Part shown: positions 1 through 64,000 of the stretch, one piece after another | Numbering within the stretch: the first letter of the stretch is position 1 | Layout: the number at the start of each line of letters is the position of its first letter | DNA from: Taibaiella koreensis | Lineage (GTDB): Bacteria > Bacteroidota > Bacteroidia > Chitinophagales > Chitinophagaceae | Direction of reading: 5' to 3' | Length of the DNA stretch: 64,000 nucleotides | Assembly (NCBI RefSeq): GCF_003545715.1 | Contig: NZ_QVNU01000001.1 | Span: 496,001-560,000, forward strand | Position numbers and translations under genes: made by a program | The notes under the pieces: generated by a model | What the model saw: only the letters and a program-made list of their open reading frames with translations | Told to the model about the DNA's origin: nothing | The model's database searches: none

Positions 1-349
1 CGATGTCCAGCTTCCCCTGTTCGGCGAGGCGAAAAGCCAGGGTAGCCATGAATATCTTAGTGATGCTGGCTACTTTAGAGATATGGCAGGGCTGCATGAT
101 GATCCCTTTTTCGATATCGGCCATACCCGATGCTCCCACCCATGTGCCCAGGCTGTCCCTTACGAGGAGCGCTATACCGGGAAGCCCTTTTTGCGTATAG
201 GCATCCAGCACGCCCTGGAAGCTTGCCGCTTTAGGATGGGTAGGGTAAGAAGGCGTTGTGCAGACTTGTGTGGCTTCGATGGTCTTTTTGCTGCAGGAGG
301 CGCCGGCAGAGACCAGTAGCAGAAAGCATAAGCGTGTCAAAAGTTTCAT
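1..349 (-). CDS. Serine hydrolase, beta-lactamase family (partial, 3' end outside window)
   Basis: Only the N-terminal 116 residues are inside the window. The protein begins with a hydrophobic signal segment ending in a possible lipobox (GASC, Cys19), then reaches the motif SITK (Ser95-Lys98). This fits the SxxK active site of class C beta-lactamase-like and penicillin-binding-protein-like serine hydrolases; the preceding pattern GxxDIEKGxxM..C.ISKVASITK also fits. Members act on the outer side of the membrane as esterases, peptidases or beta-lactamases, and the substrate cannot be told here. Its ATG (349-347) overlaps the stop of the upstream gene as ATGA, so the two are probably translationally coupled. 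Confidence 0.72.
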   Translation of the reverse strand, partial: MKLLTRLCFLLLVSAGASCSKKTIEATQVCTTPSYPTHPKAASFQGVLDAYTQKGLPGIALLVRDSLGTWVGASGMADIEKGIIMQPCHISKVASITKIFMATLAFRLAEQGKLDI

Positions 350-969
350 GATCCGGGATGGTTGTTGTGCCGGGGCCGTTTTAAAGAGTAGATCGCACCA
401 AGATGTAAAGCCGTGTTGGGAAGCAGCGGCACATACTTATTGACGAAAGGTGTCTGCAGCCAGAACTGGTATTGCAGGAACAGCTTTAACGGGAGCGTTG
501 AACAGGATTGAAGGTCGTAGCCCAATGCCAATGAGGCGGTAGCCATCAATTGGGGCCGGCCCCAGTTCTTTTTCTTCACATACCGCCCGTCTTCCAGGCG
601 GAATTGCTGCACATCGGCGAAAGAATGCAGGTAGCCTGCTCCCAGCAAGCCCTCGGCATAGAAGCCGCCGGTAATACGGTAACGGTAGCCAAACTCGGAG
701 TAAAGCTGCAGGCCGTGCTGGTTGTACCGGTGATAAAAATAGCCGAGCTTCAGCGTCTGGAACAGTTCGGAGCGTTGCCCTTGGCGGTAACGATGCGCTG
801 TGCCCAGGCAGATACCCGGGTGAATGGACTTACTGAAGACACCGGCATAGCCCTTTCCCGGCAATGAGGTGCCGTTATTGAAGAGGCTCAATGAAAGCGG
901 TAACGTTTGCTCCTGGGCCGAAGCAGTGATGACGGCTATCAGAAAGAAGAGGGTAAATAATGGTCGCAT
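346..969 (-). CDS. Secreted or outer membrane protein of unknown function
   Basis: A 207-residue protein starting MRPLFTLFFLIAVITASAQ, a typical signal peptide with AQ cleavage. Longer in-frame starts upstream were rejected because they precede the signal peptide. The mature part is rich in aromatic residues and has alternating polar/apolar stretches (LKLGYFYHRY, LYSEFGYRYRI, GLLGAGYLH, LFLQYQFWLQ), which suggests a small outer-membrane beta-barrel. No family is recognised. It overlaps the downstream serine hydrolase by 4 bp (ATGA), and the two probably form one operon reading away from pcm. Confidence 0.6.
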   Translation of the reverse strand: MRPLFTLFFLIAVITASAQEQTLPLSLSLFNNGTSLPGKGYAGVFSKSIHPGICLGTAHRYRQGQRSELFQTLKLGYFYHRYNQHGLQLYSEFGYRYRITGGFYAEGLLGAGYLHSFADVQQFRLEDGRYVKKKNWGRPQLMATASLALGYDLQSCSTLPLKLFLQYQFWLQTPFVNKYVPLLPNTALHLGAIYSLKRPRHNNHPGS

Positions 970-1093
970 AGGCTTTTGGCTGTTCTCGTATGAATATAAG
1001 ATAATATCCGGACTTATAACTCCGGTATCATCCCGGAGCATCGGGACATTGACAAAACTTTTACACATCACCGCTCCGGTCGTTTGCCTTAAG

Positions 1094-1101
1094 TATCTTT
1101 G
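1094..1101 (+). promoter_or_regulatory. Bacteroidota -7 promoter box (TATCTTTG) for pcm
   Basis: The octamer matches TAnnTTTG exactly and ends only 4 bp before ATG 1106. No clear TTTG -33 box lies at the usual distance. Confidence 0.5.
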
Positions 1102-1105
1102 CGGT

Positions 1106-1780
1106 ATGTTACACCGATTGGAGAAAGAGGAGAGCTTTATGCATAAAGGGCTGCGTAAGCAGTTGATAGAGGAGCTATGTGAAAAGGGTATCAAGGACGA
1201 GCGTGTGCTGGAGGCTATGGGCCGTATTCCCCGGCATTATTTCCTGGATCCGGCTTTCGAGCGGATCGCCTACGAAGACCGCGCTTTTCCCATCCTCGCA
1301 GGCCAGACCATTTCCCAACCCTATACTGTAGCTTATCAAAGCCAGTTCCTCGAGGTGAAACGTTTTGATAAAATACTGGAGATTGGTACCGGTAGCGCTT
1401 ATCAGGCCTGTGTGCTGGCCGAAATGGGCGCCTGGGTATATACGATCGAGCGCCAAAGGCAATTGTTTGAGCACAATAACGATTTCTTTTACCTGAAGCA
1501 CTACCCGCATCTGAAACGCTTTTACGGTGATGGCTTCGAAGGCTTGCCCTCTTTTGCACCTTTCGATAAGGTGATCATTACCGCTGCAGCACCTTTTGTA
1601 CCGCCGAAGCTGGTCGAACAGATGAAAACGGGCGGCATCATGATCATCCCGGTGGATGTAGATGACGAAGGCAGCTCGCAGCAAATGAAGCGCATTACCA
1701 AAACCGCATCGGGCTATAAAGAGGAGATGCTTGATCATTTCAGCTTTGTACCCATGCTGGGTGGAAAGGGCAAGAACTAA
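1106..1780 (+). CDS. pcm: Protein-L-isoaspartate O-methyltransferase
   Basis: The enzyme transfers a methyl group from S-adenosylmethionine to isoaspartyl residues, starting repair of damaged proteins in the cytosol. Hallmarks are TISQPY (68-73) and the SAM-binding LEIGTGSAYQ (about 91-100), followed by DKVIITAAA. Length (224 aa) is normal. The start is uncertain: ATG 1106 keeps residues EESF, which resemble the segment before HKGLRKQL in homologues as I remember them, whereas ATG 1139 has a good AGGAG ribosome site (1128-1132). A TATCTTTG promoter box at 1094-1101 would put transcription start almost on the first ATG, giving a leaderless message if 1106 is used. Confidence 0.93.
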   Translation: MLHRLEKEESFMHKGLRKQLIEELCEKGIKDERVLEAMGRIPRHYFLDPAFERIAYEDRAFPILAGQTISQPYTVAYQSQFLEVKRFDKILEIGTGSAYQACVLAEMGAWVYTIERQRQLFEHNNDFFYLKHYPHLKRFYGDGFEGLPSFAPFDKVIITAAAPFVPPKLVEQMKTGGIMIIPVDVDDEGSSQQMKRITKTASGYKEEMLDHFSFVPMLGGKGKN

Positions 1781-1788
1781 CAGGACCT

Positions 1789-2331
1789 ATGAACAGATTT
1801 TCCTTTTTTCTACAGTCGCTTGTAGCGTTGCTCCTGCTGACGACACATGGCGCTTATGCACAGCAGAAGAAACTATCGTGGAACGATCAGTTTATCATCG
1901 ATAAATCGGGCAAACCTTTCCCCGTGCAGGAGTCCTTTGCTACCCTCAACAGGAAAGTTTACGACTTCAAAGAGAATAAGCGTCCGGCGTTCGTCTATAT
2001 CAGCTCCGAGTCCTGCCTGCCTTGCAAGTTCGAACTGCCCTTATATCTTGAGGCTTGTGACCGTTACAAAGATTTCGATTTCGTTTATTTTACTACCGAT
2101 CCCGATACTACCGCGGTAAAACATAAATTCGGCGACCATATCGACCGGCCCAATCTGTACATCATCTCCAGACCCTACGACTATTTTTATGATCGCCAGC
2201 TTTTTCTGGGCTTCCCTACGAAATATTATGTCAGTAGTGATCATAAAGTGACGACTGTTCAGCTGGGTGGCTGGATGGATACGGAAAAGGTATGGGGGGA
2301 ATGGTTGCCGGTATTAACTCATCTTCAATAA
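1789..2331 (+). CDS. Secreted thioredoxin-like protein
   Basis: A 180-residue protein with a signal peptide (about residues 1-24, ending AYAQ) and a thioredoxin fold core: FVYISSESCLPC places the redox motif CLPC at Cys76/Cys79. It probably acts as a periplasmic TlpA/ResA-like reductase or isomerase; the partner is unknown. The CxxC spacing is canonical, but the cis-proline region (LGFPTKYYV) is followed by a short C-terminus. Only 6 nt separate its stop from the ABC ATPase gene, so the pair is probably co-transcribed. Confidence 0.75.
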   Translation: MNRFSFFLQSLVALLLLTTHGAYAQQKKLSWNDQFIIDKSGKPFPVQESFATLNRKVYDFKENKRPAFVYISSESCLPCKFELPLYLEACDRYKDFDFVYFTTDPDTTAVKHKFGDHIDRPNLYIISRPYDYFYDRQLFLGFPTKYYVSSDHKVTTVQLGGWMDTEKVWGEWLPVLTHLQ

Positions 2332-2337
2332 TGATCC

Positions 2338-2982
2338 ATGCAGCTACAGCTCAGTAACCTGGTACCGGAACCCTTGAAAAGCCGTTTAGGACAGCAGCAT
2401 TCCGATATCTGGGGACAGGTTCAGGCCATACAGCCCGGTGAAAAAGTGTTTTTTCGCGCTCCTTCGGGCAAGGGTAAATCTACCTTCATGCATATTCTGT
2501 ACGGGCTGAGGAATGATTATACCGGAACTGCTGCCTGGGACGGGAAAGACGTGCGTGGACACAATGACGATCAATGGGCAGCACTGCGTAGCAAAGATAT
2601 CAGCATCGTGTTCCAGGACCTGCGGCTCTTTGGCGACCTTACCCTGGCCGAGAATATCAATATCAAGCGCGCCCTGACCAACACTATTGATGAAGAAGAA
2701 GCGCGGCAATGGTTGCAGCAGCTGGGGCTTGAGGGAAAATGGGAACAAAAGGCCGAGACGCTTTCGTATGGGGAGCGCCAGCGCGTGGCGATCGTGAGAA
2801 GCTTGTTGCAGCCTTTCCGTTGGCTGTTGCTGGACGAACCTTTCAGCCACCTGGACGACGACAATACGAAGAAGGCGGCACAACTCATCTACAGCAGGGT
2901 CGAAGCCAATAAGGCGGGCATGCTGGTCGTTGACCTGGAAGATAACGACTGGTTCCCCTACACGCGCAAACTCTTATTGTAA
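2338..2982 (+). CDS. ABC transporter ATP-binding protein (orphan, degenerate H-loop)
   Basis: A 214-residue nucleotide-binding subunit of the LolD/MacB-like size class. Visible motifs are Walker A (APSGKGKST, 41-49, with Ala in place of the first Gly), Q-loop (FQD, 92-94), signature LSYGERQR (142-149), Walker B WLLLDEP (162-168) and D-loop SHLD. The region where the switch histidine normally lies reads MLVVDLEDND, without His, so hydrolysis may be altered. No permease gene is adjacent; the only neighbour in the same direction is the secreted thioredoxin. Its substrate is unknown. Confidence 0.85.
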   Translation: MQLQLSNLVPEPLKSRLGQQHSDIWGQVQAIQPGEKVFFRAPSGKGKSTFMHILYGLRNDYTGTAAWDGKDVRGHNDDQWAALRSKDISIVFQDLRLFGDLTLAENINIKRALTNTIDEEEARQWLQQLGLEGKWEQKAETLSYGERQRVAIVRSLLQPFRWLLLDEPFSHLDDDNTKKAAQLIYSRVEANKAGMLVVDLEDNDWFPYTRKLLL

Positions 2983-2983
2983 C

Positions 2984-3022
2984 ACAAGAGAAGTCAAGTT
3001 TCAAAAACTTGACTTCTCTTGT
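2984..3022. terminator. Bidirectional hairpin terminator
   Basis: A perfect inverted repeat with 18-bp arms (2984-3001 and 3005-3022) around a 3-base loop lies between two convergent genes, the ABC ATPase and the LytTR regulator. Both arms have A/T-rich flanks, so it can serve both strands. Confidence 0.8.
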
Positions 3023-3035
3023 AGAAATAATCAGA

Positions 3036-3767
3036 TCAGATGCCGAGCACGGTTTTTAGCTTGGCGTAGCCGCTGCGGCTCACCGGTATCTTGGCATTGT
3101 TGCGCAGGATCACACAATAATTTTCCTTTTCATAAAGCTCTACTTTGTGGATGTGCTGCACATTCACGATATAAGACCGGTGCACCCGCACAAACTGGTG
3201 TACCGGCAACTGTGCCTCGAAATGCGCCATGCGCTGATGTTTCAGGTAGTATTTATCGGCCGTGGTTACCTTTACGTAATCGTCGGCCGCTTCGATATAC
3301 AGCACCTCGGGTAAGGGAATGATCTTAATATGGCCGCCATCTTTTACCACGATACGCTGTGATTGCTCAGGCAGCTGTAAACCACTCATGTCTTTAGGCT
3401 GCTCTGCTTCCGGCGTCCTGATCTGCGTTCTCACTTTTTCAAGCGCTTTCTGCAGCCGTTCGATACTTACCGGCTTCAGCAGGTAGTCGAGCGCGTTCAC
3501 CTCGAAAGCCTTCAGCGCATACTCGTCGTAGGCGGTGGTAAAGATCACCTTTGGCGGATTTTCGAGCAGTTCCAGGAGCTCGAAGCCGGTTATTTTCGGC
3601 ATTTGGATATCCAGAAAAATGAGGTCGGGCTGATATTCCTGGATTGCCTTCATACCTTCGAAGCCATCGTTGCACGAGGCCACGATCTCAACATCTTTCT
3701 CGTCTTCCAGGAGCTCGGCCAGCAGGGACCTTGCCAGGGGCTCGTCGTCGATCAGTATCGTTTTCAT
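3036..3767 (-). CDS. LytTR-family response regulator
   Basis: A 243-residue regulator with an N-terminal receiver domain (acid pocket IDDEP at 6-10, phospho-acceptor Asp53 in FLDIQMP, Lys98 in LLKPVS) and a C-terminal LytTR DNA-binding domain (about 140-243, with HQFVRVHRSYIVNVQHI and the closing RSGYAKLKTVL). It is the DNA-binding partner of the LytS-type kinase that ends 10 nt upstream. The two genes and the LiaF-like gene form one minus-strand operon. Confidence 0.93.
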   Translation of the reverse strand: MKTILIDDEPLARSLLAELLEDEKDVEIVASCNDGFEGMKAIQEYQPDLIFLDIQMPKITGFELLELLENPPKVIFTTAYDEYALKAFEVNALDYLLKPVSIERLQKALEKVRTQIRTPEAEQPKDMSGLQLPEQSQRIVVKDGGHIKIIPLPEVLYIEAADDYVKVTTADKYYLKHQRMAHFEAQLPVHQFVRVHRSYIVNVQHIHKVELYEKENYCVILRNNAKIPVSRSGYAKLKTVLGI

Positions 3768-3777
3768 ATCAAGCGTT

Positions 3778-4884
3778 TCAGTTATTGGTAGGTGTTACAG
3801 GTTGTTGCTCGTTCCCGGGTAGGGTCACCGGTATGCTGATGGTTGCCGTAAAGTGATGATGCGCATGCTCCGGATCGCTGTCCGGCTCCGGAGGCTGACT
3901 CTGAACCACAAGCAGATCGTTGCGGGCGAAGAGCAGGTACAGCCTGCGCCGCACCGATTCCAGGCCGAAGCCCGTCCCTTTGGTCGTCACTGCATCGGGA
4001 TCGTAGGGGTTGACAATGCTGAACAGGAACTGGTCCTGGGTCAGCGTACCCTTTATATATATAGTCACGGGGCCCGTAGTCCCATACAAACCATATTTGA
4101 TCGCATTTTCGACAAGAGGTTGTAGCAGGAAAGGGGGTATGCGGGCTTCCATGCAATCGGTGTGTATATGTTCCTCAATGGTAAGCCGGTGGCCAAAACG
4201 TACCTGCTCTATACTTAAGTAGATCCTGAGGTCCTCCAGCTCTTCCTGGATGGTAATAAGATCATTGTCTTCTTTTTTAAGGGTATGCCTCAGGAATTCC
4301 GATAGCTGCTGTACCATGGTCCGCGCATGTTTGGGCTCTTTCCCTATCAGGGCATTAATAGAATTGAGGCTGTTGAAGAGAAAATGCGGATGCAATTGCT
4401 GACGCAGCTTGAACAGCTCTGCTTCCTTGCGCAACTGCAGGCTGTGCTGTTCCTGCTCGCTAAGCGAATCCTGGTTGGACAAATGCCGGACAAAGTAGTT
4501 GATCAGGTTATAATCGCATAGCAGTATCCAGCCAATGAGACCGCGGATATAGAAGGTGTCGTTCCAGAACACCGTATAGGCTTTATTGTCAAAAGAGTTT
4601 TTGAGCGTCCATTGGCAAAGAAGAAGCCAGGCAATACAGAAACCAAAGCTTTGGGCCGCGATGATCCCATAGCGGGCGATGGGCGGCACATAATGACTGA
4701 AACCGTATTCAAGAAAGAGAAAGATGCCATACAACAGCAGGTTGCTACCCAAAGCATCGGCGAGGGCGATGTCGACAGGAAATCCCTTGAAAGCGCAAAG
4801 CCAATAGAACTGGGCCGTGCTGATGGTGAGCAAAATAATGGCCGCGCTCAGCTTTACGTTTAAGGTGTTGAAGTATGAAGGCAT
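3778..4884 (-). CDS. LytS/YehU-type sensor histidine kinase
   Basis: A 368-residue membrane kinase. About four transmembrane segments occupy residues 10-130, followed by a short coiled coil and the His_kinase domain with LHPHFLFNSLNSI (likely phospho-His167) and the N-box LVENAIKYGL. The C-terminal ATPase domain ends with GTGFGLESVRRRL. It has no large extracellular sensor domain, so it probably senses a membrane signal, perhaps through the LiaF-like protein encoded upstream. Confidence 0.92.
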   Translation of the reverse strand: MPSYFNTLNVKLSAAIILLTISTAQFYWLCAFKGFPVDIALADALGSNLLLYGIFLFLEYGFSHYVPPIARYGIIAAQSFGFCIAWLLLCQWTLKNSFDNKAYTVFWNDTFYIRGLIGWILLCDYNLINYFVRHLSNQDSLSEQEQHSLQLRKEAELFKLRQQLHPHFLFNSLNSINALIGKEPKHARTMVQQLSEFLRHTLKKEDNDLITIQEELEDLRIYLSIEQVRFGHRLTIEEHIHTDCMEARIPPFLLQPLVENAIKYGLYGTTGPVTIYIKGTLTQDQFLFSIVNPYDPDAVTTKGTGFGLESVRRRLYLLFARNDLLVVQSQPPEPDSDPEHAHHHFTATISIPVTLPGNEQQPVTPTNN

Positions 4885-4932
4885 TCCTGTTTATTTTGAA
4901 AATATGGTCAGTACGGGGTAGGTTACTGAAGC

Positions 4933-5733
4933 TTAAAAGCTCTTGATCTCCACGCCGCCAAACATGACATTGCCTTTCAGGATCAGGGTCTTGCCCGATT
5001 CATGAGCGGTGCTCGACATCATCCGGCGGTCTTCGATCCCACCAAACACTACTGATAATTCATTTTTCAGGTTCCAATTGGCGGGAATAACGATATCCAC
5101 ACCACCGAACATCACCGATACATCTACTACTGCGGTACCCTGGAAATCGGCCTGGGTAAAATTGACCTGACAGCCGCCAAATACACTGGAGATGTTACCA
5201 CCCCTGAAATTCTTGGAAAAAACATTACGCTCCATATTGCCAAAAGTTGAGCTGACACTGATAACATCGTCTGAAATATCGTTGGTCTGGTCGTCATCGC
5301 CGGCTACCGGTTCCCAATGCCTGCCGCCGAAGCGTCCGCGCGGGTGACGGCGGCCGTGACAGCGATCGTAATGCTTGTGAAAGCGGTTCCGCTTTATCAG
5401 CACCAGTATACCCAATAAGATGAGGCCGGCCGGCAAAACATAAGGACGCAGGTTGAGCGCAATTAAATTATTTTCGTAAAGCATGAAATAGCAACCTATA
5501 AGCACGAGAATAAGCCATGACATGTGGCGGAAGCCGTTTTTGACACCTGTAAAGATGCCTATAGCAATCAGGATCATAGGCCAGGTAAAGAACCAGTGAG
5601 GAAAGAGGCCTGCTGTTTGCGGGATGCGGTTAAGCAGAAATAGTACACCAATCACAATCAAGACCAATCCCCCCAGTTTATGATTAGGCTCAGGGCGCTT
5701 ACGGGTGTAAGGCTTTGTCGCTTCGTTTTCCAT
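4933..5733 (-). CDS. LiaF-like membrane protein (DUF5668 / LiaF C-terminal type)
   Basis: A 266-residue protein. The N-terminal half holds four or five hydrophobic segments, with the repeated pattern LGGLVLIVIGVLFLL and PAGLILLGILVLI, as in LiaI/DUF5668 domains. A basic, His/Arg-rich linker follows (FHKHYDRCHGRRHPRGRFGG). The C-terminal half is a beta-helix-like repeat (VSSTFGNMERN, ISSVFGGCQVN, VSVMFGGVDIV, LSVVFGGIEDR, GNVMFGGVEIK) typical of the LiaF/YvqF cell-envelope stress domain. It is the first gene of the operon with the LytS kinase and LytTR regulator and probably modulates the kinase. Confidence 0.8.
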   Translation of the reverse strand: MENEATKPYTRKRPEPNHKLGGLVLIVIGVLFLLNRIPQTAGLFPHWFFTWPMILIAIGIFTGVKNGFRHMSWLILVLIGCYFMLYENNLIALNLRPYVLPAGLILLGILVLIKRNRFHKHYDRCHGRRHPRGRFGGRHWEPVAGDDDQTNDISDDVISVSSTFGNMERNVFSKNFRGGNISSVFGGCQVNFTQADFQGTAVVDVSVMFGGVDIVIPANWNLKNELSVVFGGIEDRRMMSSTAHESGKTLILKGNVMFGGVEIKSF

Positions 5734-5755
5734 TTTTAAATCAATTAATATACCA

Positions 5756-5795
5756 CAAAAGTATATGCACTTCTACGTGTATGAAACACTGTTTC
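5756..5795 (-). promoter_or_regulatory. Promoter and possible operator of the LiaF-like/LytS/LytTR operon
   Basis: On the minus strand TACTTTTG (5763-5756) matches the -7 consensus and lies 22 bp before the start codon. Near the expected -33 position is a short inverted repeat GAAAC-ACT-GTTTC (5783-5795), a possible regulator site. Confidence 0.5.
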
Positions 5796-5866
5796 GATAA
5801 ACGGGGGCAAAATTTCGGTAAACGGATGTTTCGGCACCGCAAGGGGCTGTTCCAACCGCCGGAACC

Positions 5867-6844
5867 TTACAAAATGCCGCGCCAGTAAGCGATCATGTCC
5901 GACAGGGTCTGCTCCAGCGGAATGCGCTGCTGCCATCCCGTTGCCTGTATCAGCCTGTGTGAAGAACCGTAGATCACCGGTTCGTCGCTGCTACGCACCA
6001 GGGAAGGGTCTTCCCTGTGGGGCAGGCTGCGACCGATAATGGTTTCGACCATAGATAGCAGTTCCGATATCCGGTAGCTTTTGTTGCCACACACATTATA
6101 CACTTCACCCGCCCGCCCTTTTTCTGACAATAATACCAGGGCTTCCACGAGGTCCCGCACATCGGTAATGGCCCGTTCTGTAGTCAGTGTGCCGGTAGTT
6201 AGAACGTCTATCTCTCCTTTTTCAAACAATACGGCCCTTTTTGTAAAATCCGAGGCGACGTCGTTGGTCTTGCGCGGCCCGGTGGTGTTGAAGATTCTTA
6301 CCCTGATGCTCCGTATATTGTTATTGGCAAAATACTGGAAGCCCAGCAGGTCCTGGGTCACCTTGCTCACGCCATAAGGGTGCAGGGGTAGCAGCGCTGT
6401 ATCTTCCGTTACCGGAACATTTCCGGGTTTCAGGCTGGCGCCGTATTCGGCGCTGGAGCAGGCGATCAGCACCACGGGATCATAACCGGGATCTTCTTTT
6501 CTGAGCGTTTTGACCGCCTCAAACACGTTAATCGTCCCATTGGCATTGATATCCATTGTTTCAGCCGGCTTTTCCCACGATACAGTAGGGTAGCTTTGCG
6601 CCGCCAGGTGATAAATGATCCGGGGTTTATACTGCGCGATGATCTCCGCAACTTTCTTACTGTCGCGTATATCGCAGGGAATGTAATTGGCCTTGTCCAG
6701 CACCTCTTCTAACCGTATGGTAGGATGTGTATAATAGGTAGCAACCGCACGTTGTCCACGGCCCGCATAATAATCTGCGAGATGCGAACCTACCATGCCA
6801 CAGCCCCCGGTAATTAGTATAGGAGCGTCTTCCAGATTATTCAT
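5867..6844 (-). CDS. NAD-dependent epimerase/dehydratase, GDP-6-deoxy-D-mannose reductase-like
   Basis: A 325-residue extended short-chain dehydrogenase. It has the Rossmann motif GGCGMVGSH (13-21), the active-site segment IACSSAEYG and the YxxxK pair (Tyr157, Lys161 in PYGVSK). The segment PYGVSKVTQDLLGFQYF followed by RVRIFNTTGPRK resembles GDP-4-keto-6-deoxymannose reductases (Rmd) and GDP-mannose 4,6-dehydratases, which make activated deoxysugars for surface polysaccharide. The start at 6844 was chosen because the preceding in-frame residues overlap the divergent glycosyltransferase. Start codons of the two genes are only 23 bp apart. Confidence 0.82.
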   Translation of the reverse strand: MNNLEDAPILITGGCGMVGSHLADYYAGRGQRAVATYYTHPTIRLEEVLDKANYIPCDIRDSKKVAEIIAQYKPRIIYHLAAQSYPTVSWEKPAETMDINANGTINVFEAVKTLRKEDPGYDPVVLIACSSAEYGASLKPGNVPVTEDTALLPLHPYGVSKVTQDLLGFQYFANNNIRSIRVRIFNTTGPRKTNDVASDFTKRAVLFEKGEIDVLTTGTLTTERAITDVRDLVEALVLLSEKGRAGEVYNVCGNKSYRISELLSMVETIIGRSLPHREDPSLVRSSDEPVIYGSSHRLIQATGWQQRIPLEQTLSDMIAYWRGIL

Positions 6845-6851
6845 AGTTTTG
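6844..6851 (+). promoter_or_regulatory. -7 promoter box (TAGTTTTG) for the glycosyltransferase
   Basis: Exact match to TAnnTTTG in the 23-bp gap between divergent start codons; it overlaps the first base of the neighbouring start codon. Confidence 0.45.
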
Positions 6852-6867
6852 CAGTTTCTTAAAATAG

Positions 6868-8031
6868 ATGGCAAAGAAAGCAAAAATAATCATAATAGGG
6901 CCAGGAAACCCCTATCGGAACGGGCAATCCATTTTCCTGGCGCATTTATGTAACAAGCTGACGCAGAACTTTGAAGTGGAGCTGGTCAATTTTAAGATGC
7001 TTTACCCGGGCTTTCTCTTTCCCGGCAAGACGCAATACGATACCAGCAGCGACAAAAAACTTTCTTTTCCCAATAAAAGAATGGTACACAGCCTCAACCC
7101 GTTCAACTGGGTAAAAGTGGCCCGTTATCTCAACCGCCAGCAGCCCGACCTGATCGCGATCGACTGGTGGCATCCTTTTTTCGGGCCCTGTATGCGTGGT
7201 ATTACTGCAGGCCTGGATCGGCGCTTACGGCAGCGGGTAATGTTCATTACCGAGAATGTAATCTCCCATGAAGCAAACAAAGTCGATAAAATGTTGACGC
7301 GTTATGGCCTTAAGTATGCCCGTTGTTTTCTGGCGCTCTCCCGGTCCGTCGAAACGTTCCTGACGGAGATGTTTGGCAAAAAGGTCTTCCGGTCGGCGCT
7401 GCCCATTTACGATTTCTACAAGGCAGAGGAAACCCTGCCGGATCCCTCGCTCCGGGCGCAATTCGGCTTTAGCGACAACGATACAGTGTTGCTTTTCTTC
7501 GGATTGGTACGAAAATATAAAGGATTAGACCTGCTGCTGGAAGCCTTTGCCAGCCTGCTGAAGCGTAATCCCAACCTGAAGCTGCTTGTCGTGGGAGAAT
7601 TCTATGAGGACGATAAGCCTTACTTCGACCAGGTGCAGCAGTTGGGTATCGGGGCGCAGGTACATATGGAAAACCGCTACGTACCCAATGAAGAAGTGGA
7701 CCGGTATTTTACTGCTTCAGATTGCGTGGTGCTGCCTTATCGCTCGGCAACACAAAGCGGTATCCTCAGTATGGCTTATGGTTTTGGCAAGCCGGTGGTC
7801 GTAACGCCGGTAGGAGAACTGGGCGCCCTGGTCAATCCCGGGAAGACCGGCTTTGTAGCCACTGCAGCCGATGTAGGCAGTATCGAAGACAGCATTCAGC
7901 AATACCTTGATCAAAAAGACGGCATTCCTTTTGCCCGGCATATTGAAGCCTACAGAAGCGAGGGCGATCTGTTTGAACAGATTGATACTGTATTCGGGGA
8001 GGCTATCAGTTATGTATCAGCCCCCCTATGA
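6868..8031 (+). CDS. Glycosyltransferase family 4
   Basis: A 387-residue GT-B enzyme. The N-terminal domain opens with IIIIGPGNPYRNGQSIF; the C-terminal domain carries VLLFFGLVRKYKGLDLLLEAF, the usual start of the Glycos_transf_1 fold, and the donor-binding segment SGILSMAYGFGKPVVVTPVGELG. It transfers a sugar from a nucleotide-activated donor, probably for exopolysaccharide or glycoprotein. Its divergent neighbour, the deoxysugar reductase, could provide the donor. No signal peptide or membrane segment is seen. Confidence 0.9.
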   Translation: MAKKAKIIIIGPGNPYRNGQSIFLAHLCNKLTQNFEVELVNFKMLYPGFLFPGKTQYDTSSDKKLSFPNKRMVHSLNPFNWVKVARYLNRQQPDLIAIDWWHPFFGPCMRGITAGLDRRLRQRVMFITENVISHEANKVDKMLTRYGLKYARCFLALSRSVETFLTEMFGKKVFRSALPIYDFYKAEETLPDPSLRAQFGFSDNDTVLLFFGLVRKYKGLDLLLEAFASLLKRNPNLKLLVVGEFYEDDKPYFDQVQQLGIGAQVHMENRYVPNEEVDRYFTASDCVVLPYRSATQSGILSMAYGFGKPVVVTPVGELGALVNPGKTGFVATAADVGSIEDSIQQYLDQKDGIPFARHIEAYRSEGDLFEQIDTVFGEAISYVSAPL

Positions 8032-8053
8032 ACCATCGTGTAGGTCGAATACG

Positions 8054-8752
8054 TTATAGGATATCTTTCAGCCGGCTCAGGCAATCGATCTCGTAAGTCG
8101 GCTTTTCCTCATGTGCGTGCTTGCCGGGGTTGTAGTAAACCTGGTCCATGCCATATCCCTGCGCTCCCAGGATATCGGCCTCAAGGGCGTCGCCGATCAT
8201 CAGGCTTTCGGCAACAGAGGCGCCGGCGGCTTCAACCGCATAGGCAAATATGGTGGGCATGGGTTTCATGCTGTTGCTGCTTTCGGAGGTGATCACCTTG
8301 TTGAAATAATGATCAATGCCGGAGGTACGCATCTTCTCCCATTGGGTCACTTCAAACCCGTTTGTGATCATGTGCAGCTGATAATTCCCGGCCACGCAAT
8401 AATCGAGTATTTCAAGGGCAAAAGGCATGAGCTTGCCCTGGGAGGGCAGCCGTTCCAGGTACACCGCGCTCAGACGATGGGCGAGGTTGTTGTCGGCGAT
8501 CTTAAAATCGAGCAGGGTATGCCACATCCTTTTCCAGCGTAGCTCGTCGCGATGAATATGTCCTTTACGGAACCGTTCCCAGAATTTTTCATTGTGCCGT
8601 TCATAAGTGACCCTGAAATCCTCGAATGCAGTGATCCCGCGTTGTTCCAGCTTGAACTCTGTGTACAGTTGTGCCAATGTGGCCCCCGAATTGCGTTCAA
8701 AATCCCAAAGGGTATGGTCGAGGTCAAAAAATAAATGTTTGTATTGAGGCAT
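8054..8752 (-). CDS. HAD-superfamily hydrolase, YjjG-type (noncanonical pyrimidine nucleotidase)
   Basis: A 232-residue HAD enzyme with motif I FFDLDHTLWDF (catalytic Asp10 and Asp12), motif II MITNG, a Lys in NSMKPMPTIF and motif IV MIGDALEADILGA. The DHTLWDFERN opening and helical cap match the YjjG/YfnB group, which removes phosphate from nucleoside monophosphates, including damaged pyrimidine nucleotides. The true start is ATG 8752; the 90 residues in frame before it overlap the DUF4286 gene and do not look like protein. It is the last gene of the DoxX/DUF4286/HAD operon. Confidence 0.87.
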   Translation of the reverse strand: MPQYKHLFFDLDHTLWDFERNSGATLAQLYTEFKLEQRGITAFEDFRVTYERHNEKFWERFRKGHIHRDELRWKRMWHTLLDFKIADNNLAHRLSAVYLERLPSQGKLMPFALEILDYCVAGNYQLHMITNGFEVTQWEKMRTSGIDHYFNKVITSESSNSMKPMPTIFAYAVEAAGASVAESLMIGDALEADILGAQGYGMDQVYYNPGKHAHEEKPTYEIDCLSRLKDIL

Positions 8753-8766
8753 ATCTTCCCTGAAAT

Positions 8767-9072
8767 CTAATTGATCACTTCCATTACTGTGCGGAAAGCA
8801 GCAAAATGATTGCCGAATTTTTCCTGGGTCTTTTTGCGCATATGAGGCGCATGCTCGTGCACATAAGTCTGGTAATGCTCTATACTGTCGCAGTGGTACT
8901 GGATCACAAAGGTAACGCCTTCGCTTTCGTCCTGCTCCATCAGGCGGCACAGGCGGTAATCGCTGAATAGCCCGGTACGCATCATTTCGCCCAAGTGCTC
9001 TTCCTTGAGCCAGTGCATCCATTTGTCGGCAATACCCGGGTCGACCTTTGCGGTCACATTATATATAATCAT
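8767..9072 (-). CDS. DUF4286 family protein
   Basis: A 101-residue protein beginning MIIYNVTAKVDPGIADKWM with WLKEEHLGEMM and TFVIQYHCDSIEHYQTYVHEHAP, the pattern of the small Bacteroidota DUF4286 family (ferredoxin-like, antibiotic-monooxygenase-type fold). No enzymatic function is established. It sits between the DoxX gene (24 nt upstream) and the HAD gene (14 nt downstream). Confidence 0.8.
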   Translation of the reverse strand: MIIYNVTAKVDPGIADKWMHWLKEEHLGEMMRTGLFSDYRLCRLMEQDESEGVTFVIQYHCDSIEHYQTYVHEHAPHMRKKTQEKFGNHFAAFRTVMEVIN

Positions 9073-9095
9073 CTGTTTGTGATACGAGTTTATGT

Positions 9096-9500
9096 TTATT
9101 TCTTGCTGATGCGTGCATCCAGGCTGTATTTTCCCGGGCCAAAGAGCAGCAGCGCCAAGTAAATGGCGCCTAGCGCAGGTACCACCTCATGCTTCATTAC
9201 ATCCCAGCTGTTGACCTTGAGGATCATAAAAATGGTTACCAGCAGGGGAATGGTTGCCAGCCGGGTAAAAAGGCCCAGGATAAGCAAAGCAGAGCAAAAG
9301 AACTCTGCAAAGGTAGCTAAGCCCAGCGAAACGGAAGGGCTCAATCCCATAAAAGAAATGAATTGCTGCTTATAGCTGGCAAAATGAGAAAGTTTGTCCC
9401 AGCCGTGTGTGATCATGAGGCTGCCGGCAACAAGGCGCAACACCAGCGTGCCCAAATTGAAGGCCGATGGTGAATAGCTGTGGTAAAATAGTTTTTTCAA
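9096..9500 (-). CDS. DoxX family membrane protein (TTG start)
   Basis: A 134-residue membrane protein with four hydrophobic segments (LGTLVLRLVAGSLMITHG, SLGLATFAEFFCSALLILGLF, IPLLVTIFMILKV, PALGAIYLALLLFGPG), as in DoxX/SURF4-like proteins. The probable start is TTG at 9500, giving MKKLFYHSYSPSAFNLG, which fits the family's usual N-terminus; no ATG lies nearby, and the upstream ATG in frame would overlap the divergent DUF2461 gene. It is the first gene of a three-gene minus-strand operon. The role is unknown; DoxX proteins are linked to redox homeostasis in some bacteria. Confidence 0.8.
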   Translation of the reverse strand: MKKLFYHSYSPSAFNLGTLVLRLVAGSLMITHGWDKLSHFASYKQQFISFMGLSPSVSLGLATFAEFFCSALLILGLFTRLATIPLLVTIFMILKVNSWDVMKHEVVPALGAIYLALLLFGPGKYSLDARISKK

Positions 9501-9550
9501 ATGTCTGTCGTTTTGGAAAGGAAAGATATAGTAAATATCACGCCCGGCTT

Positions 9551-9579
9551 TTTGCGCCGGAACAAAAATATTACTTTTG
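9551..9579 (+). promoter_or_regulatory. Full promoter (TTTG-17-TACTTTTG) for the DUF2461 gene
   Basis: TTTG at 9551-9554 and TACTTTTG at 9572-9579 are separated by 17 bp, close to the Bacteroidota -33/-7 consensus, and end 27 bp before the ATG at 9607. Confidence 0.6.
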
Positions 9580-9606
9580 GGCACAATCATTTGTACAAAA
9601 CCGGAC

Positions 9607-10266
9607 ATGATCACACAACCCACGTTTCAATTTCTGAAGCAGCTGAAACAGCATAACAATAAAGAATGGATGGATGGCCATCGTAAGGAATATGAGACCG
9701 CCAAAGGCGATTTTGAGCTTTTTGTTACGGCAATACTGGAAGGGATCAGTGCCTTTGAGCCGCTTTTCCGGGATATCCCGGCCAAGCAATGCATGTTCCG
9801 CATTAACCGTGATATCCGGTTTTCGGAAGATAAATCACCTTACAAGACCAATTTTGGCGCACACTTCACCGTCGGCGGGAAAAAATCGCCGCATGCGGGC
9901 TTTTATTTTCACCTGGAGCCCGGTGCAGCCTTCATTGGCGGCGGCGCCTGGATGCCGCCCGCCGATATGCTGAAAAATATACGGCAGGAGATTGACTATG
10001 ACCTGGCTGCCTTTGAACAGATCATTCACCAGAAGGATTTCAAAAAGCTATATCCAAAAATAGATGGCGAGCAGTTAAAAAAAGCCCCGCAGGGTTACGA
10101 TCCGGCAAACCCGGCTATTGAGTACCTGCGCCACAAAAGCTTTACCGTAGGCCGTCCCGTAAGCGATAAAGAGCTATCGGATAAGAACCTGGTGAAGCAA
10201 ACCGTGCAGGCCTTCAAAACGATGCAGCCTTTTATCGACTTCCTGAACCGCGCAGTGCCGCAATAA
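9607..10266 (+). CDS. DUF2461 family protein
   Basis: A 219-residue protein with the family pattern: FLKQLKQHNNKEWMDGHRKEYE near the N-terminus, CMFRINRDIRFSEDKSPYKTNFGAHF in the middle and GFYFHLEPGAAFIGGGAWMP. DUF2461 proteins are common in Bacteroidota, cytosolic and without established function. ATG 9607 was chosen because it follows the promoter and starts directly before the conserved region. Confidence 0.88.
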   Translation: MITQPTFQFLKQLKQHNNKEWMDGHRKEYETAKGDFELFVTAILEGISAFEPLFRDIPAKQCMFRINRDIRFSEDKSPYKTNFGAHFTVGGKKSPHAGFYFHLEPGAAFIGGGAWMPPADMLKNIRQEIDYDLAAFEQIIHQKDFKKLYPKIDGEQLKKAPQGYDPANPAIEYLRHKSFTVGRPVSDKELSDKNLVKQTVQAFKTMQPFIDFLNRAVPQ

Positions 10267-10272
10267 TGAATG

Positions 10273-10320
10273 GTAATGGAAAGCGCCGTCCCGGTATTCC
10301 GGGACGGCGCTTTCCATTAC
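10273..10320. terminator. Perfect 22-bp hairpin terminator
   Basis: Arms 10273-10294 and 10299-10320 are exact inverted copies around TATT. It begins 6 bp after the DUF2461 stop. The long GC-rich stem lacks a strong T-run. Confidence 0.75.
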
Positions 10321-10730
10321 TTTAAAGGACAACTATAAAACGATGCTTCGACAAGCGCTTCAATTATGATAGCCCTATACAGGAAACCAACCAAAAATAG
10401 GAGCGATGAAAAAAATCCATTTGGTTAATGATTAAACGTTGATCTATGATCCTATGCCCGGCAATGCTGCATTAAAGTTGATACCTGTTTTTAAGCCCGG
10501 GTGCGCCGGCCACAAAAAAACAGCGGAGCATTGTTTTTTTGCCGCCTTTTTTGCCTCTTTTTTGGCGGAGCAAAAAAGAGGAGGATAACGACACCCAATA
10601 AAAAGATGGGTAAAGTAAAGCGTGCTAATCAGTACTTATAGACCTACAAAACTTTCTTTCCTTTGTCCAGACAGTCACTAACTTTTTTATCAATTCTCCA
10701 GGAATTCCGCTTAATCCTGTTTTATCCCCT
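10321..10730. other. Gene-free 410-bp interval with twin A/T-tract hairpins
   Basis: No convincing coding region is seen. Two hairpins stand in tandem: CAAAAAAAC (10513-10521) pairing with GTTTTTTTG (10533-10541), and CCTCTTTTTTG (10554-10564) pairing with CAAAAAAGAGG (10571-10581). Both loops contain the same GCGGAG hexamer. The rest (10582-10730) shows nothing I recognise. Confidence 0.5.
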
Positions 10731-11426
10731 TCAGCTTTTCGGCCGGAAAGGGATATCGATGCCGGCAGTAAGCATGATCAGCTTTACATCGTACATTTCG
10801 TATGGCTGGCTGGCGTGTCCCTGTACGGATGTCGTATAGCTGTTGTTCATAAAGTTGAGCGGGTAGTATTGCAGTTTGAGGCTGAACAGGGGCCTCAGGT
10901 GCATTCCCACAAAAATATAAGGCATGACTTTAGGCGTACGGTCGCTAAACCACTCGTTGAACTTGGTTTTGTCGCCACGACGCACAAACCCTTTTTCCCG
11001 GTAATTGAATGGGAAATCTACGCCTCCGCCCAGGAGCAGGTAGCTGCCATATTTCACATCGCCCAGCTTTAGTCCCAATGGCACGCCCAGGGTATATACA
11101 CGACGCTTTACCGTTGAATCGGGATTGTTGAATTTTTCAATAAAGCCGATATTTTTTAAGCTCAGGCCCGTATATAAACCCATACGCGGGCTGAAATCGT
11201 AATTGATATTGACCCCGATGTTGACAAAGCCGGTAAAACGCGGTGTAGACAGGCCGATAGCGTCATTTTGCCGTTGCGTCAGTGTTGTGCTCAGGATATA
11301 ACCCTCCATACCGGTGCTCAGATAATATTTTTTTGAAGGGCGTCCCATTTTGGATTGCGCGCTCATGGTCAGCGGAAGCGCGAGGAGGAATAATAAAGTT
11401 ATTTTATAGGTAGATTTCCAAATCAT
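10731..11426 (-). CDS. Outer membrane beta-barrel protein, unknown function
   Basis: A 231-residue protein with signal peptide MIWKSTYKITLLFLLALPLTMSAQ and a mature part of alternating beta strands (GFVNIGVNINYDFSPRMGLYTGLSLKNIGF, YGSYLLLGGGVDFPF, PYIFVGMHLRPLFSLKLQYYPLNF, IMLTAGIDIPF), typical of small OMP_b-brl barrels. The start at 11426 precedes the signal peptide; a TACTTTTG box at 11451-11444 (minus strand) lies 17 bp upstream. Function unknown. Confidence 0.75.
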   Translation of the reverse strand: MIWKSTYKITLLFLLALPLTMSAQSKMGRPSKKYYLSTGMEGYILSTTLTQRQNDAIGLSTPRFTGFVNIGVNINYDFSPRMGLYTGLSLKNIGFIEKFNNPDSTVKRRVYTLGVPLGLKLGDVKYGSYLLLGGGVDFPFNYREKGFVRRGDKTKFNEWFSDRTPKVMPYIFVGMHLRPLFSLKLQYYPLNFMNNSYTTSVQGHASQPYEMYDVKLIMLTAGIDIPFRPKS

Positions 11427-11443
11427 AGGGTTGGTTTTACCGT

Positions 11444-11451
11444 CAAAAGTA
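11444..11451 (-). promoter_or_regulatory. -7 promoter box (TACTTTTG) for the outer membrane protein gene
   Basis: Exact TAnnTTTG on the minus strand, 17 bp before the ATG at 11426. Confidence 0.5.
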
Positions 11452-11609
11452 AGGTACGGCCGCGATTTCCGGAAATCAATCCTGTATGCCGGAGGTCTTG
11501 AACGGCCGCTGGAAGGACTGCTAATATTTCCGAAATACATCTTTGGCATGTTAATTGAATAATGATAATGCACAATCAACCGATCCCCTTAGGGAAAACG
11601 GTTGCCAAA

Positions 11610-14039
11610 ATGTCTTATACCAACATGAATTTTAGAGAAATTGTTTTTAATAATATGAATGAGAACGATATGGAATTTATGCCTATCGTTCCATTAGGGG
11701 AGGTGGAAATGGAGGAGCAGGAAAAAAGTGAGTTGCCAGCAGATATTCCGGTTATTGCCCTGCGCAATACGGTTCTTTTCCCCAATGTAGTGCTCCCGAT
11801 CACGGTTTCCCGCGATAAATCGGTAAAAGCAATAGCAGAAGGTAGCAAAAATGGCGGTATGATCGGCGTTTTGGCACAAAAGGACCAGGGCAATGAAGAT
11901 CCGGAAACCCAGGATATCCACCGGGTAGGCACCATAGCCAAGATCGTAAAGCAGATCAAAATGCCCGATGGCAATACCACGATATTCATCATGGGGCGCA
12001 TGCGTTTCGAGATCGAAGAATATACCCAGGAAGCGCCTTTTCTGCGGGCGAAGGTCAATTACCTCGACGATAAATTTCCAAAGGATGATAAGGAATTCGA
12101 TGCCATGATCTCCTCGGTAAAAGATATGGCTGAAAGGATCATTGCGCTTTCACCCAATATCCCCGTAGAAACGGGGATGATGCTGCGGAATATCGAAAAT
12201 TATTCTTTCCTCGTGCATTTCATTGCTTCCAACCTGGAAACCAAATTGATCGAAAAACAGGCATTATTGGAGCAAAACGACATCAAGGCGCGTACGCACC
12301 GGTTGATCGAGCTGCTGCAGGCCGACCTTCAAATGGCGGAACTGAAGAACGAGATCACGACCAAAACACGTGGCGAGATCGATAAGCAACAGCGCGAATA
12401 CTTCCTGCAGCAGCAGCTGAAGAGCATTAACGAAGAGCTGGGTGGTGAAGGCAACGAAAGAGAGATCAAAGACCTCCAAAAGCGCGCCGAAAGCAAGAAA
12501 TGGAACGAGGCGGCTAAAGAAACCTTCAAAAAGGGTCTGGGTAAGCTGGAGCGCATGCATCCCAATTCCCCGGATTATTCGGTGGTGTACAATCACCTCG
12601 ACCTGATGCTGGACCTGCCCTGGGGCGAATATACCGAAGATAAGTACGATCTGAAAAAAGCGCTGAAGGTGCTGGATGCCGATCATTATAGCATGGAGAA
12701 GATCAAGGATCGTATCCTGGAATACCTGGCCGTGCTGAAGCTGAAAGGTGATATGAAATCGCCGATCCTCTGTTTTGTCGGTCCTCCCGGTATTGGTAAA
12801 ACTTCGCTGGGACAAAGCATAGCCAATGCTGTGAACCGGAAATATGTGCGGTTAAGCCTGGGCGGCCTGCATGATGAAAGCGAGCTGCGCGGACATCGCA
12901 AAACTTATATCGGCGCTATGCCCGGCCGTATTATCCAGTCGCTGCGCAAAGTGAAGACGTCCAACCCGGTGTTTATTCTCGACGAGATCGATAAGATCGG
13001 AAAGGATTTCAGGGGAGACCCGAGCTCGGCCTTGCTGGAGATACTGGATCCGGAGCAGAACCATACCTTCTACGACAATTACCTCGAAATGGAGTATGAC
13101 CTGTCCAAGGTACTCTTCATTGCCACAGCCAACAGCCTCAACGATATTCAGCCGGCCCTGCGCGACCGCCTGGAGATCATCCAGCTCTCCGGTTATAGCG
13201 TGGAAGAAAAAGTGGAGATCGCCAAACGTCACTTGCTGCCCAAGCAAAAGAAAGCACATGGCCTGGACCAGATCAATGTTAAGTATACCCCTACGATCAT
13301 ACAGCAGGTGATCAAGAATTATAGCCGGGAGTCGGGTGTACGTGAGCTGGATCGCCAGCTGGCCGCGATTATGCGCTCAATCGCCAGGCAGGTGGCCATG
13401 GAAGATAGAAAAGCGGTCAATATCGACGCGGCCCTTATAGAAAAAGCGCTGGGTAAGCCGAAGTACAGCAATGAGCTTTACCAGAAAGCCAACCCTCCGG
13501 GGGTAGCTGTGGGCCTGGCCTGGACCTATGTGGGCGGAGAGATACTCTTTATTGAGGTGAGTCTCAGCAAAGGCAAAGGCGGGTTGACCCTCACCGGCAA
13601 CCTCGGCAATGTGATGAAGGAATCTGCATCTACAGCGCTCTCCTATCTTAAAGCGCATGCAGAACCGCTGAAGATCGATATGGCCCGCTTTGACGAGACC
13701 AATATTCATATTCACGTACCGGAAGGCGCCGTACCTAAAGACGGGCCCAGCGCGGGTGTTACGATGCTGAGCGCCCTGACCTCGGCTTTCACCGGCCGTA
13801 AGGTCAAGCCTTTCCTGGCTATGACGGGCGAGATCACGCTCAGGGGACAGGTGTTGCCCGTAGGCGGCATCAAGGAAAAAGTGCTGGCGGCCAAACGCGC
13901 CGGGCTTAAGGAGATATTGATGTGCGAGCAAAACCGCAGAGATGTTGAAGAGATCAATCCGGAGTTTATCAAAGGCATGAAATTTGCCTATGTCAGTGAA
14001 ATGGGCGAGGTGCTGGAAAAGGCCTTGCTGAAACGATAA
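11610..14039 (+). CDS. lon: ATP-dependent protease Lon
   Basis: Lon degrades misfolded and regulatory proteins in the cytosol as a hexameric AAA+ serine protease. Numbered from ATG 11610 (809 aa): N-terminal LON substrate domain from about residue 45 (PVIALRNTVLFPNVVLPITV), coiled-coil helix, Walker A GPPGIGKT (391-398), Walker B VFILDEIDKIG, and the C-terminal protease domain with catalytic Ser714 (PKDGPSAGV) and Lys757 (GGIKEK). All catalytic residues are present. Other in-frame ATGs are 11562, 11625 and 11655; the choice changes only a poorly conserved N-terminus. Confidence 0.97.
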   Translation: MSYTNMNFREIVFNNMNENDMEFMPIVPLGEVEMEEQEKSELPADIPVIALRNTVLFPNVVLPITVSRDKSVKAIAEGSKNGGMIGVLAQKDQGNEDPETQDIHRVGTIAKIVKQIKMPDGNTTIFIMGRMRFEIEEYTQEAPFLRAKVNYLDDKFPKDDKEFDAMISSVKDMAERIIALSPNIPVETGMMLRNIENYSFLVHFIASNLETKLIEKQALLEQNDIKARTHRLIELLQADLQMAELKNEITTKTRGEIDKQQREYFLQQQLKSINEELGGEGNEREIKDLQKRAESKKWNEAAKETFKKGLGKLERMHPNSPDYSVVYNHLDLMLDLPWGEYTEDKYDLKKALKVLDADHYSMEKIKDRILEYLAVLKLKGDMKSPILCFVGPPGIGKTSLGQSIANAVNRKYVRLSLGGLHDESELRGHRKTYIGAMPGRIIQSLRKVKTSNPVFILDEIDKIGKDFRGDPSSALLEILDPEQNHTFYDNYLEMEYDLSKVLFIATANSLNDIQPALRDRLEIIQLSGYSVEEKVEIAKRHLLPKQKKAHGLDQINVKYTPTIIQQVIKNYSRESGVRELDRQLAAIMRSIARQVAMEDRKAVNIDAALIEKALGKPKYSNELYQKANPPGVAVGLAWTYVGGEILFIEVSLSKGKGGLTLTGNLGNVMKESASTALSYLKAHAEPLKIDMARFDETNIHIHVPEGAVPKDGPSAGVTMLSALTSAFTGRKVKPFLAMTGEITLRGQVLPVGGIKEKVLAAKRAGLKEILMCEQNRRDVEEINPEFIKGMKFAYVSEMGEVLEKALLKR

Positions 14040-14057
14040 TGATATTTTGAACATTTG

Positions 14058-14086
14058 CAACGGCCCGCCACCCCGGCGGGCCGTTG
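14058..14086 (+). terminator. lon terminator hairpin
   Basis: Twelve-bp perfect GC-rich arms (14058-14069, 14075-14086) with a 5-base loop begin 18 bp after the lon stop. Confidence 0.7.
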
Positions 14087-14110
14087 CCGTTTGTGAATCC
14101 CCCGGTATTT

Positions 14111-14164
14111 GTAGAGACGTTGCATGCAACGTCTCTACGGGTATGGTGCATGCAACGTCTCTAC
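14111..14164. repeat. REP palindrome pair (same family as at 28.2 and 29.0 kb)
   Basis: A 28-bp perfect palindrome (14111-14138; half-site GTAGAGACGTTGCA) is followed 8 bp later by another half-copy in direct orientation (TGCATGCAACGTCTCTAC, 14147-14164). Identical palindromes flank the RAYT transposase gene 14 kb away, so this is a dispersed REP-type element in the lon/MFS gap. Confidence 0.85.
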
Positions 14165-14214
14165 AGGTATGACGGGTATGGTGTTGCCGCAGTTCCGCGA
14201 ACCATTCCAAACCG

Positions 14215-14222
14215 TAATTTTG
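14215..14222 (+). promoter_or_regulatory. -7 promoter box (TAATTTTG) for the MFS gene
   Basis: Exact TAnnTTTG, 8 bp before ATG 14231, so the message would have almost no 5' leader. Confidence 0.5.
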
Positions 14223-14230
14223 TCGCCGAA

Positions 14231-15397
14231 ATGAACCAGTCTGCCTCCTTACCTACCCAACGCTATTACCGTATTGCTGTCAGCGTTTTTTATTTCATAC
14301 AAGGTATTGTGTTCGCGTCGTGGGCCAGCCGGATACCGGATATACAGGCCCGCCTGCAGCTGAACGACGCTGCGCTGGGTGGCGTGCTGTTTGCCATGCC
14401 GGCAGGGCAGCTGTTGGCCATGATGCTCTCGGGTTACCTGGTCAGCCGCAACGGCAGCAAAGCCATGCTCACCATTGGTGTGCTGCTGTATCCCCTGGCG
14501 CTTGTGCTGCTGGGTTGGGCAGCCCAGGTATGGCAGCTATCGGGAGCGCTGTTCCTGTTTGGTATTACCGGTAACCTTTGCAATATTTCGGTTAATACGC
14601 AAGGCGTCCAGGTCGAACGCCTGTACCGGCGCAGCATTATGGCTTCGTTTCATGGCTTGTGGAGTCTCGCGGGCTTTGTGGGTGGGCTTACCGCCACCGC
14701 AATGGTCGCGGCTAATATAAAGCCCTGGCCGCATTTTAGCATGATCTGCCTGCTGGCCTGGCTGTTGGCCCTGGTATTCCGCCGCTACCTGGTGCCGCGC
14801 GATGCAGGCCCCGAAGGCGCTATAGCGGCTAAGAAGCGGTTGGTACGCCCCGATGCTTTTATCCTTACCCTGGGACTTATCGCCTTTGCCTGCATGATCT
14901 GTGAGGGCACTATGTTTGACTGGACCGGTATTTATTTTGAAAAAATAGTACGTACGCCGAAAGCGCTGAGCAGGGTAGGCTATATCGCTTTTACCTTCAC
15001 GATGGCGGGCGGAAGGTTTATCTCCGACGCGCTGGTTGCCCGCTATGGTGTTAAGCGTATTCTGCAGGCCAGCGGGATCACCATTGTAGCAGGAATGTTG
15101 CTGGCCGTTCTCTGGCCGCAGCTGGTACCTGCTACCATTGGGTTTTTGCTGGTTGGTATCGGCACTTCTTCCGTAGTACCTCTCGTCTATAGCGTGGCTG
15201 GCCGGTCTAAAAATATACCGGCAGGACTGGCACTGGCGCTTGTTTCTTCCATCGGTTTCCTGGGTTTTTTGCTGGGGCCGCCGCTAATTGGATTCTTGTC
15301 ACAGGCTACTGATCTTCGCGTCGCTTTTGCATTTATTGCCTTGCTGGGCCTGGGCACAACGCTCCTGGCCCGGCGACTGAACAAGCTGAAGCGTTAG
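14231..15397 (+). CDS. MFS transporter (YbjJ-like)
   Basis: A 388-residue, 12-helix major facilitator protein. The first helix carries FIQGIVFASWASRIPDIQARLQL, a pattern seen in the YbjJ/fucose-permease-like group, followed by GYLVSRNGSKAML, the loop 2-3 motif. No substrate can be inferred. The start is ATG 14231 because the residues before it are encoded by the REP repeat and match no protein. Neighbours are unrelated. Confidence 0.85.
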   Translation: MNQSASLPTQRYYRIAVSVFYFIQGIVFASWASRIPDIQARLQLNDAALGGVLFAMPAGQLLAMMLSGYLVSRNGSKAMLTIGVLLYPLALVLLGWAAQVWQLSGALFLFGITGNLCNISVNTQGVQVERLYRRSIMASFHGLWSLAGFVGGLTATAMVAANIKPWPHFSMICLLAWLLALVFRRYLVPRDAGPEGAIAAKKRLVRPDAFILTLGLIAFACMICEGTMFDWTGIYFEKIVRTPKALSRVGYIAFTFTMAGGRFISDALVARYGVKRILQASGITIVAGMLLAVLWPQLVPATIGFLLVGIGTSSVVPLVYSVAGRSKNIPAGLALALVSSIGFLGFLLGPPLIGFLSQATDLRVAFAFIALLGLGTTLLARRLNKLKR

Positions 15398-15847
15398 TGT
15401 TTTTGCGGTATATCAGTTTGGCTGATGCACCTATTGCATTTAAATGCCTGTCTGAAATTGGTTCTGATGATAATAATGTCTTTACTTTTGTACTGTAATA
15501 ATATACCTTACAGATTTTGATCAATGCGGCGAAGCCAACGAATGATCGAGATCAGCCAGGAAAAGGTGCAGGGAGAAATAAGAACTGTTTGAAATAATTC
15601 TGAACATCGTTGTTGTTTTTTGCAGGGGCTGTCCGGATTTCCGGCAGCTCTTTTTCGTATAGACCTTGGAAAGGCCGTCCCATTAGCGGTGGGCAATACG
15701 ATGTCGCTTTACAGGATCATTAACATTAAATTCAATCTATTTATACACTCATTCCTACTTGGTTAAAAATGCAGATTTTACCTTCGTATCTTGACCGGAA
15801 CTTGCAGACAGCTATTATACAGTGCCCGTTCCTTGAATGATATGTTT
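15398..15847. other. 450-bp intergenic region
   Basis: Holds the candidate small transcript described at 15483-15655 and, at its right end, a promoter-like TTGG (15759-15762) with TACCTTCG (15779-15786) 16 bp apart for the coiled-coil gene. I see nothing else. Confidence 0.4.
15483..15655 (+). ncRNA. Candidate small transcript with its own promoter and terminator
   Basis: TACTTTTG (15483-15490) is an exact -7 box, with TTGG about 22 bp upstream. Downstream is a hairpin (15626-15636 pairing with 15641-15650, one bulged T) followed by TTTTT (15651-15655), a good intrinsic terminator. The implied transcript is about 160 nt. It contains a possible 22-codon reading frame (15524-15592, MRRSQRMIEISQ...). 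Whether it is an sRNA, a small-protein mRNA or a spurious pair of signals cannot be decided from sequence. Confidence 0.35.
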
Positions 15848-17041
15848 ATGAAAAAAATTATCCTGATAAGTCTCCTGGCCGTCTCCGGGGCTACAGCCGC
15901 AAGGGCGCAAAGCCAGGAAGCAGGCAATGACAAAGAATTAAAAGAACGGGTACTGGAAGAGATACGCAGCAACCTGGATCAGAGAAGCCAGGTGCTGGAT
16001 GCCAATATTCACAAGCTTGATGCCCGCGTAAGCGCTCTGGACCTTTCCATTAATGAGACCAAAGATGCCAGAGAGAAGGCCGATAAGTTGTTCCTGCGGG
16101 TGCAGGCACTGGAAGACAAACAAAAGGCGATCGAAGAGAATGAGCTGAATATTTACCAGGCCAATTTTCAGTCGGCATTGGTAAACCTGGCTTCGATGGA
16201 ACGGGAGATCAAACCCCTGGTATTGTTCAATACCACCCGCGAATTCTACAACCAGCTCAACGAAGCGGCCAACCCCATGAATTACCCGGGTTTCCGTGAC
16301 TGGTTTGCAGGGTTTCACGATTATGTCAAAAAGAATAAGAACCAGGAGTCGACGCTGGCTATGAGTAGCAATCTGTTGCTGTTTTCCGGCGCGACCACAC
16401 AATACGTACCTGTAGTAGGTCCTATTTCTTCGGTGCTGTTTGCAGGCATGTCTACCTATGTCACTTCTATTGGCAAAAAGAACAAGGCCCTTCGGGAACA
16501 AAGCGAAAAAATGATGACCCTTACCATGAAAGTAAGCCAGTTTGCTTACGACAAGGGTGCTGTAGAACAGGAATGGAAGCTGATCACGGCCGAGCTGCAA
16601 AGCCTGCAGCAGGTCTACCAAAAGGCCTTGAACGGAGATCTTTCCGTGGTCAAGGTCGGCGCAGGTGATTTTGACCAGCAGTTTGCCAGGGAAAGCGATG
16701 CAGAGAAGCGTTACCAGTACCTGACCGAGTTGCGGCGACGCGCCGGTGAATATGTTGCCGCGGCAAAGGCAGCCAATCCCAAGGACTGGAAAGCCGATAT
16801 TTATTATCGCATGATGGATGTGCAATCGCTGAAGGTCCGGTTTGGTCAGCTCACTTTCCGTATCAGCGAGCATATTGTACGCTATGCCGATCTTTTCGAT
16901 AAGTACCGGAACGACGACCAGATTGGTGCAAGGATCACCAACCTGGAGAGCCGTTTGAATACCTTAAAGGAGACCTTTGATAAAGCGTTTGATCCCCTGG
17001 ATTATATTAACTCGGCCTCCCGTATGTATAAAGTAGGATAG
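15848..17041 (+). CDS. Secreted coiled-coil protein of unknown function
   Basis: A 397-residue protein with signal peptide MKKIILISLLAVSGATAARAQ. Residues about 25-110 are a long charged coiled coil (heptad-like runs such as LDANIHKLDARVSALDLSI), followed by a mostly helical domain with one apolar segment (TTQYVPVVGPISSVLFAGMSTYVTSIG) and further coiled coils near the C-terminus. It could be periplasmic or anchored in the membrane. It lies 45 bp upstream of an OmpR-type two-component system in the same direction, so it may share its regulation or sense for it; this is inference. ATG 15842 is an alternative start. Confidence 0.65.
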   Translation: MKKIILISLLAVSGATAARAQSQEAGNDKELKERVLEEIRSNLDQRSQVLDANIHKLDARVSALDLSINETKDAREKADKLFLRVQALEDKQKAIEENELNIYQANFQSALVNLASMEREIKPLVLFNTTREFYNQLNEAANPMNYPGFRDWFAGFHDYVKKNKNQESTLAMSSNLLLFSGATTQYVPVVGPISSVLFAGMSTYVTSIGKKNKALREQSEKMMTLTMKVSQFAYDKGAVEQEWKLITAELQSLQQVYQKALNGDLSVVKVGAGDFDQQFARESDAEKRYQYLTELRRRAGEYVAAAKAANPKDWKADIYYRMMDVQSLKVRFGQLTFRISEHIVRYADLFDKYRNDDQIGARITNLESRLNTLKETFDKAFDPLDYINSASRMYKVG

Positions 17042-17045
17042 AGAA

Positions 17046-17079
17046 CTTCAAAATTGATACAGAATTCGCCGGTAGTTTG
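17046..17079 (+). promoter_or_regulatory. Predicted operator (CTTCAAAATTG) and promoter of the response regulator gene
   Basis: CTTCAAAATTG (17046-17056) is identical to the 11-mer at 19114-19124 before the efflux operon. A degenerate second half-site follows 11 bp on (ATACAGAAT, 17057-17065). The -7-like GTAGTTTG ends at 17079; its TTTG starts 30 bp after the operator start, against 31 bp at the efflux operon. Confidence 0.5.
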
Positions 17080-17086
17080 CACCCGT

Positions 17087-17770
17087 ATGAAAGTATTAGC
17101 CGTAGAAGACAATAAGGAGCTGGCCAGCAGTATACACGACTACCTGGCCGGGGAGGGGTATATTTGTGAGGTTGCCTATGGATTTGAAGATGCGAAAGAA
17201 AAGCTAAGCCTGTTCAGCTACGACTGCCTCCTGCTCGATATCATGCTGCCCGATGGCAACGGGCTCGAATTGCTGCGCTGGATACAGCAAGAGCACATCA
17301 GCAGTGGTATCCTTATTATTTCGGCAAAAAATGCCCTGGACGATAAAGTTAACGGCCTCGAAGGTGGGGCAGACGATTATGTTACAAAGCCCTTTCACCT
17401 GCCGGAATTGCATGCCCGATTGAGGGCTATTTACCGCAGGAAAAAGCTGGAAGGGAGCAACCTGGTCAGCTTTAACGAGATCAACCTGAATACCGACACG
17501 CTGGAAGCCCATATCAACAATATATTGCTGGATATTACCCGGAAGGAATTTGACCTGCTGTTGTATTTCCTGGTCAATAAAAACCGCGTGCTGTCGCGCC
17601 AGTCCATAGCAGCGCATCTCTGGGGCGATTATACCGACAATTTGGCTAACTTTGATTTCGTATACCAGCACGTAAAGAACCTCCGCAAAAAGATCAATGC
17701 CGCCAACGGCGCCGACTATATTGAAACTGTATACGGGCTGGGGTATAAGTTTAATTCATCGAAAGTATGA
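17087..17770 (+). CDS. OmpR-family response regulator
   Basis: A 227-residue regulator: receiver domain (acidic pocket EDN at 7-9, phospho-Asp in CLLLDIMLPDGNG, Lys in VTKPFHLPEL) and a C-terminal winged-helix domain (about 125-227: ITRKEFDLLLYFLVNKNRVLSRQSIAAHLWG ... ETVYGLGYKF). It overlaps the kinase gene by 4 bp (ATGA). The efflux operon lies directly downstream, and shared 11-mer sites suggest that it controls both itself and that operon. Confidence 0.95.
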   Translation: MKVLAVEDNKELASSIHDYLAGEGYICEVAYGFEDAKEKLSLFSYDCLLLDIMLPDGNGLELLRWIQQEHISSGILIISAKNALDDKVNGLEGGADDYVTKPFHLPELHARLRAIYRRKKLEGSNLVSFNEINLNTDTLEAHINNILLDITRKEFDLLLYFLVNKNRVLSRQSIAAHLWGDYTDNLANFDFVYQHVKNLRKKINAANGADYIETVYGLGYKFNSSKV

Positions 17771-19086
17771 AGCTGGTCAACAAGTTTACCTGGTCTTTTG
17801 TCGCGATCGTGTTGATCCTTACTCCGGTCACCATGTCCATTTCCTACCGCAGCATCAAGAAGCAGCTGGATAAGGCGGAAGGAGAACGGCTGGCCGAGAT
17901 GAACAATAACGTTGCTGCCAAGCTACGGGCCGGTCATGCCAGCCAGGAGTATACACAAAGTCATCCGATTGCCATAACCAAGGTTCCTACACTGCCCGGG
18001 CAAACGGTGCAGATCATCGAAACGCAGGAATTCAACAATGCATTGAACCGGAAAGAATGCCTACTTACAGTAAATTCTTTCTATGAGATCAATGGCGAAA
18101 ACTATAAAGTTTCCTCCTATAATTTTGTCACCAAGTCGGAACAGATATTCAGAGGAATGATGACCGCGGTGATCTGGAAGGTCATCCTGCTGGTGGCTGG
18201 TACCATTGTCACGGCCCGTGTGATCTCGCGCTTTGTATTGTCCCCGTTCCGTCAGACTATGGCGACAATCAATGGTTTTCGTGTGAAGCAAAAGGAAAAA
18301 ATAGTACTACCGGAAACCAGTACTAAAGAGTTTAATGAGCTGAACAAGTTCCTGCAAAAGATGACAGATAAGGCCATCGAAGATTATGCCTCGGTAAAAG
18401 AGTTCAGTGAAAATGCTTCTCATGAGCTGCAAACACCGCTGGCTGTTATCCGCAGCAAGATCGAGCTGATGGCCGAAACCAATATTGATGCCACCCAGGC
18501 GGCGTTGATCGAAGATATGCAGAATGCGATCGAGAAGCTGTCAAGCATCAACCGCTCTCTTACACTGCTCACCAAGCTAGAGAACCAGGAATTTGAGGCC
18601 TCTCACGACATTAAGTTCTGCACGGTAACCAAACAGGTGATCGCCTCCCTGGAAGACTGGATTCAGATGAAGCAGCTGACGCTTACGCGTAGTCTTGATA
18701 AAGATGTGCCGCTGACGATCCACCCGGCGCTCGCCGAAATGCTGATGACCAATTTGCTCAGCAATGCTATAAGGCATAATATCCCCGGAGGCCGTATTGA
18801 AGTAGAGCTGAGCGCCAAAGGACTGGTGATCAGTAATACCGGCCTTCCTCCCGAAATCCCCACGGAGGAGCTGTTCCAGCGGTTTAAGAAAAGCAATCAA
18901 AGTGCCGATAGCATAGGCCTGGGCCTGGCCATCGTGAAGCAGATATGTGAAGTAAACCGTTTTGCCATTAATTACGAGTACAACGATGGCTGGCATATGA
19001 TCGGCGTATGCTTTGACAGGAATAGCAAAATGGCGAGCGCCGCCCAGCGGTTTGCCCGTTTACAGCAGATATCGGTACCTGCTTAA
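17767..19086 (+). CDS. Sensor histidine kinase (HisKA/HATPase)
   Basis: A 439-residue kinase with two membrane segments (about residues 8-26 and 135-157) enclosing a periplasmic domain of roughly 110 residues, then the H-box EFSENASHELQTPLAVIRSKIELM, N-box MTNLLSNAIRHN and G-box IGLGLAIVKQI. No PAS or distinct HAMP domain is evident. Translationally coupled to the response regulator. It probably senses an envelope stress or substrate of the downstream efflux pump. Confidence 0.95.
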   Translation: MKLVNKFTWSFVAIVLILTPVTMSISYRSIKKQLDKAEGERLAEMNNNVAAKLRAGHASQEYTQSHPIAITKVPTLPGQTVQIIETQEFNNALNRKECLLTVNSFYEINGENYKVSSYNFVTKSEQIFRGMMTAVIWKVILLVAGTIVTARVISRFVLSPFRQTMATINGFRVKQKEKIVLPETSTKEFNELNKFLQKMTDKAIEDYASVKEFSENASHELQTPLAVIRSKIELMAETNIDATQAALIEDMQNAIEKLSSINRSLTLLTKLENQEFEASHDIKFCTVTKQVIASLEDWIQMKQLTLTRSLDKDVPLTIHPALAEMLMTNLLSNAIRHNIPGGRIEVELSAKGLVISNTGLPPEIPTEELFQRFKKSNQSADSIGLGLAIVKQICEVNRFAINYEYNDGWHMIGVCFDRNSKMASAAQRFARLQQISVPA

Positions 19087-19113
19087 CAATTGCTTTGTTT
19101 TCCTGAAGCCCAT

Positions 19114-19148
19114 CTTCAAAATTGCTTCAAAATGCTGCAGTCTCTTTG
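19114..19148 (+). promoter_or_regulatory. Predicted tandem operator and promoter of the efflux operon
   Basis: CTTCAAAAT occurs twice in direct orientation at 19114-19122 and 19125-19133, exactly one helical turn (11 bp) apart, the arrangement bound by OmpR-family dimers. TCTCTTTG (19141-19148), one mismatch from the -7 consensus, follows at promoter distance. The 11-mer CTTCAAAATTG is repeated before the regulator's own gene. Confidence 0.5.
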
Positions 19149-19193
19149 CATTCGAAACCAGCTCCGGGTTTCATTGTAAAACAGACACACCTC

Positions 19194-20582
19194 ATGCAGA
19201 TCAGGAATTATCTTATTGCATTACTCCTTTTTTCCAGTGAGATGACACCCCTTCGGGCACAGGATACCCTGTCGCTGAAGGAGGCTGTACGCCTCGCTAT
19301 CGAAAATTATGGAACAGTGAAGGCCAAGGCCAATTATGCAGCGGCTTCCCGGGAACAGATCAGTCAGGCTAAACGGGAATATCTTCCCAATCTCAACTTG
19401 TCTGCCCAGCAGGATTATGGTACCATCAATGGTCAGAATGGCCCTTTATATGGTTTTGGCGGCCTGAGTGCCTCCTCCTCTGGCATTCCGCTCGATCACC
19501 AGAACTGGACGGCGGCATTCGGCGCCCTCTACCTTACCAATGTCAACTGGGATTTCTTTGCTTTTGGCCGTGCGAAAGAAAAGATACGTACGGCAGAAGC
19601 CACCGCAGCCAGGGACAATAAGGACTGGCAGCAAGAACTCTTCAGGCACCAGGTAAAGGTGGCCGGCACTTATCTCAACCTGCTGGCGGCACAGCAACTG
19701 CGCCGCTCTTATGAAAAGAACCTGGAGCGTGCCGATACGTTCAAGCGCATTGTTACCGTAAGGGCGCTGAACGGCCTTATCGCCGGTGTTGACTCGGCCC
19801 AGGCCAATGCTGAGCTTTCCAATGCACGCATTACACTGATCAAGGCACGGGATGTAGAGCAGGAGCAAAGTAACCAGTTGGCGCAGCTGATGGGTGTGCC
19901 ACCCAGGGAGTTCCTGCTGGATACTTTTTTTGTTTCCCGTGTACCTATGATGCCGGCAGATAGCCAGGCGGCGGAGAACCACCCGGTACTGCAATGGTAT
20001 AAAAGCCGTATGACACTCAGCGATGAACAAGTCCGGTATTATAAGACGCTTTATTACCCGGCATTCAGCCTGGTGGGCGTGCTGCAAACCCGCGGATCTG
20101 GATTCAATTCTGGTTATACCACCAATCAGAATGATTATAGTCAGGGCTATTGGGATGGTATTCATCCCACGCGTACCAATTATCTTTTGGGTGTTGGCGT
20201 TACCTGGAACATCACACAACCTTTACGGATCGCCAAGCAGGTCAAAGCGCAACGCTTTATCAGCAAAGGCCTGGAAGACGAATATGATCTGGCGGTACAG
20301 CAGGTCAATGCCCAGCTGCAGCTCTCCGATACCAAGATCGCCAATGCACTCGCCAGTTACAGGGAAGTACCGGTGCAGGTGCGGGCAGCATCAAATGCCT
20401 ATCTGCAGAAATCGGTGCTGTATAAGAATGGGCTCACCAACCTTATCGATGTAACGCAGGCGCTTTATGTGCTCATCAGGGCCGAAACCGACCGGGATAT
20501 CGCTAATAATAACGTATGGCAGGCCTTGTTGCTCAAAGCTGCCGCGGCCGGTGATTTTAATCTGTTCGAAAGCCAGCTGTAA
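19194..20582 (+). CDS. TolC-family outer membrane efflux protein
   Basis: A 462-residue outer-membrane channel of tripartite efflux pumps. It has signal peptide MQIRNYLIALLLFSSEMTPLRAQ and two OEP repeats of long helices (LSLKEAVRLAIENYGTVKAKANYAAASREQISQAKREYLPNLNLSA in the first; helices with LQLSDTKIANALASY and YLQKSVLYKNGLTNLIDVTQAL in the second). First gene of an operon with the RND pump (48 bp downstream) and the fusion protein. Confidence 0.92.
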   Translation: MQIRNYLIALLLFSSEMTPLRAQDTLSLKEAVRLAIENYGTVKAKANYAAASREQISQAKREYLPNLNLSAQQDYGTINGQNGPLYGFGGLSASSSGIPLDHQNWTAAFGALYLTNVNWDFFAFGRAKEKIRTAEATAARDNKDWQQELFRHQVKVAGTYLNLLAAQQLRRSYEKNLERADTFKRIVTVRALNGLIAGVDSAQANAELSNARITLIKARDVEQEQSNQLAQLMGVPPREFLLDTFFVSRVPMMPADSQAAENHPVLQWYKSRMTLSDEQVRYYKTLYYPAFSLVGVLQTRGSGFNSGYTTNQNDYSQGYWDGIHPTRTNYLLGVGVTWNITQPLRIAKQVKAQRFISKGLEDEYDLAVQQVNAQLQLSDTKIANALASYREVPVQVRAASNAYLQKSVLYKNGLTNLIDVTQALYVLIRAETDRDIANNNVWQALLLKAAAAGDFNLFESQL

Positions 20583-20630
20583 CGATGGCCATTCCTAATT
20601 CTTTAAGCAAAGTATCTTAAGCCAACCTTT

Positions 20631-23600
20631 ATGAATTTAATCCGCTTCGCCTTACGTAAGCCTATTACAATACTGGTATTGGTAGCCGGCCTGTTCTTTT
20701 TTGGGGTTAAGGCGGTAACCAGCATCAAGATCGATATCTTTCCCAAGCTGGATATGCCGGTGATCTACCTGTCGCATCCATTTGGCGGATATACTTCCTC
20801 ACAGATGGAGGCTTTCTTTGGTAAACAATACATCAATATTCTTCTTTTTGTCAATGGTGTAAAGAGTGTGGAGACCAAGAATATCTCGGGTCTTACACTG
20901 ATCAAGATCAATTTCTATCCCGGTACCAATATGGCGCAGGCCGCGGCCGAGGTAAGCGCCTTCTCCAACCGTGCGCAGGCTATTTTTCCACCGGGATCAA
21001 ACCCGCCTTTTATTATCCGCTTCGATGCGTCAACACTTCCTGTTGGCCAGCTGGTGCTCAGCAGTAAGACACGCAGCAACAATGAGCTGCTGGATATGGC
21101 GAACGTTTATGTACGTTCGGCCTTTACTTCGGTGCCGGGCCTGGTAGGTTCAACCCCTTTCGGTGGTAACATCCGTACGGTAGTGATCAAAGCTGATCCC
21201 GAACTATTGCGGGCACACAACATGACGCCGGATCAATTGGTGGAGGCGATGCGGCTAAACAACCAGGTAGCGCCTTCGGGCAATGTGAGGATCGGCGATA
21301 AGAATTACATTACCCCTACCAATACGACGATTGACAAGATCAAGGATTTTGAGAACATTCCTTTATTCAAGAATGGTGTGCAGAACCTCTACCTGCGCGA
21401 TGTGGCGACGGTTGAAGATGGCGCCGATGTGACGACCAGCTATGCGCTTATTAATGGCAAGCGTTCCGTATACATCAGCATTGCTAAAAGCGCCGATGCC
21501 TCTACCTGGGAGGTGGTGCAGAACCTGAAAAAAGCAATGCCCAAAATGCAGGCGCAGCTGCCCGAAGATGTCAAGCTGAGCTATGAATTTGACCAGTCCA
21601 CCTATGTGATCAATTCGGTAAAAAGCCTGTTGAGTGAAGGCGCGATAGGTGCGGTATTGACGGGTCTTATGGTGCTGCTGTTCCTGGGCGATCCCAGGGG
21701 AGCGCTCATCGTGATCCTTACCATTCCCACCTCCATTATCTCGGCGGTGCTGTTCCTGAATCTCTTTGGCCAGACTATCAATATCATGACCCTGAGCGGC
21801 CTGGCATTGGCGATCGGGATCCTGGTTGATGAAAGTACGGTCACGATCGAGAATATTCACCAGCACCTGGATATGGGTAAGCCCAAAGCCCTGGCCATAT
21901 GGGATGCCTGTAAGGAGATCGCCTTTCCAAAGCTGCTTATCCTGTTCTGTATCCTGGCGGTGTTTGCTCCTGCCTTTACTATGGGCGGTATTCCGGGTTC
22001 TCTGTTCCTGCCGCTGGCATTGGCAATCGGCTTCAGCATGGTCGTATCTTATTTCCTGGCACAGACTTTCGTACCGGTAATGGCCAACTGGATCATGAAG
22101 ATCAAGCACCATAAAAAGGCCGACGGTACAGAGATGAGCGATGCTGAAGAATTTGCAGCAGCAGGACTTTCGGCAGGTAGTGAAAAGGATACCTGGGAAC
22201 AGAAAGCAGCGCTGGTAGAACGCGCCGATAGCAACCGGGATGGTAAGATCAGCCGGTTTGAACGGCTGCGTAACCGTTACCTCCGTTTTATCGACCGGAT
22301 GATGCCTTACCGGAAGGTGATTGTGAGCGCTTATCTCCTGGTGGTGTGCGGCCTGGTGGCATTCATGATCAATAGCATCGGCCGTGATGTACTGCCTAAG
22401 GTAAACGGCGGTCAGTTCCAGGTGCGTCTGCGGGCGCCGGAGGGTACCCGTATCGAAGAGACGGAGCTGAAAACAGTAAAGCTGACCAATGCGATCAATG
22501 ATATTGTTGGTAAAGAACACGTATCGATCACTTCAGCTTTTGTAGGGATGCATCCCCAGCTGTTTTCTACCGCCCCTATCTTCCTTTGGATGGCCGGACC
22601 GCATGAGGCCGTGCTGCAGGTGGCTTTGAAAGAAGACTATAAGACGAATCTCGATGAGCTTAAAGATAAGATCAGGGCCAGGGCCAAGCAGTTGGACAGT
22701 CGCTTGCAATTGTCTTTTGAGCCCATCGAGCTTACTGATAAAATCCTCAGCCAGGGCTCCCCTACACCGATAGAAGTCCGTTTTGCCGGAAGGGATAAAA
22801 AACTGAATGAGAAATACGCCATGATGATCGTTGAGAAGCTGAAGCAGATACCTTATCTGCGCGATGTGCAGCTGGGGCAATCTACCAAATACCCTGCACT
22901 TAATGTTAACATCGACCGTATGCGGGCAGCACAGCTGGGCGTTGATGTCAGCGACGTAACACGATCGCTCATTGCCTCTACATCCTCGTCGCGGCTTACC
23001 GAGAAGAATATCTGGGTAGATCAGAAAGCCGGTCTGAGCTATAGTGTACAGGTACAGGTTCCCGAGAGTAAGATGACGACGGTTAATGATATTGGCGAGA
23101 TACCCCTGCAGAAAAATGCGACCCGGCCGGTATTGAGCGATGTAGCCACTATTACGCCATCTACTACTTACGGAGAGAACGATAACCTGGGCGCCATGCC
23201 GATCCTTACCGTAACAGCCAACCTGAATAATGTCGACCTGGGTAAGGCTTCCGCTGAAGTACAGCGGGCAATCAAGTCGCTGGGAGAGCTGCCCCGCGGC
23301 CTGAACGTAGAGCTGATCGGTCTGAGCAGTACTTTGGGCGAGACGCTGGATAGCCTGCAAAGTGGTCTGCTGGTAGCCATCGTGGTGATCTTCCTGATGC
23401 TGGCTGCCAATTTCCAATCCTTTAAAGTATCAGCCGTAGTATTGGCGACGGTGCCGGCCGTTTTGTTCGGTTCGCTCGCCCTGCTTATGCTTTGCGGCTC
23501 TACACTGAATCTGCAATCTTACATGGGTATGATCATGTCCGTAGGGGTATCGATCTCCAATGCCGTACTGCTTATTACTAATGCAGAACAGTTGCGCAAA

Positions 23601-23900
23601 CACAATGGTAATGCGCTGTTGTCGGCCAAGGAAGCTGCAGCACTGCGCCTGCGCCCGATCCTGATGACGGCGCTGGCGATGGTGGTAGGTATGATCCCCA
23701 TGGCCAGCGGATTGGGCGAGGCCGGCGATCAGTCTTCTCCGTTGGGTAGAGCCGTGATCGGCGGTCTGATAGCATCTACATTTGCTGCCTTGTTCATTCT
23801 CCCGCTCACCTTTGCCTGGGGACAGGGAAAAGCTACTACGCAAAGTGTATCGCTCGATCCCGAAGATGAAGAAAGTAAATTTTATGTTCCTCTGAAATAA
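20631..23900 (+). CDS. RND efflux transporter permease subunit with EF-hand-like loop
   Basis: A 1089-residue proton-driven inner-membrane pump of the AcrB/HAE1-like superfamily (IKIDIFPKLDMPVIYL start, two large periplasmic domains, twelve membrane helices, GLALAIGILVDESTVTIENI in helix 4). An unusual cytoplasmic stretch between the two halves (about residues 485-555) contains DSNRDGKISRFE at 533-544 (DNA 22227-22262), which matches the 12-residue EF-hand calcium loop at every ligand position. It works with the TolC-like protein and fusion protein on either side. Substrate unknown. Confidence 0.93.
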   Translation: MNLIRFALRKPITILVLVAGLFFFGVKAVTSIKIDIFPKLDMPVIYLSHPFGGYTSSQMEAFFGKQYINILLFVNGVKSVETKNISGLTLIKINFYPGTNMAQAAAEVSAFSNRAQAIFPPGSNPPFIIRFDASTLPVGQLVLSSKTRSNNELLDMANVYVRSAFTSVPGLVGSTPFGGNIRTVVIKADPELLRAHNMTPDQLVEAMRLNNQVAPSGNVRIGDKNYITPTNTTIDKIKDFENIPLFKNGVQNLYLRDVATVEDGADVTTSYALINGKRSVYISIAKSADASTWEVVQNLKKAMPKMQAQLPEDVKLSYEFDQSTYVINSVKSLLSEGAIGAVLTGLMVLLFLGDPRGALIVILTIPTSIISAVLFLNLFGQTINIMTLSGLALAIGILVDESTVTIENIHQHLDMGKPKALAIWDACKEIAFPKLLILFCILAVFAPAFTMGGIPGSLFLPLALAIGFSMVVSYFLAQTFVPVMANWIMKIKHHKKADGTEMSDAEEFAAAGLSAGSEKDTWEQKAALVERADSNRDGKISRFERLRNRYLRFIDRMMPYRKVIVSAYLLVVCGLVAFMINSIGRDVLPKVNGGQFQVRLRAPEGTRIEETELKTVKLTNAINDIVGKEHVSITSAFVGMHPQLFSTAPIFLWMAGPHEAVLQVALKEDYKTNLDELKDKIRARAKQLDSRLQLSFEPIELTDKILSQGSPTPIEVRFAGRDKKLNEKYAMMIVEKLKQIPYLRDVQLGQSTKYPALNVNIDRMRAAQLGVDVSDVTRSLIASTSSSRLTEKNIWVDQKAGLSYSVQVQVPESKMTTVNDIGEIPLQKNATRPVLSDVATITPSTTYGENDNLGAMPILTVTANLNNVDLGKASAEVQRAIKSLGELPRGLNVELIGLSSTLGETLDSLQSGLLVAIVVIFLMLAANFQSFKVSAVVLATVPAVLFGSLALLMLCGSTLNLQSYMGMIMSVGVSISNAVLLITNAEQLRKHNGNALLSAKEAAALRLRPILMTALAMVVGMIPMASGLGEAGDQSSPLGRAVIGGLIASTFAALFILPLTFAWGQGKATTQSVSLDPEDEESKFYVPLK

Positions 23901-23933
23901 TACCATAGCCATAAACGCAAAAACAAACAAGCG

Positions 23934-25052
23934 ATGAAACAGATAATAAAAATAGCATTGAGCCTGATGATCCCGCTTTCCGGTGTCTGGATATTTTCCG
24001 GCTGCGGCACCTCCTCGGCCGATGAACATAAGCAGGGAGCCATGACCTCAGGGCCGGAACTGGAGGCTTTTCGGCTGCAGGAAGGACAGATGAGCACTTC
24101 TATGCAAATTCCCGGTGAGCTGGTTGCGTTTCAGCAAGTAGACCTGTATGCCAAGGTCAGCAGCTTCGTCCGGAAACTGTACGTCGATGTGGGCTCAGAG
24201 GTGACAACCGGCCAGTTGCTGGCGGTAATGGAAGCCCCGGAGCTTAATGCACAGCTGTCGGGCGCGCAGTCGAGGCTCAAGTCGCAAGAAGCGCTGTACC
24301 TGGCAAGCAAAGCTACTTATGACCGTCTATTGGAGACCAGCAAAACACCGGGTACGGTTTCTCAGAACGATCTGGATCAGGCTTATGCCAAGCAGCGGTC
24401 CGACCTGGCCCAGCTGGATGCCGCCCGTGCGGCGCAAAAGGAAGTGACCGATAACCGTGGTTACCTGGAGATCAGGGCGCCTTTTAGTGGGGTGATCAGT
24501 GCCCGTAATGTAAGCACCGGCGCCTATGTAGGGCCTGCGGGTAAAGGTTCTGATATGCCTATCTTCACCCTGCAGGAGCAAAAGAAGCTGAGGCTGGTGG
24601 TAAGTGTACCGGATGCGTACACCGGCTATCTGAAAAATAAAAGCGAAGTCAGCTTTACCGTTCGTGCTGCGTCAGGACATAAGTTCACGGCCTCTGTAGC
24701 CCGCCTGGCCGGTGCATTGGATTATCGTTTACGGTCGCAGCGTACCGAGATGGACGTGATCAACGAAGACAAGCAATTATTGCCGGGCATGGTAGCCGAA
24801 GTGGAGATACCGATGAACAGCGATGCCCGTACTTTTGTAGTGCCTGCCTCAGCGGTATTGAATTCGACCAAAGGCGTGTATGTGATCAAAGTGGTCAATG
24901 GGAAAACCTTGTGGGTACCCGTAACCACCGGACGGACATCGGACGACCGTACCGAAATATTCGGTAATATCGCAATTGATGATGTGCTGGTGAAGCAAGC
25001 CAGCGAGGAGGTGCGCGACAGCAGCAGTGCGCCCAGATTAAAGATTAACTAA
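23934..25052 (+). CDS. Efflux RND transporter periplasmic adaptor (membrane fusion lipoprotein)
   Basis: A 372-residue adaptor that bridges pump and channel. Residues 1-24 are a lipoprotein signal with lipobox FSGC (Cys24). A biotinyl-lipoyl-like half-motif (VDLYAKVSSFVRKLYVDVGSEVTTGQLLAVMEAPEL), an alpha-hairpin (about 95-165) and beta-barrel (LEIRAPFSGVISARNVSTGAYV) follow. Third gene of the TolC/RND/adaptor operon, 33 bp after the pump gene. Confidence 0.93.
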   Translation: MKQIIKIALSLMIPLSGVWIFSGCGTSSADEHKQGAMTSGPELEAFRLQEGQMSTSMQIPGELVAFQQVDLYAKVSSFVRKLYVDVGSEVTTGQLLAVMEAPELNAQLSGAQSRLKSQEALYLASKATYDRLLETSKTPGTVSQNDLDQAYAKQRSDLAQLDAARAAQKEVTDNRGYLEIRAPFSGVISARNVSTGAYVGPAGKGSDMPIFTLQEQKKLRLVVSVPDAYTGYLKNKSEVSFTVRAASGHKFTASVARLAGALDYRLRSQRTEMDVINEDKQLLPGMVAEVEIPMNSDARTFVVPASAVLNSTKGVYVIKVVNGKTLWVPVTTGRTSDDRTEIFGNIAIDDVLVKQASEEVRDSSSAPRLKIN

Positions 25053-25139
25053 AAGGCAACTTTAAAGGTATTGCGATTGTTGTCCCGTGGCCGGGCGGCA
25101 GTTTTGTTTTCCTGTAGTCGCCAGCTAAACACGCTATAC

Positions 25140-26216
25140 ATGTCGCTATTATTTTCTCCTTTGCCGGTCAAAGGCCTATTGTTGAAAAACCGGATCGTGG
25201 TGTCGCCAATGTGTCAATATTCTGCGGAAGATGGCTTTGCCAACGATTGGCACCTGGTGCATCTCGGAAGCCGGGCCGTGGGTGGCGCGGCATTGATCCT
25301 GTCCGAGGCGACGGCCATATCTTCCGAAGGACGGATATCGCCGGACGATCTGGGTATCTGGAAAGAGGAACATATCGCTAAGCTGAAGCAGATAACGGAC
25401 TTTATACACCGGCAGCACGCTTATGCGGGCATTCAGCTGGCACATGCGGGGCGCAAAGCCAGCACGCGGGCGCCCTGGAAAGGTAATGTACAGATCGGCA
25501 GGGCCGAAGGAGGCTGGCCTACAGTGGCGCCATCGGCCATTGCTTATCGCGAAGCAGATGAGCTTCCCCTGGCCTTAGACAAACAGGGTATCGAAAAAGT
25601 GATTGCTGATTTTGCGATGGCAGCCGGACGCGCAGTAGCAGCGGGCTACGATGTGATTGAGTTGCATGCGGCACATGGCTACCTGCTGCATCAATTCCTG
25701 TCGCCGCTGAGCAACCAACGGACAGACGAATACGGCGGTAGCTTTGATAACAGAACGCGGCTATTGCTGGAGGTGATCGATGCGGTTCAACCGAAAATGA
25801 AGGCGCATATGCCCTTATTTGTACGGATATCCGCTACCGACTGGGCCGATGGCGGATGGGATATCGACCAGTCTGTAGCGCTGGCAGGGCTACTTGCTGA
25901 TAAGGGTGTCGATCTGATCGATGTTTCTACGGGGGGACTGGTTACGGGTGTGCGCATTCCCCTGGAGCCCGGTTACCAGGTCCCTTTTGCAGAAAGGATC
26001 AGGAAAGAGACAGGTATGATGACCGGAGCTGTAGGTCTGATCAATAGCGCGCAGCAAGCCGAGCAAATACTTGAAGACGAGCAAGCCGACCTGGTTTTAA
26101 TGGCCAGGGAGCTGCTGCGCGATCCTTATTTCCCCTTGCGTGCGGCCGTACAGTTGGGTGACGAGCCGGCTTATCTGCCCCAATATGAAAGAGCGAAGCC
26201 GGGTAGGGAAAAATAG
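25140..26216 (+). CDS. NADH:flavin oxidoreductase, old yellow enzyme family (YqjM-like)
   Basis: A 358-residue FMN-dependent TIM-barrel ene-reductase. MSLLFSPLPVKGLLLKNRIVVSPMCQYS contains the YqjM-type redox-sensing Cys25; IQLAHAGRKAS, ELHAAHGYLLHQFLSPLSNQRTDEYGGS and LVLMARELLRDPYFP are family signatures. It reduces activated C=C bonds using NAD(P)H in the cytosol. Start at 25140; upstream in-frame residues do not fit the family. Confidence 0.93.
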   Translation: MSLLFSPLPVKGLLLKNRIVVSPMCQYSAEDGFANDWHLVHLGSRAVGGAALILSEATAISSEGRISPDDLGIWKEEHIAKLKQITDFIHRQHAYAGIQLAHAGRKASTRAPWKGNVQIGRAEGGWPTVAPSAIAYREADELPLALDKQGIEKVIADFAMAAGRAVAAGYDVIELHAAHGYLLHQFLSPLSNQRTDEYGGSFDNRTRLLLEVIDAVQPKMKAHMPLFVRISATDWADGGWDIDQSVALAGLLADKGVDLIDVSTGGLVTGVRIPLEPGYQVPFAERIRKETGMMTGAVGLINSAQQAEQILEDEQADLVLMARELLRDPYFPLRAAVQLGDEPAYLPQYERAKPGREK

Positions 26217-26245
26217 AAGACAGTTGTCCTTTTAGGAAAAACATA

Positions 26246-27247
26246 ATGTCTATGAAGAAATGGCTGCTAGTCTTTGCTGTTTTGCTGTCCTTTGGTGCAT
26301 CGGCCCAGGAGGGTTGTTATGAGGTAACCGCAACCAACCTGGAAAATATAGCATATCCTTTCCCTGTAGACCGTATTCACCTCGTGATCCAGGGAGAGCA
26401 ATTGCAAATGGCCTTTATGGATGTACAGCCCAGAAAGCCTAATGGAAGAACGGTACTATTGCTGCACGGGAAGAATTTCTGCGGGGCTTACTGGGAGCAG
26501 ACAGTAAGGGACCTGCTGAAAGAAGGCTACCGGGTGGTGATCCCCGATCAGATCGGTTTTGGTAAATCGTCCAAGCCCCACCGGATCCAGTATAGCTTCC
26601 AGTTGCTGGCGCTCAATACCAAAGCTATCCTTGACCGCCTGCATATTGGCAAGGCTATTGTGGTTGGTCATTCTATGGGTGGTATGCTCGCTGCCCGTTT
26701 TGCATTGATGTTCCCTGAGCTTGTGGAGCAACTGGTATTGGAGAATCCTCTTGGCCTGGAAGATTGGAAACGGGTAGTGTCCTATCAAACAGTGGACGAC
26801 TGGTATGCTTCCGAGTTGAAGCAGACTTACGAAAGCCTGAAGCAATACCAGATGGACTTTTATTATAACCACGAATGGAAGCCCGAATATGACCGCTGGA
26901 TCGAGATACCGGCGGGTTGGACACGCAATGCCGACTATCCGCGTATTGCCTGGAATTCGGCTTTGTTATATGATATGATCTTTACACAGCCGGTATGTTA
27001 CGAATGGGAACAAATACAGGCGCCCACTTTGCTCATCATCGGGCAGAAGGACAGGACAGCGCTGGGCAAGGGCAGGGCTTCAAGATCGGTGCAGGAAAGT
27101 CTGGGCAACTATCCGCGACTGGGCCGGGAAACAGCCAAAAGAATAAAGCATTGCCGGCTGAAGGAAATAGACGATGCTGGTCATGCGCCACATTTGTCCG
27201 ATTACCGGCAGTTCAGGAAAGCCTTGCTTGGCTTCCTGGAAGACTAG
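26246..27247 (+). CDS. Secreted alpha/beta hydrolase
   Basis: A 333-residue hydrolase with signal peptide (MSMKKWLLVFAVLLSFGASAQ). The fold is clear: oxyanion HGKNFCG (74-80), nucleophile Ser143 in GHSMGG, acidic residue in LLIIGQKDRTALG and catalytic His in DDAGHAPHLSDY. Probably a periplasmic esterase or lipase-like enzyme; substrate unknown. ATG 26252 is an alternative start. Same direction as the flanking oxidoreductase genes, with 29-bp gaps. Confidence 0.87.
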   Translation: MSMKKWLLVFAVLLSFGASAQEGCYEVTATNLENIAYPFPVDRIHLVIQGEQLQMAFMDVQPRKPNGRTVLLLHGKNFCGAYWEQTVRDLLKEGYRVVIPDQIGFGKSSKPHRIQYSFQLLALNTKAILDRLHIGKAIVVGHSMGGMLAARFALMFPELVEQLVLENPLGLEDWKRVVSYQTVDDWYASELKQTYESLKQYQMDFYYNHEWKPEYDRWIEIPAGWTRNADYPRIAWNSALLYDMIFTQPVCYEWEQIQAPTLLIIGQKDRTALGKGRASRSVQESLGNYPRLGRETAKRIKHCRLKEIDDAGHAPHLSDYRQFRKALLGFLED

Positions 27248-27275
27248 AATAATAACCAATATACTTGATATGCTT

Positions 27276-28229
27276 ATGGAAAAAAGACAATTGGGGCAAT
27301 CGGACCTGATGGTAGCCCCGCTTACAATGGGAGGCAATGTTTTTGGCTGGACGATTGATGAAGCCCGTTCCTTCGAGGTGCTCGATGGCTTTACCGCTGC
27401 CGGTTTCAATCTCATCGATACAGCTGATGTATATAGCCGCTGGGCAGCAAATAATGAGGGTGGAGAATCGGAGACGATCATCGGCAACTGGATGAAGGCG
27501 AGGAACAATCGCAATGACGTGATTATCGCCACTAAGGTAGGCGGAGATATGGGACAGGGCAAAAAGGACCTTTCCCGTAGCTATATCATTAGAGCCGCGG
27601 AAGATTCATTACGGCGTCTGCAAACCGATTATATCGATCTTTACCAGACCCATTGGGACGATGATACGACGCCGGTTGAAGAAACATTGGAAGCATACCA
27701 GCAGTTGATCAAAGAAGGTAAAGTGCGTTGGATTGGGGCTTCCAACCTCAGCCCTGCCCGGCTGCTGGCCTCTTTGACGGCCAGCGAAAAGCAAGACCTG
27801 CCCCGTTATCAGACCTTTCAACCGCATTATAACTTGTATGTCCGTGACCAATTTGAAAAGGAACTGGAACAGATATGTACCGATCACAGGCTTGGGGTGA
27901 TCAGTTATTATTCCCTGGCCAGCGGCTTCCTTACGGGCAAGTACAGGAGCAAAGAAGATCTCTCGAAGAGTGCAAGAGGTGGCGGCGTAGCAACCTACCT
28001 GGACGAAAGAGGATTTAAAATACTGGCTGCGCTGGATCAGGTAGCAGCACGCTACCATACCCAACCGGCAAGCGTCGCCATAGCTTGGCTGATCGCCCGG
28101 CCCTCGGTAACCGCTCCTATCGCCAGCGCGACCTCCCTGACGCAATTGCAGGATCTTATCGCAGCAGCGCAATTATCCCTGGATGCCGACGCGATCGCCC
28201 TGTTGGATGAAGCCAGTGCCTGGCGTTGA
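27276..28229 (+). CDS. Aldo/keto reductase
   Basis: A 317-residue NADPH-dependent reductase with the full catalytic tetrad: Asp48 and Tyr53 in NLIDTADVYSRW, Lys87 in IIATKVGG and His126 in DLYQTHWDDD. The C-terminal cofactor segment is PIASATSLTQLQDL. It reduces aldehydes or ketones in the cytosol; the natural substrate is unknown. ATG 27270 is an equally possible start. Confidence 0.93.
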   Translation: MEKRQLGQSDLMVAPLTMGGNVFGWTIDEARSFEVLDGFTAAGFNLIDTADVYSRWAANNEGGESETIIGNWMKARNNRNDVIIATKVGGDMGQGKKDLSRSYIIRAAEDSLRRLQTDYIDLYQTHWDDDTTPVEETLEAYQQLIKEGKVRWIGASNLSPARLLASLTASEKQDLPRYQTFQPHYNLYVRDQFEKELEQICTDHRLGVISYYSLASGFLTGKYRSKEDLSKSARGGGVATYLDERGFKILAALDQVAARYHTQPASVAIAWLIARPSVTAPIASATSLTQLQDLIAAAQLSLDADAIALLDEASAWR

Positions 28230-28246
28230 TTTTTTATAATAAATTA

Positions 28247-28347
28247 CCTGTAGAGACGTTGCATGCAACGTCTCTACAGGCATGGAATACACATACAATG
28301 CAACGCCTTTACACATTTATGCGATGCATTACATAAATGTGTAAAGG
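28247..28347. repeat. REP palindromes upstream of the RAYT gene
   Basis: A 34-bp perfect palindrome (28247-28280; half-site CCTGTAGAGACGTTGCA) is followed by a second inverted repeat with 16-bp arms (CCTTTACACATTTATG, 28306-28321, and its complement, 28332-28347) around a 10-base loop. The second hairpin is preceded by AATGCAACG, resembling the first unit, so it may be a diverged REP partner. Confidence 0.85.
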
Positions 28348-28414
28348 TTCCAGTGATATTTCTATTTTTTTGTAATCCGGTCTAGCTGCGACCGTATTTC
28401 GTATTTTCAATCCT

Positions 28415-28966
28415 GTGACGCTGTACAGGAATCAATACAGAATAGAATCGGCACGATTGAACGGTTGGGATTACCGCAATCCTGGTGGTTATTTCGTGAC
28501 CATTTGCACCCGGGAGCATCAATGCTATTTTGGCGATATTCAAAAAGATAGTATGATGCTGAATTTCCTGGGCGACTATGCCCGGCATTGTTGGGCGCAA
28601 ATACCCCTGCATTTTCCCAATGCTGCATTAGACCAATTTGTGATCATGCCCAATCATGTACATGGTATTATCGTGCTGCATAACAAAGATTATACTCCTG
28701 TTGTCAGAGATATGGTGAAAGATGATGGCAGTCTGAAATGCCGCGTAATGTCCGGTATCTCACCATTACCTCAATCACTGGCGGTCATCGTCCGTTCATT
28801 CAAAAGCGCTGTCACCCGCTGGGCCAATGAACAGCAAATTCCCTTCGCCTGGCAGGCCCGGTTTCACGATCATATTATCAGGGATGAACAGGAATGGGGC
28901 CGGATCTCTGATTACATCGTGAAGAATCCACGTAACTGGAAAAAGGACAAATTTTATAAACGTTAA
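28415..28966 (+). CDS. REP-associated tyrosine transposase (RAYT, Y1/IS200-like)
   Basis: A 183-residue single-strand-DNA nuclease of the Y1 (HUH) family. FVIMPNHVHGIIV carries the HUH motif (His81, His83) and RISDYIVKNPRNW holds the likely catalytic Tyr167, as in TnpA-REP proteins. It starts with GTG at 28415. REP palindromes flank it on both sides within 70 bp upstream and 10 bp downstream, the usual RAYT arrangement. These domesticated transposases bind and cut REP hairpins and are thought to spread them. Confidence 0.92.
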   Translation: MTLYRNQYRIESARLNGWDYRNPGGYFVTICTREHQCYFGDIQKDSMMLNFLGDYARHCWAQIPLHFPNAALDQFVIMPNHVHGIIVLHNKDYTPVVRDMVKDDGSLKCRVMSGISPLPQSLAVIVRSFKSAVTRWANEQQIPFAWQARFHDHIIRDEQEWGRISDYIVKNPRNWKKDKFYKR

Positions 28967-28973
28967 AAACGAC

Positions 28974-29035
28974 CTGTAGAGACGTTGCATGCAACGTCTC
29001 TACAAACTGGGATACACATGCAACGTCTCTACAGG
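28974..29035. repeat. REP palindromes downstream of the RAYT gene
   Basis: A 28-bp palindrome (28976-29003) identical to the copies at 14.1 and 28.25 kb is followed 14 bp later by a half-copy (ATGCAACGTCTCTACAGG, 29018-29035) in direct orientation. It also ends just before the convergent SDR stop codon. Confidence 0.87.
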
Positions 29036-29053
29036 CCGGAGAGGTACGCGTTA

Positions 29054-29851
29054 TCATTTCAGTGCTTTGCCATAGGTGCGCGCCATGCCTTGGATGATGA
29101 TCCGTTTGGGAATAATGCCGGAAAGGTAAGCGCCCAGCCGGTTGGTTGCGCCGGGAACATACGTCCTTTTTCGTTTGCGGAAGGCGTAAAGGCCCTGCCG
29201 GGCCGCCGCTGCTACCGGCATTAGCCAGCGTTTCAATGGCGAAAATTTATCGTTATCGGTCATTTCTGTAACCATGCCTCCCGGCAGGTATACCGTCATG
29301 GAAAAACGCTTGTTGTGAAGCTCATGGGATAAGGCCGTTATGAAATTAAGCATAAAGCCCTTGGTCCCGGAATAGGCTGCCTGGTAGGGTGTAGGCAACA
29401 CGGCGGCCATACTCGATACGATCATAAGACCACCTTCCTTTTGCTTGCGTTCAAAATAGGCCGCTAATTGCTGGGTCATGCGTACCATGCCACTCACATT
29501 GGTTTGCAGCATTTGTTCAAAGTGTGCCCACTCCAACTCAAGGTGCTCGCCGAAATAAGTGATGCCTGCATTGAGAATAGCGCCGTAAAGATTGTCTTCT
29601 TCAAGGGCCGCCGCTACACAACGGTCAATATCTTCAAGCCGGGAAAGATCGGCAGTAACGACTTTTACTTTCGTGGCAGGCGCTGCTTGTGCGATAACCT
29701 GTTTCAGTGCCTCCAGCTTGTCGGCACGGCGGGCGACCAGGATAAGATGCGCCTTATGCCGGGTGGCCAACTGGATTGCCATCTCGTAGCCTAGTCCCGA
29801 AGAGGCTCCCGTAACCATTACCCACCGGTCTGCAAATTGTAATTGTGCCAT
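29054..29851 (-). CDS. Short-chain dehydrogenase/reductase
   Basis: A 265-residue classical SDR with cofactor motif TGASSGLG (14-21), NAG in LNAGITYFG, catalytic Ser in VSSMAAV and YxxxK in AYSGTKGFML. The C-terminal region (RKRKRTYVPGATNRLGAYLSGIIPKRII) is like DltE/YqjQ-type SDRs. Acts on an unknown alcohol or ketone with NAD(P). A TACTTTTG box lies at 29905-29898 on the minus strand. Confidence 0.92.
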   Translation of the reverse strand: MAQLQFADRWVMVTGASSGLGYEMAIQLATRHKAHLILVARRADKLEALKQVIAQAAPATKVKVVTADLSRLEDIDRCVAAALEEDNLYGAILNAGITYFGEHLELEWAHFEQMLQTNVSGMVRMTQQLAAYFERKQKEGGLMIVSSMAAVLPTPYQAAYSGTKGFMLNFITALSHELHNKRFSMTVYLPGGMVTEMTDNDKFSPLKRWLMPVAAAARQGLYAFRKRKRTYVPGATNRLGAYLSGIIPKRIIIQGMARTYGKALK

Positions 29852-29897
29852 GCAATGTATTTATTTTCCCGCCGGCTTTATAGACCTTAAGGATTTG

Positions 29898-29905
29898 CAA
29901 AAGTA
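29898..29905 (-). promoter_or_regulatory. -7 promoter box (TACTTTTG) for the SDR gene
   Basis: Exact TAnnTTTG on the minus strand, 46 bp upstream of the start codon at 29851. Confidence 0.45.
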
Positions 29906-30012
29906 ACGAACCTGTCTCTGATTGCATTTGTCGATACCGGTATGCATTTTGTGGTTGCAATGAGCTACATTTTCAGCTGTTAAATGCCGAAATTTGCAAT
30001 GCTACGTTTCCT

Positions 30013-30897
30013 ATGAATAGGCTCGACTTTTTAAAAATGATGTCCATTACACCTTTATCCGGAAGTATTGCAGGGCTAAGCACCCTGGAGCAATACGCCG
30101 ATCCATTGCTGAGCACAGAGCCGATGCCGGTCTTCTTTTTTGGGCATGGTAGCCCGATGAACGCCATTGAGCTAAATGAATTTTCAATAGAATGGGAACG
30201 GATAGGGCAGACGCTGCCCCGTCCAAACGCCATTCTTTGTATTTCGGCACACTGGCTTACCCGGGGTACGTTGATCACAGGAATGGCGCGACCGAGGACC
30301 ATTCACGATTTCGGCGGTTTCCCCGACGAATTGTTCCGGGTCGAGTATCCTGCGCCCGGTAGCCCCGAGCTGGCGGGAGAAACTGTTGCGTTGCTTCCCG
30401 ATGCTGCCCTGGATGAAGCTTGGGGATTGGACCATGGCTGTTGGAGTGTAGTAAAGCATCTGTACCCCGAGGCCGATGTTCCGGTGATACAGATGAGTAT
30501 TGATTATCATCAGCCGGCCCAATACCATTACGACCTGGCCCGCCGGTTGGCAGTGTTGCGGCGGAAAGGAATACTGATCGTCGGCAGCGGGAATATGGTG
30601 CATAATCTCCGTATGGTCGCCTGGGAGAAAATGGATGAGCCTGGGTTTGCTTTTGATTGGGCCACGGAGGCCAATGAGCAAATGAAATATTGGATCGGCG
30701 CCGGAGATCATCGTCCCTTGATCGATTTCACGCATCAGGGTAAGGCATTCGATCTGGCCATTCCTACACCGGATCATTATTTCCCTATGCTATATGCGCT
30801 TGCCTTGCAGGAAAATAAGGATGAGCTTCATTTTTTTAATGATAAAGCGGTTATGGGTTCGCTTACCATGACTTCGTTCCGAATAGGGAAAAGTTGA
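30013..30897 (+). CDS. ygiD: 4,5-DOPA dioxygenase extradiol-like protein (YgiD/LigB family)
   Basis: A 294-residue enzyme of the LigB-type extradiol dioxygenase family. Metal and substrate residues are visible in FFGHGSPMNAI, ISAHWLTRGT, GLDHGCWSVVKHLYP, GSGNMVHNLR and PTPDHYFPMLYAL. Family members cleave catechol rings such as L-DOPA; the physiological substrate in bacteria is uncertain. The N-terminal 35 residues precede the conserved domain and include a weak apolar stretch (MSITPLSGSIAGLS), possibly a degenerate export signal. Confidence 0.88.
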   Translation: MNRLDFLKMMSITPLSGSIAGLSTLEQYADPLLSTEPMPVFFFGHGSPMNAIELNEFSIEWERIGQTLPRPNAILCISAHWLTRGTLITGMARPRTIHDFGGFPDELFRVEYPAPGSPELAGETVALLPDAALDEAWGLDHGCWSVVKHLYPEADVPVIQMSIDYHQPAQYHYDLARRLAVLRRKGILIVGSGNMVHNLRMVAWEKMDEPGFAFDWATEANEQMKYWIGAGDHRPLIDFTHQGKAFDLAIPTPDHYFPMLYALALQENKDELHFFNDKAVMGSLTMTSFRIGKS

Positions 30898-30924
30898 TTG
30901 TAACGCCTGTATTCATAAAAAAAC

Positions 30925-30954
30925 GATAGGGCCGGATAAGTACCCGGCCCTATC
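30925..30954 (-). terminator. Intrinsic terminator of the Wzi-like gene
   Basis: GATAGGGCCGG (30925-30935) pairs with 30944-30954; on the minus strand the stem is followed by GTTTTTTT. It also lies after the convergent ygiD gene. Confidence 0.8.
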
Positions 30955-30969
30955 TGTGCTGTGTATCAA

Positions 30970-32667
30970 TCAGAACTGCGTGTAATTTTTTGGCGCCAGG
31001 TTAAGCCGTATGCCGGCCGTGAGGAACAGGCTGCTTTGTTCAGGCAATAAATTATTTTCCACCTTGTACCGGCGGTAAGTGCCGCCAATGTCGATATACA
31101 GACGGGGCCTGAACTCATAGGAGGCGTTCAGCGAAAAGAGCATACAATCGGCCTGCGGGCCATTGATCAGCTTTACCCCGTAATTGGCTGGGCGGGTGTT
31201 GTAATCCAGGAAAATATTGCTGCCATTATTGCTGCCGTTGGTATCGATACCCTGGCGATAATACATGGCCCTGGCGTTGATCGACAGGCGTGGCAGGGGT
31301 TGATAATACACATTGCCGATCAGCTCGGCAAATCCGGCGCCCAGCGGATGAGCCAATGGCTCATTATAATTTGTAGCATTAGCGATGCTATTGCCGGAGA
31401 GACTGGCATAATGCTGGTACGTATAGGGCCGCACAATATTTACTTCGCCCTGCAGGTCCAGGTTACTGATGGTAAAGGCGTCAAAATACTTGGCGCCGGC
31501 TTGGATACCCCATTTGTTGGCCCAGTAACCATTGCCTGAAAAGAGCTCTTTGGTGGTAAATTCGTTGATCAGCAGTTGGGAATAGAGGCTCAGGTGCTTC
31601 AGCACAATGGCCTTCACATTAAAGCCCAGCGCCACTTTGTCGGGGCTGCCCATGCCTCTTTCTATTGCCCGGTAGAAAATAATAGGATTAAGATAGCCGA
31701 ATTCGAAATGATCGCTGCGGGTGAAGGTAACGGTTTCGAATAAGCCGATATTGAGCCAGCGGGTCACATTCAGGCTCAGGTAGTGGGCGGTCGCGTATTT
31801 GTGGCCTGTCGTAGCCGGTTCCCCGGTCAGCGATTGTGGCTTTAGCATCAGGTACAGGTTCTGATAGTTAAGCTTCCAGATGCGGGTGTTGATGCGGGCG
31901 AAGGCTGCACCTTCCGAAAAGTCGGATAGGAAAAGGGAACGCAGGCCATCGCCTATAAAGTGCTTGTCGTAGCCCAGGCTAAGGCTCACATGATCCCGTA
32001 TAAGCGGAACGTTGACATAGCCCCTGATCTGCAGGTATTGATAACCGTTGCCCGATCGGGTAAAATGCCCTGCGCCGGGAATAGCACCCCATTTCTCAAT
32101 CCAGTCGCGTACATAGGTCGGTGGCTCGTCGTAGTTGTTGGTGATGTAAAAGTAAAAACCAACCCAATCTTTGATGCGGCCGCGCAACTCCACGCCTTGC
32201 GTGCTGCTGTACACAAACTTTCTTGGTTTATCCCTGTCAAAGCCGGCCTGAAAGCTCAATACAGGATTGGCAACCAGGAAAAAACCGTCCCGGTTCACGT
32301 TAATAAAATCGGGCTGCTTCCGGTATATCGTATTCCAGAGGCTGTACCGGGAGTCGGCAGCACCGTCGCCGTTAGGGCCGTCCCATTCTCCGCTGATGGA
32401 TAAGGCGCGATTGATATTGTAAACATCTATGGCGCTGGCCGACCCGTCGTAGCTGGCCGGTTTTTCTTCCTTCAGAAAGCCTACGGCATCCTTCCGCGAT
32501 ACCGGTTGCGTGCTCAGGAAAAGCTCGTCAGACAGTGCGCCGGATCGCGTTTCCAGCCGTTCCAGCAGGTGATACTCGTCGCTTCCGCCCGGTAGGAAGG
32601 TTTCTTGCGCCGTTGCCGTTGCCCAGAGGCACAACGATAATCCCAGGCTTAGTAAACGTTTGTCCAT
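30970..32667 (-). CDS. Capsule assembly Wzi family protein
   Basis: A 565-residue outer-membrane protein with signal peptide (MDKRLLSLGLSLCLWATATAQ) and a long series of amphipathic beta strands. YSLWNTIYRKQPDFINVNRDGFFLVANPVLSFQAGFD, LRGRIKDWVGFYFYITNN and FGYLNPIIFYRAIERGMGSPDKVALG are typical of the Bacteroidota branch of Wzi-like proteins, which help attach capsular polysaccharide or are linked to gliding-type surfaces. The start at 32667 is fixed by the signal peptide. No capsule gene cluster is adjacent. Confidence 0.82.
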   Translation of the reverse strand: MDKRLLSLGLSLCLWATATAQETFLPGGSDEYHLLERLETRSGALSDELFLSTQPVSRKDAVGFLKEEKPASYDGSASAIDVYNINRALSISGEWDGPNGDGAADSRYSLWNTIYRKQPDFINVNRDGFFLVANPVLSFQAGFDRDKPRKFVYSSTQGVELRGRIKDWVGFYFYITNNYDEPPTYVRDWIEKWGAIPGAGHFTRSGNGYQYLQIRGYVNVPLIRDHVSLSLGYDKHFIGDGLRSLFLSDFSEGAAFARINTRIWKLNYQNLYLMLKPQSLTGEPATTGHKYATAHYLSLNVTRWLNIGLFETVTFTRSDHFEFGYLNPIIFYRAIERGMGSPDKVALGFNVKAIVLKHLSLYSQLLINEFTTKELFSGNGYWANKWGIQAGAKYFDAFTISNLDLQGEVNIVRPYTYQHYASLSGNSIANATNYNEPLAHPLGAGFAELIGNVYYQPLPRLSINARAMYYRQGIDTNGSNNGSNIFLDYNTRPANYGVKLINGPQADCMLFSLNASYEFRPRLYIDIGGTYRRYKVENNLLPEQSSLFLTAGIRLNLAPKNYTQF

Positions 32668-32737
32668 GTAGCCGAAAGCTTTTGGTAAGGATCGCAAATT
32701 ACAAAACGAAGCGGAAAATGATGGCTTGTATGCCGGC

Positions 32738-33280
32738 TTAGCCTTTGATCTTCTCTGCCAGCCACAGGAATTCCCTGCAAAAATCTTCAACGTTTTTATG
32801 GAACTCCGGCGCCAGCAGCTGCGACTGCTCATCGAATTTTTTGTCGGCCTGTGGTACGAGCAGCATAAAAGGAGATAAAATGCCGAATAATGCCGGCACC
32901 AGCTGTAGCAATTGCTGGGCTGCCCTCATGCCGCCCATTGCCCCGTCGGAAGAGGTAATGATCCCGAAGGGTTTTCGCGCCTGTTTGGGGAAATGATCAA
33001 ACAGGTTTTTCATCGCCGGTGAATAACCGCCGTTGTATTCGGGGGAAGAAATAATAAAGGCATCGGCTGCAAACATCCGCTCAGCAAGGGGGCGGAATTC
33101 TTCGGGCGCTTTGTCGGCCGAAGTCCATACCTTTTCGATAAAGGGCAGCGTCTGGCTATTCATTTCGATTAATCCCACCTGGTGGCTGGAAATCGATTGC
33201 AGATGACGGTGAACATACCGGGCGACCCTTGCATTGAGGCTGGGATGGCGCGGACTACCCGCGATGATCTCAATATTCAT
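32738..33280 (-). CDS. NADPH-dependent FMN reductase
   Basis: A 180-residue flavodoxin-fold reductase with GSPRHPSLNARVA (phosphate-binding loop, about 9-21) and SSPEYNGGYSPAMKNLFDHF, the signature of the YieF/ArsH-like FMN reductase family. It reduces quinones, flavin or metal ions in the cytosol. Start ATG 33280. Confidence 0.92.
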   Translation of the reverse strand: MNIEIIAGSPRHPSLNARVARYVHRHLQSISSHQVGLIEMNSQTLPFIEKVWTSADKAPEEFRPLAERMFAADAFIISSPEYNGGYSPAMKNLFDHFPKQARKPFGIITSSDGAMGGMRAAQQLLQLVPALFGILSPFMLLVPQADKKFDEQSQLLAPEFHKNVEDFCREFLWLAEKIKG

Positions 33281-33370
33281 GAATATAAATTTAGATAGGA
33301 ATAACGGGTGCAAGTATAAGCGAATATTTTTTGTCCCCCGGGTTTTGTTATAGATAAATTAATCTCATCA

Positions 33371-33398
33371 TTTGTAAGGGGAAAATAGAATACCTTCG
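33371..33398 (+). promoter_or_regulatory. Promoter of the nucleotidyltransferase operon
   Basis: TTTG (33371-33374) and TACCTTCG (33391-33398, one mismatch from TAnnTTTG) are separated by 16 bp; the start codon follows 60 bp later. Confidence 0.45.
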
Positions 33399-33458
33399 CG
33401 CCGTTTAAGCCGCAGGACCGGTTTTACCTATTGAAAATAATTATTTCAAGCATAAGAT

Positions 33459-34466
33459 ATGAACATTATTATACCTATGGCCGGAATGGGCAAACGTATG
33501 CGCCCTCACACCCTCACTACGGCCAAACCGCTTATTCCCATTGCCGGAAAACCTGTAGTACAGCGTTTAGTAGAAGATATTATTGCTACTGCCAATGAAA
33601 ATGTGGAGGAGATCGCCTTCATTATCGCACCGCATTTTGGTAAAGCTGTGGAAGAAATGCTGGTAAAAGTGGCCGAAAGCCTGGGTGCGAAGGGTAGGAT
33701 CTGCTACCAGGAACAGGCACTGGGTACGGCACATGCGATCTTATGCGCAGCCGACAGTCTTAAAGGCAATGTATTTATTGCTTTTGCCGATACCCTGTTC
33801 AAGGCCGACTTTAAGATCGATACCGGGAAAGATGCAATCATCTGGACCCAGAAAGTAGCCGACCCCTCTGCTTTTGGAGTGGTAAAGCTGGCTGAGGACG
33901 GAAGGATTACCGAATTTGTGGAAAAGCCTGTCGAGTTCGTCTCTGATCTGGCGATCATTGGTGTATATTATTTCAAAGACGGTGAAAATCTGCGTAAGGA
34001 AATGCAATACCTTATCGATAATAGCGTTACTGAAAAAGGAGAATACCAGCTGACCACTGCGATGGAGAATATGAAGAACAAAGGCCTCGCCTTTTACAGT
34101 GACCAGGTAGAGGAATGGCTCGATTGTGGTAATAAGGACGCAACGGTATATACCAATCAGCGTATCCTCGAAATTAAGAAAGATAAGGAGCAGCTGGTAG
34201 CTACCTCTGCCATCCTGGAAAATGCAACGATCATAGCGCCCTGTTTCATCGGGGAAGGCGTTACGGTGCGCAATGCCGTAGTGGGCCCGCACGTATCGCT
34301 GGAAGCTGGTGTTGCCATTGAAAACGCTTTGATTAGCAACAGTATTATCCAGGAGCAAGCAACTGTTAAAAATGCCTGCATTACCAACTCTATGCTGGGA
34401 AAAAACGTAACTTACAGTAGCAAGGCCGACGAGCTCAGCCTCGGCGACTTTTCTGTGGTTTTATGA
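33459..34466 (+). CDS. Sugar-phosphate nucleotidyltransferase
   Basis: A 335-residue enzyme. The N-terminal domain has the nucleotidyltransferase signature IIIPMAGMGKRMRPHTLTTAKPLIPIAGKPV and FAFADTLF; the C-terminal part is a left-handed beta-helix (hexapeptide-like repeats IIAPCFIGEGVTVRNAVVGPHVSLEAGVAIENALI). It makes an NDP-sugar from NTP and a sugar-1-phosphate, as in glucose-1-phosphate thymidylyltransferases; the exact sugar is unclear. Overlaps the TPR gene by 4 bp. Confidence 0.9.
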   Translation: MNIIIPMAGMGKRMRPHTLTTAKPLIPIAGKPVVQRLVEDIIATANENVEEIAFIIAPHFGKAVEEMLVKVAESLGAKGRICYQEQALGTAHAILCAADSLKGNVFIAFADTLFKADFKIDTGKDAIIWTQKVADPSAFGVVKLAEDGRITEFVEKPVEFVSDLAIIGVYYFKDGENLRKEMQYLIDNSVTEKGEYQLTTAMENMKNKGLAFYSDQVEEWLDCGNKDATVYTNQRILEIKKDKEQLVATSAILENATIIAPCFIGEGVTVRNAVVGPHVSLEAGVAIENALISNSIIQEQATVKNACITNSMLGKNVTYSSKADELSLGDFSVVL

Positions 34467-36280
34467 ACGATCTGATGTTGTATCCTAATTTTGTTTCAGC
34501 TAAGCCTGGCAGATTCTCACGATCCGCCAGGTTTTTTATTTTGACACTTGGCTGGGCGATATTGGCTGTATCCTGCAGCTCCCCGCGCAAGGCAGCGCAA
34601 TCGGCTGCGCAAAGTAGGAGCGGCCTCGCTGCAATCCCTACGGTGATCCATGTTTCGCAGGATTCGGCGGATCAGCTATTTATGGATGCCGTAAAAGCCA
34701 AAATGCTGGACAACCGGGAAGAGGCTTTCCGTAAGTATTCGCTGTTTGCTGCAGCGCAGCCTGCCAATGCAACGGCACATTACGAGTTGTCCCGGCTGTG
34801 GTTTGAACGGAACAACGTTGCCAGGGCATTGACCGAAGCACGAATAGCCTTGCAAGGCGATTCGACCAATAAATGGATACTGAAACAATATGCCGATCTG
34901 CTCACTTTTGATGAGCAATATGTGGCAGCCGCCCGTATTTATGACAAGATAGCCGCCCGCGACCGTGCGCCCGAAGAATACCTGATGCGGGAATCAATGT
35001 TGTACCAAAAGGCTAAACATTATGAGGAGGCGCTTGGTACCCTGGACAAGCTGGCCCGCTATATAGGCGCCGATGACGAAAGCCTGCTGCAACAGCGCCA
35101 GCAGATCTACCTGAACATGAACAATGTGGAAGGCGCAGCCGCAGAAGGCCGGAAGCTGATCGCCTTTTATCCTGCTGAACCGCACTACCGGCTATTGCTG
35201 GCAGAACTTTACGACAATAACAATATGCCTGAAAAGGCAGCAGCTGCCTACCGGGAAGCGGAAGAAAAATTTCCGGATGACGTCTCTGTACAGTTGGCCA
35301 TGGTCCAATATTACCTTAGAAAAAAGGATATGCCACACATGGAAGCTTATCTGGGAAAGGCCGTGATGAACCAGAGTGTGAGTACTGAAGATCGTATCGG
35401 TTTGCTGGCCCCCTTCATTCAGTATCGCGGCGCCGACTCAGCCTCCCGTAAGATCGTATTCGATCTGACGCGAAAGCTGGCGCAGCAGGAGCCCCTGCAG
35501 CCACAGGCGATATCTCTTTACGGCGATGTGCTGGTGACGGATGGGCAATTTGAAGAAGCACTGAAGCAATACAAAAAGGTAATCAGTATCGACTCGCTCA
35601 ATTACACGTCCTGGCAGCAGGTAATGTATCTTCATTCCATGAAGCAGCAGAACGATTCGCTAATTGCGCTCAGCGAACGTGCCGCACGCATTTTTCCGAA
35701 AGAGCCCATGGTCTTTTACCTGGGTGGCATAGGATACATGCAGGAAAAGAAAAACGATATGGCGATCCGCTTTTTTAAAAAAGCGGTTGAGCAAACAAAA
35801 AATAATGATGATTTGTTATCCGATGTGTTGCTCTCGCTGGGAGATATATACAATACGGAAGGGCACTTCAAATCGTCGGATAGCTGTTACAGGGCGGCAT
35901 TGAAGTTGCAGCCCAACAACGCCATGGCGCTGAACAATTTCAGCTATTACTTATCGGTAAGAGGTGAAAATCTGGATGAAGCGGAGAAAATGTCGGCAAA
36001 ATCATTGAAATTGCGTCCTGAAGAATCTACCTTTCTGGATACCTACGGTTGGATACTCTACCGGCAGGGTAAGTATAAGGAAGCCAAACCCTATATTCAG
36101 CGTGCGATAGACCTCAATAAAGATAATGCGGATCCTACCCTGTGGGAGCACCTGGGCGATGTGGAGTACAAATTAGGTAATACGGAAGGCGCTCTCGAAT
36201 ATTGGAATACTGCCTTATCCAAAGGAGAGCGCTCGGAAAGCCTGCAAAAAAAGATAAACGAAAAAAAACTGCATGACTAA
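34463..36280 (+). CDS. TPR-repeat lipoprotein
   Basis: A 605-residue lipoprotein with lipobox LAVSC (Cys38) and many tetratricopeptide repeats across residues 70-590, for example AAAAYREAEEKFPDDVSVQLAMVQYY and SDSCYRAALKLQPNNAMALNNFSYYLSVRGENLDEAEKMSAKSLKLRPEESTFLDTYGWILYRQGKYKEA. Probably a periplasmic scaffold or assembly factor. ATGA overlap with the nucleotidyltransferase and 8-bp overlap with the DUF4292 gene mark a tight operon. Confidence 0.92.
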   Translation: MNDLMLYPNFVSAKPGRFSRSARFFILTLGWAILAVSCSSPRKAAQSAAQSRSGLAAIPTVIHVSQDSADQLFMDAVKAKMLDNREEAFRKYSLFAAAQPANATAHYELSRLWFERNNVARALTEARIALQGDSTNKWILKQYADLLTFDEQYVAAARIYDKIAARDRAPEEYLMRESMLYQKAKHYEEALGTLDKLARYIGADDESLLQQRQQIYLNMNNVEGAAAEGRKLIAFYPAEPHYRLLLAELYDNNNMPEKAAAAYREAEEKFPDDVSVQLAMVQYYLRKKDMPHMEAYLGKAVMNQSVSTEDRIGLLAPFIQYRGADSASRKIVFDLTRKLAQQEPLQPQAISLYGDVLVTDGQFEEALKQYKKVISIDSLNYTSWQQVMYLHSMKQQNDSLIALSERAARIFPKEPMVFYLGGIGYMQEKKNDMAIRFFKKAVEQTKNNDDLLSDVLLSLGDIYNTEGHFKSSDSCYRAALKLQPNNAMALNNFSYYLSVRGENLDEAEKMSAKSLKLRPEESTFLDTYGWILYRQGKYKEAKPYIQRAIDLNKDNADPTLWEHLGDVEYKLGNTEGALEYWNTALSKGERSESLQKKINEKKLHD

Positions 36281-37103
36281 ATTACAGAAAAGATATCCCT
36301 TCCAATTGTTACGTACGCATGTGCGAACGATTGCGCTGGCTGCTGCCGTCTTGTTGCTGCTGGGTACACAGGCTTGTAACACCACTAAGAAAACGACCAC
36401 CACCGAACCGGTCAAGCCGGTGAGCCAGGAACGTAAGGCAGAGGAATACCTGGCCCAAACCATTGCCTGGAATACCTTCAGCGGTAAAGCCGATATGCAT
36501 TTTGAGAGCAAAGATCAAAACCAGGATGTTACCGGTAACCTGCGGATGAATAAAAGCAAAGATATCTGGGCTTCTATTATAGCACTGGGTATTGCAGAGG
36601 TGGCGCGGGCTTCGATTACCCCCGATAGCCTGAGGGCCATTGTCAAAATAGGTAAAAAAGCCTATGCACTCTCCTATAAGGAGGGACTTGAGCTGATACA
36701 GGCCCAGGTGGAATTTCCGGTATTGCAAAACCTCTTAATCGGGAACCCCCTGATCAACGATATGCCCGTGAAAAAGGCAGAGACGAAGGATAGCCTGATG
36801 TTGATCACTGTGGCTAAAGATGATTTTACAGAGTTGCTGCAATACAATAAACGCACCGGCACCTTGCAGGAACTACAGCTAAGCTCGGAGCAGCGCGGCT
36901 TTACCTGCACCATCCGTTACGAAAAGTACGGACCGATAACCGGTCAGCAGCCCTTTGCCTTTAATCGTTATATTACTATCAATAACAAGGGACAAGAGGT
37001 CAAGCTGGATATGGAATTCAGCAAAGCGGAGCTCGATGTGCCGGTAGAAACCAGCTTTTCGATCCCGGCTTCCTATGAACGCAAAAGCATTCCCAAAAAA
37101 TAG
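36273..37103 (+). CDS. DUF4292 lipoprotein (LolB-like fold)
   Basis: A 276-residue lipoprotein with lipobox LGTQAC (Cys35) and the DUF4292 pattern (WNTFSGKADMHFESKDQNQDVTGNLRMNKSKDIWASIIALGIAEVARASITPDSLRAIVKIGKKAY). The family resembles LolA/LolB lipid-carrier proteins and is found after a TPR protein in many Bacteroidota genomes. It may transport lipoproteins or lipids to the outer membrane; function is inferred only from fold. Confidence 0.85.
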   Translation: MTKLQKRYPFQLLRTHVRTIALAAAVLLLLGTQACNTTKKTTTTEPVKPVSQERKAEEYLAQTIAWNTFSGKADMHFESKDQNQDVTGNLRMNKSKDIWASIIALGIAEVARASITPDSLRAIVKIGKKAYALSYKEGLELIQAQVEFPVLQNLLIGNPLINDMPVKKAETKDSLMLITVAKDDFTELLQYNKRTGTLQELQLSSEQRGFTCTIRYEKYGPITGQQPFAFNRYITINNKGQEVKLDMEFSKAELDVPVETSFSIPASYERKSIPKK

Positions 37104-37122
37104 GTATTATCTTACGTATAGT

Positions 37123-37156
37123 AATCCGGCAGCGTTAAGTTTGCCGGATTTTTTTT
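37123..37156 (+). terminator. Intrinsic terminator of the nucleotidyltransferase/TPR/DUF4292 operon
   Basis: AATCCGGCA (37123-37131) pairs with TGCCGGATT (37142-37150), followed by a T-run to 37156. A second hairpin, TCCCGCTGC (37192-37200) with GCAGCGGGA (37212-37220), follows downstream. Confidence 0.85.
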
Positions 37157-37312
37157 GCCTATGGAGCGTTGGGATAATTGCGGTTTCCTATTCCCGCTGC
37201 AGTGCCGCGACGCAGCGGGATAAACATTTTTCGTTGATTTAAGGGACATATGAAAATGGCAGCCAATCAGGCCGCCACTTTTACTTTTAAAGAAACAGAA
37301 TCAATCTTAACG

Positions 37313-37531
37313 TTACATTTCGGCGCAGTTGCGGCAGGTAAGGTCTTCCGTTAACCATGATTCACAGGTATGGCCGATACAGCTTAAAGCGCCGCCGGGA
37401 TTACTGACGGCCACTTCGCAGCCTGAATCAGACGCGCCACCTTTTACGATAGCCGCTTCCTTGCTGGCCAGACGGACAATGGTGGTTTTTTGCAAAGAAA
37501 GCCTTTCGAGCCGGAGTGATTTCTTTTTCAT
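37313..37531 (-). CDS. Putative RiPP precursor with GG leader (class I lanthipeptide-like), copy A
   Basis: A 72-residue peptide (ATG 37531; 37537 possible). The leader MKKKSLRLERLSLQKTTIVR resembles Bacteroidota GG-type and class I lanthipeptide leaders (basic start, LxLxKxTI). It ends in GG at 31-32, followed by a 40-residue core with five Cys (38, 51, 56, 66, 69) and several Ser/Thr (SDSGC, ALSC, GHTC, DLTC). No LanB/LanC, radical-SAM or peptidase-transporter gene is in the window. A similar peptide is at 63.3 kb. A consensus promoter lies directly upstream. Confidence 0.7.
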   Translation of the reverse strand: MKKKSLRLERLSLQKTTIVRLASKEAAIVKGGASDSGCEVAVSNPGGALSCIGHTCESWLTEDLTCRNCAEM

Positions 37532-37557
37532 AAGCATATCATATTAAAGGGTTGGGA

Positions 37558-37565
37558 CAAAGGTA
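37558..37565 (-). promoter_or_regulatory. -7 promoter box (TACCTTTG) for RiPP precursor A
   Basis: Exact TAnnTTTG on the minus strand, 26 bp before the start; a TTG lies about 20 bp further upstream at the -33 position. Confidence 0.5.
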
Positions 37566-38003
37566 ATGGTGTCTTGCCGGCAGACCAATCCCCGGAACCG
37601 GGTAATTTGGTTATATTGGGTTCCTGCTTTTTAAAGATGTCTATGAGAATTTTTACCAGTGTTTTGTTATGCTTGCTCTGCTGCCTGTCCTGCAGGCAAG
37701 GGAGGCAAGGAGAAGACCACCGGGCGATCGCGCTGCAGCCTCTTAATGGTTACGCTCCTGAGAAAATAGTTTATATAAAGCATACATTGGAACAGTTTTA
37801 CCACCGGCGTGTCGTTGTGCTGCCCGACAAGGCCCTGCCCTCATCTTTTATTGACTATACTAAGGGCAAGCGTTACAATGCCAACCGGATACTGGAATGG
37901 CTGGCCGATGCGTGGTCCGATACTACCTTATGCGCAGTAGGACTTACGGACGAGGATATCTTTACCACGAAGCGGGATGCACGCGGACAGGTCAGGCAGC
38001 CCG

Positions 38004-38011
38004 TAAATAAA
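38004..38011. repeat. 8-bp target site duplication, left copy (TAAATAAA)
   Basis: Identical to 41931-41938, directly outside both terminal inverted repeats; 8 bp is the usual duplication length for IS1595-family transposition. Confidence 0.9.
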
Positions 38012-38038
38012 GGCACTAATATACAAGTTTACACAAAG
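38012..38038 (+). repeat. Left terminal inverted repeat of the IS
   Basis: 27 bp beginning GGCACTAATATACAAG, the exact reverse complement of 41904-41930. Confidence 0.95.
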
Positions 38039-38082
38039 TAAATGATATTGGTTTGGATACAGGCGGCGGCATAAAAATATTT

Positions 38083-38109
38083 ATGGACACTAATTAGTGT
38101 CCATTTTTT
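38083..38109 (+). terminator. 22-bp palindrome with T-run near the IS left end
   Basis: ATGGACACTAA (38083-38093) and its complement (38094-38104) form a loop-less palindrome followed by TTTTT. It could stop transcripts entering from the host gene or be an operator for the small gene at 38129. Confidence 0.55.
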
Positions 38110-38128
38110 CATTTTAAACAAATCCCTT

Positions 38129-38359
38129 ATGACGTTTTTTAAAGCCTTAATTCACAAACTAAAATTCATGTTTAAAACATCAAAAACAAACTCTGATAAC
38201 ATTTCCATTAAGGGAAATCAAAACACTTTTTATATGTACAATAATGGTAAAATTCCACCTCCTGATTGGTGGATAGTAATTTGCATTATAGGATGGATCT
38301 TAGTCCTATTTGAATTGCTATGTATCGTGCACCTAATGTCAAACTTGCACCTAATATAG
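38129..38359 (+). CDS. Small single-pass membrane protein, IS passenger
   Basis: A 76-residue protein: basic amphipathic start (MTFFKALIHKLKFMFKTSK), a short polar segment SDNISIKGNQNTFYMYNNG, then one membrane helix (WWIVICIIGWILVLFELLCIVHLM). The ISIKGNQNT pattern resembles beta-turn anchors seen just before membrane helices in some bacterial defence-type proteins, but that is only a resemblance. Its last 74 bp overlap the convergent membrane-protein gene, so one of the two may be wrong at its end. No known family. Confidence 0.45.
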   Translation: MTFFKALIHKLKFMFKTSKTNSDNISIKGNQNTFYMYNNGKIPPPDWWIVICIIGWILVLFELLCIVHLMSNLHLI

Positions 38360-38777
38360 CTGCAATAATCAATTTGAGAAAATCAATCCACCACCAATTA
38401 CGCTTCTGCCAAAGTTCTGCTTGTTCAGTTTTAAAGCGATTATCCAGATACTTGATTAATTTTTCGTAACTTTTTAATTGTTTTAGTTTTCTAGCCTCGT
38501 GGTTTGGAACTATAATATAAGAAGGATTTCCTACTTGGACTAGACCTACATCAAATAATAGGGAAGCTATATCTCTGTATGTCGATTCTTCTCGTGCATA
38601 TGAGTCTGTGTCAACATCTTTAAATCCATATTCTATTTGAAATGCTTTTCCCTTTTCATACAGGTCATTAACTTGTCCAATGTCTAAAAACGGAATCAAC
38701 GCATTTAATATTGGAATTATCTTATGGTCATAAAGAACCGGATCTTTTTCTCTTTTTAAGAGGTTAAATAGTTTCAT
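38286..38777 (-). CDS. Hypothetical membrane-anchored protein, IS passenger
   Basis: A 163-residue protein starting MKLFNLLKREKDPVLYDH. Residues 1-120 are soluble and helical (LIPFLDIGQVNDLYEKGKAFQIEYGF, DSYAREESTYRDIASLLFDVGLV, winged-helix-like in feel), followed by a basic stretch and a C-terminal membrane helix (FLKLIIAAILGASLTLGARYIA). It occurs only as cargo of the element here. Function unknown. Confidence 0.6.
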   Translation of the reverse strand: MKLFNLLKREKDPVLYDHKIIPILNALIPFLDIGQVNDLYEKGKAFQIEYGFKDVDTDSYAREESTYRDIASLLFDVGLVQVGNPSYIIVPNHEARKLKQLKSYEKLIKYLDNRFKTEQAELWQKRNWWWIDFLKLIIAAILGASLTLGARYIAIQIGLRSIL

Positions 38778-38834
38778 AGTAAAAAGTGTTTGGTACTACA
38801 AAATACAAATTTCACAATACCAAACAAAACCAGC

Positions 38835-39287
38835 TTACCAGATTTTAGGAATGAAGACTATTGCTAGTCCAAGGAATGAGTAGAATACAAACTCGGGTAG
38901 ATCAAAAGAATTAAAAATACCATTAAATCCAGTATGAGAAGCATAACTATAACTAGGATCAATACCAACAAAAGTTACACCTTCTACATAAGTAGTAAAG
39001 TTGGTAAAGGGCCAGAAATCCCCTTGGTTTTGTCCACTTGTCCAAATATTGCCTCCTCTGGTATAGTGGCCTTTTAAATCAGCAAGGTTAACAAAAAAGG
39101 CAAATGAACAAACTCCTATCCAAACAATAAGAAATCTCTTTTCTGATACTTTTAGTGCTTTAGAACGTGGTAATGGAGATTCTGTTTTAGGAGGCTCGGA
39201 TTGAGGATCATCAAAAGATTTGATAACTTTTAAATGAATTATATAAGCAATTATCAAAACCGCTATCACTAAGACAATACCTATCAT
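38835..39287 (-). CDS. Hypothetical membrane protein, IS passenger
   Basis: A 150-residue protein with three apparent membrane helices (IGIVLVIAVLIIAYIIHL near the start, RFLIVWIGVCSFAFFVNL about 52-69, and FVFYSFLGLAIVFIPKIW at the very C-terminus) and a Gly/aromatic-rich outer loop. It overlaps the DUF4468 gene by 4 bp (ATGA), so both are translated together. No family recognised. Confidence 0.6.
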   Translation of the reverse strand: MIGIVLVIAVLIIAYIIHLKVIKSFDDPQSEPPKTESPLPRSKALKVSEKRFLIVWIGVCSFAFFVNLADLKGHYTRGGNIWTSGQNQGDFWPFTNFTTYVEGVTFVGIDPSYSYASHTGFNGIFNSFDLPEFVFYSFLGLAIVFIPKIW

Positions 39288-39907
39288 ATCTGTCCAGTTA
39301 AAGTGTTCTTCAATTCATCTTTGATCTGTTTGATTTGTGCCATGAAAGCATCATCTTCAAACCTGTTGCGTTCCACAAATTCTTCAAGGTCGAATTTACG
39401 TACATCACCAGCACTAAACTCTACAAAACCTGATGAAGAAGCAAACCCCTCTTCGGGGGAGCCTTTTGTCCTGCCTCTTTTTTGATGAACGGTTACAAAT
39501 TCCATTACTTTAAAATTAGTCAGCTTATAGGTGTAACTATTTTCGCTAACTGCAATTTTGAAGTTGTAGGTAACTACAAATCTACTTTTATTTCTATATT
39601 CAAAATTGAAAAAGCCATTTCCAGTATAGACCCCATCCACTGGATCAGAATAGGTGATGGGCTTGTAGACAATTTTTAACTTGACATTGGACTTGTCCTT
39701 ACATCTAATATTCTCTATTCTATCAAAATTTTGAGAGAGTATAAATTGTTCAGCTCTCTTATATAACCGTTCCTTAGAGACTTCTACAGATACAGTCTTG
39801 GTAAAGGTAATTTTCCCTGTTTTTGGATCAGTGGGATAATCTGTTTCTTGAGCAAATGAAAATAATGAGCACATCAATAGTGCTAAGGTGATTAGGGGTT
39901 TGAGCAT
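39284..39907 (-). CDS. DUF4468-type secreted protein, IS passenger
   Basis: A 207-residue protein with signal peptide MLKPLITLALLMCSLFSFAQ. ITFTKTVSVEVSKERLYKRAEQFILSQN followed by beta strands (LKIVYKPITY, FNFEYRNKSRFVVTYNFKIAV) and YTYKLTNFKVMEFV matches the pattern of the Bacteroidota DUF4468 (TBP-like fold) family. Function unknown. First gene of the minus-strand passenger pair. The chosen start (39907) precedes the signal peptide; longer in-frame starts do not. Confidence 0.65.
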   Translation of the reverse strand: MLKPLITLALLMCSLFSFAQETDYPTDPKTGKITFTKTVSVEVSKERLYKRAEQFILSQNFDRIENIRCKDKSNVKLKIVYKPITYSDPVDGVYTGNGFFNFEYRNKSRFVVTYNFKIAVSENSYTYKLTNFKVMEFVTVHQKRGRTKGSPEEGFASSSGFVEFSAGDVRKFDLEEFVERNRFEDDAFMAQIKQIKDELKNTLTGQI

Positions 39908-40218
39908 AGGTTGTGGTAATTTGGAGAAATAAAATAGCGCAGCCGAATCTCTCTTGCTCTCCTGGCTTACCACAGCCAACTCAATACAAAAGGAACAGCT
40001 ACGCCATACAGCGTATCACATCCATATTAATCTGTATTGAGGTCTGCGCTTTAAGGTGGTAATTTGGAGAGCAGATGTCAGGGTGTAATACTTATCTTAA
40101 GTTATCTTATAGGCAGAAGGATTTGACACAAAAATAACGAAAATGGTGAAAAAATATTAAGACGTACTTTACACTTTGTGTAATTAAATGCTTAACTTTG
40201 TCTTACAAATCCAAAGCT
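39908..40218. other. Divergent 311-bp control region inside the IS
   Basis: No gene is seen. It has a direct repeat TGGTAATTTGGAGA (39914-39927 and 40057-40070) and, before the transposase, TAACTTTG (40193-40200), an exact -7 box. CTTTGTGTAA at 40174-40183 repeats the innermost ten bases of the element's right terminal repeat. Confidence 0.5.
40193..40200 (+). promoter_or_regulatory. -7 promoter box (TAACTTTG) of the IS transposase
   Basis: Exact TAnnTTTG 18 bp before ATG 40219. Confidence 0.5.
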
Positions 40219-41226
40219 ATGTTCTCTGTCAAACCATTCAAATCGCTTACGCAATTACTTGCTGCTTTTCCCACTGAACAAAGTGTTATAGACCATTTGG
40301 AGTTTATTAGGTGGAATGGAAATGTTGTTTCTCCTTTTGATCCTACTTCCAAAGTTTACAAATGTAAAGGCAATAAGTATCGCTGTTTGAATACTAAGAA
40401 ATACTTTACGGTCCGTACAAAATCCATCTATGAAAACTCCAAAATACCATTACAAACATGGTTAATGGCAATTTATTTGTTCACCACATCGAAACGCGGA
40501 ATCAGTTCTTATGCTATGGCTGATCAACTCGGTATCACTCAAAAATCCGCTTGGTTTTTATTAAGCAGGCTCAGATATGCAATGAATCATCCTGCCTTTA
40601 TGGAGCAACTTTCAGGAGAAGTAGAATCTGACGAATCATTTTTTGGTGGGAAGAATAAGAATCGTCATCATGATAAGAAAGTGGAAAAGTCACAGGGTAG
40701 AAGCTTTAAAGACAAAACACCCATACTCGGTCTTGTAGAACGTTCTGAATATACCATTGTAGAAAGGCCAAATAAAGTTGATCCTAGTAAGAAAGTGAAA
40801 GAGAAGAACTATCACAAGATAAGTAGAGTAAAATGTCAAGTTGTTGAGAATACAGGTATTGCCGCAATACAGCCTCATATCCTAAAAATAGTGGAACCAG
40901 GGGCAGCTTTATTCACTGACGAATGGCAAGGTTACAATGGAATGGATGCCTACTATGATCATGAGATTACAGACCATTCTAAGGGGCAATATGTAAATGG
41001 TGATGCCAGCACAAACAGGTGTGAAAACTTTTGGTCACATATGAAAAGATCAATTATTGGAGTGTACTACAAGACTAGTAGGAAACACTTACAGAAGTAT
41101 GCGGATGAAATGTCCTTCCGATTTAACTTCAGAATGAATTCCATTTCAGAAAAACTTGATCTATTTTTACAATCCGCTAGTACAAAAAGATTGAGTTATA
41201 AAATGCTGGTTAATGGATGTGAATGA
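40219..41226 (+). CDS. IS1595-family transposase
   Basis: A 335-residue DDE transposase. The N-terminal part has a helix-turn-helix-like region and a zinc-ribbon remnant (VYKCKGNKYRCLNTKKYFTVRT) with two of the usual four cysteines. Catalytic residues are Asp138 (EVESDESFFGG), Asp234 (LFTDEWQGY) and Glu269 (NRCENFWSHMKR), as in ISXO2/IS1595 enzymes. ATG 40219 (MFSVKPFKS) was preferred over TTG 40198. It cuts and inserts the element carrying it. The 3' end overlaps the next gene by 14 bp. Confidence 0.93.
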   Translation: MFSVKPFKSLTQLLAAFPTEQSVIDHLEFIRWNGNVVSPFDPTSKVYKCKGNKYRCLNTKKYFTVRTKSIYENSKIPLQTWLMAIYLFTTSKRGISSYAMADQLGITQKSAWFLLSRLRYAMNHPAFMEQLSGEVESDESFFGGKNKNRHHDKKVEKSQGRSFKDKTPILGLVERSEYTIVERPNKVDPSKKVKEKNYHKISRVKCQVVENTGIAAIQPHILKIVEPGAALFTDEWQGYNGMDAYYDHEITDHSKGQYVNGDASTNRCENFWSHMKRSIIGVYYKTSRKHLQKYADEMSFRFNFRMNSISEKLDLFLQSASTKRLSYKMLVNGCE

Positions 41227-41596
41227 AACATACAAGAAATTACTGGAAGAACTGTATAGACTAACCAACAAAGAGTTTAGTCAATCAGATAGGCACATGA
41301 TTTTCCAAAGGTATATCTATGATAGAATACCTGATGAAGAAATGAGTAAAGCCCTTAAAGGAAAGATGAAACAGCTAATCACTGTCTCGTTACCTGATGG
41401 GCTACAGATAGAACCAATTTTAAAACAAACTTTGAAAATACTAGCGTTAATGGAAGTATCTGATAACTGGCAAGAGTTCGAGAACCTAGCAAACAAAAAG
41501 AAAAAGCCTGATAAGCCCAAAGAGCTAACAGACTTCGATAAAATCCTCAAAGGAATATTCCAAGTCCCTAAACCTAAAGAAGAGCCACCCGAATAA
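41213..41596 (+). CDS. Hypothetical protein coupled to the transposase
   Basis: A 127-residue, highly charged, helical protein (MDVNETYKKLLEELYRLTNKEF start; Lys/Pro/Glu-rich C-terminus). It overlaps the transposase end by 14 bp, so it is probably translated from the same message and could be an accessory or regulatory factor of transposition. No family recognised. Confidence 0.55.
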   Translation: MDVNETYKKLLEELYRLTNKEFSQSDRHMIFQRYIYDRIPDEEMSKALKGKMKQLITVSLPDGLQIEPILKQTLKILALMEVSDNWQEFENLANKKKKPDKPKELTDFDKILKGIFQVPKPKEEPPE

Positions 41597-41609
41597 GGTG
41601 GCTTTATTG
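41583..41609 (+). terminator. Hairpin at the end of the transposase operon
   Basis: AGCCACC (41583-41589) pairs with GGTGGCT (41597-41603), then TTTATT. The stop codon of the preceding gene lies in the loop. Confidence 0.6.
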
Positions 41610-41630
41610 TTTCAACTCAAATTTTAAATT

Positions 41631-41798
41631 ATGAACACTTTCTCAGAAAAAAACTATCATAAAGTAGAAGAAATACAGAAGTCACTTATAGGGCTAACTT
41701 TTCAACAAGCATTGACTTTATTGAAAGAGGTGGAGAAAACTCTTTATCTAACTACTTTAATCCAAGATGATTCTCTATCTCAGAATATTGGGTCTTAA
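41631..41798 (+). CDS. Small hypothetical protein (55 aa), IS passenger
   Basis: A 55-residue frame starting MNTFSEKNYHKVEEIQKSLI with a helical, charged sequence (LTFQQALTLLKEVEKTLYL). It lies 28 bp after the transposase-operon hairpin. Its composition looks protein-like, but no family is recognised and it could be fortuitous. Confidence 0.4.
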   Translation: MNTFSEKNYHKVEEIQKSLIGLTFQQALTLLKEVEKTLYLTTLIQDDSLSQNIGS

Positions 41799-41847
41799 TA
41801 GAAAACTCATCTCCATTCATATCTTCGATCTCAATAAAATTAGCCAT
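41752..41847 (-). CDS. Very short reading frame (31 aa) near IS right end
   Basis: MANFIEIEDMNGDEFSIKTQ... resembles the start of small Bacteroidota proteins of the type FIEIxDxxG, but stops after 31 codons. It overlaps the plus-strand 55-codon frame. May be a decayed remnant. Confidence 0.2.
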   Translation of the reverse strand: MANFIEIEDMNGDEFSIKTQYSEIENHLGLK

Positions 41848-41903
41848 AATGGTTAGTTTTTGGTGAAGTAACAAAATACAAAATCAACTGACAAATCAAA
41901 AAT

Positions 41904-41930
41904 CTTTGTGTAAACTTGTATATTAGTGCC
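41904..41930 (-). repeat. Right terminal inverted repeat of the IS
   Basis: 27 bp, exact reverse complement of 38012-38038, ending TATTAGTGCC next to the TAAATAAA duplication. Confidence 0.95.
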
Positions 41931-41938
41931 TAAATAAA
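41931..41938. repeat. 8-bp target site duplication, right copy (TAAATAAA)
   Basis: Second copy of the 38004-38011 sequence. Confidence 0.9.
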
Positions 41939-42202
41939 TATGCCGTATGGGGCATTTTCGGTCTTGGACTTTGCCCGGGTAAAGCCTGCGTGGTAGCTGA
42001 CCACAGGTTGACGACAAATGATGAACAGCGTTTCCGGCATCGTATCCGAACGGTAGTGCTGCATGAAATAGGACACAACCTGGGCTTGCCGCATTGCAGC
42101 AGCCAGGGCTGTATTATGTCGGACGCCAACGAAAAGATCGCGACGGTCGATCGCAGCGGAGATAACTATTGCAAGGCCTGTATCCGGAAGGCAGATCTTT
42201 GA
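41939..42202 (+). pseudogene. Archaemetzincin gene, C-terminal fragment with zinc site
   Basis: Continues in frame from the N-terminal fragment (…VNK|YAVWGIFGLGLCPGKACVV…). It contains the archaemetzincin signature: HEIGHNLGLPHC, then four residues, Cys, Ile-Met, 17 residues and CKAC, i.e. HExxHxxGxxHCx4CxMx17CxxC exactly. The zinc ligands are in HExxHxxGxxH; the four Cys probably hold a second zinc. The fragment has lost its start codon and export signal. It converges on the methyltransferase gene. Confidence 0.88.
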
Positions 42203-42943
42203 TCAGGAAAGGGTAAGCGTAGCGCATACAATACCGGTGGCGACAGCAACATTCAGCGATTCGGCGCCGCCTTTGCCCGGGATCAGCACACGATGGCTGG
42301 CGGCTTCAAGCAGCAGGGACGACAATCCTTTGGATTCATTGCCCATAGCGATCACGCCACCCGTAGCCGGCGCCGTCTGCCGTATGTCAATGCCGTCGAG
42401 GGCCGTAGCATAGAGGGGTAGTGTATTGGTTGCCAGGAAAGCTTCGGGCGACATTTCGGCGAGTGGTATGCGTAGCAGGCTACCCATCGAGGCCTGTACA
42501 ACCTTAGGATTGTACCATTCCACGCAATCGGGCGAGCAAATGACCTGGGAAAGGCCAAACCAGTCGGCAATGCGGATTATAGTGCCCATATTGCCCGGAT
42601 CCTGTATTTTGTCCAGGTAGAGGTACCATCCTTCTTTTTGTCCCGTATAAGGTACCGCTGCAGGTTGCTTGACTGCGATCACCACTTCCTGGGCGTGTTG
42701 CAGACTAGTGACCTTCTCCAGTTCGAAATCCTCCGCCCTCATTATTTCGGCTCCCGGATGTCTTTGTATCAGCGAAATATGCGCATCGAGCCAGGGCCCT
42801 GTAGCTGCTATACCCAGTATCTGTTGCGACGAGTCTAGCCATTCCACCGCATTTTTATCGCCTTCTACCAGGTAGGCATTGTGCTCTTTTCTGTATTTTT
42901 GCCGGCCTAAAGATTGAAGAAATTTGATCTGGGCTTTGGTCAT
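42203..42943 (-). CDS. RNA 2'-O-methyltransferase, TrmH/SpoU family
   Basis: A 246-residue SPOUT methyltransferase that methylates ribose in tRNA or rRNA. Visible motifs: N-terminal substrate-binding part (KFLQSLGRQKYRKEHNAYLVEGDK), motif 1 LDKIQDPGNMGTIIRIADWFG, motif 2 IAMGNESKGLS and motif 3 IPGKGGAESLNVAVATGI. Start ATG 42943; a TAGTTTTG box at 42969-42962 (minus strand) lies 18 bp upstream. Divergent from tamL. Confidence 0.93.
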   Translation of the reverse strand: MTKAQIKFLQSLGRQKYRKEHNAYLVEGDKNAVEWLDSSQQILGIAATGPWLDAHISLIQRHPGAEIMRAEDFELEKVTSLQHAQEVVIAVKQPAAVPYTGQKEGWYLYLDKIQDPGNMGTIIRIADWFGLSQVICSPDCVEWYNPKVVQASMGSLLRIPLAEMSPEAFLATNTLPLYATALDGIDIRQTAPATGGVIAMGNESKGLSSLLLEAASHRVLIPGKGGAESLNVAVATGIVCATLTLS

Positions 42944-42961
42944 TTGCAAAATTTAAACAGG

Positions 42962-42969
42962 CAAAACTA
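42962..42969 (-). promoter_or_regulatory. -7 promoter box (TAGTTTTG) of the methyltransferase gene
   Basis: Exact TAnnTTTG on the minus strand, 18 bp before the start codon. Confidence 0.5.
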
Positions 42970-43030
42970 ACCATTCCTGACCTCATTTTTATAAATTGCC
43001 GATTCAGCACCCGCACTTAAGCAGCTGCTC

Positions 43031-45439
43031 ATGAAATTATTCCACGCCTTTTTTCTTCTTGCGGCTATAGCGCTGTTACCGGCTTGTTCCTCCACCAAAT
43101 ACCTTAAGGATGATCAATATCTCCTGAGGAACGTGAACATCAAGCTCAGTACAGATCGTACCTTTTCTGAAAAGGGGGCGTTGAGCGACCAGCTATACAG
43201 CCTTATGCCGCAACGGCCCAATTCCTATCTTTTCGGCATATTTCCTGTAAAGCTATGGTTATACAACATACGATATAAAAAATACCAACAGGACACCGCC
43301 AACTTTCAGCTGACTTCCAAAGTAGTGGAAAAACCATCTTTACTGGATACGGCGATGATCCTGAGGGCCCGTAAGAACATGAAGGATTTCCTGCGCAATT
43401 CAGGATATTTCTACGCCAGTGTAAGCGATACGGTCAAGATCAAAGGTAAAAAAGCCTATATTACTTATAAGGTGGCCACCGGCAGCGAATACCTGATTGA
43501 TGAGGTGACTTACGATATTGCCGACGAAGGGATCGCAAAGCTGATCCCGAAGCTCAATGAGGGTAGCCTGCTGAACAAGAATAAAGCCTATTCCAATACC
43601 CTGACAGGGGCCGAGCGTAACCGGCTTACTAACGTGATCCGCAATTATGGCTACTACCGTTTCAGCGCCGATAATATCGATTTCGAGCTGGACACCCTGG
43701 ATAAATCCTACTTCCGCAACCTGGAAAATCCGTTTGAAAGCGCGATTAATTTTATCACGCTTAAAAAGCAAAAGAAAAAGCCCACACTCAATGTAAAAGT
43801 GATCGTACATCCCACCGATGACAGTCTGGAGTTCAAGCCCTTTACGTTTAAGAACGTGATCGTGATCCCCGATTATGTGGATACCAACGACCTGCGCAAT
43901 ACCGCGCTTACCGAAAAAGAAGTGAACGGGCTTACGTTCCGCTACCGGGAGCGCTACGTGCGTACCGGCATCCTGGATAAGAAGATCTTTATACGGCCTG
44001 GCAATCTTTACTCGCAGGCCGACTACAACCAAACCCTGCGCCAGCTCAACGATCTGGGCATATTCCAGTATGTCCGTATGTTCATCTTTGCCAACCGGCA
44101 GGACAGCCTCAACCGCACGTTGAGCTGCTATATCCTGATGAATAAGAATAAAAAGTACGATTTCGGTACCAATGTGGAAGTTTCGGGCGGCGATTTGTAC
44201 GCCATTGGTACGGCGGCTAATGTTTCGGTAACCGACAAGAATTTTCTCAAGGGCGCCAACGAGCTGACGACCACCGTATCGTACGGGATCGAGCTGGGGC
44301 AGAACAAGAACCTCGATGTGCCTTATCCCAAACAGTTCTATCTGTTCTCGCAAAACATCGGGATCAATTTCAGGCTTACGTTCCCTAAATTTATCCTGCC
44401 CGTCAATCAGAACAAATTCAGCCAGAGCTCCGTGCCGCGAACAGTATTGACCGCGGGTATCAACTCCCTGGACCGTTACCAGTATTTCAACCTGGTAAGC
44501 GTCAACGCCAGCTATGGCTATATCTGGAAGGAGAGTGCTATTAAGACCTGGACAGTGAAGCCCATTTTTGTCAATACGCTGCACCTGCGCAATATCTCCG
44601 ATACCTTCCAGACACGTATCGACAATATCCCCGCTATCCGTAACAGTTACCAGGAGACTTTTGTAGAAGGGGAAAGTGTCGAATATGTAATCAACACCGA
44701 AGGGCAGCATCGCTGGCGCTATGCATATCTGAAGCTGGGCGGCGAAGAGGCTGGCGCACTGTTAAGTGGCATCAAAGGTATCGGCGATGCAATAGGTAGC
44801 CCTTTCAGCTTCACTCACGCCCGTTATTTCCGGTTGGATTTCGACGCCAGGCAGTACCTGCTGCGGCGCAATTCGTCCCTGGCCATGCGCTTTTACGGCG
44901 GCATTGGTATTCCCTATGGCGGATCGACCATTTTACCTTATATCAAGCAGTACTTCGTGGGCGGTGCCTACAGTATCAGGGGCTGGCGCCCCAGGGTACT
45001 GGGCCCGGGTAGCTACTACGATTCTGTGCGTCAGAATTCTTCCGACAATCTCTTTATCGACCAGGCGGGCGACATCAAGCTGGAGTTCAATGCCGAATAC
45101 CGTTTTGCGATGATCAAGCTTTTTTCCGGTGCGATCAGTCTCAATGGCGCGGTGTTTACCGATATGGGCAATATATGGCTGGCCCGGAAGGACGATAAGC
45201 TTCCCGGCGCCAACTTTGAGTTTAAGAACCTGTACCAGGATATCGCCGTAAGCTCCGGCGCTGGCGTGCGCCTCGACCTGGGTGGTTTCCTTGTCGTCCG
45301 TTTCGACTGGGCCATACCCCTAAAGAAGCCTTACATCAACAGCAATTCGGGTTGGGTATTGAAAGATATCGACCTGGGCGATCCCGACTGGCGGCAAAAG
45401 AACGTGAACCTCAATATTGCCATCGGTTATCCTTTTTAG
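43031..45439 (+). CDS. tamL: Translocation and assembly module lipoprotein TamL (BamA/TamA-type)
   Basis: An 802-residue Omp85-family protein. It has lipobox LLPAC (Cys19), several POTRA-like domains (about 40-380: GSEYLIDEVTYDI, KPFTFKNVIVIPDYVDTNDLRNTALTEKEVNGL) and a 16-strand barrel with the late signature QYFVGGAYSIRGWRPRVLGPG and the final aromatic strand ending AIGYPF. In Bacteroidota this lipoprotein version of TamA works with TamB in outer-membrane assembly. tamB is present but about 9 kb downstream rather than next door. Confidence 0.92.
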   Translation: MKLFHAFFLLAAIALLPACSSTKYLKDDQYLLRNVNIKLSTDRTFSEKGALSDQLYSLMPQRPNSYLFGIFPVKLWLYNIRYKKYQQDTANFQLTSKVVEKPSLLDTAMILRARKNMKDFLRNSGYFYASVSDTVKIKGKKAYITYKVATGSEYLIDEVTYDIADEGIAKLIPKLNEGSLLNKNKAYSNTLTGAERNRLTNVIRNYGYYRFSADNIDFELDTLDKSYFRNLENPFESAINFITLKKQKKKPTLNVKVIVHPTDDSLEFKPFTFKNVIVIPDYVDTNDLRNTALTEKEVNGLTFRYRERYVRTGILDKKIFIRPGNLYSQADYNQTLRQLNDLGIFQYVRMFIFANRQDSLNRTLSCYILMNKNKKYDFGTNVEVSGGDLYAIGTAANVSVTDKNFLKGANELTTTVSYGIELGQNKNLDVPYPKQFYLFSQNIGINFRLTFPKFILPVNQNKFSQSSVPRTVLTAGINSLDRYQYFNLVSVNASYGYIWKESAIKTWTVKPIFVNTLHLRNISDTFQTRIDNIPAIRNSYQETFVEGESVEYVINTEGQHRWRYAYLKLGGEEAGALLSGIKGIGDAIGSPFSFTHARYFRLDFDARQYLLRRNSSLAMRFYGGIGIPYGGSTILPYIKQYFVGGAYSIRGWRPRVLGPGSYYDSVRQNSSDNLFIDQAGDIKLEFNAEYRFAMIKLFSGAISLNGAVFTDMGNIWLARKDDKLPGANFEFKNLYQDIAVSSGAGVRLDLGGFLVVRFDWAIPLKKPYINSNSGWVLKDIDLGDPDWRQKNVNLNIAIGYPF

Positions 45440-45463
45440 TGACGTAACCTGCTTGTATACGTA

Positions 45464-45490
45464 AAAAGCCATCCGCTCGGGATGGCTTTT
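45464..45490 (+). terminator. tamL terminator hairpin
   Basis: AAAAGCCATCC (45464-45474) pairs with GGATGGCTTTT (45480-45490), followed by GTTTC. Confidence 0.8.
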
Positions 45491-45675
45491 GTTTCTCATG
45501 AGGATAGGTCGCATATGCTGCACCATTGACAGTCATAGGATGCACTTACTGCCGGTAAAGATGCGTGGCATTCCGTTACCGGGCAAGGTCAAATGTGTGG
45601 TTAGGCCATTTTAGCCTGCAGTTTGGTCATTTGATTTCATAACTGTGTCTGGTGTGGAGGCGACGTTAAAAAAAA

Positions 45676-45699
45676 GGCCGGCTCTGCAGAGAGCCGGCC
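45676..45699 (-). terminator. Terminator of the 181-aa membrane protein gene
   Basis: GGCCGGCTCT (45676-45685) pairs with AGAGCCGGCC (45690-45699); on the minus strand a run of T follows the stem. The 185 bp between this and the tamL hairpin hold nothing recognisable. Confidence 0.85.
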
Positions 45700-45727
45700 G
45701 TATTGGTCAGGATACTATCCGGGGTGC

Positions 45728-46273
45728 TTAACCCTGATGCGATAATACCAGTTTGGCTTCATTGTTGATTACCTCCAGCGCTACTTCTACCGGCAGATCA
45801 TTCTCATTCGATACGATAAAGTCGATCATTTTCTGGTGGAGCTCCTTTGCGGAGCCATCGGGCGGCAGCATTCCGGCTACCTGGTTGATCATCGCCATCT
45901 CCTGCTCTTTTACGCTTTGCACCGTTTTCCACACCTGGCCCGACACATAGATCTGCTGGCTCAGGTTGTGCTCGTATTCCATACGGATAGCCTGCAGCAG
46001 CTCGGTTTGCAGGTCACGCACCGTCATGCCCGTTACATATACACGGGGGATCAGTACCCTGGGATGGATGCGCTCCATATACAGCGCGAGGCGCTCATAG
46101 GCCTGGAGGCGCAGTCGTAGCGTAGTGTCCATGCCTTCGCGGAAAATAGACATGCGCTTGCGTTCGGTCTCGTTGACCAGGAATCTTTTTACGATAAGAG
46201 AAGCGGTGATCAGCACTACAATGGCAGGAATGGTATACTTCAGTATTTCCAGGATGGTCTGTAAAGTGGTCAT
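45728..46273 (-). CDS. Membrane-anchored protein of unknown function
   Basis: A 181-residue protein with one N-terminal membrane helix (YTIPAIVVLITASLIVKRFL) and a helical cytosolic part (RLRLQAYERLALYMERIHPRVLI, LQTELLQAIRMEYEHNLSQQIYVS). It looks like a conserved Bacteroidota protein without assigned function. Exact TATATTTG promoter box at 46303-46296 (minus strand), 22 bp before ATG 46273. Confidence 0.7.
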   Translation of the reverse strand: MTTLQTILEILKYTIPAIVVLITASLIVKRFLVNETERKRMSIFREGMDTTLRLRLQAYERLALYMERIHPRVLIPRVYVTGMTVRDLQTELLQAIRMEYEHNLSQQIYVSGQVWKTVQSVKEQEMAMINQVAGMLPPDGSAKELHQKMIDFIVSNENDLPVEVALEVINNEAKLVLSHQG

Positions 46274-46295
46274 GTTGTTATTTAGGATACAGGGA

Positions 46296-46303
46296 CAAAT
46301 ATA
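46296..46303 (-). promoter_or_regulatory. -7 promoter box (TATATTTG)
   Basis: Exact TAnnTTTG on the minus strand upstream of the 181-aa membrane protein gene. Confidence 0.5.
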
Positions 46304-46453
46304 CAATTTCGGCCGTTTATTTGTCTCCGGAGCCTGCTGGTTTGGAACGCGGTAGCAATTTAAACCCGGATAGCATTCTCCTTGGGGTGGGGATGCAAAG
46401 CCGCGCTAGTACTCATTATAAACCCGCAGCGAGATAGCAACGGGGCCTGCCTT

Positions 46454-47107
46454 TTATTTCAGGTTTTTATCCAGGTAACTTTTTAAGTCGGCAACATAGC
46501 CGTCATAAAAGCCTTCGATTGTTTTTTTGTTGGCCGGGTTTACTACTTTACCATTGGTGTCAAAAACGCTTTCAGGATAGGCCAGGGCTTCTTTTCGGGA
46601 ATCGGGTTGGACAAATTTGTATTCATTGAATGGGGTCTCGTTTTCGCTGACAACAACCCCATCTCTGCTGATCAAAAAACGTGCGGTACCATACAAGGAA
46701 GAATATATCTGGTTAAAAATGCCGATATAAAGCTTCAACTGGCCATTGTCGGGTTCCACATCGACTCTGGTGCTGGATACAAGATTGACAATGCATTTGC
46801 TGGTGTCGCCAATGGTAGCAAAATTGCCATACTCGATGCGTTCGTCGCGATCCGATAATTTCACGATCCACAATGAGGGCCGTGCCTTTATGTAATTAAA
46901 TACGGCCGATCTCAATTGCTCTTTTGTTTTTCCCTGGTAGCTGAGCACTACATAGCCCTGGCCGTTTGCGGGCATTACATATCCATTGTACGTTTTCGAT
47001 CCGTTGCTCTTTTTGCTTACTACTTCAAAATATTTTCCCTGTGCGAAGGCAGGGCATATGCCCAGGATAAAAAGAACGATCAATATTGATGTTGGCGAAG
47101 ATTTCAT
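46454..47107 (-). CDS. Secreted protein of unknown function
   Basis: A 217-residue protein with signal peptide (MKSSPTSILIVLFILGICPAFAQ). The mature part alternates beta strands and helices (GYVVLSYQGKTKEQLRSAVFNYIKARPSLWIV, RVDVEPDNGQLKLYIGIFNQIYSSLYGTARFLI), somewhat like the TBP-like fold of DUF4468 proteins, but the match is weak. It follows another small secreted-protein gene by 19 bp in the same direction, so the pair is probably an operon. Confidence 0.65.
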   Translation of the reverse strand: MKSSPTSILIVLFILGICPAFAQGKYFEVVSKKSNGSKTYNGYVMPANGQGYVVLSYQGKTKEQLRSAVFNYIKARPSLWIVKLSDRDERIEYGNFATIGDTSKCIVNLVSSTRVDVEPDNGQLKLYIGIFNQIYSSLYGTARFLISRDGVVVSENETPFNEYKFVQPDSRKEALAYPESVFDTNGKVVNPANKKTIEGFYDGYVADLKSYLDKNLK

Positions 47108-47126
47108 ACGTTGCGTTGGGTAAGGG

Positions 47127-47594
47127 CTATTTATAATGTTCATCTACCTTAGTTATAAGTCCGTTCCTGTTGGTATATACTGTGGTTTCCCGCACATAGA
47201 CCTTTGTCCACCGGGTATCTTTTGCATTTTTCTGGTCGGTTATTACCGTTTGTCCGAAACCATTGATTGCCGTTTCGATATAGCCCGGCGTATAGCTGCC
47301 TCCGGAATAAACAGAGACATTTTCATACACGGCTACCTGCCCGCCATCACCATCGGCAAACGACCGCGTTGGCGCTCCCCATTTTTTATACAATTCAGAG
47401 AGTTGTGCCCCTTCCCAGGAATGCTTCCACGCATTATCGTCGTATTTCCATCTTTGACTTTTCGCAAATTCTTTATCGTCTTTTATACGTGCTTCCAAAG
47501 CTTCCTTCATTTTTTTATCCTGCGCAAAGGCACTTTTTGCCGGGAAAAATAAAATGAGAAGGAATAGCACACAGATTATTTCAATCCTCTTCAT
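47127..47594 (-). CDS. Small secreted protein of unknown function
   Basis: A 155-residue protein with signal peptide MKRIEIICVLFLLILFFPAKSAFAQ, a charged helix, then a beta-rich C-terminus (QLSELYKKWGAPTRSFADGDGGQVAVYENVSVYSGG … RNGLITKVDEHYK), reminiscent of BamE/SmpA-like folds where a WGxP turn precedes a hairpin. First gene of the pair with the 217-aa secreted protein. Confidence 0.62.
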   Translation of the reverse strand: MKRIEIICVLFLLILFFPAKSAFAQDKKMKEALEARIKDDKEFAKSQRWKYDDNAWKHSWEGAQLSELYKKWGAPTRSFADGDGGQVAVYENVSVYSGGSYTPGYIETAINGFGQTVITDQKNAKDTRWTKVYVRETTVYTNRNGLITKVDEHYK

Positions 47595-47789
47595 GGAAAT
47601 AATTTGTCGTAAAGGTAAATTTTTTAATATGCTCTGTTTGTAACTGGAAACAGGTATTTTTTATCATTGCATGAGTACACAGTCCTACCCATAGCTTAGG
47701 TATTGTGCGATATGATACGTGAACAGGTATACCTGTCTTGAAAAGCAGGTGCATCAACGAGGAGTGGCGATACATTTTTAGTTGCCAGG

Positions 47790-48950
47790 CTATTTCTTTT
47801 TTCCTATCCTTATTCTTTTGGCATAGTCCATAAAAGGCTTCTCTACGCCTATATAAAAAAGGAAGCAGATCAATACCAGGATGGGTGTGATGCAGCATAT
47901 AGTGATGCAGAATTGCGTGGGGGAAAGGGCTGCGGCTGCTTCCAGGCCAAAAATATAGTACAACACAAGGAATAGGATGATCCCGTGGATGAGGTATGTG
48001 CTATAGCTTATGTCGCCCAGGAATCTCAGGGCCCGGCTCTTCAGAATGCCAAATACATTATTGCCCAATGCGATCAAATTGAATATCACGATGATCAGAA
48101 GCTTGCAAACAGGATTGGCCGAAGTTTCAAAAAAAGGTACGGACAGCAGGCAGGCGATAATGATAATGCTGAAAAGCGGCGATTTATAGTTTACTTTCCG
48201 GGAACCATATTTGATAAGAAATGGCGCAATGGCTCCTCCCGCAAAGGATACCAGATGATGCCACAAAAAATGTTTGAATGTGAAGAAAACGGCCAGGAAC
48301 AGAATACTGCCCACAATGTAAAATAACGACGTGCTTTTCCTGGATATAAAAAGGGCCAGAACCGGCAGACTGAAATAGAAGAGCCATTCGTACGGGAGCG
48401 ACCATACAACACCCGCATTGATAATATGGGTATAAGTGGATTGGTTGATAAGCGGCCCGCCTGCGATCGTAAACGTGCCCCATAAAAATGCTTCCGAAAA
48501 GAAACGCCTTACCGTTTCTTTCAATTGCCAGTCGCTTAGTTGCATTACGATAAGCACCAGGATAAGTATCGAAACGAGATACATGGGTGTCAGCCTGAAG
48601 ATTCTTGAGATGAAAAGCGTATGCCAGTTGATCTTTTGTTCCCGTGCCTGCAATAGCTTGGTGACAAATAAAAATGCGGTGATCATAAAAAAGAACGCTA
48701 CGCTCGTCTCACCAAGGTGCATGTAAAAATTGGATGGAACTGACTCCCAGCTTTTAAGACGCACGTATTGGTACCATATCGAGGAGTGATGTATAAAAAC
48801 ACCCAGGGCCAGAAAACCTCTCAATCCATCAATGTTTTCGTTCCTTGATGGGTAACTATCGGTGATGGTATACTTTAAGTTGATGAAATAGGCCGTTGCC
48901 AAAGCAATCAAAAATATGCCGATGGCAAAAAGAGGACTTAAAGGGTTCAT
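47790..48950 (-). CDS. Acyltransferase family 3 membrane protein (O-acetyltransferase)
   Basis: A 386-residue protein with about ten membrane helices. It has the family start ENIDGLRGFLALGVFIHHSS, where the conserved His is present, followed by SVAFFFMITAFLFV and FISRIFRLTPMYLVSIL. Such enzymes (Nodulation factor/OafA type) acetylate sugars of surface polysaccharides across the inner membrane. The start at 48950 fits the first helix. No polysaccharide genes are next to it. Confidence 0.88.
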   Translation of the reverse strand: MNPLSPLFAIGIFLIALATAYFINLKYTITDSYPSRNENIDGLRGFLALGVFIHHSSIWYQYVRLKSWESVPSNFYMHLGETSVAFFFMITAFLFVTKLLQAREQKINWHTLFISRIFRLTPMYLVSILILVLIVMQLSDWQLKETVRRFFSEAFLWGTFTIAGGPLINQSTYTHIINAGVVWSLPYEWLFYFSLPVLALFISRKSTSLFYIVGSILFLAVFFTFKHFLWHHLVSFAGGAIAPFLIKYGSRKVNYKSPLFSIIIIACLLSVPFFETSANPVCKLLIIVIFNLIALGNNVFGILKSRALRFLGDISYSTYLIHGIILFLVLYYIFGLEAAAALSPTQFCITICCITPILVLICFLFYIGVEKPFMDYAKRIRIGKKK

Positions 48951-49359
48951 CGCTGTGCTGGCTTCTTTTTTCGTAAGTATCGATGGCAATGCATGGCCGG
49001 ACAATTGCACTAGCCAGGCACTTTTGCAGCGGCATTCGTTGTATAAGGGGGTAAATCTAATTTGAAATCTTTAAAAGGCCTAAAAATATACGCAATATGC
49101 CTGCCGGTCCGAACGCCAAATCTCTTTCTCGCGGAGTGCCGCAACCAGCCGGTCGGCAAGACGCTAACGGTCTGCACGGCGAAATGGTTTCCACAACCCA
49201 TAGCATGCTAGTTAGAACGCCATAGCGGTCTGCACGGTGAAGGGCCTGGTTTGCTGTAGTCGTCTTTAAGGAAAACTTCGCCAGGGCCAGGGTCCCGGTC
49301 GTAGCGGCTGGCGAAAAGATAAGAGTGCCCAGCAGCTCTTTCGCTTGCAATAGCGATCC
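48951..49359. other. 409-bp intergenic region with imperfect repeats
   Basis: Minus-strand reading frames here lack protein-like composition. A 16-bp near-repeat (CGGTCTGCACGGCGAA about 49169-49184; CGGTCTGCACGGTGAA 49226-49241) is present. Otherwise nothing is recognised. Confidence 0.35.
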
Positions 49360-50283
49360 TTATCCGGTAATGCTGAGCAGCCTGAACTGGCGGGGCGTAA
49401 TGCCTTCCATTTTCTTAAACAGGCGCTGGAAATAATTGGGATCCATGAAGCCCAGGTGATAGCCCACATCACTGATGCTCATCTCCTGTCCGGCAAGCAA
49501 TTGTTTGGCGCGGCGTACCCGCTCATGCAGGATATATTCCACCGGGCTGATGCCAAACTCACGCTTGAACAGGCGGTGCAGGCTTACCTTGCTCATACAG
49601 GCCATGCGGCACAGCTGTTCGATGCTGATCTTCTCGGCAATATGCTCTTTGATATAAGCGGCGATATGCGCGAGCACACCCAACGCCGGAGCTGTTTTCT
49701 CTTTGTCGCTGGCTTGTAAATTTTGCTGCTGTACAATGCGGATGACCAGCTCCTGCAGGGCGAGATCGGCCAGTACGTCCTTGTGCCGGTTGTCGTTGGA
49801 ACAAATATGGATCATCTTGTGGATATGCGCCGCCAGGGCCGCATCGTTGCGGAAATGATAATCCTGGTAACCCAGCTGCCAGTAATGCTCGCTGCCTTCT
49901 TTGGGATAGCGCTCATTAAGTACCTGCAGGGTATGGTCGATCTTGGCGGCATCGATGGCCAGCGCAATACATTGGGTAGGGTTGTCGCTTTCCGCCTCAG
50001 GAAAGTCGATACGCATCGTCTCCTTGGCCGGCACGATCACCGTCTCACCCGGCAAATAGTCGAAGCCCGGTTGGTCAAAAAGATGCATTATTTTCTTGCC
50101 CCTTAGCATGCTGGTCACCACCAGGTCGTTGAAGGTAAGCGGTACCCGGGCCGAATGCTCATAAGTCTCGAAGATGTTGAGCTCGCAATGCTCCAGTGTG
50201 TAGGCCCTGCGGTTTTCCACCAAGGTCTTCAGGTCTTTTTCCCGGGTAAGGGCCACGGGCTGGGAGGCGAATCGGCCATTCAT
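49360..50283 (-). CDS. AraC-family transcriptional regulator
   Basis: A 307-residue regulator with an N-terminal AraC-type ligand region (AraC_N, about 20-160: [44 protein letters not shown]) and two helix-turn-helix motifs at the C-terminus ([33 protein letters not shown] and [34 protein letters not shown]). Divergent to the aldehyde dehydrogenase gene with a 193-bp gap containing a direct-repeat operator, so it very likely controls that operon. Confidence 0.93.
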
Positions 50284-50372
50284 AAGCTGGCTGGGTTTTT
50301 GAAGTTGGGCAAAGACGGCAAGGGCCTACTAAGTTACGCAGATCCGGCGATAAAACGGCAGGTGCCAAAATT

Positions 50373-50408
50373 GAAACGATTGTGCTGGTAAAAGAAACGA
50401 TAGTGCTG
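50373..50408 (+). promoter_or_regulatory. Predicted AraC-type operator of the aldehyde dehydrogenase operon
   Basis: GAAACGATTGTGCTG (50373-50387) and GAAACGATAGTGCTG (50394-50408) are direct repeats with one mismatch, 21 bp (two helical turns) apart, as AraC-family dimers prefer. A weak TTGC (50413-50416) and TACTTCGT (50431-50438) promoter follows, so the sites abut the -33 region. Confidence 0.6.
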
Positions 50409-50476
50409 CCCATTGCAAAAACGAATAGCTTACTTCGTAGAACATTATTTATTGATTCACCTAAAAAATCAAAATC

Positions 50477-52021
50477 ATGTCTACCGCAACCGAAAGCCCG
50501 GAAGCAATAAGCGCTTCCGCCAATCTTGCACAAAAGCCGCAGTTCAAAGCCCGCTACGACCACTATATCGGAGGCCAATTTGTTCCTCCCGCCAAAGGTG
50601 AATATTTTGATAATATTTCTCCCATCGACGGCAAAGTGTTTACACAAGCTGCCCGTGGTACGGCCGAAGATGTTAATGCTGCACTGGATGCCGCACACGC
50701 CGCATTCCCGGCCTGGAGCAAGACGCCGGCCACACAGCGCAGCAACCTGATGATGAAGATCGCGCAGGTGATCGAAGACAACCTGGAATACCTGGCTATA
50801 GTAGAAGCTATCGATAATGGAAAAGCGATCCGTGAAACCCGTGCGGCCGATCTGCCCCTTTGCGTCGATCACTTCCGGTATTTTGCCGGCGTTATCAGGG
50901 CCGAGGAAGGCGCTATAGCCGAGCATGACGAAAACACCGTGAGCATCGTGCTGCACGAGCCCCTGGGTGTAGTAGGGCAGATCATCCCCTGGAATTTTCC
51001 TCTGCTGATGGCCACCTGGAAAATAGCACCCGCGCTGGCCGCCGGCTGCTGTGTGGTGGTAAAGCCTGCCGAGCAAACGCCCACCTCCATTATGGTGCTG
51101 CTAGAATTGATCGGCGATATACTGCCGCCTGGTGTGCTGAATGTGGTAACGGGCTTTGGCCCCGAAGCAGGTAAGCCGCTGGCCACCTCGCCGCGTATTG
51201 CTAAGGTCGCTTTTACCGGTGAAACCACTACCGGCCGCCTGATCCTGCAATACGCATCGGAAAACATTATTCCTGCTACTATGGAGCTGGGCGGTAAATC
51301 GCCCAATATCTTCTTCCCCTCGGTGGCCGATGCCGACGATGCGTTTTTTGATAAAGCCGTGGAAGGTGCGGTGTTGTTTGCGCTTAATCAGGGCGAAGTG
51401 TGTACCTGTCCTTCGCGACTGCTGGTGCACGAAAGTATCTACGATAAATTTATGGATCGTGTGATCGCCCGTACCAAGGCCATCAAGACCGGCAACCCGC
51501 TCGACGGTACGGTAATGATGGGCGCGCAGGCCAGCAGCGACCAGTATGAAAAGATAAAGTCGTACCTGCAGATCGGTAAAGAAGAAGGCGCTGAAGTACT
51601 TGCCGGCGGTGAAGTAAATCAGCTGGAAGGTGAGCTTGGAGGCGGCTACTATATCCAGCCCACCATATTCAAGGGACATAATAAAATGCGTGTGTTCCAG
51701 GAGGAGATATTTGGGCCTGTGGTTTGCGTTACAACATTTAAGACAACAGAAGAAGCGATCGACATTGCCAACGATACCTTGTATGGCCTGGGCGCCGGTG
51801 TATGGACCCGCGATGCGCATGAATTGTACCAGGTACCGCGTGCCATTAAAGCGGGCAGGGTATGGGTCAATAATTACCACGCTTACCCGGCACATGCACC
51901 GTTCGGCGGCTACAAGAAATCCGGCTTCGGGCGCGAAAACCATAAGATGATGCTGGAACATTATCGCCAGACCAAGAACATGCTGATATCATATAGCAAG
52001 CAGAAGCTGGGTTTCTTTTAA
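50477..52021 (+). CDS. NAD(P)-dependent aldehyde dehydrogenase
   Basis: A 514-residue enzyme oxidising aldehydes to acids. Catalytic Cys309 lies in [11 protein letters not shown] (a second Cys follows at 311) and general base Glu270 in [31 protein letters not shown] is the cofactor-binding segment. The sequence is of the AldB/ExaC acetaldehyde-type group. A DUF779 gene follows 37 bp later and an AraC-type regulator is divergent, the usual neighbourhood for this group. Confidence 0.95.
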
Positions 52022-52058
52022 ATAAAATTTCACCTGGTTTATTCATCAAAAAAAATGC

Positions 52059-52436
52059 ATGCCCATGATAGCCCGGGTATTGATCACGCCGGAAGCGTTT
52101 GATGTAGTAGAAGACCTGAAGGAAAAGCACGGTCCGCTGATGTTCCACCAGAGCGGTGGCTGCTGCGACGGTTCCTCTCCCATGTGTTTTGAAAAAGGCG
52201 AGTTCAGGACGGGAAGCAGCGATGTATGCCTGGGCACGGTTGCCGGCTGTGATTTCTGGATGAGCAAAGACCAGTTTGAATACTGGAAGCATACCCAGCT
52301 TACCGTAGATGTGACGCCAGGCCGCGGCGCCAGTTTCTCCCTGGAAATACCACTGGGATTGCGGTTCCTTATCCGGTCAAAAGTATTTACCGACGAAGAA
52401 GAAGTACAGTTGGAACCGCTGCGCTATAGCGAGTAG
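52059..52436 (+). CDS. DUF779 family protein
   Basis: A 125-residue cytosolic protein with the Cys-rich core FHQSGGCCDGSSPMCFEKGEF and GTVAGCDFWMSKDQFEYWKHTQLTVDV, matching DUF779. It is regularly encoded after acetaldehyde-type dehydrogenase genes; the role, possibly metal binding or redox help, is not proven. ATG 52065 is an alternative start. Confidence 0.9.
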   Translation: MPMIARVLITPEAFDVVEDLKEKHGPLMFHQSGGCCDGSSPMCFEKGEFRTGSSDVCLGTVAGCDFWMSKDQFEYWKHTQLTVDVTPGRGASFSLEIPLGLRFLIRSKVFTDEEEVQLEPLRYSE

Positions 52437-52443
52437 TAGAAGA

Positions 52444-52467
52444 AGCCGGGCTTGTCCCGGTTTTTTT
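52444..52467 (+). terminator. Intrinsic terminator of the aldehyde dehydrogenase operon
   Basis: CCGGG (52446-52450) pairs with CCCGG (52456-52460), extended by three A/T or wobble pairs, and TTTTTTT follows. Confidence 0.88.
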
Positions 52468-52509
52468 ATGTCTGCTACCTGCCGTTGAGAAATATATCGA
52501 GATAACAGA

Positions 52510-52655
52510 TTGCCCCGTAGGGGCAACATGTCTGTAGAAGCTAAACGAAAGGAACATCGGGAACGTTATCCATTGCTCCATAGGAGCAACATGTCTGTAG
52601 CAAAAGAATGTTTGTCTCCACATTGCCCCGTAGGGGCAACGTGTTTGTAGCAAAA
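52510..52655. repeat. Three copies of a short hairpin repeat (TTGCCCCGTAGGGGCAA type)
   Basis: Units start at 52510, 52573 and 52623. Each has a small hairpin (TTGCCCC/GGGGCAA or TTGCTCC/GGAGCAA, loop GTA or ATA) followed by a shared tail close to CATGTCTGTAGCAAAA. The second has paired substitutions in both arms that keep the stem. No gene lies between 52437 and 52824. Confidence 0.8.
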
Positions 52656-52824
52656 AAAATGTTTGTAAAAAAAACAGCAAACAATGGGTTACCATTTTTG
52701 TGGAATCTGTATTAATCTATATCTAACAACAAAGACGCTACACAAGCATCGTATCGCTATTGAGAATATCCGGAGTTCCAATAGGGGATAACGCTGCACC
52801 ATTTCATCAAGAAAACATATAACC

Positions 52825-54405
52825 ATGAAACGTTCTTTTTTTGCAATAGCAATATTGCCCTGGCTTCTTTTTGCCTGTGGCAACCGGAATACGATCGCAG
52901 ACCGCACGCTTGACGCGTCGCGGGAGATGACGCTCAGCGAACCTGTGCCTGCAGTGGAGGAACCTGAGCCGAATACGGAAGGTTACGCTGCTATACAGGA
53001 AAACAGTTTTGTAACCGCCCTTCATCAGCCTTTGTCTACTTTTTCGGTTGATGTTGATAAGGCATCTTACAGCAATATGCGCCGCTTCCTGAACAATGGC
53101 CGTCTACCCCCGGCAGGAGCCGTTCGTATAGAAGAGATGATCAATTACTTTGACTATGACTATAAAAAGCCCGAAGATGGCAAGCCTTTTAGTGTTGTAA
53201 CCGAAGTAGCCGGCTGCCCTTGGAATGAAAGCCACAAGCTTGTCCATATTGGCCTTAAGGGCAGGGAGATCGAACAAACAGGGCTGCCACCTTCGAATCT
53301 CGTTTTCCTCGTCGATGTATCCGGCTCTATGGAGGCTGAAGATAAACTGCCGCTGCTCAAGCGATCGTTGCTGCTGCTCGTCGATAAGTTAAGCGATGAG
53401 GACAGGGTATCGATTGTTGCCTATGCCGGGAATGCGGGACTTGTGCTGCCTTCTACCAGCGGGGCAGAAAAAAGCACGATACGGGAGGCGATAGAAAACC
53501 TGGAAGCAGGAGGCTCGACCGCCGGTGGAGCGGGCATCGTGCTGGCCTATAAAGAAGCCCGGAAGCATTTCATGCAGCAAGGGAACAATCGTATTATTAT
53601 CGCTACCGATGGCGATTTTAATGTAGGCCTCAGTAGTGAAGATGAGCTGGTGCGGCTGGTAGAAAAGGAAAGAGAAAGCGGTGTGTTCTTATCGGTGCTT
53701 GGGTTGGGAACGGGTAACTACCAGGATAGTAAAATGCAACAGTTGGCCGACAAAGGCAATGGCAATCACTATTATATCGACGGTATCGCTGAAGCTAGAA
53801 AAGTGCTGGTAAAGGAATTTTCCGGCACCTTATTTACTATAGCAAAAGATGTGAAAATACAAGTGGAATTTAATCCGGCGAAAGTGCAGGCATACCGGTT
53901 GATCGGATATGAGAACAGGATGCTGAATAAAGAAGATTTTAACGACGATAAAAAGGACGCTGGTGAGATTGGAAGCGGGCATACCGTCACGGCATTGTAT
54001 GAAATCATACCTGCAGGCGTAACCGACGATCTCGTTAAGTCTGTAGATGAGCTGAAATACCAGGATGAACCCGGTGAAACTAAAGCCACCGATCATAGCG
54101 GTGAATTGCTGACCATTAAATTGCGGTATAAGGCGCCGCAGTCAGATGTAAGCGAGAAGATCATTGTACCTGTTATGGATGGTAATGAAAGCTGGAAAAG
54201 CACATCGGATAATTTCAGGTTTTCGGCAGCGGTTGCAGAATTTGGGCTGTTGCTCCGCAATTCGGAATATAAGCAAAAGGCAAGCTACACGCAAGTGCTT
54301 GCGATCGCAAAAGGAGCTACAGGGGACGACGAAAATGGGTATCGAAGCGAATTTGGTACACTGGTGACCAAAGCAAGCGACCTGGCAAAGGCAGATAAGG
54401 AGTAA
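52825..54405 (+). CDS. VWA-domain lipoprotein (YfbK-like)
   Basis: A 526-residue lipoprotein with lipobox LLFAC (Cys18). A N-terminal von Willebrand-associated region (NSFVTALHQPLSTFSVDVDKASYSNMRRFLNNGRLPP … VRIEEMINYFDYDY) precedes the VWA domain with the MIDAS motif DVSGSM (164-169) and TDGDFNVG; the C-terminal DUF3520-like part ends FGLLLRNSEYKQKASYTQVLAIA. The family is widespread, in the cell envelope, and of unclear function. Confidence 0.92.
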   Translation: MKRSFFAIAILPWLLFACGNRNTIADRTLDASREMTLSEPVPAVEEPEPNTEGYAAIQENSFVTALHQPLSTFSVDVDKASYSNMRRFLNNGRLPPAGAVRIEEMINYFDYDYKKPEDGKPFSVVTEVAGCPWNESHKLVHIGLKGREIEQTGLPPSNLVFLVDVSGSMEAEDKLPLLKRSLLLLVDKLSDEDRVSIVAYAGNAGLVLPSTSGAEKSTIREAIENLEAGGSTAGGAGIVLAYKEARKHFMQQGNNRIIIATDGDFNVGLSSEDELVRLVEKERESGVFLSVLGLGTGNYQDSKMQQLADKGNGNHYYIDGIAEARKVLVKEFSGTLFTIAKDVKIQVEFNPAKVQAYRLIGYENRMLNKEDFNDDKKDAGEIGSGHTVTALYEIIPAGVTDDLVKSVDELKYQDEPGETKATDHSGELLTIKLRYKAPQSDVSEKIIVPVMDGNESWKSTSDNFRFSAAVAEFGLLLRNSEYKQKASYTQVLAIAKGATGDDENGYRSEFGTLVTKASDLAKADKE

Positions 54406-54411
54406 GGCACG

Positions 54412-54442
54412 GCGGCCCTCGTCACAAAAAAACGAGGGCCGC
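54412..54442 (+). terminator. Terminator hairpin after the VWA gene
   Basis: GCGGCCCTCGT (54412-54422) pairs with ACGAGGGCCGC (54432-54442). Confidence 0.75.
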
Positions 54443-54565
54443 TGTAGTGCACAATAAAAAAGGCAATATTTATGTTGTTGTCCTTACCTCCGGTCGTGGA
54501 AAGCTATGGCTACATCCATGTTGTTTACATATCGTTATTCCTGTTCATCTTTCAAAATTTTAGCA

Positions 54566-54594
54566 TTTGTAACGACCCCAAACAGCTATCTTTG
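54566..54594 (+). promoter_or_regulatory. Full promoter (TTTG-17-TATCTTTG) for tamB
   Basis: TTTG at 54566-54569 and exact TATCTTTG at 54587-54594, 17 bp apart. Transcription should start near 54600, about 8 bp before the TTG start codon. Confidence 0.65.
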
Positions 54595-54607
54595 CCCACA
54601 ATAATCG

Positions 54608-57600
54608 TTGTGGCCGCTGAAGCGCTTTCTTAAAATATTACGGAACACTTTACTGACATTGCTCGGTATTATCATTATCCTGGTAATACTGGTCAATTTT
54701 ACGCCTGTGCAAAACTTCGTTGCGCAAAAGGCGGTCGGCTATTTATCGGATAAGCTGGGTACCAAAGTGACGCTGAAGCATGTGCGGCTTAACCTGTTCA
54801 ACTCAGCCACGCTGGAGGGACTGTATATCCAGGACAAGCAGGGCGATACCCTGCTTTATGCGGGTGAGGCCGAGGTGAAGATCACCGATTGGTTCTTTCT
54901 TAAAGATAAGCCCGTCATCAGCTATGTAGGCCTCAGGCAGGCTTATGCCAACCTGCACCGGGGGCGTAGCAGCGACGAATGGAATTATCAGTTCGTTATT
55001 GATGCTTTTGCTTCGAAGAGCAGTAAACCCAAAAAGAAGAAAGAAGGTAAGCTGAATCTCGACCTGCGCGAAGTAGTGCTGGAACAGCTGCGGTTTCATA
55101 TGGTCGATGAATGGAGCGGCAGCGATATGATAGGAGAGCTGGAATCGTTTACCATCCACGCCCGGCAAATCGACTTTGAAAAAAAGATCATCGATGTACG
55201 TTCTATTGAAGGCAATAAGGTGCTCTTCGGGATACGGGACTACAAGGGTGGCCGTCCCGCCAGGCCGAAGAGCAATGCCGTTCCGGAAATAGATACAATA
55301 CCCTTCAATCCTGATATGTGGAAGGTGTCGCTGGGACAGATTAAACTTTCCGGTAGTCGCTTTTTCCTCGAAGATCCCGATACGAAGGCGGAGCGTGGGT
55401 ACTTTGACGCAACCCATATGGATGTTAAAGGCCTCGAGCTGGATGCGCGCGATATCGTGATCCGTGGCGATACCCTTACCGGCGACCTAGCCTTGCTTAA
55501 AGGCCGTGACCGTAGCGGCATCGAGATCAAAAAAATGGCAGCAAAGGTAACCGTATCGCCTAACCTGTCGGAATGCAGGGACCTGGATCTGCAAACCGGT
55601 TACAGCCACCTGCGTCATTACTATGCTATGCGCTATAAGCGCTTTCCCGACTTCGAAGACTACCTTACCAATGTGGTCATGGTGGCCGATCTCGAACAAT
55701 CGGAGGTGGGCATCCAGGATATAGCCTATTTTGCCCCTGCCATGTCGCGCTATAGCAACCTGTCTGTAGCAGTCAGTGGTAAGGGGAATGGTACAGTGGA
55801 AAAGCTGCGTGTAAAGGACCTGGTGCTTAATGATGGTTTTACGCGGCTTAAAGGCGACCTGTACATGAACGGCCTGCCGGATATCGAAAGTACCTTCATC
55901 GATTTCCAGAGGGGAGAAGTGCATACCAACGGCGCCGCGGCCTTCGTGTATGTGCCGGAGCTGCGCGGACAGCAGGCGATCGATTTGTCGGCGCTCAGCA
56001 CGCTCAACTTTACCGGAAGCTTCACGGGCTTTATCAATGACTTTGTGGCTTACGGAACGCTCAGCTCCAACCTGGGGAATGCCAAGGCCGATATCAACCT
56101 CAAGTTTCCCCGTAATGCCCAGCCGGTCTATTCGGGTAACCTTACTACAGAAGATTTTGACCTGGGTCGCTTATTGCGGGCAGATGTTATTGGTAAGGTA
56201 AGTGTGGATGCGGCAGTAAAAGGAAAAGGATTTGATGCCGCTACAGCTGCTATCGACATTGAAGGTACGATTAAGGCAGCCGATCTGAACGGTTACCATT
56301 ACCAGAATATAACGGTCGACGGAACGCTGGCCGCGAAGAAATTTGACGGGAAACTTACGGCCAAAGATCCTAACCTGGATATGGATTTCGATGGTAAGAT
56401 TGATTTCTCCGGAGAGCGTCCTTTATTCCAGGTCGATGCCAATATAGGCCATGTCAACGCTACGGCGTTAAAGCTTACGAAGGACAGCATCACGGCAGAA
56501 GGGAAAATGCGATTGGATTTCAGCGGCAGCAATATCGACAACTTTGTTGGCTCAGCCTCTATTTATCACATTAATATCCTTCGCGACAGTACACGGCTCA
56601 ATATCGATTCCCTGCAGCTGACCTCTCATCAGGCTGAGGATGGAACCAAAGTGCTTACCTTGAATACCAATGACGTGAATGCGACGGTGAGCGGGCGTTT
56701 TTCACTATTGGACCTGCCGGGGTCGGCAAAAATGTTCCTTTCTTATTACCTGCCACAGTATGTTACCCGGCCGGAAAAGGTGAACGAGCACCAGGATATC
56801 CGTTTCGATATTACCGCCGGCAATACAGATGATCTTCTCTCCCTGTTCAGCCCTGCTATAAGGGTAGGTTCGGGCCTGCACCTTAACGGCTCGATGAATA
56901 TGGCCAACCAGGAGCTGCTGTTCAAAGGCATTATACCTTATTTCACTTACGGCAGCTTCCGGTTCAGCAACATACAGATAGACAGCCGGGGCAGCTATTC
57001 CGGCTTCGGCTTGCAAGCTACCGCCAATGGCATTAAAGCAGGCGAAATGGATATTGCATCCACCGTTCAGCTGCAAACCAATATCTTCCAGGATTCTGCC
57101 CGTTTCCAGGTACTGACGACTACGCCTACCAGTATAGGAAGCGCCAAGCTCAACGGAATGGCTTATGCCGACCGGGACAGCTTTTTCCTGCATATACAGC
57201 CTTCGGAATTTTACCTGAACCAATCGCGTTGGGAAATCCCCGACGGTAACCAGATTGTGCTGGCGAAAGATTACCTTTCTTTGACCAACCTGCGTATACA
57301 ATCGGGACTGCAAAAGATATTGATCAACACAGACGGAAGAGGGCAACCGGGTGACGCCGATATACGTATCGAAAACTTTGACATCGCACCTTTACATACG
57401 TTGCTGGGCATCGAGGACATAAACCTCGACGGTCGTATCAATGGCCAGGCGAAAGTAACCTCCCTGCTGAAAGATCAAAAGATCGACTTCGATGTAACCG
57501 CTTCCGACCTCCGGATCAATAGTGATACCCTTGGGGAAGCAAAGGCCATAGGCTCCTACGACGTAGCTAAATCGCTGATCACGCTCAGCCGGGAAAGCGG

Positions 57601-59458
57601 CCTTAGCTACAAAGATTCCAGAGCCAGCCTAACCGGAACGTATAGCTTTGATCCGCAATCGAAGGAGAATATCGATGGTGAGATCAATCTCGAAAAGGCT
57701 AGCCTCAGCTGGGCGCAACCCTTCTTGTCGGGCTATGTACATAGCCTGACGGGGCATGTCAGCGGCGCCATATCGGTGAAAGGTTCCGCTTCGGATCCGG
57801 TGACCACGGGCTCGATTGAGCTGGACCAGGTAGGCTTTGTCCCCGATATTACGGGAGCCCACTATACCATCCGGGAAGCCACGATAGGCGTAAGCGATAC
57901 AAAGTTCGATTTCGGCTCTATAACCGTTACAGACGACGATGGCCGGGAAGGCGTGCTAAGCGGCAATATACAGCATAGCCGGCTTAGTAAAATGAATTTC
58001 AGGTTAAACCTGCGCAGCGACAACATAAAAGTGGTTGATCTGAAAGACTACCAGAATCCCAATTTTTACGGAGATGTAAAGGCATCGGTACAACTTCGTC
58101 TTTCGGGTCCGGCCAACAACCTTAATCTCAATATATTTGCCACGCCCCAGAAAAATTCCCACTTGTTTATTCCCATAGGATATGGCAGCGACGTAAGCGA
58201 CTATGAATACATCCGCTTTAAGCAATACGGCGAGGTACAGACGGTAAAGGAAGTGAGCAAAAACAAGCTGAACATCCGCATCGATGCTATTGCTACACCC
58301 GATCTGGAGGCGACCATCATACTGGATCCCAACACAGGCGACCAGATATGGGCAAAGGGTAGCGGCAATCTTATACTTGAGATCCCATCGTCGGGAGAGA
58401 TGAAGATGAATGGTAATTATATCATCGATGAAGGGAAGTACAATTTCTCCTTTAAGCAGCTCCAGGTGCTGAATTATAAAAGGCAGTTCACCATCAATTC
58501 CAACAGTGTGATCAAGTGGAATGGAGATATTGCCGATGCCGACCTGGATGTTACGGCTTATGCACAAATCAAGGCCCGCTTGTACGATCTGATCATCAAT
58601 GAAGTGGACCGCGTAGGATTGTCGCAATCCGAGATCAGGGACGCCCAGATCATGCAGATGGTAAATGTACAAATGAACATGCGTGGCTCACTGAAGGAGC
58701 CTGAGTTTGGCTTTAAGCTCGACCTGGCAGAAAACCGTTCGGTGGGAACCTACGCTTACCAGAAACTGCAGCGTGTCAATTCCGACGATAAGGAGCTGCT
58801 GAACCAGGTAGCCTCCCTGTTGTTGCTGGAGCAATTTGTACCGCCTGAAGGGATCAGTAATTCTAATGCTGTTGCCAGCGGCACCATCAATAACCTGAGC
58901 GAGCTGATCTCGTCCACGGCATCTTCGCAGATCACCAATTTTGCCAATAAGATACTGGGAATGGAAGACCTTTATATCGGCCTCCGGTATAAGAACTATA
59001 ACCTGGCCGACAACAGCCAGCCGCTTAACGGGATCAGCTACCTGAACCGGAATGAGGCTGGTGTGAACCTGCGTAAAAATTTCTTCAACAACCGTCTTAT
59101 TGTTGAAGTGGGCGGCGTATACGATTGGGGCCGCAATAACGCGCAGAGCGATTTTACCACCAATTTTGCCGGCGACTTCCGTGTGCAATACCTGTTGTCT
59201 GAAGACGGCCGGATACGCTTCAATGTATTCCGCACCAGCAATTATGACGCCCTTTTTTCCCAGCTGATCGGCAGGCAGGGAGTGGGATTAAGCTATCGGA
59301 AATCTTTCAACGGCCTGCTCGACCTGTTCAAGAGCGAGGAAAAAATGAGGAAAGAGCGGGAAGAGCGACTGAAGCAGCAACGGCAGCAAACCCTCCGGCG
59401 GGACAATAGCGGTGTCGATACTTCAAGCCAATCCCTTACGCAATCCATCCGCCGTTAG
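54608..59458 (+). CDS. tamB: Translocation and assembly module protein TamB
   Basis: A 1616-residue AsmA-like giant. It has an N-terminal membrane anchor (NTLLTLLGIIIILVILVNF), then VQNFVAQKAVGYLSDKLGTKVTLKHVRL, long beta-helical repeats, and the C-terminal TamB/DUF490 domain (ending in the region LRYKNYNLADNSQPLNGISYLNRNEAGVNLRKNFFNNRLIVEVGGVYDWG). It spans the periplasm and moves lipids or barrel proteins with the Omp85 partner TamL. The start seems to be TTG at 54608, just behind the transcription start, because no ATG precedes the anchor in frame. Confidence 0.93.
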   Translation: MWPLKRFLKILRNTLLTLLGIIIILVILVNFTPVQNFVAQKAVGYLSDKLGTKVTLKHVRLNLFNSATLEGLYIQDKQGDTLLYAGEAEVKITDWFFLKDKPVISYVGLRQAYANLHRGRSSDEWNYQFVIDAFASKSSKPKKKKEGKLNLDLREVVLEQLRFHMVDEWSGSDMIGELESFTIHARQIDFEKKIIDVRSIEGNKVLFGIRDYKGGRPARPKSNAVPEIDTIPFNPDMWKVSLGQIKLSGSRFFLEDPDTKAERGYFDATHMDVKGLELDARDIVIRGDTLTGDLALLKGRDRSGIEIKKMAAKVTVSPNLSECRDLDLQTGYSHLRHYYAMRYKRFPDFEDYLTNVVMVADLEQSEVGIQDIAYFAPAMSRYSNLSVAVSGKGNGTVEKLRVKDLVLNDGFTRLKGDLYMNGLPDIESTFIDFQRGEVHTNGAAAFVYVPELRGQQAIDLSALSTLNFTGSFTGFINDFVAYGTLSSNLGNAKADINLKFPRNAQPVYSGNLTTEDFDLGRLLRADVIGKVSVDAAVKGKGFDAATAAIDIEGTIKAADLNGYHYQNITVDGTLAAKKFDGKLTAKDPNLDMDFDGKIDFSGERPLFQVDANIGHVNATALKLTKDSITAEGKMRLDFSGSNIDNFVGSASIYHINILRDSTRLNIDSLQLTSHQAEDGTKVLTLNTNDVNATVSGRFSLLDLPGSAKMFLSYYLPQYVTRPEKVNEHQDIRFDITAGNTDDLLSLFSPAIRVGSGLHLNGSMNMANQELLFKGIIPYFTYGSFRFSNIQIDSRGSYSGFGLQATANGIKAGEMDIASTVQLQTNIFQDSARFQVLTTTPTSIGSAKLNGMAYADRDSFFLHIQPSEFYLNQSRWEIPDGNQIVLAKDYLSLTNLRIQSGLQKILINTDGRGQPGDADIRIENFDIAPLHTLLGIEDINLDGRINGQAKVTSLLKDQKIDFDVTASDLRINSDTLGEAKAIGSYDVAKSLITLSRESGLSYKDSRASLTGTYSFDPQSKENIDGEINLEKASLSWAQPFLSGYVHSLTGHVSGAISVKGSASDPVTTGSIELDQVGFVPDITGAHYTIREATIGVSDTKFDFGSITVTDDDGREGVLSGNIQHSRLSKMNFRLNLRSDNIKVVDLKDYQNPNFYGDVKASVQLRLSGPANNLNLNIFATPQKNSHLFIPIGYGSDVSDYEYIRFKQYGEVQTVKEVSKNKLNIRIDAIATPDLEATIILDPNTGDQIWAKGSGNLILEIPSSGEMKMNGNYIIDEGKYNFSFKQLQVLNYKRQFTINSNSVIKWNGDIADADLDVTAYAQIKARLYDLIINEVDRVGLSQSEIRDAQIMQMVNVQMNMRGSLKEPEFGFKLDLAENRSVGTYAYQKLQRVNSDDKELLNQVASLLLLEQFVPPEGISNSNAVASGTINNLSELISSTASSQITNFANKILGMEDLYIGLRYKNYNLADNSQPLNGISYLNRNEAGVNLRKNFFNNRLIVEVGGVYDWGRNNAQSDFTTNFAGDFRVQYLLSEDGRIRFNVFRTSNYDALFSQLIGRQGVGLSYRKSFNGLLDLFKSEEKMRKEREERLKQQRQQTLRRDNSGVDTSSQSLTQSIRR

Positions 59459-59586
59459 CTATGTCATAGCCGGTCGGTTGGGAATCGCTTGCGCATATGT
59501 TTATTTTTAATGCGCAATTTTTTTATTACATCGCCGTTATTTTTCCTATTATTGCCCGAAGTATACACCCAAATCACCTGCATAGA

Positions 59587-62418
59587 ATGAGATACCTCAT
59601 CCTTCTTTTTCTTGCTGCCCTGTTCCTGTTGCCACAGAGGGGGAGCGCACAGCTTTCCTCCTCGCTTAAGGAAGCCATGGGTGGTCAGGCAAAGGCATCG
59701 TTTACCATTACAGGTATGTTGAAGGATACCGGTAATTTCTCAGCTACCGGCTATGCCTCTATTTCCCTGATCCGTTCCGCCGACTCCATTTTGCAGACCT
59801 TCACCCGTGCCGATGAGCAGGGAAGCTTTAACATAGAAGCACCTGGTCCTGGTAAATACCTGCTACTGGTTTCGCATCCGTCTTTTGCGATTTTTATTGA
59901 TGAAGTAACCGTAGATAAGGCACTTACTGAATTGGATACTATTGTAATGACATCAAAGAAGCAAATGCTGGATGAAGTGGTAATCACAGATGCCCGCGCG
60001 ATCGTGATCAAAGGGGATACGATAGAATATGCCGCAGACAGCTTTAAAGTGAGAGCCTATGACAATGTAGATGAATTGCTGAAGAAGCTGCCGGGTATCG
60101 AAGTAAGCCGTAATGGTAAGATCAAAGCATATGGAAAAGAGGTACAGAAAATGACGGTAGACGGCGAAGAGTTTTTCAGTGATGATCCGGCTGTAGTGGC
60201 CCAAACCCTTAGGGCTGCCGCGGTGGATAAGGTACAGGTGTTTGACAAGAAAAGCGACCAGGCTGCGTTTACAGGCGTAGACGATGGTGAGCTCACAAAG
60301 ACCATCAATCTTAAACTGAAAGACGACGCCAAGCGGGGCTATTTCGGAAAGATCGGCGCGGGTGGCGGCTTGCCTGCTTACTGGGAAAATCAGGCGATGA
60401 TCAACGCCTTTAAAAAGAAACGTAAGCTGTCGGCCTATGCATTAATGTCTAATACCAATACCAATGGCCTGGGATGGGAAGACCGTGGTCGCTATTCGGG
60501 TTCCAACAGCTCGTTCTCTATGGACGACGATGCCGGCTATATGGTGGACGATATGGACATGGGCGGCTCCTGGGACGGACAGTTCGGAGGGCAAGGGCTT
60601 CCGAAGACCTGGACCGGAGGCGCTCATTATAGCAACAAGTGGATGGGAGATACGCTCACTTTCAGTTCCAGCTATAATTATAACAAGAACACCATGGAGG
60701 GTATCAACAATTCCCGTACCCAATATATATTGCCCGATACACAGTATACCAATACCAATAACAGTACCAATACCAGCGTTGGCCAACAGCATAACCTTAA
60801 TGTAGTGACCGAATTCCTGCCTGATACTGCTTCCTCTGTCAAGCTTACCCTGGGCGGCCGTTACAATATCAACGATGCCACTACAAACACGATGAGCACC
60901 GCCGCTGACGGCGCCGGCAAGCTAATGAACGATATGAATACCGTTCAGCAAAATCACGGAGAAAGTAAATCGGTGAACGCAAGCCTCTTGTATCGCCGTC
61001 GCTTCAGGAAGAAGGGCCGTTCGATATCGGTAGCCTTGAATGGGGCCTGGTCAGACAATGAAAACAACGGCTTACTCAATTCTTACTATAACCTGTATGC
61101 CATTGATAGCGCTTACAGGATTAACCAGCGGAAAGCCACTAACAGCGAAGTATTGTCGGGTAGCGGTAAGATATCCTATACCGAGCCGCTGTCGAAAATT
61201 GCCAACCTGGAGCTGAATTACGGGCTGACCATCAACAACAACAATGCCGACAACAGTTCTTATGATAAACAAGGCGCCGGTGGTGAAACGGATCTTTTCA
61301 ATCCTGAGTTCAGCAGCCATTATGTGTTCAATTCTACCCAGCATCAGGGTGGCGCCAATCTTCGCTTTAAATTCAAAACCTTGAATCTTGCCTTTGGTGG
61401 AAATGTGTCCGACACCCGTTTCCGGCAGGAAGACAAGCTGAATGATACTACCTACGCCTATTCTTACGTCAACTTCTTCCCCAGAGCCAGCCTGACCTTT
61501 AACCAGTCGCAAACGACCAGCTTCAACTTGAGGTACAATGGCAGCACCCGTCAGCCAACGATCAGCCAGTTGCAGCCTTTACGCAACAATACCGATCCGC
61601 TCAACGTAGCCCTGGGTAATCCCGATCTGAAGCAGGAGTTTCGTCACAACTTCAATTTTAGCTTTAACACTTATAAAGTGCTCACCTCGCAGAGTGTTTA
61701 TGCCTTTGCCAATCTCACGATGGTACAGAATGCGATCAGCCAGCAGCAGAATGTAGACGAGACCGGCAGGCGTACCTATCAATATGTAAATGTCAATGGT
61801 AATTACAATGCATGGCTCTACCTTGGCTACGGTCGTAAGCTTATAGATAACCTGAGTGCCCGGCTTGGAGGCGACGCCAACTTCTCACACGCCAACAATT
61901 TTATCAACGGCCTCAGCAACACCAACAACCAGCTCTCCTTAAGTCCCAATCTTAACCTGAGGTACGACAAGGATACGACAATGGACATCAGCTATTCTTT
62001 CCGTCCCACTTACAACCTTAATCAATCGTCGATACGTACCGATGTGAAAACACAGTACTGGGCTTTTGAACAGCAGCTGGATGGTAGCATCAATCTGCCC
62101 TTTAACGTACGGGTGGGTACTTCTGTTGACTGGAACATACGGCAACGCCTGGATCAGCAGGATAAGAACAACAATGTGTTCCGCTGGAATGCCTACGTCA
62201 GCAAGTCTTTCCTTAAAGACCGCTCGCTTGTAGCTAAAGTGTATGCCTATGATATCCTGGATCAAAATATAGGCTATACCCGGACAAATAATGCCGACTA
62301 TATTGCCGAAAGCACCTACAATACCATACGGAGATATTTCTTATTAAGCCTTACCTGGAACTTTACCAGTACCGGTAGTAAAGCACCAGCAGAACAGCAG
62401 GTTATTATAGGTGATTAA
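59587..62418 (+). CDS. Outer membrane beta-barrel protein with carboxypeptidase-like domain (TonB-receptor-like)
   Basis: A 943-residue outer-membrane protein: signal peptide MRYLILLFLAALFLLPQRGSAQ, an N-terminal CarboxypepD_reg-like domain (about 35-120), a plug-like segment (DEVVITDARAIVIKGDTIEYAADSFKVRAYDNVDELLKKLPGIEVSRNGKIKAYGKEVQKMTVDGEEFF) and a C-terminal OMP_b-brl_3 barrel. It is of the Bacteroidota TonB-receptor-related family without a clear substrate. ATG 59587 is fixed by the signal peptide. A GLPGLI gene follows 24 bp later. Confidence 0.9.
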   Translation: MRYLILLFLAALFLLPQRGSAQLSSSLKEAMGGQAKASFTITGMLKDTGNFSATGYASISLIRSADSILQTFTRADEQGSFNIEAPGPGKYLLLVSHPSFAIFIDEVTVDKALTELDTIVMTSKKQMLDEVVITDARAIVIKGDTIEYAADSFKVRAYDNVDELLKKLPGIEVSRNGKIKAYGKEVQKMTVDGEEFFSDDPAVVAQTLRAAAVDKVQVFDKKSDQAAFTGVDDGELTKTINLKLKDDAKRGYFGKIGAGGGLPAYWENQAMINAFKKKRKLSAYALMSNTNTNGLGWEDRGRYSGSNSSFSMDDDAGYMVDDMDMGGSWDGQFGGQGLPKTWTGGAHYSNKWMGDTLTFSSSYNYNKNTMEGINNSRTQYILPDTQYTNTNNSTNTSVGQQHNLNVVTEFLPDTASSVKLTLGGRYNINDATTNTMSTAADGAGKLMNDMNTVQQNHGESKSVNASLLYRRRFRKKGRSISVALNGAWSDNENNGLLNSYYNLYAIDSAYRINQRKATNSEVLSGSGKISYTEPLSKIANLELNYGLTINNNNADNSSYDKQGAGGETDLFNPEFSSHYVFNSTQHQGGANLRFKFKTLNLAFGGNVSDTRFRQEDKLNDTTYAYSYVNFFPRASLTFNQSQTTSFNLRYNGSTRQPTISQLQPLRNNTDPLNVALGNPDLKQEFRHNFNFSFNTYKVLTSQSVYAFANLTMVQNAISQQQNVDETGRRTYQYVNVNGNYNAWLYLGYGRKLIDNLSARLGGDANFSHANNFINGLSNTNNQLSLSPNLNLRYDKDTTMDISYSFRPTYNLNQSSIRTDVKTQYWAFEQQLDGSINLPFNVRVGTSVDWNIRQRLDQQDKNNNVFRWNAYVSKSFLKDRSLVAKVYAYDILDQNIGYTRTNNADYIAESTYNTIRRYFLLSLTWNFTSTGSKAPAEQQVIIGD

Positions 62419-62442
62419 CGGCGATTGTACTATACAAAAACA

Positions 62443-63192
62443 ATGCAGGAAATGAGAACGATATGTTGTTGCCTGATGCTCTTGGTGGGTACCTTGTCTG
62501 TGAAGGCCCAGTTTATCTCAACAGGGAAGATCGAATACGAGCGAAAGACCAGCCTGAAGCTGCAGCTACAGACAGAAGAGGAGAGCGAATGGGTGAAATC
62601 GATGATCAATAAGGTGGCGCAATTCACCGTATCCGAGTTCACGATGTCTTTTAACCGGGATGCCTCCGAGTTCCTGTTTGTAAAAGAGCAGGAAGCCAAA
62701 GGCATGACTTTTTCCTGGGGACCGCAGCCAGGTAGGGAGAATAAAGTGTATACCGATTTCAAAAACCGTATCATTCGCAGCCAGAAGCAGGTCTATGAAA
62801 ACGATTACCTGATCGAAGAGCAGATACCCGTATATCAGTGGAAAATTGAAAGTGATATGCGTATGATCGCAGGCTATCCTTGCCGTAAAGCGGTTACACG
62901 CATCTGCGACAGTGTCGTCGTCGTCGCTTTTTATACCGATCAGATCATGGTAAGCGGTGGCCCCGAGGGCTTCGGCGGCCTGCCTGGTATGATCCTGGGC
63001 CTGGCAGTGCCCCGCTTGTATACCACCTGGTTTGCTACGCAGGTATCGCTTGATACGCCAGAGGTAAAGCCTTTTACACCAGTAAAAAGAAGCAAAAAAG
63101 CAACGACATCCGAAATGATCGCGGCGGTGCAGAAATCAACAAAAGATTGGGGCAAGTATGGGGCTAACCTGGTTTGGTGGTTGTCCTTGTAG
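62443..63192 (+). CDS. GLPGLI family protein
   Basis: A 249-residue secreted protein with signal MRTICCCLMLLVGTLSVKAQ and the name-giving motif in EGFGGLPGMILGLAV. The family occurs in Bacteroidota next to outer-membrane receptor genes like the one upstream; function unknown. ATG 62452 is a possible start. Confidence 0.9.
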   Translation: MQEMRTICCCLMLLVGTLSVKAQFISTGKIEYERKTSLKLQLQTEEESEWVKSMINKVAQFTVSEFTMSFNRDASEFLFVKEQEAKGMTFSWGPQPGRENKVYTDFKNRIIRSQKQVYENDYLIEEQIPVYQWKIESDMRMIAGYPCRKAVTRICDSVVVVAFYTDQIMVSGGPEGFGGLPGMILGLAVPRLYTTWFATQVSLDTPEVKPFTPVKRSKKATTSEMIAAVQKSTKDWGKYGANLVWWLSL

Positions 63193-63218
63193 TGAATAGG
63201 TAGCCGTAAGAAGGTAGA

Positions 63219-63248
63219 AAGGAGCTGCTCCGGGAGGAACAGCTCCTT
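63219..63248. terminator. Hairpin between GLPGLI gene and RiPP precursor B
   Basis: AAGGAGCTGCTCC (63219-63231) pairs with GGAACAGCTCCTT (63236-63248) with one mismatch; the convergent genes end on each side. Confidence 0.7.
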
Positions 63249-63258
63249 GTTTTATACC

Positions 63259-63468
63259 TTAAAATTGAGGATCGAGACCCAGTTCAGGCTTGCAGAGAAC
63301 AATACCACAGGTGTTCATAAGGCAACCACAGCCGGTACCGGAGAGTGGAGGGCATACTTTACCGCTAATACCGCCTTCAATGGCTTGCTGGGCTTGTTGA
63401 TTCAGGGTTGTGATCAGGTCCTTGTTCAGGAGCAGTTTTTTGGAGATGTTGAGGGTTTTCTTTTTCAT
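63259..63468 (-). CDS. Putative RiPP precursor with GG leader (class I lanthipeptide-like), copy B
   Basis: A 69-residue peptide with leader MKKKTLNISKKLLLNKDLIT and cleavage GG at 32-33, followed by a 36-residue core with five Cys (39, 47, 49, 54, 59) and Ser/Thr residues (PLSGTGCGC, MNTCG). The leader lines up with that of copy A (37.3 kb): MKKK-S/T-L, a LxL or LLL motif, then K and a TI/LI step and an acidic or neutral stretch before GG. No maturation enzyme is seen within the window. It has an exact promoter box upstream. Confidence 0.75.
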   Translation of the reverse strand: MKKKTLNISKKLLLNKDLITTLNQQAQQAIEGGISGKVCPPLSGTGCGCLMNTCGIVLCKPELGLDPQF

Positions 63469-63492
63469 AAAGATTTGTTTTTAATTGCTCCG

Positions 63493-63500
63493 CAAAATTA
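63493..63500 (-). promoter_or_regulatory. -7 promoter box (TAATTTTG) of RiPP precursor B
   Basis: Exact TAnnTTTG on the minus strand, 24 bp before the start; a TTG lies about 16 bp further upstream. Confidence 0.55.
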
Positions 63501-63695
63501 ATCACCCGCACTGCAGCAACCATGCAGTGGTACCATTGCGTGCTATTGCAGGCCTGGTAAAGGTTGTGGCGCTTTTTGTCCGATATTCTTCAGGTAATGC
63601 AGTGTTGAAAAAGTATGCCACATTTCATTTCACAGACTGAAACCCTGATTTCTGCGTTAAATTCGCAGTGCTGCGCTAAGGTGGCCCTATAATAT

Positions 63696-64000
63696 ATGCG
63701 ATTGATAATAGCCTGGTTATTGGCTTTGTGCCTGATGCCCTTTATTTCCCCGGCGCAGGATTATGACTTGCCCGCCATCGAAAAGATACTGTCGGCCTAT
63801 GCTGCCAAGGGTAACGCGATGCAGGTGGCCGAACGCGAATGGCTCCCTCCTGCCGGAACGCAGGTGTTGCGGGATCGGGCCGCCTCAGGGCCCGACAGCA
63901 GCTATAGCCAGGAGCGGAGCGCGATGTGGGCATTCGATTCTGCCGGCCATATACTTTCCATACAGCACCGGGAGCCTGATGAGCACGTGCGAAAAGGCCT
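63696..64000 (+). CDS. Secreted protein of unknown function (partial, runs off window)
   Basis: The frame from ATG 63696 stays open to the window end. It encodes a signal peptide (MRLIIAWLLALCLMPFISPAQ) and about 80 further residues with DYDLPAIEKILSAYAAKGNAM. No family is recognised from this part. Confidence 0.65.
   Translation, partial: MRLIIAWLLALCLMPFISPAQDYDLPAIEKILSAYAAKGNAMQVAEREWLPPAGTQVLRDRAASGPDSSYSQERSAMWAFDSAGHILSIQHREPDEHVRKG

What the first reader, a model, noticed from the sequence alone, without database searches (positions are those of the whole stretch)
37637..42202. Archaemetzincin gene split by an IS; removing the IS restores one exact reading frame
Seen directly: the N-terminal fragment runs to 38011, and joining it to 41939 (removing the IS and one TAAATAAA copy) continues in frame through the complete signature HExxHxxGxxHCx4CxMx17CxxC. 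So a secreted, lipoprotein-type archaemetzincin of about 212 residues existed until recently. The lack of any further frameshift or stop argues for a young insertion, and loss may be reversible if the element excises precisely.
Basis: partly seen in the sequence, partly recalled or inferred. Interest (0 to 1): 0.8.

Follow-up and report, generated by a model that had tools for sequence, protein, structure and literature searches.

The report
Protease gene interrupted by a transposon
In a Bacteroidota bacterium, a cargo-carrying IS1595 transposon has inserted into a gene for an archaemetzincin-type zinc protease and cut it in two; the reading is correct, but it looks like an ordinary transposon insertion into an optional gene.

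Summary
A 3,919-bp IS1595-family element (38012-41930; perfect 27-bp inverted repeats; 8-bp duplication TAAATAAA at both ends) splits an M54 archaemetzincin gene (37637-42202). With one duplication copy counted, the flanks form one 212-codon frame with the exact archaemetzincin signature, and relatives in five other genera run across the same border, so a whole gene did exist.

Parts of the interpretation are weaker. An in-frame flank join is what any clean insertion into an open frame gives. Lack of stops bounds age only to about 2-5% neutral divergence. 'Reversible' is unsupported. The gene is optional: 3 of 3 held congeners have no M54 match, the closest lacking exactly this gene here; a second open M54 gene lies about 232 kb away.

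The element is less ordinary. It carries three genes left of the transposase; a T. helva element with a 95% identical transposase carries unrelated genes there. An uncharacterised gene behind the transposase was found at nine places in 8 of 394 genomes; all nine have an IS1595 transposase upstream, eight of them directly. Verdict: new member of a known kind, low interest.

The parts
37637..38011 (+). N-terminal half (125 codons) of the M54 gene, including one copy of the 8-bp duplication; its open frame now runs on into the element and stops at 38041
38004..38011 (.). target-site duplication TAAATAAA, left copy
38012..38038 (.). left terminal inverted repeat, 27 bp, identical to the right one
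38012..41930 (+). IS1595-family element with passenger genes, 3,919 bp, GC 0.34, the only copy in the genome
38083..38104 (.). terminator-like hairpin just inside the left end (9 pairs), reported on both strands; would stop read-through between gene and element
   Evidence: consensus match only; 14 such sites in the stretch against 3.7, sd 2.1, in shuffles
38286..38777 (-). passenger gene 1, 163 aa; no Pfam, PADLOC or PHROGs family, only a sub-cut-off NCBIfam hit (15 of 150 bits)
38835..39287 (-). passenger gene 2, 150 aa; no Pfam, PADLOC or PHROGs family, only a sub-cut-off NCBIfam hit (13 of 40 bits)
39284..39907 (-). passenger gene 3, 207 aa from the first ATG; DUF4468 (PF14730, 25.5 bits, cut-off 22.6, on the longer frame 39284-39979)
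40219..41226 (+). IS1595 transposase (335 aa from ATG 40219; 342 aa from TTG 40198), PF12762 and NF033547; D138, D234, E269 invariant in the 10 transposases aligned, this one included
41213..41596 (+). accessory gene (127 aa) overlapping the transposase end; no Pfam or NCBIfam family; behind an IS1595 transposase at nine of nine places found, directly at eight
41904..41930 (.). right terminal inverted repeat, 27 bp
41931..41938 (.). target-site duplication TAAATAAA, right copy
41939..42202 (+). C-terminal half (87 codons and stop) of the M54 gene with the zinc site, Met-turn and four cysteines; no export signal of its own seen

Best explanation
An IS1595-family transposon with passenger genes inserted into a non-essential M54 (archaemetzincin) gene of a Taibaiella species, in one of the three fully A+T clusters of that gene, duplicating 8 bp. 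The insertion separates the likely export signal (N half) from the zinc-binding catalytic half (C half), and a terminator-like hairpin just inside the left end should stop transcription, so the gene is most likely dead. Shown: element borders, duplication, one frame in the flanks, relatives that run across the border, absence in congeners, a second M54 gene. Inferred: loss of function, target choice by A+T richness, fairly recent age.
For: Exact duplication and 27-bp repeats. Transposase complete, DDE residues invariant in 10 of 10 aligned. One 212-codon frame with full signature. Halves abut in the alignment with nine relatives of five genera. Of 12 delimited elements, window included, 9 duplications are all A/T and 3 are 7 of 8; only 8 of 632 octamers of the gene are all A/T, in three clusters, the insertion in one. 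Gene optional: 3 of 3 congeners have no M54 match; 94 of 394 family genomes, own included, match the C half at E 0.001; second M54 gene in the genome.
Against: No reads or same-species empty site were available, so an assembly fault or strain polymorphism is not excluded. Expression of the halves was not measured. The C half has a possible GTG start at 41990 that keeps the zinc site, and one sigma-70-like site faces it at 41888-41916 (that consensus may not suit Bacteroidota).
Confidence: 0.95

Rival explanations
1. The gene was already silent or decaying before the transposon arrived; the insertion is a late event in the loss of an accessory gene.
For: No M54 match in 3 of 3 congeners; 3 other sampled family genomes carry damaged, or possibly misassembled, copies (G310 lacking the N part, G348 and G242 with the two parts in different frames).
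Against: No other lesion in 212 codons and every signature residue kept.
Confidence: 0.2
2. A reversible switch: the element excises precisely and restores the gene.
For: Exact 8-bp duplication and perfect 27-bp repeats would permit slippage-type precise excision in principle (general knowledge, recalled).
Against: No empty allele seen; nothing specific to this site; every IS with a duplication has this geometry. The literature on IS1595 excision was only listed, not read.
Confidence: 0.03
3. Assembly artefact at a repeat.
For: Raw reads cannot be checked here.
Against: Single-copy element inside a 1.59-Mb contig with a matching duplication that a misjoin would not be expected to create; a related element with its own duplication TTAAAAGT sits elsewhere in T. 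helva.
Confidence: 0.02

Closest known systems
Archaemetzincins, peptidase family M54 (2x7m, 3zvs/4a3w, 4axq)
   Same: Exact signature HExxHxxGxxHCx4CxMx17CxxC, as printed in PMC3427221 (start of abstract, passages); C half matches these chains at 3.6e-14, 1.8e-12 and 1.9e-12. PMC4681839 (start of abstract, passages) includes a Flavobacterium member and reports proteolytic activity for the archaeal AMZ-tk
   Different: Has an N-terminal hydrophobic segment followed by Cys (possible lipoprotein); here interrupted
IS1595 family insertion sequences (DDE_Tnp_IS1595; related to eukaryotic Merlin, PMC8101967 passages)
   Same: Transposase domain, 8-bp duplication; the ends start with GG, as given there for Merlin
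   Different: The paper describes a single transposase gene; this element adds an accessory gene and three passenger genes. That some IS1595 elements carry passenger genes is recalled (Siguier et al. 2009, not read); the 15 papers were seen as a listing only
IS1595 element of Taibaiella helva (L065:2618-7273)
   Same: Transposase 95%, accessory gene 83-84% identical; left repeat 25 of 27 bases alike
   Different: Left-arm passenger genes give no BLASTP match at 1e-3 to those here, though about 43 non-coding bases are shared (88%); right repeat has 7 mismatches

Membership tests
M54 archaemetzincin | HExxHxxGxxHCx4CxMx17CxxC | tested here: met
   regular expression on the joined flanks. Of 37 relatives collected (chosen by HExGHxxGxxH and a frame of 150 aa or more) 15 have it strictly, 16 more have a last gap of 15 or 16, and 6 match neither
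M54 archaemetzincin | Pfam Peptidase_M54 score over cut-off | tested here: met
   C half 61 bits against 24.4; N half alone has no Pfam hit
M54 archaemetzincin | NCBIfam archmetzin whole-protein cut-off (145 bits) | tested here: inconclusive
   halves scored apart, 21.3 and 76.4 bits; the open second gene of the genome scores only 94.5
M54 archaemetzincin | proteolytic activity | not testable with these tools
   interrupted gene; the literature is divided (AfAmzA inactive on many substrates; AMZ-tk active)
IS1595 | IS1595 transposase models | tested here: met
   PF12762 1.5e-41; NF033547 193.8 bits against cut-off 75
IS1595 | 8-bp target duplication | tested here: met
IS1595 | N-terminal zinc-finger domain (lacking only in the IS1016 group) | tested here: inconclusive
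   no zinc-finger domain hit; two invariant Cys (49, 56) in 10 aligned
IS1595 | single transposase gene | tested here: not met
   accessory gene plus three passenger genes; the source's word 'usually' may or may not cover this feature, so I treat it as typical, not strict

The most novel reading that the evidence does not exclude
The element belongs to a lineage of IS1595 transposons that works as a cargo-exchanging vehicle: the transposase stays while the genes beside it are replaced wholesale. Three sets of elements have transposases 91-96% identical but left-arm genes that do not match: window/T. helva (the accessory gene stays), L075/L082/L098 (the whole right arm stays), and L071/L078 (the right arm differs too). 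Conversely L071 and L073 share left-arm genes although their transposases are only 56% identical. The gene directly behind the transposase is a dedicated partner of transposition.
Probability: 0.35. Interest if true: 0.45.

Novelty: new member of a known kind. Interest (0 to 1): 0.2.

Why it matters
It documents loss of a bacterial archaemetzincin, a family of which little is known biologically (PMC3427221, start of abstract), by a mobile element, and suggests that the gene is optional in this bacterial family. The cargo turnover in the IS1595 lineage, with a linked accessory gene, could be tested and would show how a small IS becomes a gene carrier.

Tried and rejected
Lanthipeptide link: the M54 gene starts 99 bp from a class I lanthipeptide precursor, so I asked whether it could be the leader peptidase. 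A pattern scan found no such precursor in the 9-14 kb around nine relatives (L113-L121); dropped. The pattern is loose; its only positive control was the window's own precursor.

Horizontal gain or loss of the M54 gene: seven window neighbours searched against nine relatives' surroundings gave one weak hit only (43031 product, 28%, 1e-4, in L119). In the six other-genus genomes present in both calls the flanking TrmH gene is 41-44% identical, the M54 C half 45-68% and the N half 30-38%. This does not separate gain from loss; no tree was built.

Defence cargo: PADLOC gave nothing convincing for nine element proteins (best 0.0012, PtuB, on a T. helva gene, and 0.019, TRIP13). Outward promoter for the C half: sigma-70-type matches hardly more frequent than in shuffles (19 against 13.9, sd 3.3).

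Full report
WHAT IS THERE. The window is G000:C10:496001-560000 of a 5.94-Mb, 24-contig genome. Its genus holds four genomes, own included. G003 contig C31 has 321,262 bases and its element match starts at base 25807, the same length and place as in Taibaiella helva F-4 contig NZ_QUZZ01000007.1 (4925 of L065). Between 38012 and 41930 lies an element of 3,919 bp with GC 0.34, between stretches of 0.478 and 0.493. Its ends are 27-bp perfect inverted repeats and TAAATAAA stands directly outside each end. The transposase belongs to IS1595 (PF12762 1.5e-41, NF033547 193.8 bits) and keeps D138, D234 and E269, invariant in the 10 transposases aligned, itself included (the short L096 and L098 frames were left out). 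It is the only copy in the genome.

THE INTERRUPTED GENE. Left of the element an open frame from 37637 ends inside it at 38041; right of it a frame carries the zinc site. Counting one duplication copy, the flanks give 639 nt in one frame, no internal stop, 212 aa, with the exact archaemetzincin signature. The C half hits Peptidase_M54 (2e-16) and solved archaemetzincins (2x7m 3.6e-14, 3zvs 1.8e-12). The N half has no Pfam hit and hits only NCBIfam archmetzin, weakly (2e-4), at positions 2-83, the C half at 86-169. Nine relatives (five of genus g93, one each of g29, g108, g116 and g118; the long frame of L005 trimmed to its last 215 residues) were aligned with the two halves as separate rows. 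The last column of the N half is 149, the first of the C half 150; near the border eight of nine have the same length and L034 has one extra residue. Identities are 22-38% for the N half and 43-68% for the C half.

WHAT IT MEANS. The likely export signal and the catalytic half are now separate. The C half has at best a GTG start at 41990, and a terminator-like hairpin lies 71 bp inside the left end (consensus match only). Loss of function is likely but inferred. The gene is optional. None of the three held congeners has an M54 match at E 0.001. In G003 the flanks match up to about 29 bp before the start codon and again from about the last codon on, with about 117 unrelated bases between: the whole gene is a presence/absence difference. 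In the family, 94 of 394 sampled genomes match the C half, own included; some of the weakest matches may be other metalloproteases. Four of these 94 have a best open frame under 100 aa: this one, G310, G348 and G242. In G348 and G242 the parts lie in different frames close together; in G310 the N part was not found in the 8 kb read. Assembly error is possible in all three. A second M54 gene, an open 306-aa frame, lies in the same contig at 770177-770476 (L111:4052-4972). It does not have the strict signature (L019) and is 34% identical over 50 residues of the C half, so whether it could stand in is unknown.

AGE AND REVERSIBILITY. An in-frame flank join is expected for any insertion with a duplication into an open frame, so it says no more than that the gene was open. 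The lack of lesions bounds neutral divergence only to about 0.05, 0.03 or 0.02 per site for indel/substitution ratios of 0.05, 0.1 and 0.2 (rule of three, all indels taken as disabling). The search did not name IS1595; ('IS1595' and 'excision') gave 33 papers, 15 listed; I opened none of them for this question. Reversibility is a possibility, not a finding.

WHY HERE. Of 27 loci examined (25 of the 35, plus L056 and L057), 13 gave a duplication with matching ends. I kept 11 and dropped L083 (poor ends) and L088 (distant). With the window, 9 of 12 duplications are all A/T and the other three are 7 of 8. In the gene only 8 of 632 octamers are all A/T, in three clusters, and the insertion sits in one. 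A+T preference is enough to explain the site.

THE ELEMENT ITSELF. Left of the transposase are three leftward genes (163, 150 and 207 aa; the last DUF4468) and a 76-aa rightward frame of doubtful status at 38129-38359. The T. helva element (L065:2618-7273, duplication TTAAAAGT) has a 95% identical transposase and an 83-84% identical accessory gene, but none of its four left-arm frames matches those here at 1e-3 (frames of 70 aa or more). About 43 bases between left-arm genes are shared at 88%. L075/L082/L098 have transposases 95-96% identical (L098's frame is short, 257 aa) and matching right arms but different left arms; L071/L078 (91%) match in the transposase only; L071/L073 (56%) share three left-arm frames. 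The accessory gene (127 aa) was found at nine places in 8 of 394 genomes. At all nine an IS1595 transposase match lies upstream: directly at eight, and at L128 as a C-terminal piece about 1.3 kb before it. Elements L069 and L099 have a P63C protein at that position and L066 a RhuM-family protein. The accessory protein has a weak PHROG match (phrog_2384, 1.2e-4, unknown function). No paper of the library holds both 'IS1595' and 'P63C'. Of its passenger genes, DUF4468 relatives occur in 9 of 324 genomes and gene 1 relatives in 2 of 324, own included; in the stretches of 2.1-3.6 kb read around the other copies (L136-L143, L145) no transposase match was seen. Upstream of the transposase start in the window, L065, L071, L073 and L078 sits a palindrome-like stretch that resembles the inner half of the terminal repeat (by eye, no control).

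VERDICT. Observation right; interpretation right in its core and overstated on age and reversibility; ordinary in kind.

Noticed in passing
37313-37537 (-): Class I lanthipeptide precursor (NF038153, 27.2 bits, cut-off 22), starting 99 bp from the M54 gene on the other strand; conserved in G003 (68%). No modification genes were looked for.
   Followed up: partly
L108:6521-8845: G003 carries an M4 (thermolysin-type) protease beside the lanthipeptide gene, while the window has the M54 gene on its other side: a variable spot between the 36273 gene and TrmH.
   Followed up: partly
41213-41596: Accessory gene with an IS1595 transposase upstream at nine of nine places found, directly at eight; function unknown.
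   Followed up: partly
L075:2375-3826, L098:2392-4710: Streptococcus IS1595 elements with 95-96% identical transposases carry different left arms; that of L075 encodes an N6 DNA methylase, that of L098 a 773-aa protein without Pfam hit.
   Followed up: no
40150-40219: Palindrome-like TTTACAC..GTGTAA about 50 bp upstream of the transposase start, resembling the inner terminal repeat; possible self-regulation or relic of an older end.
   Followed up: no
G310:C1:4442737, G348:C16:69936, G242:C26:27394: Three other damaged (or misassembled) M54 genes in the family.
   Followed up: partly
38773-38813: About 40 bases upstream of passenger gene 1 recur in the T. helva element (88%) and once elsewhere in this genome (C22:13679-13718, 93%), where no element was seen in the 3 kb read.
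   Followed up: partly
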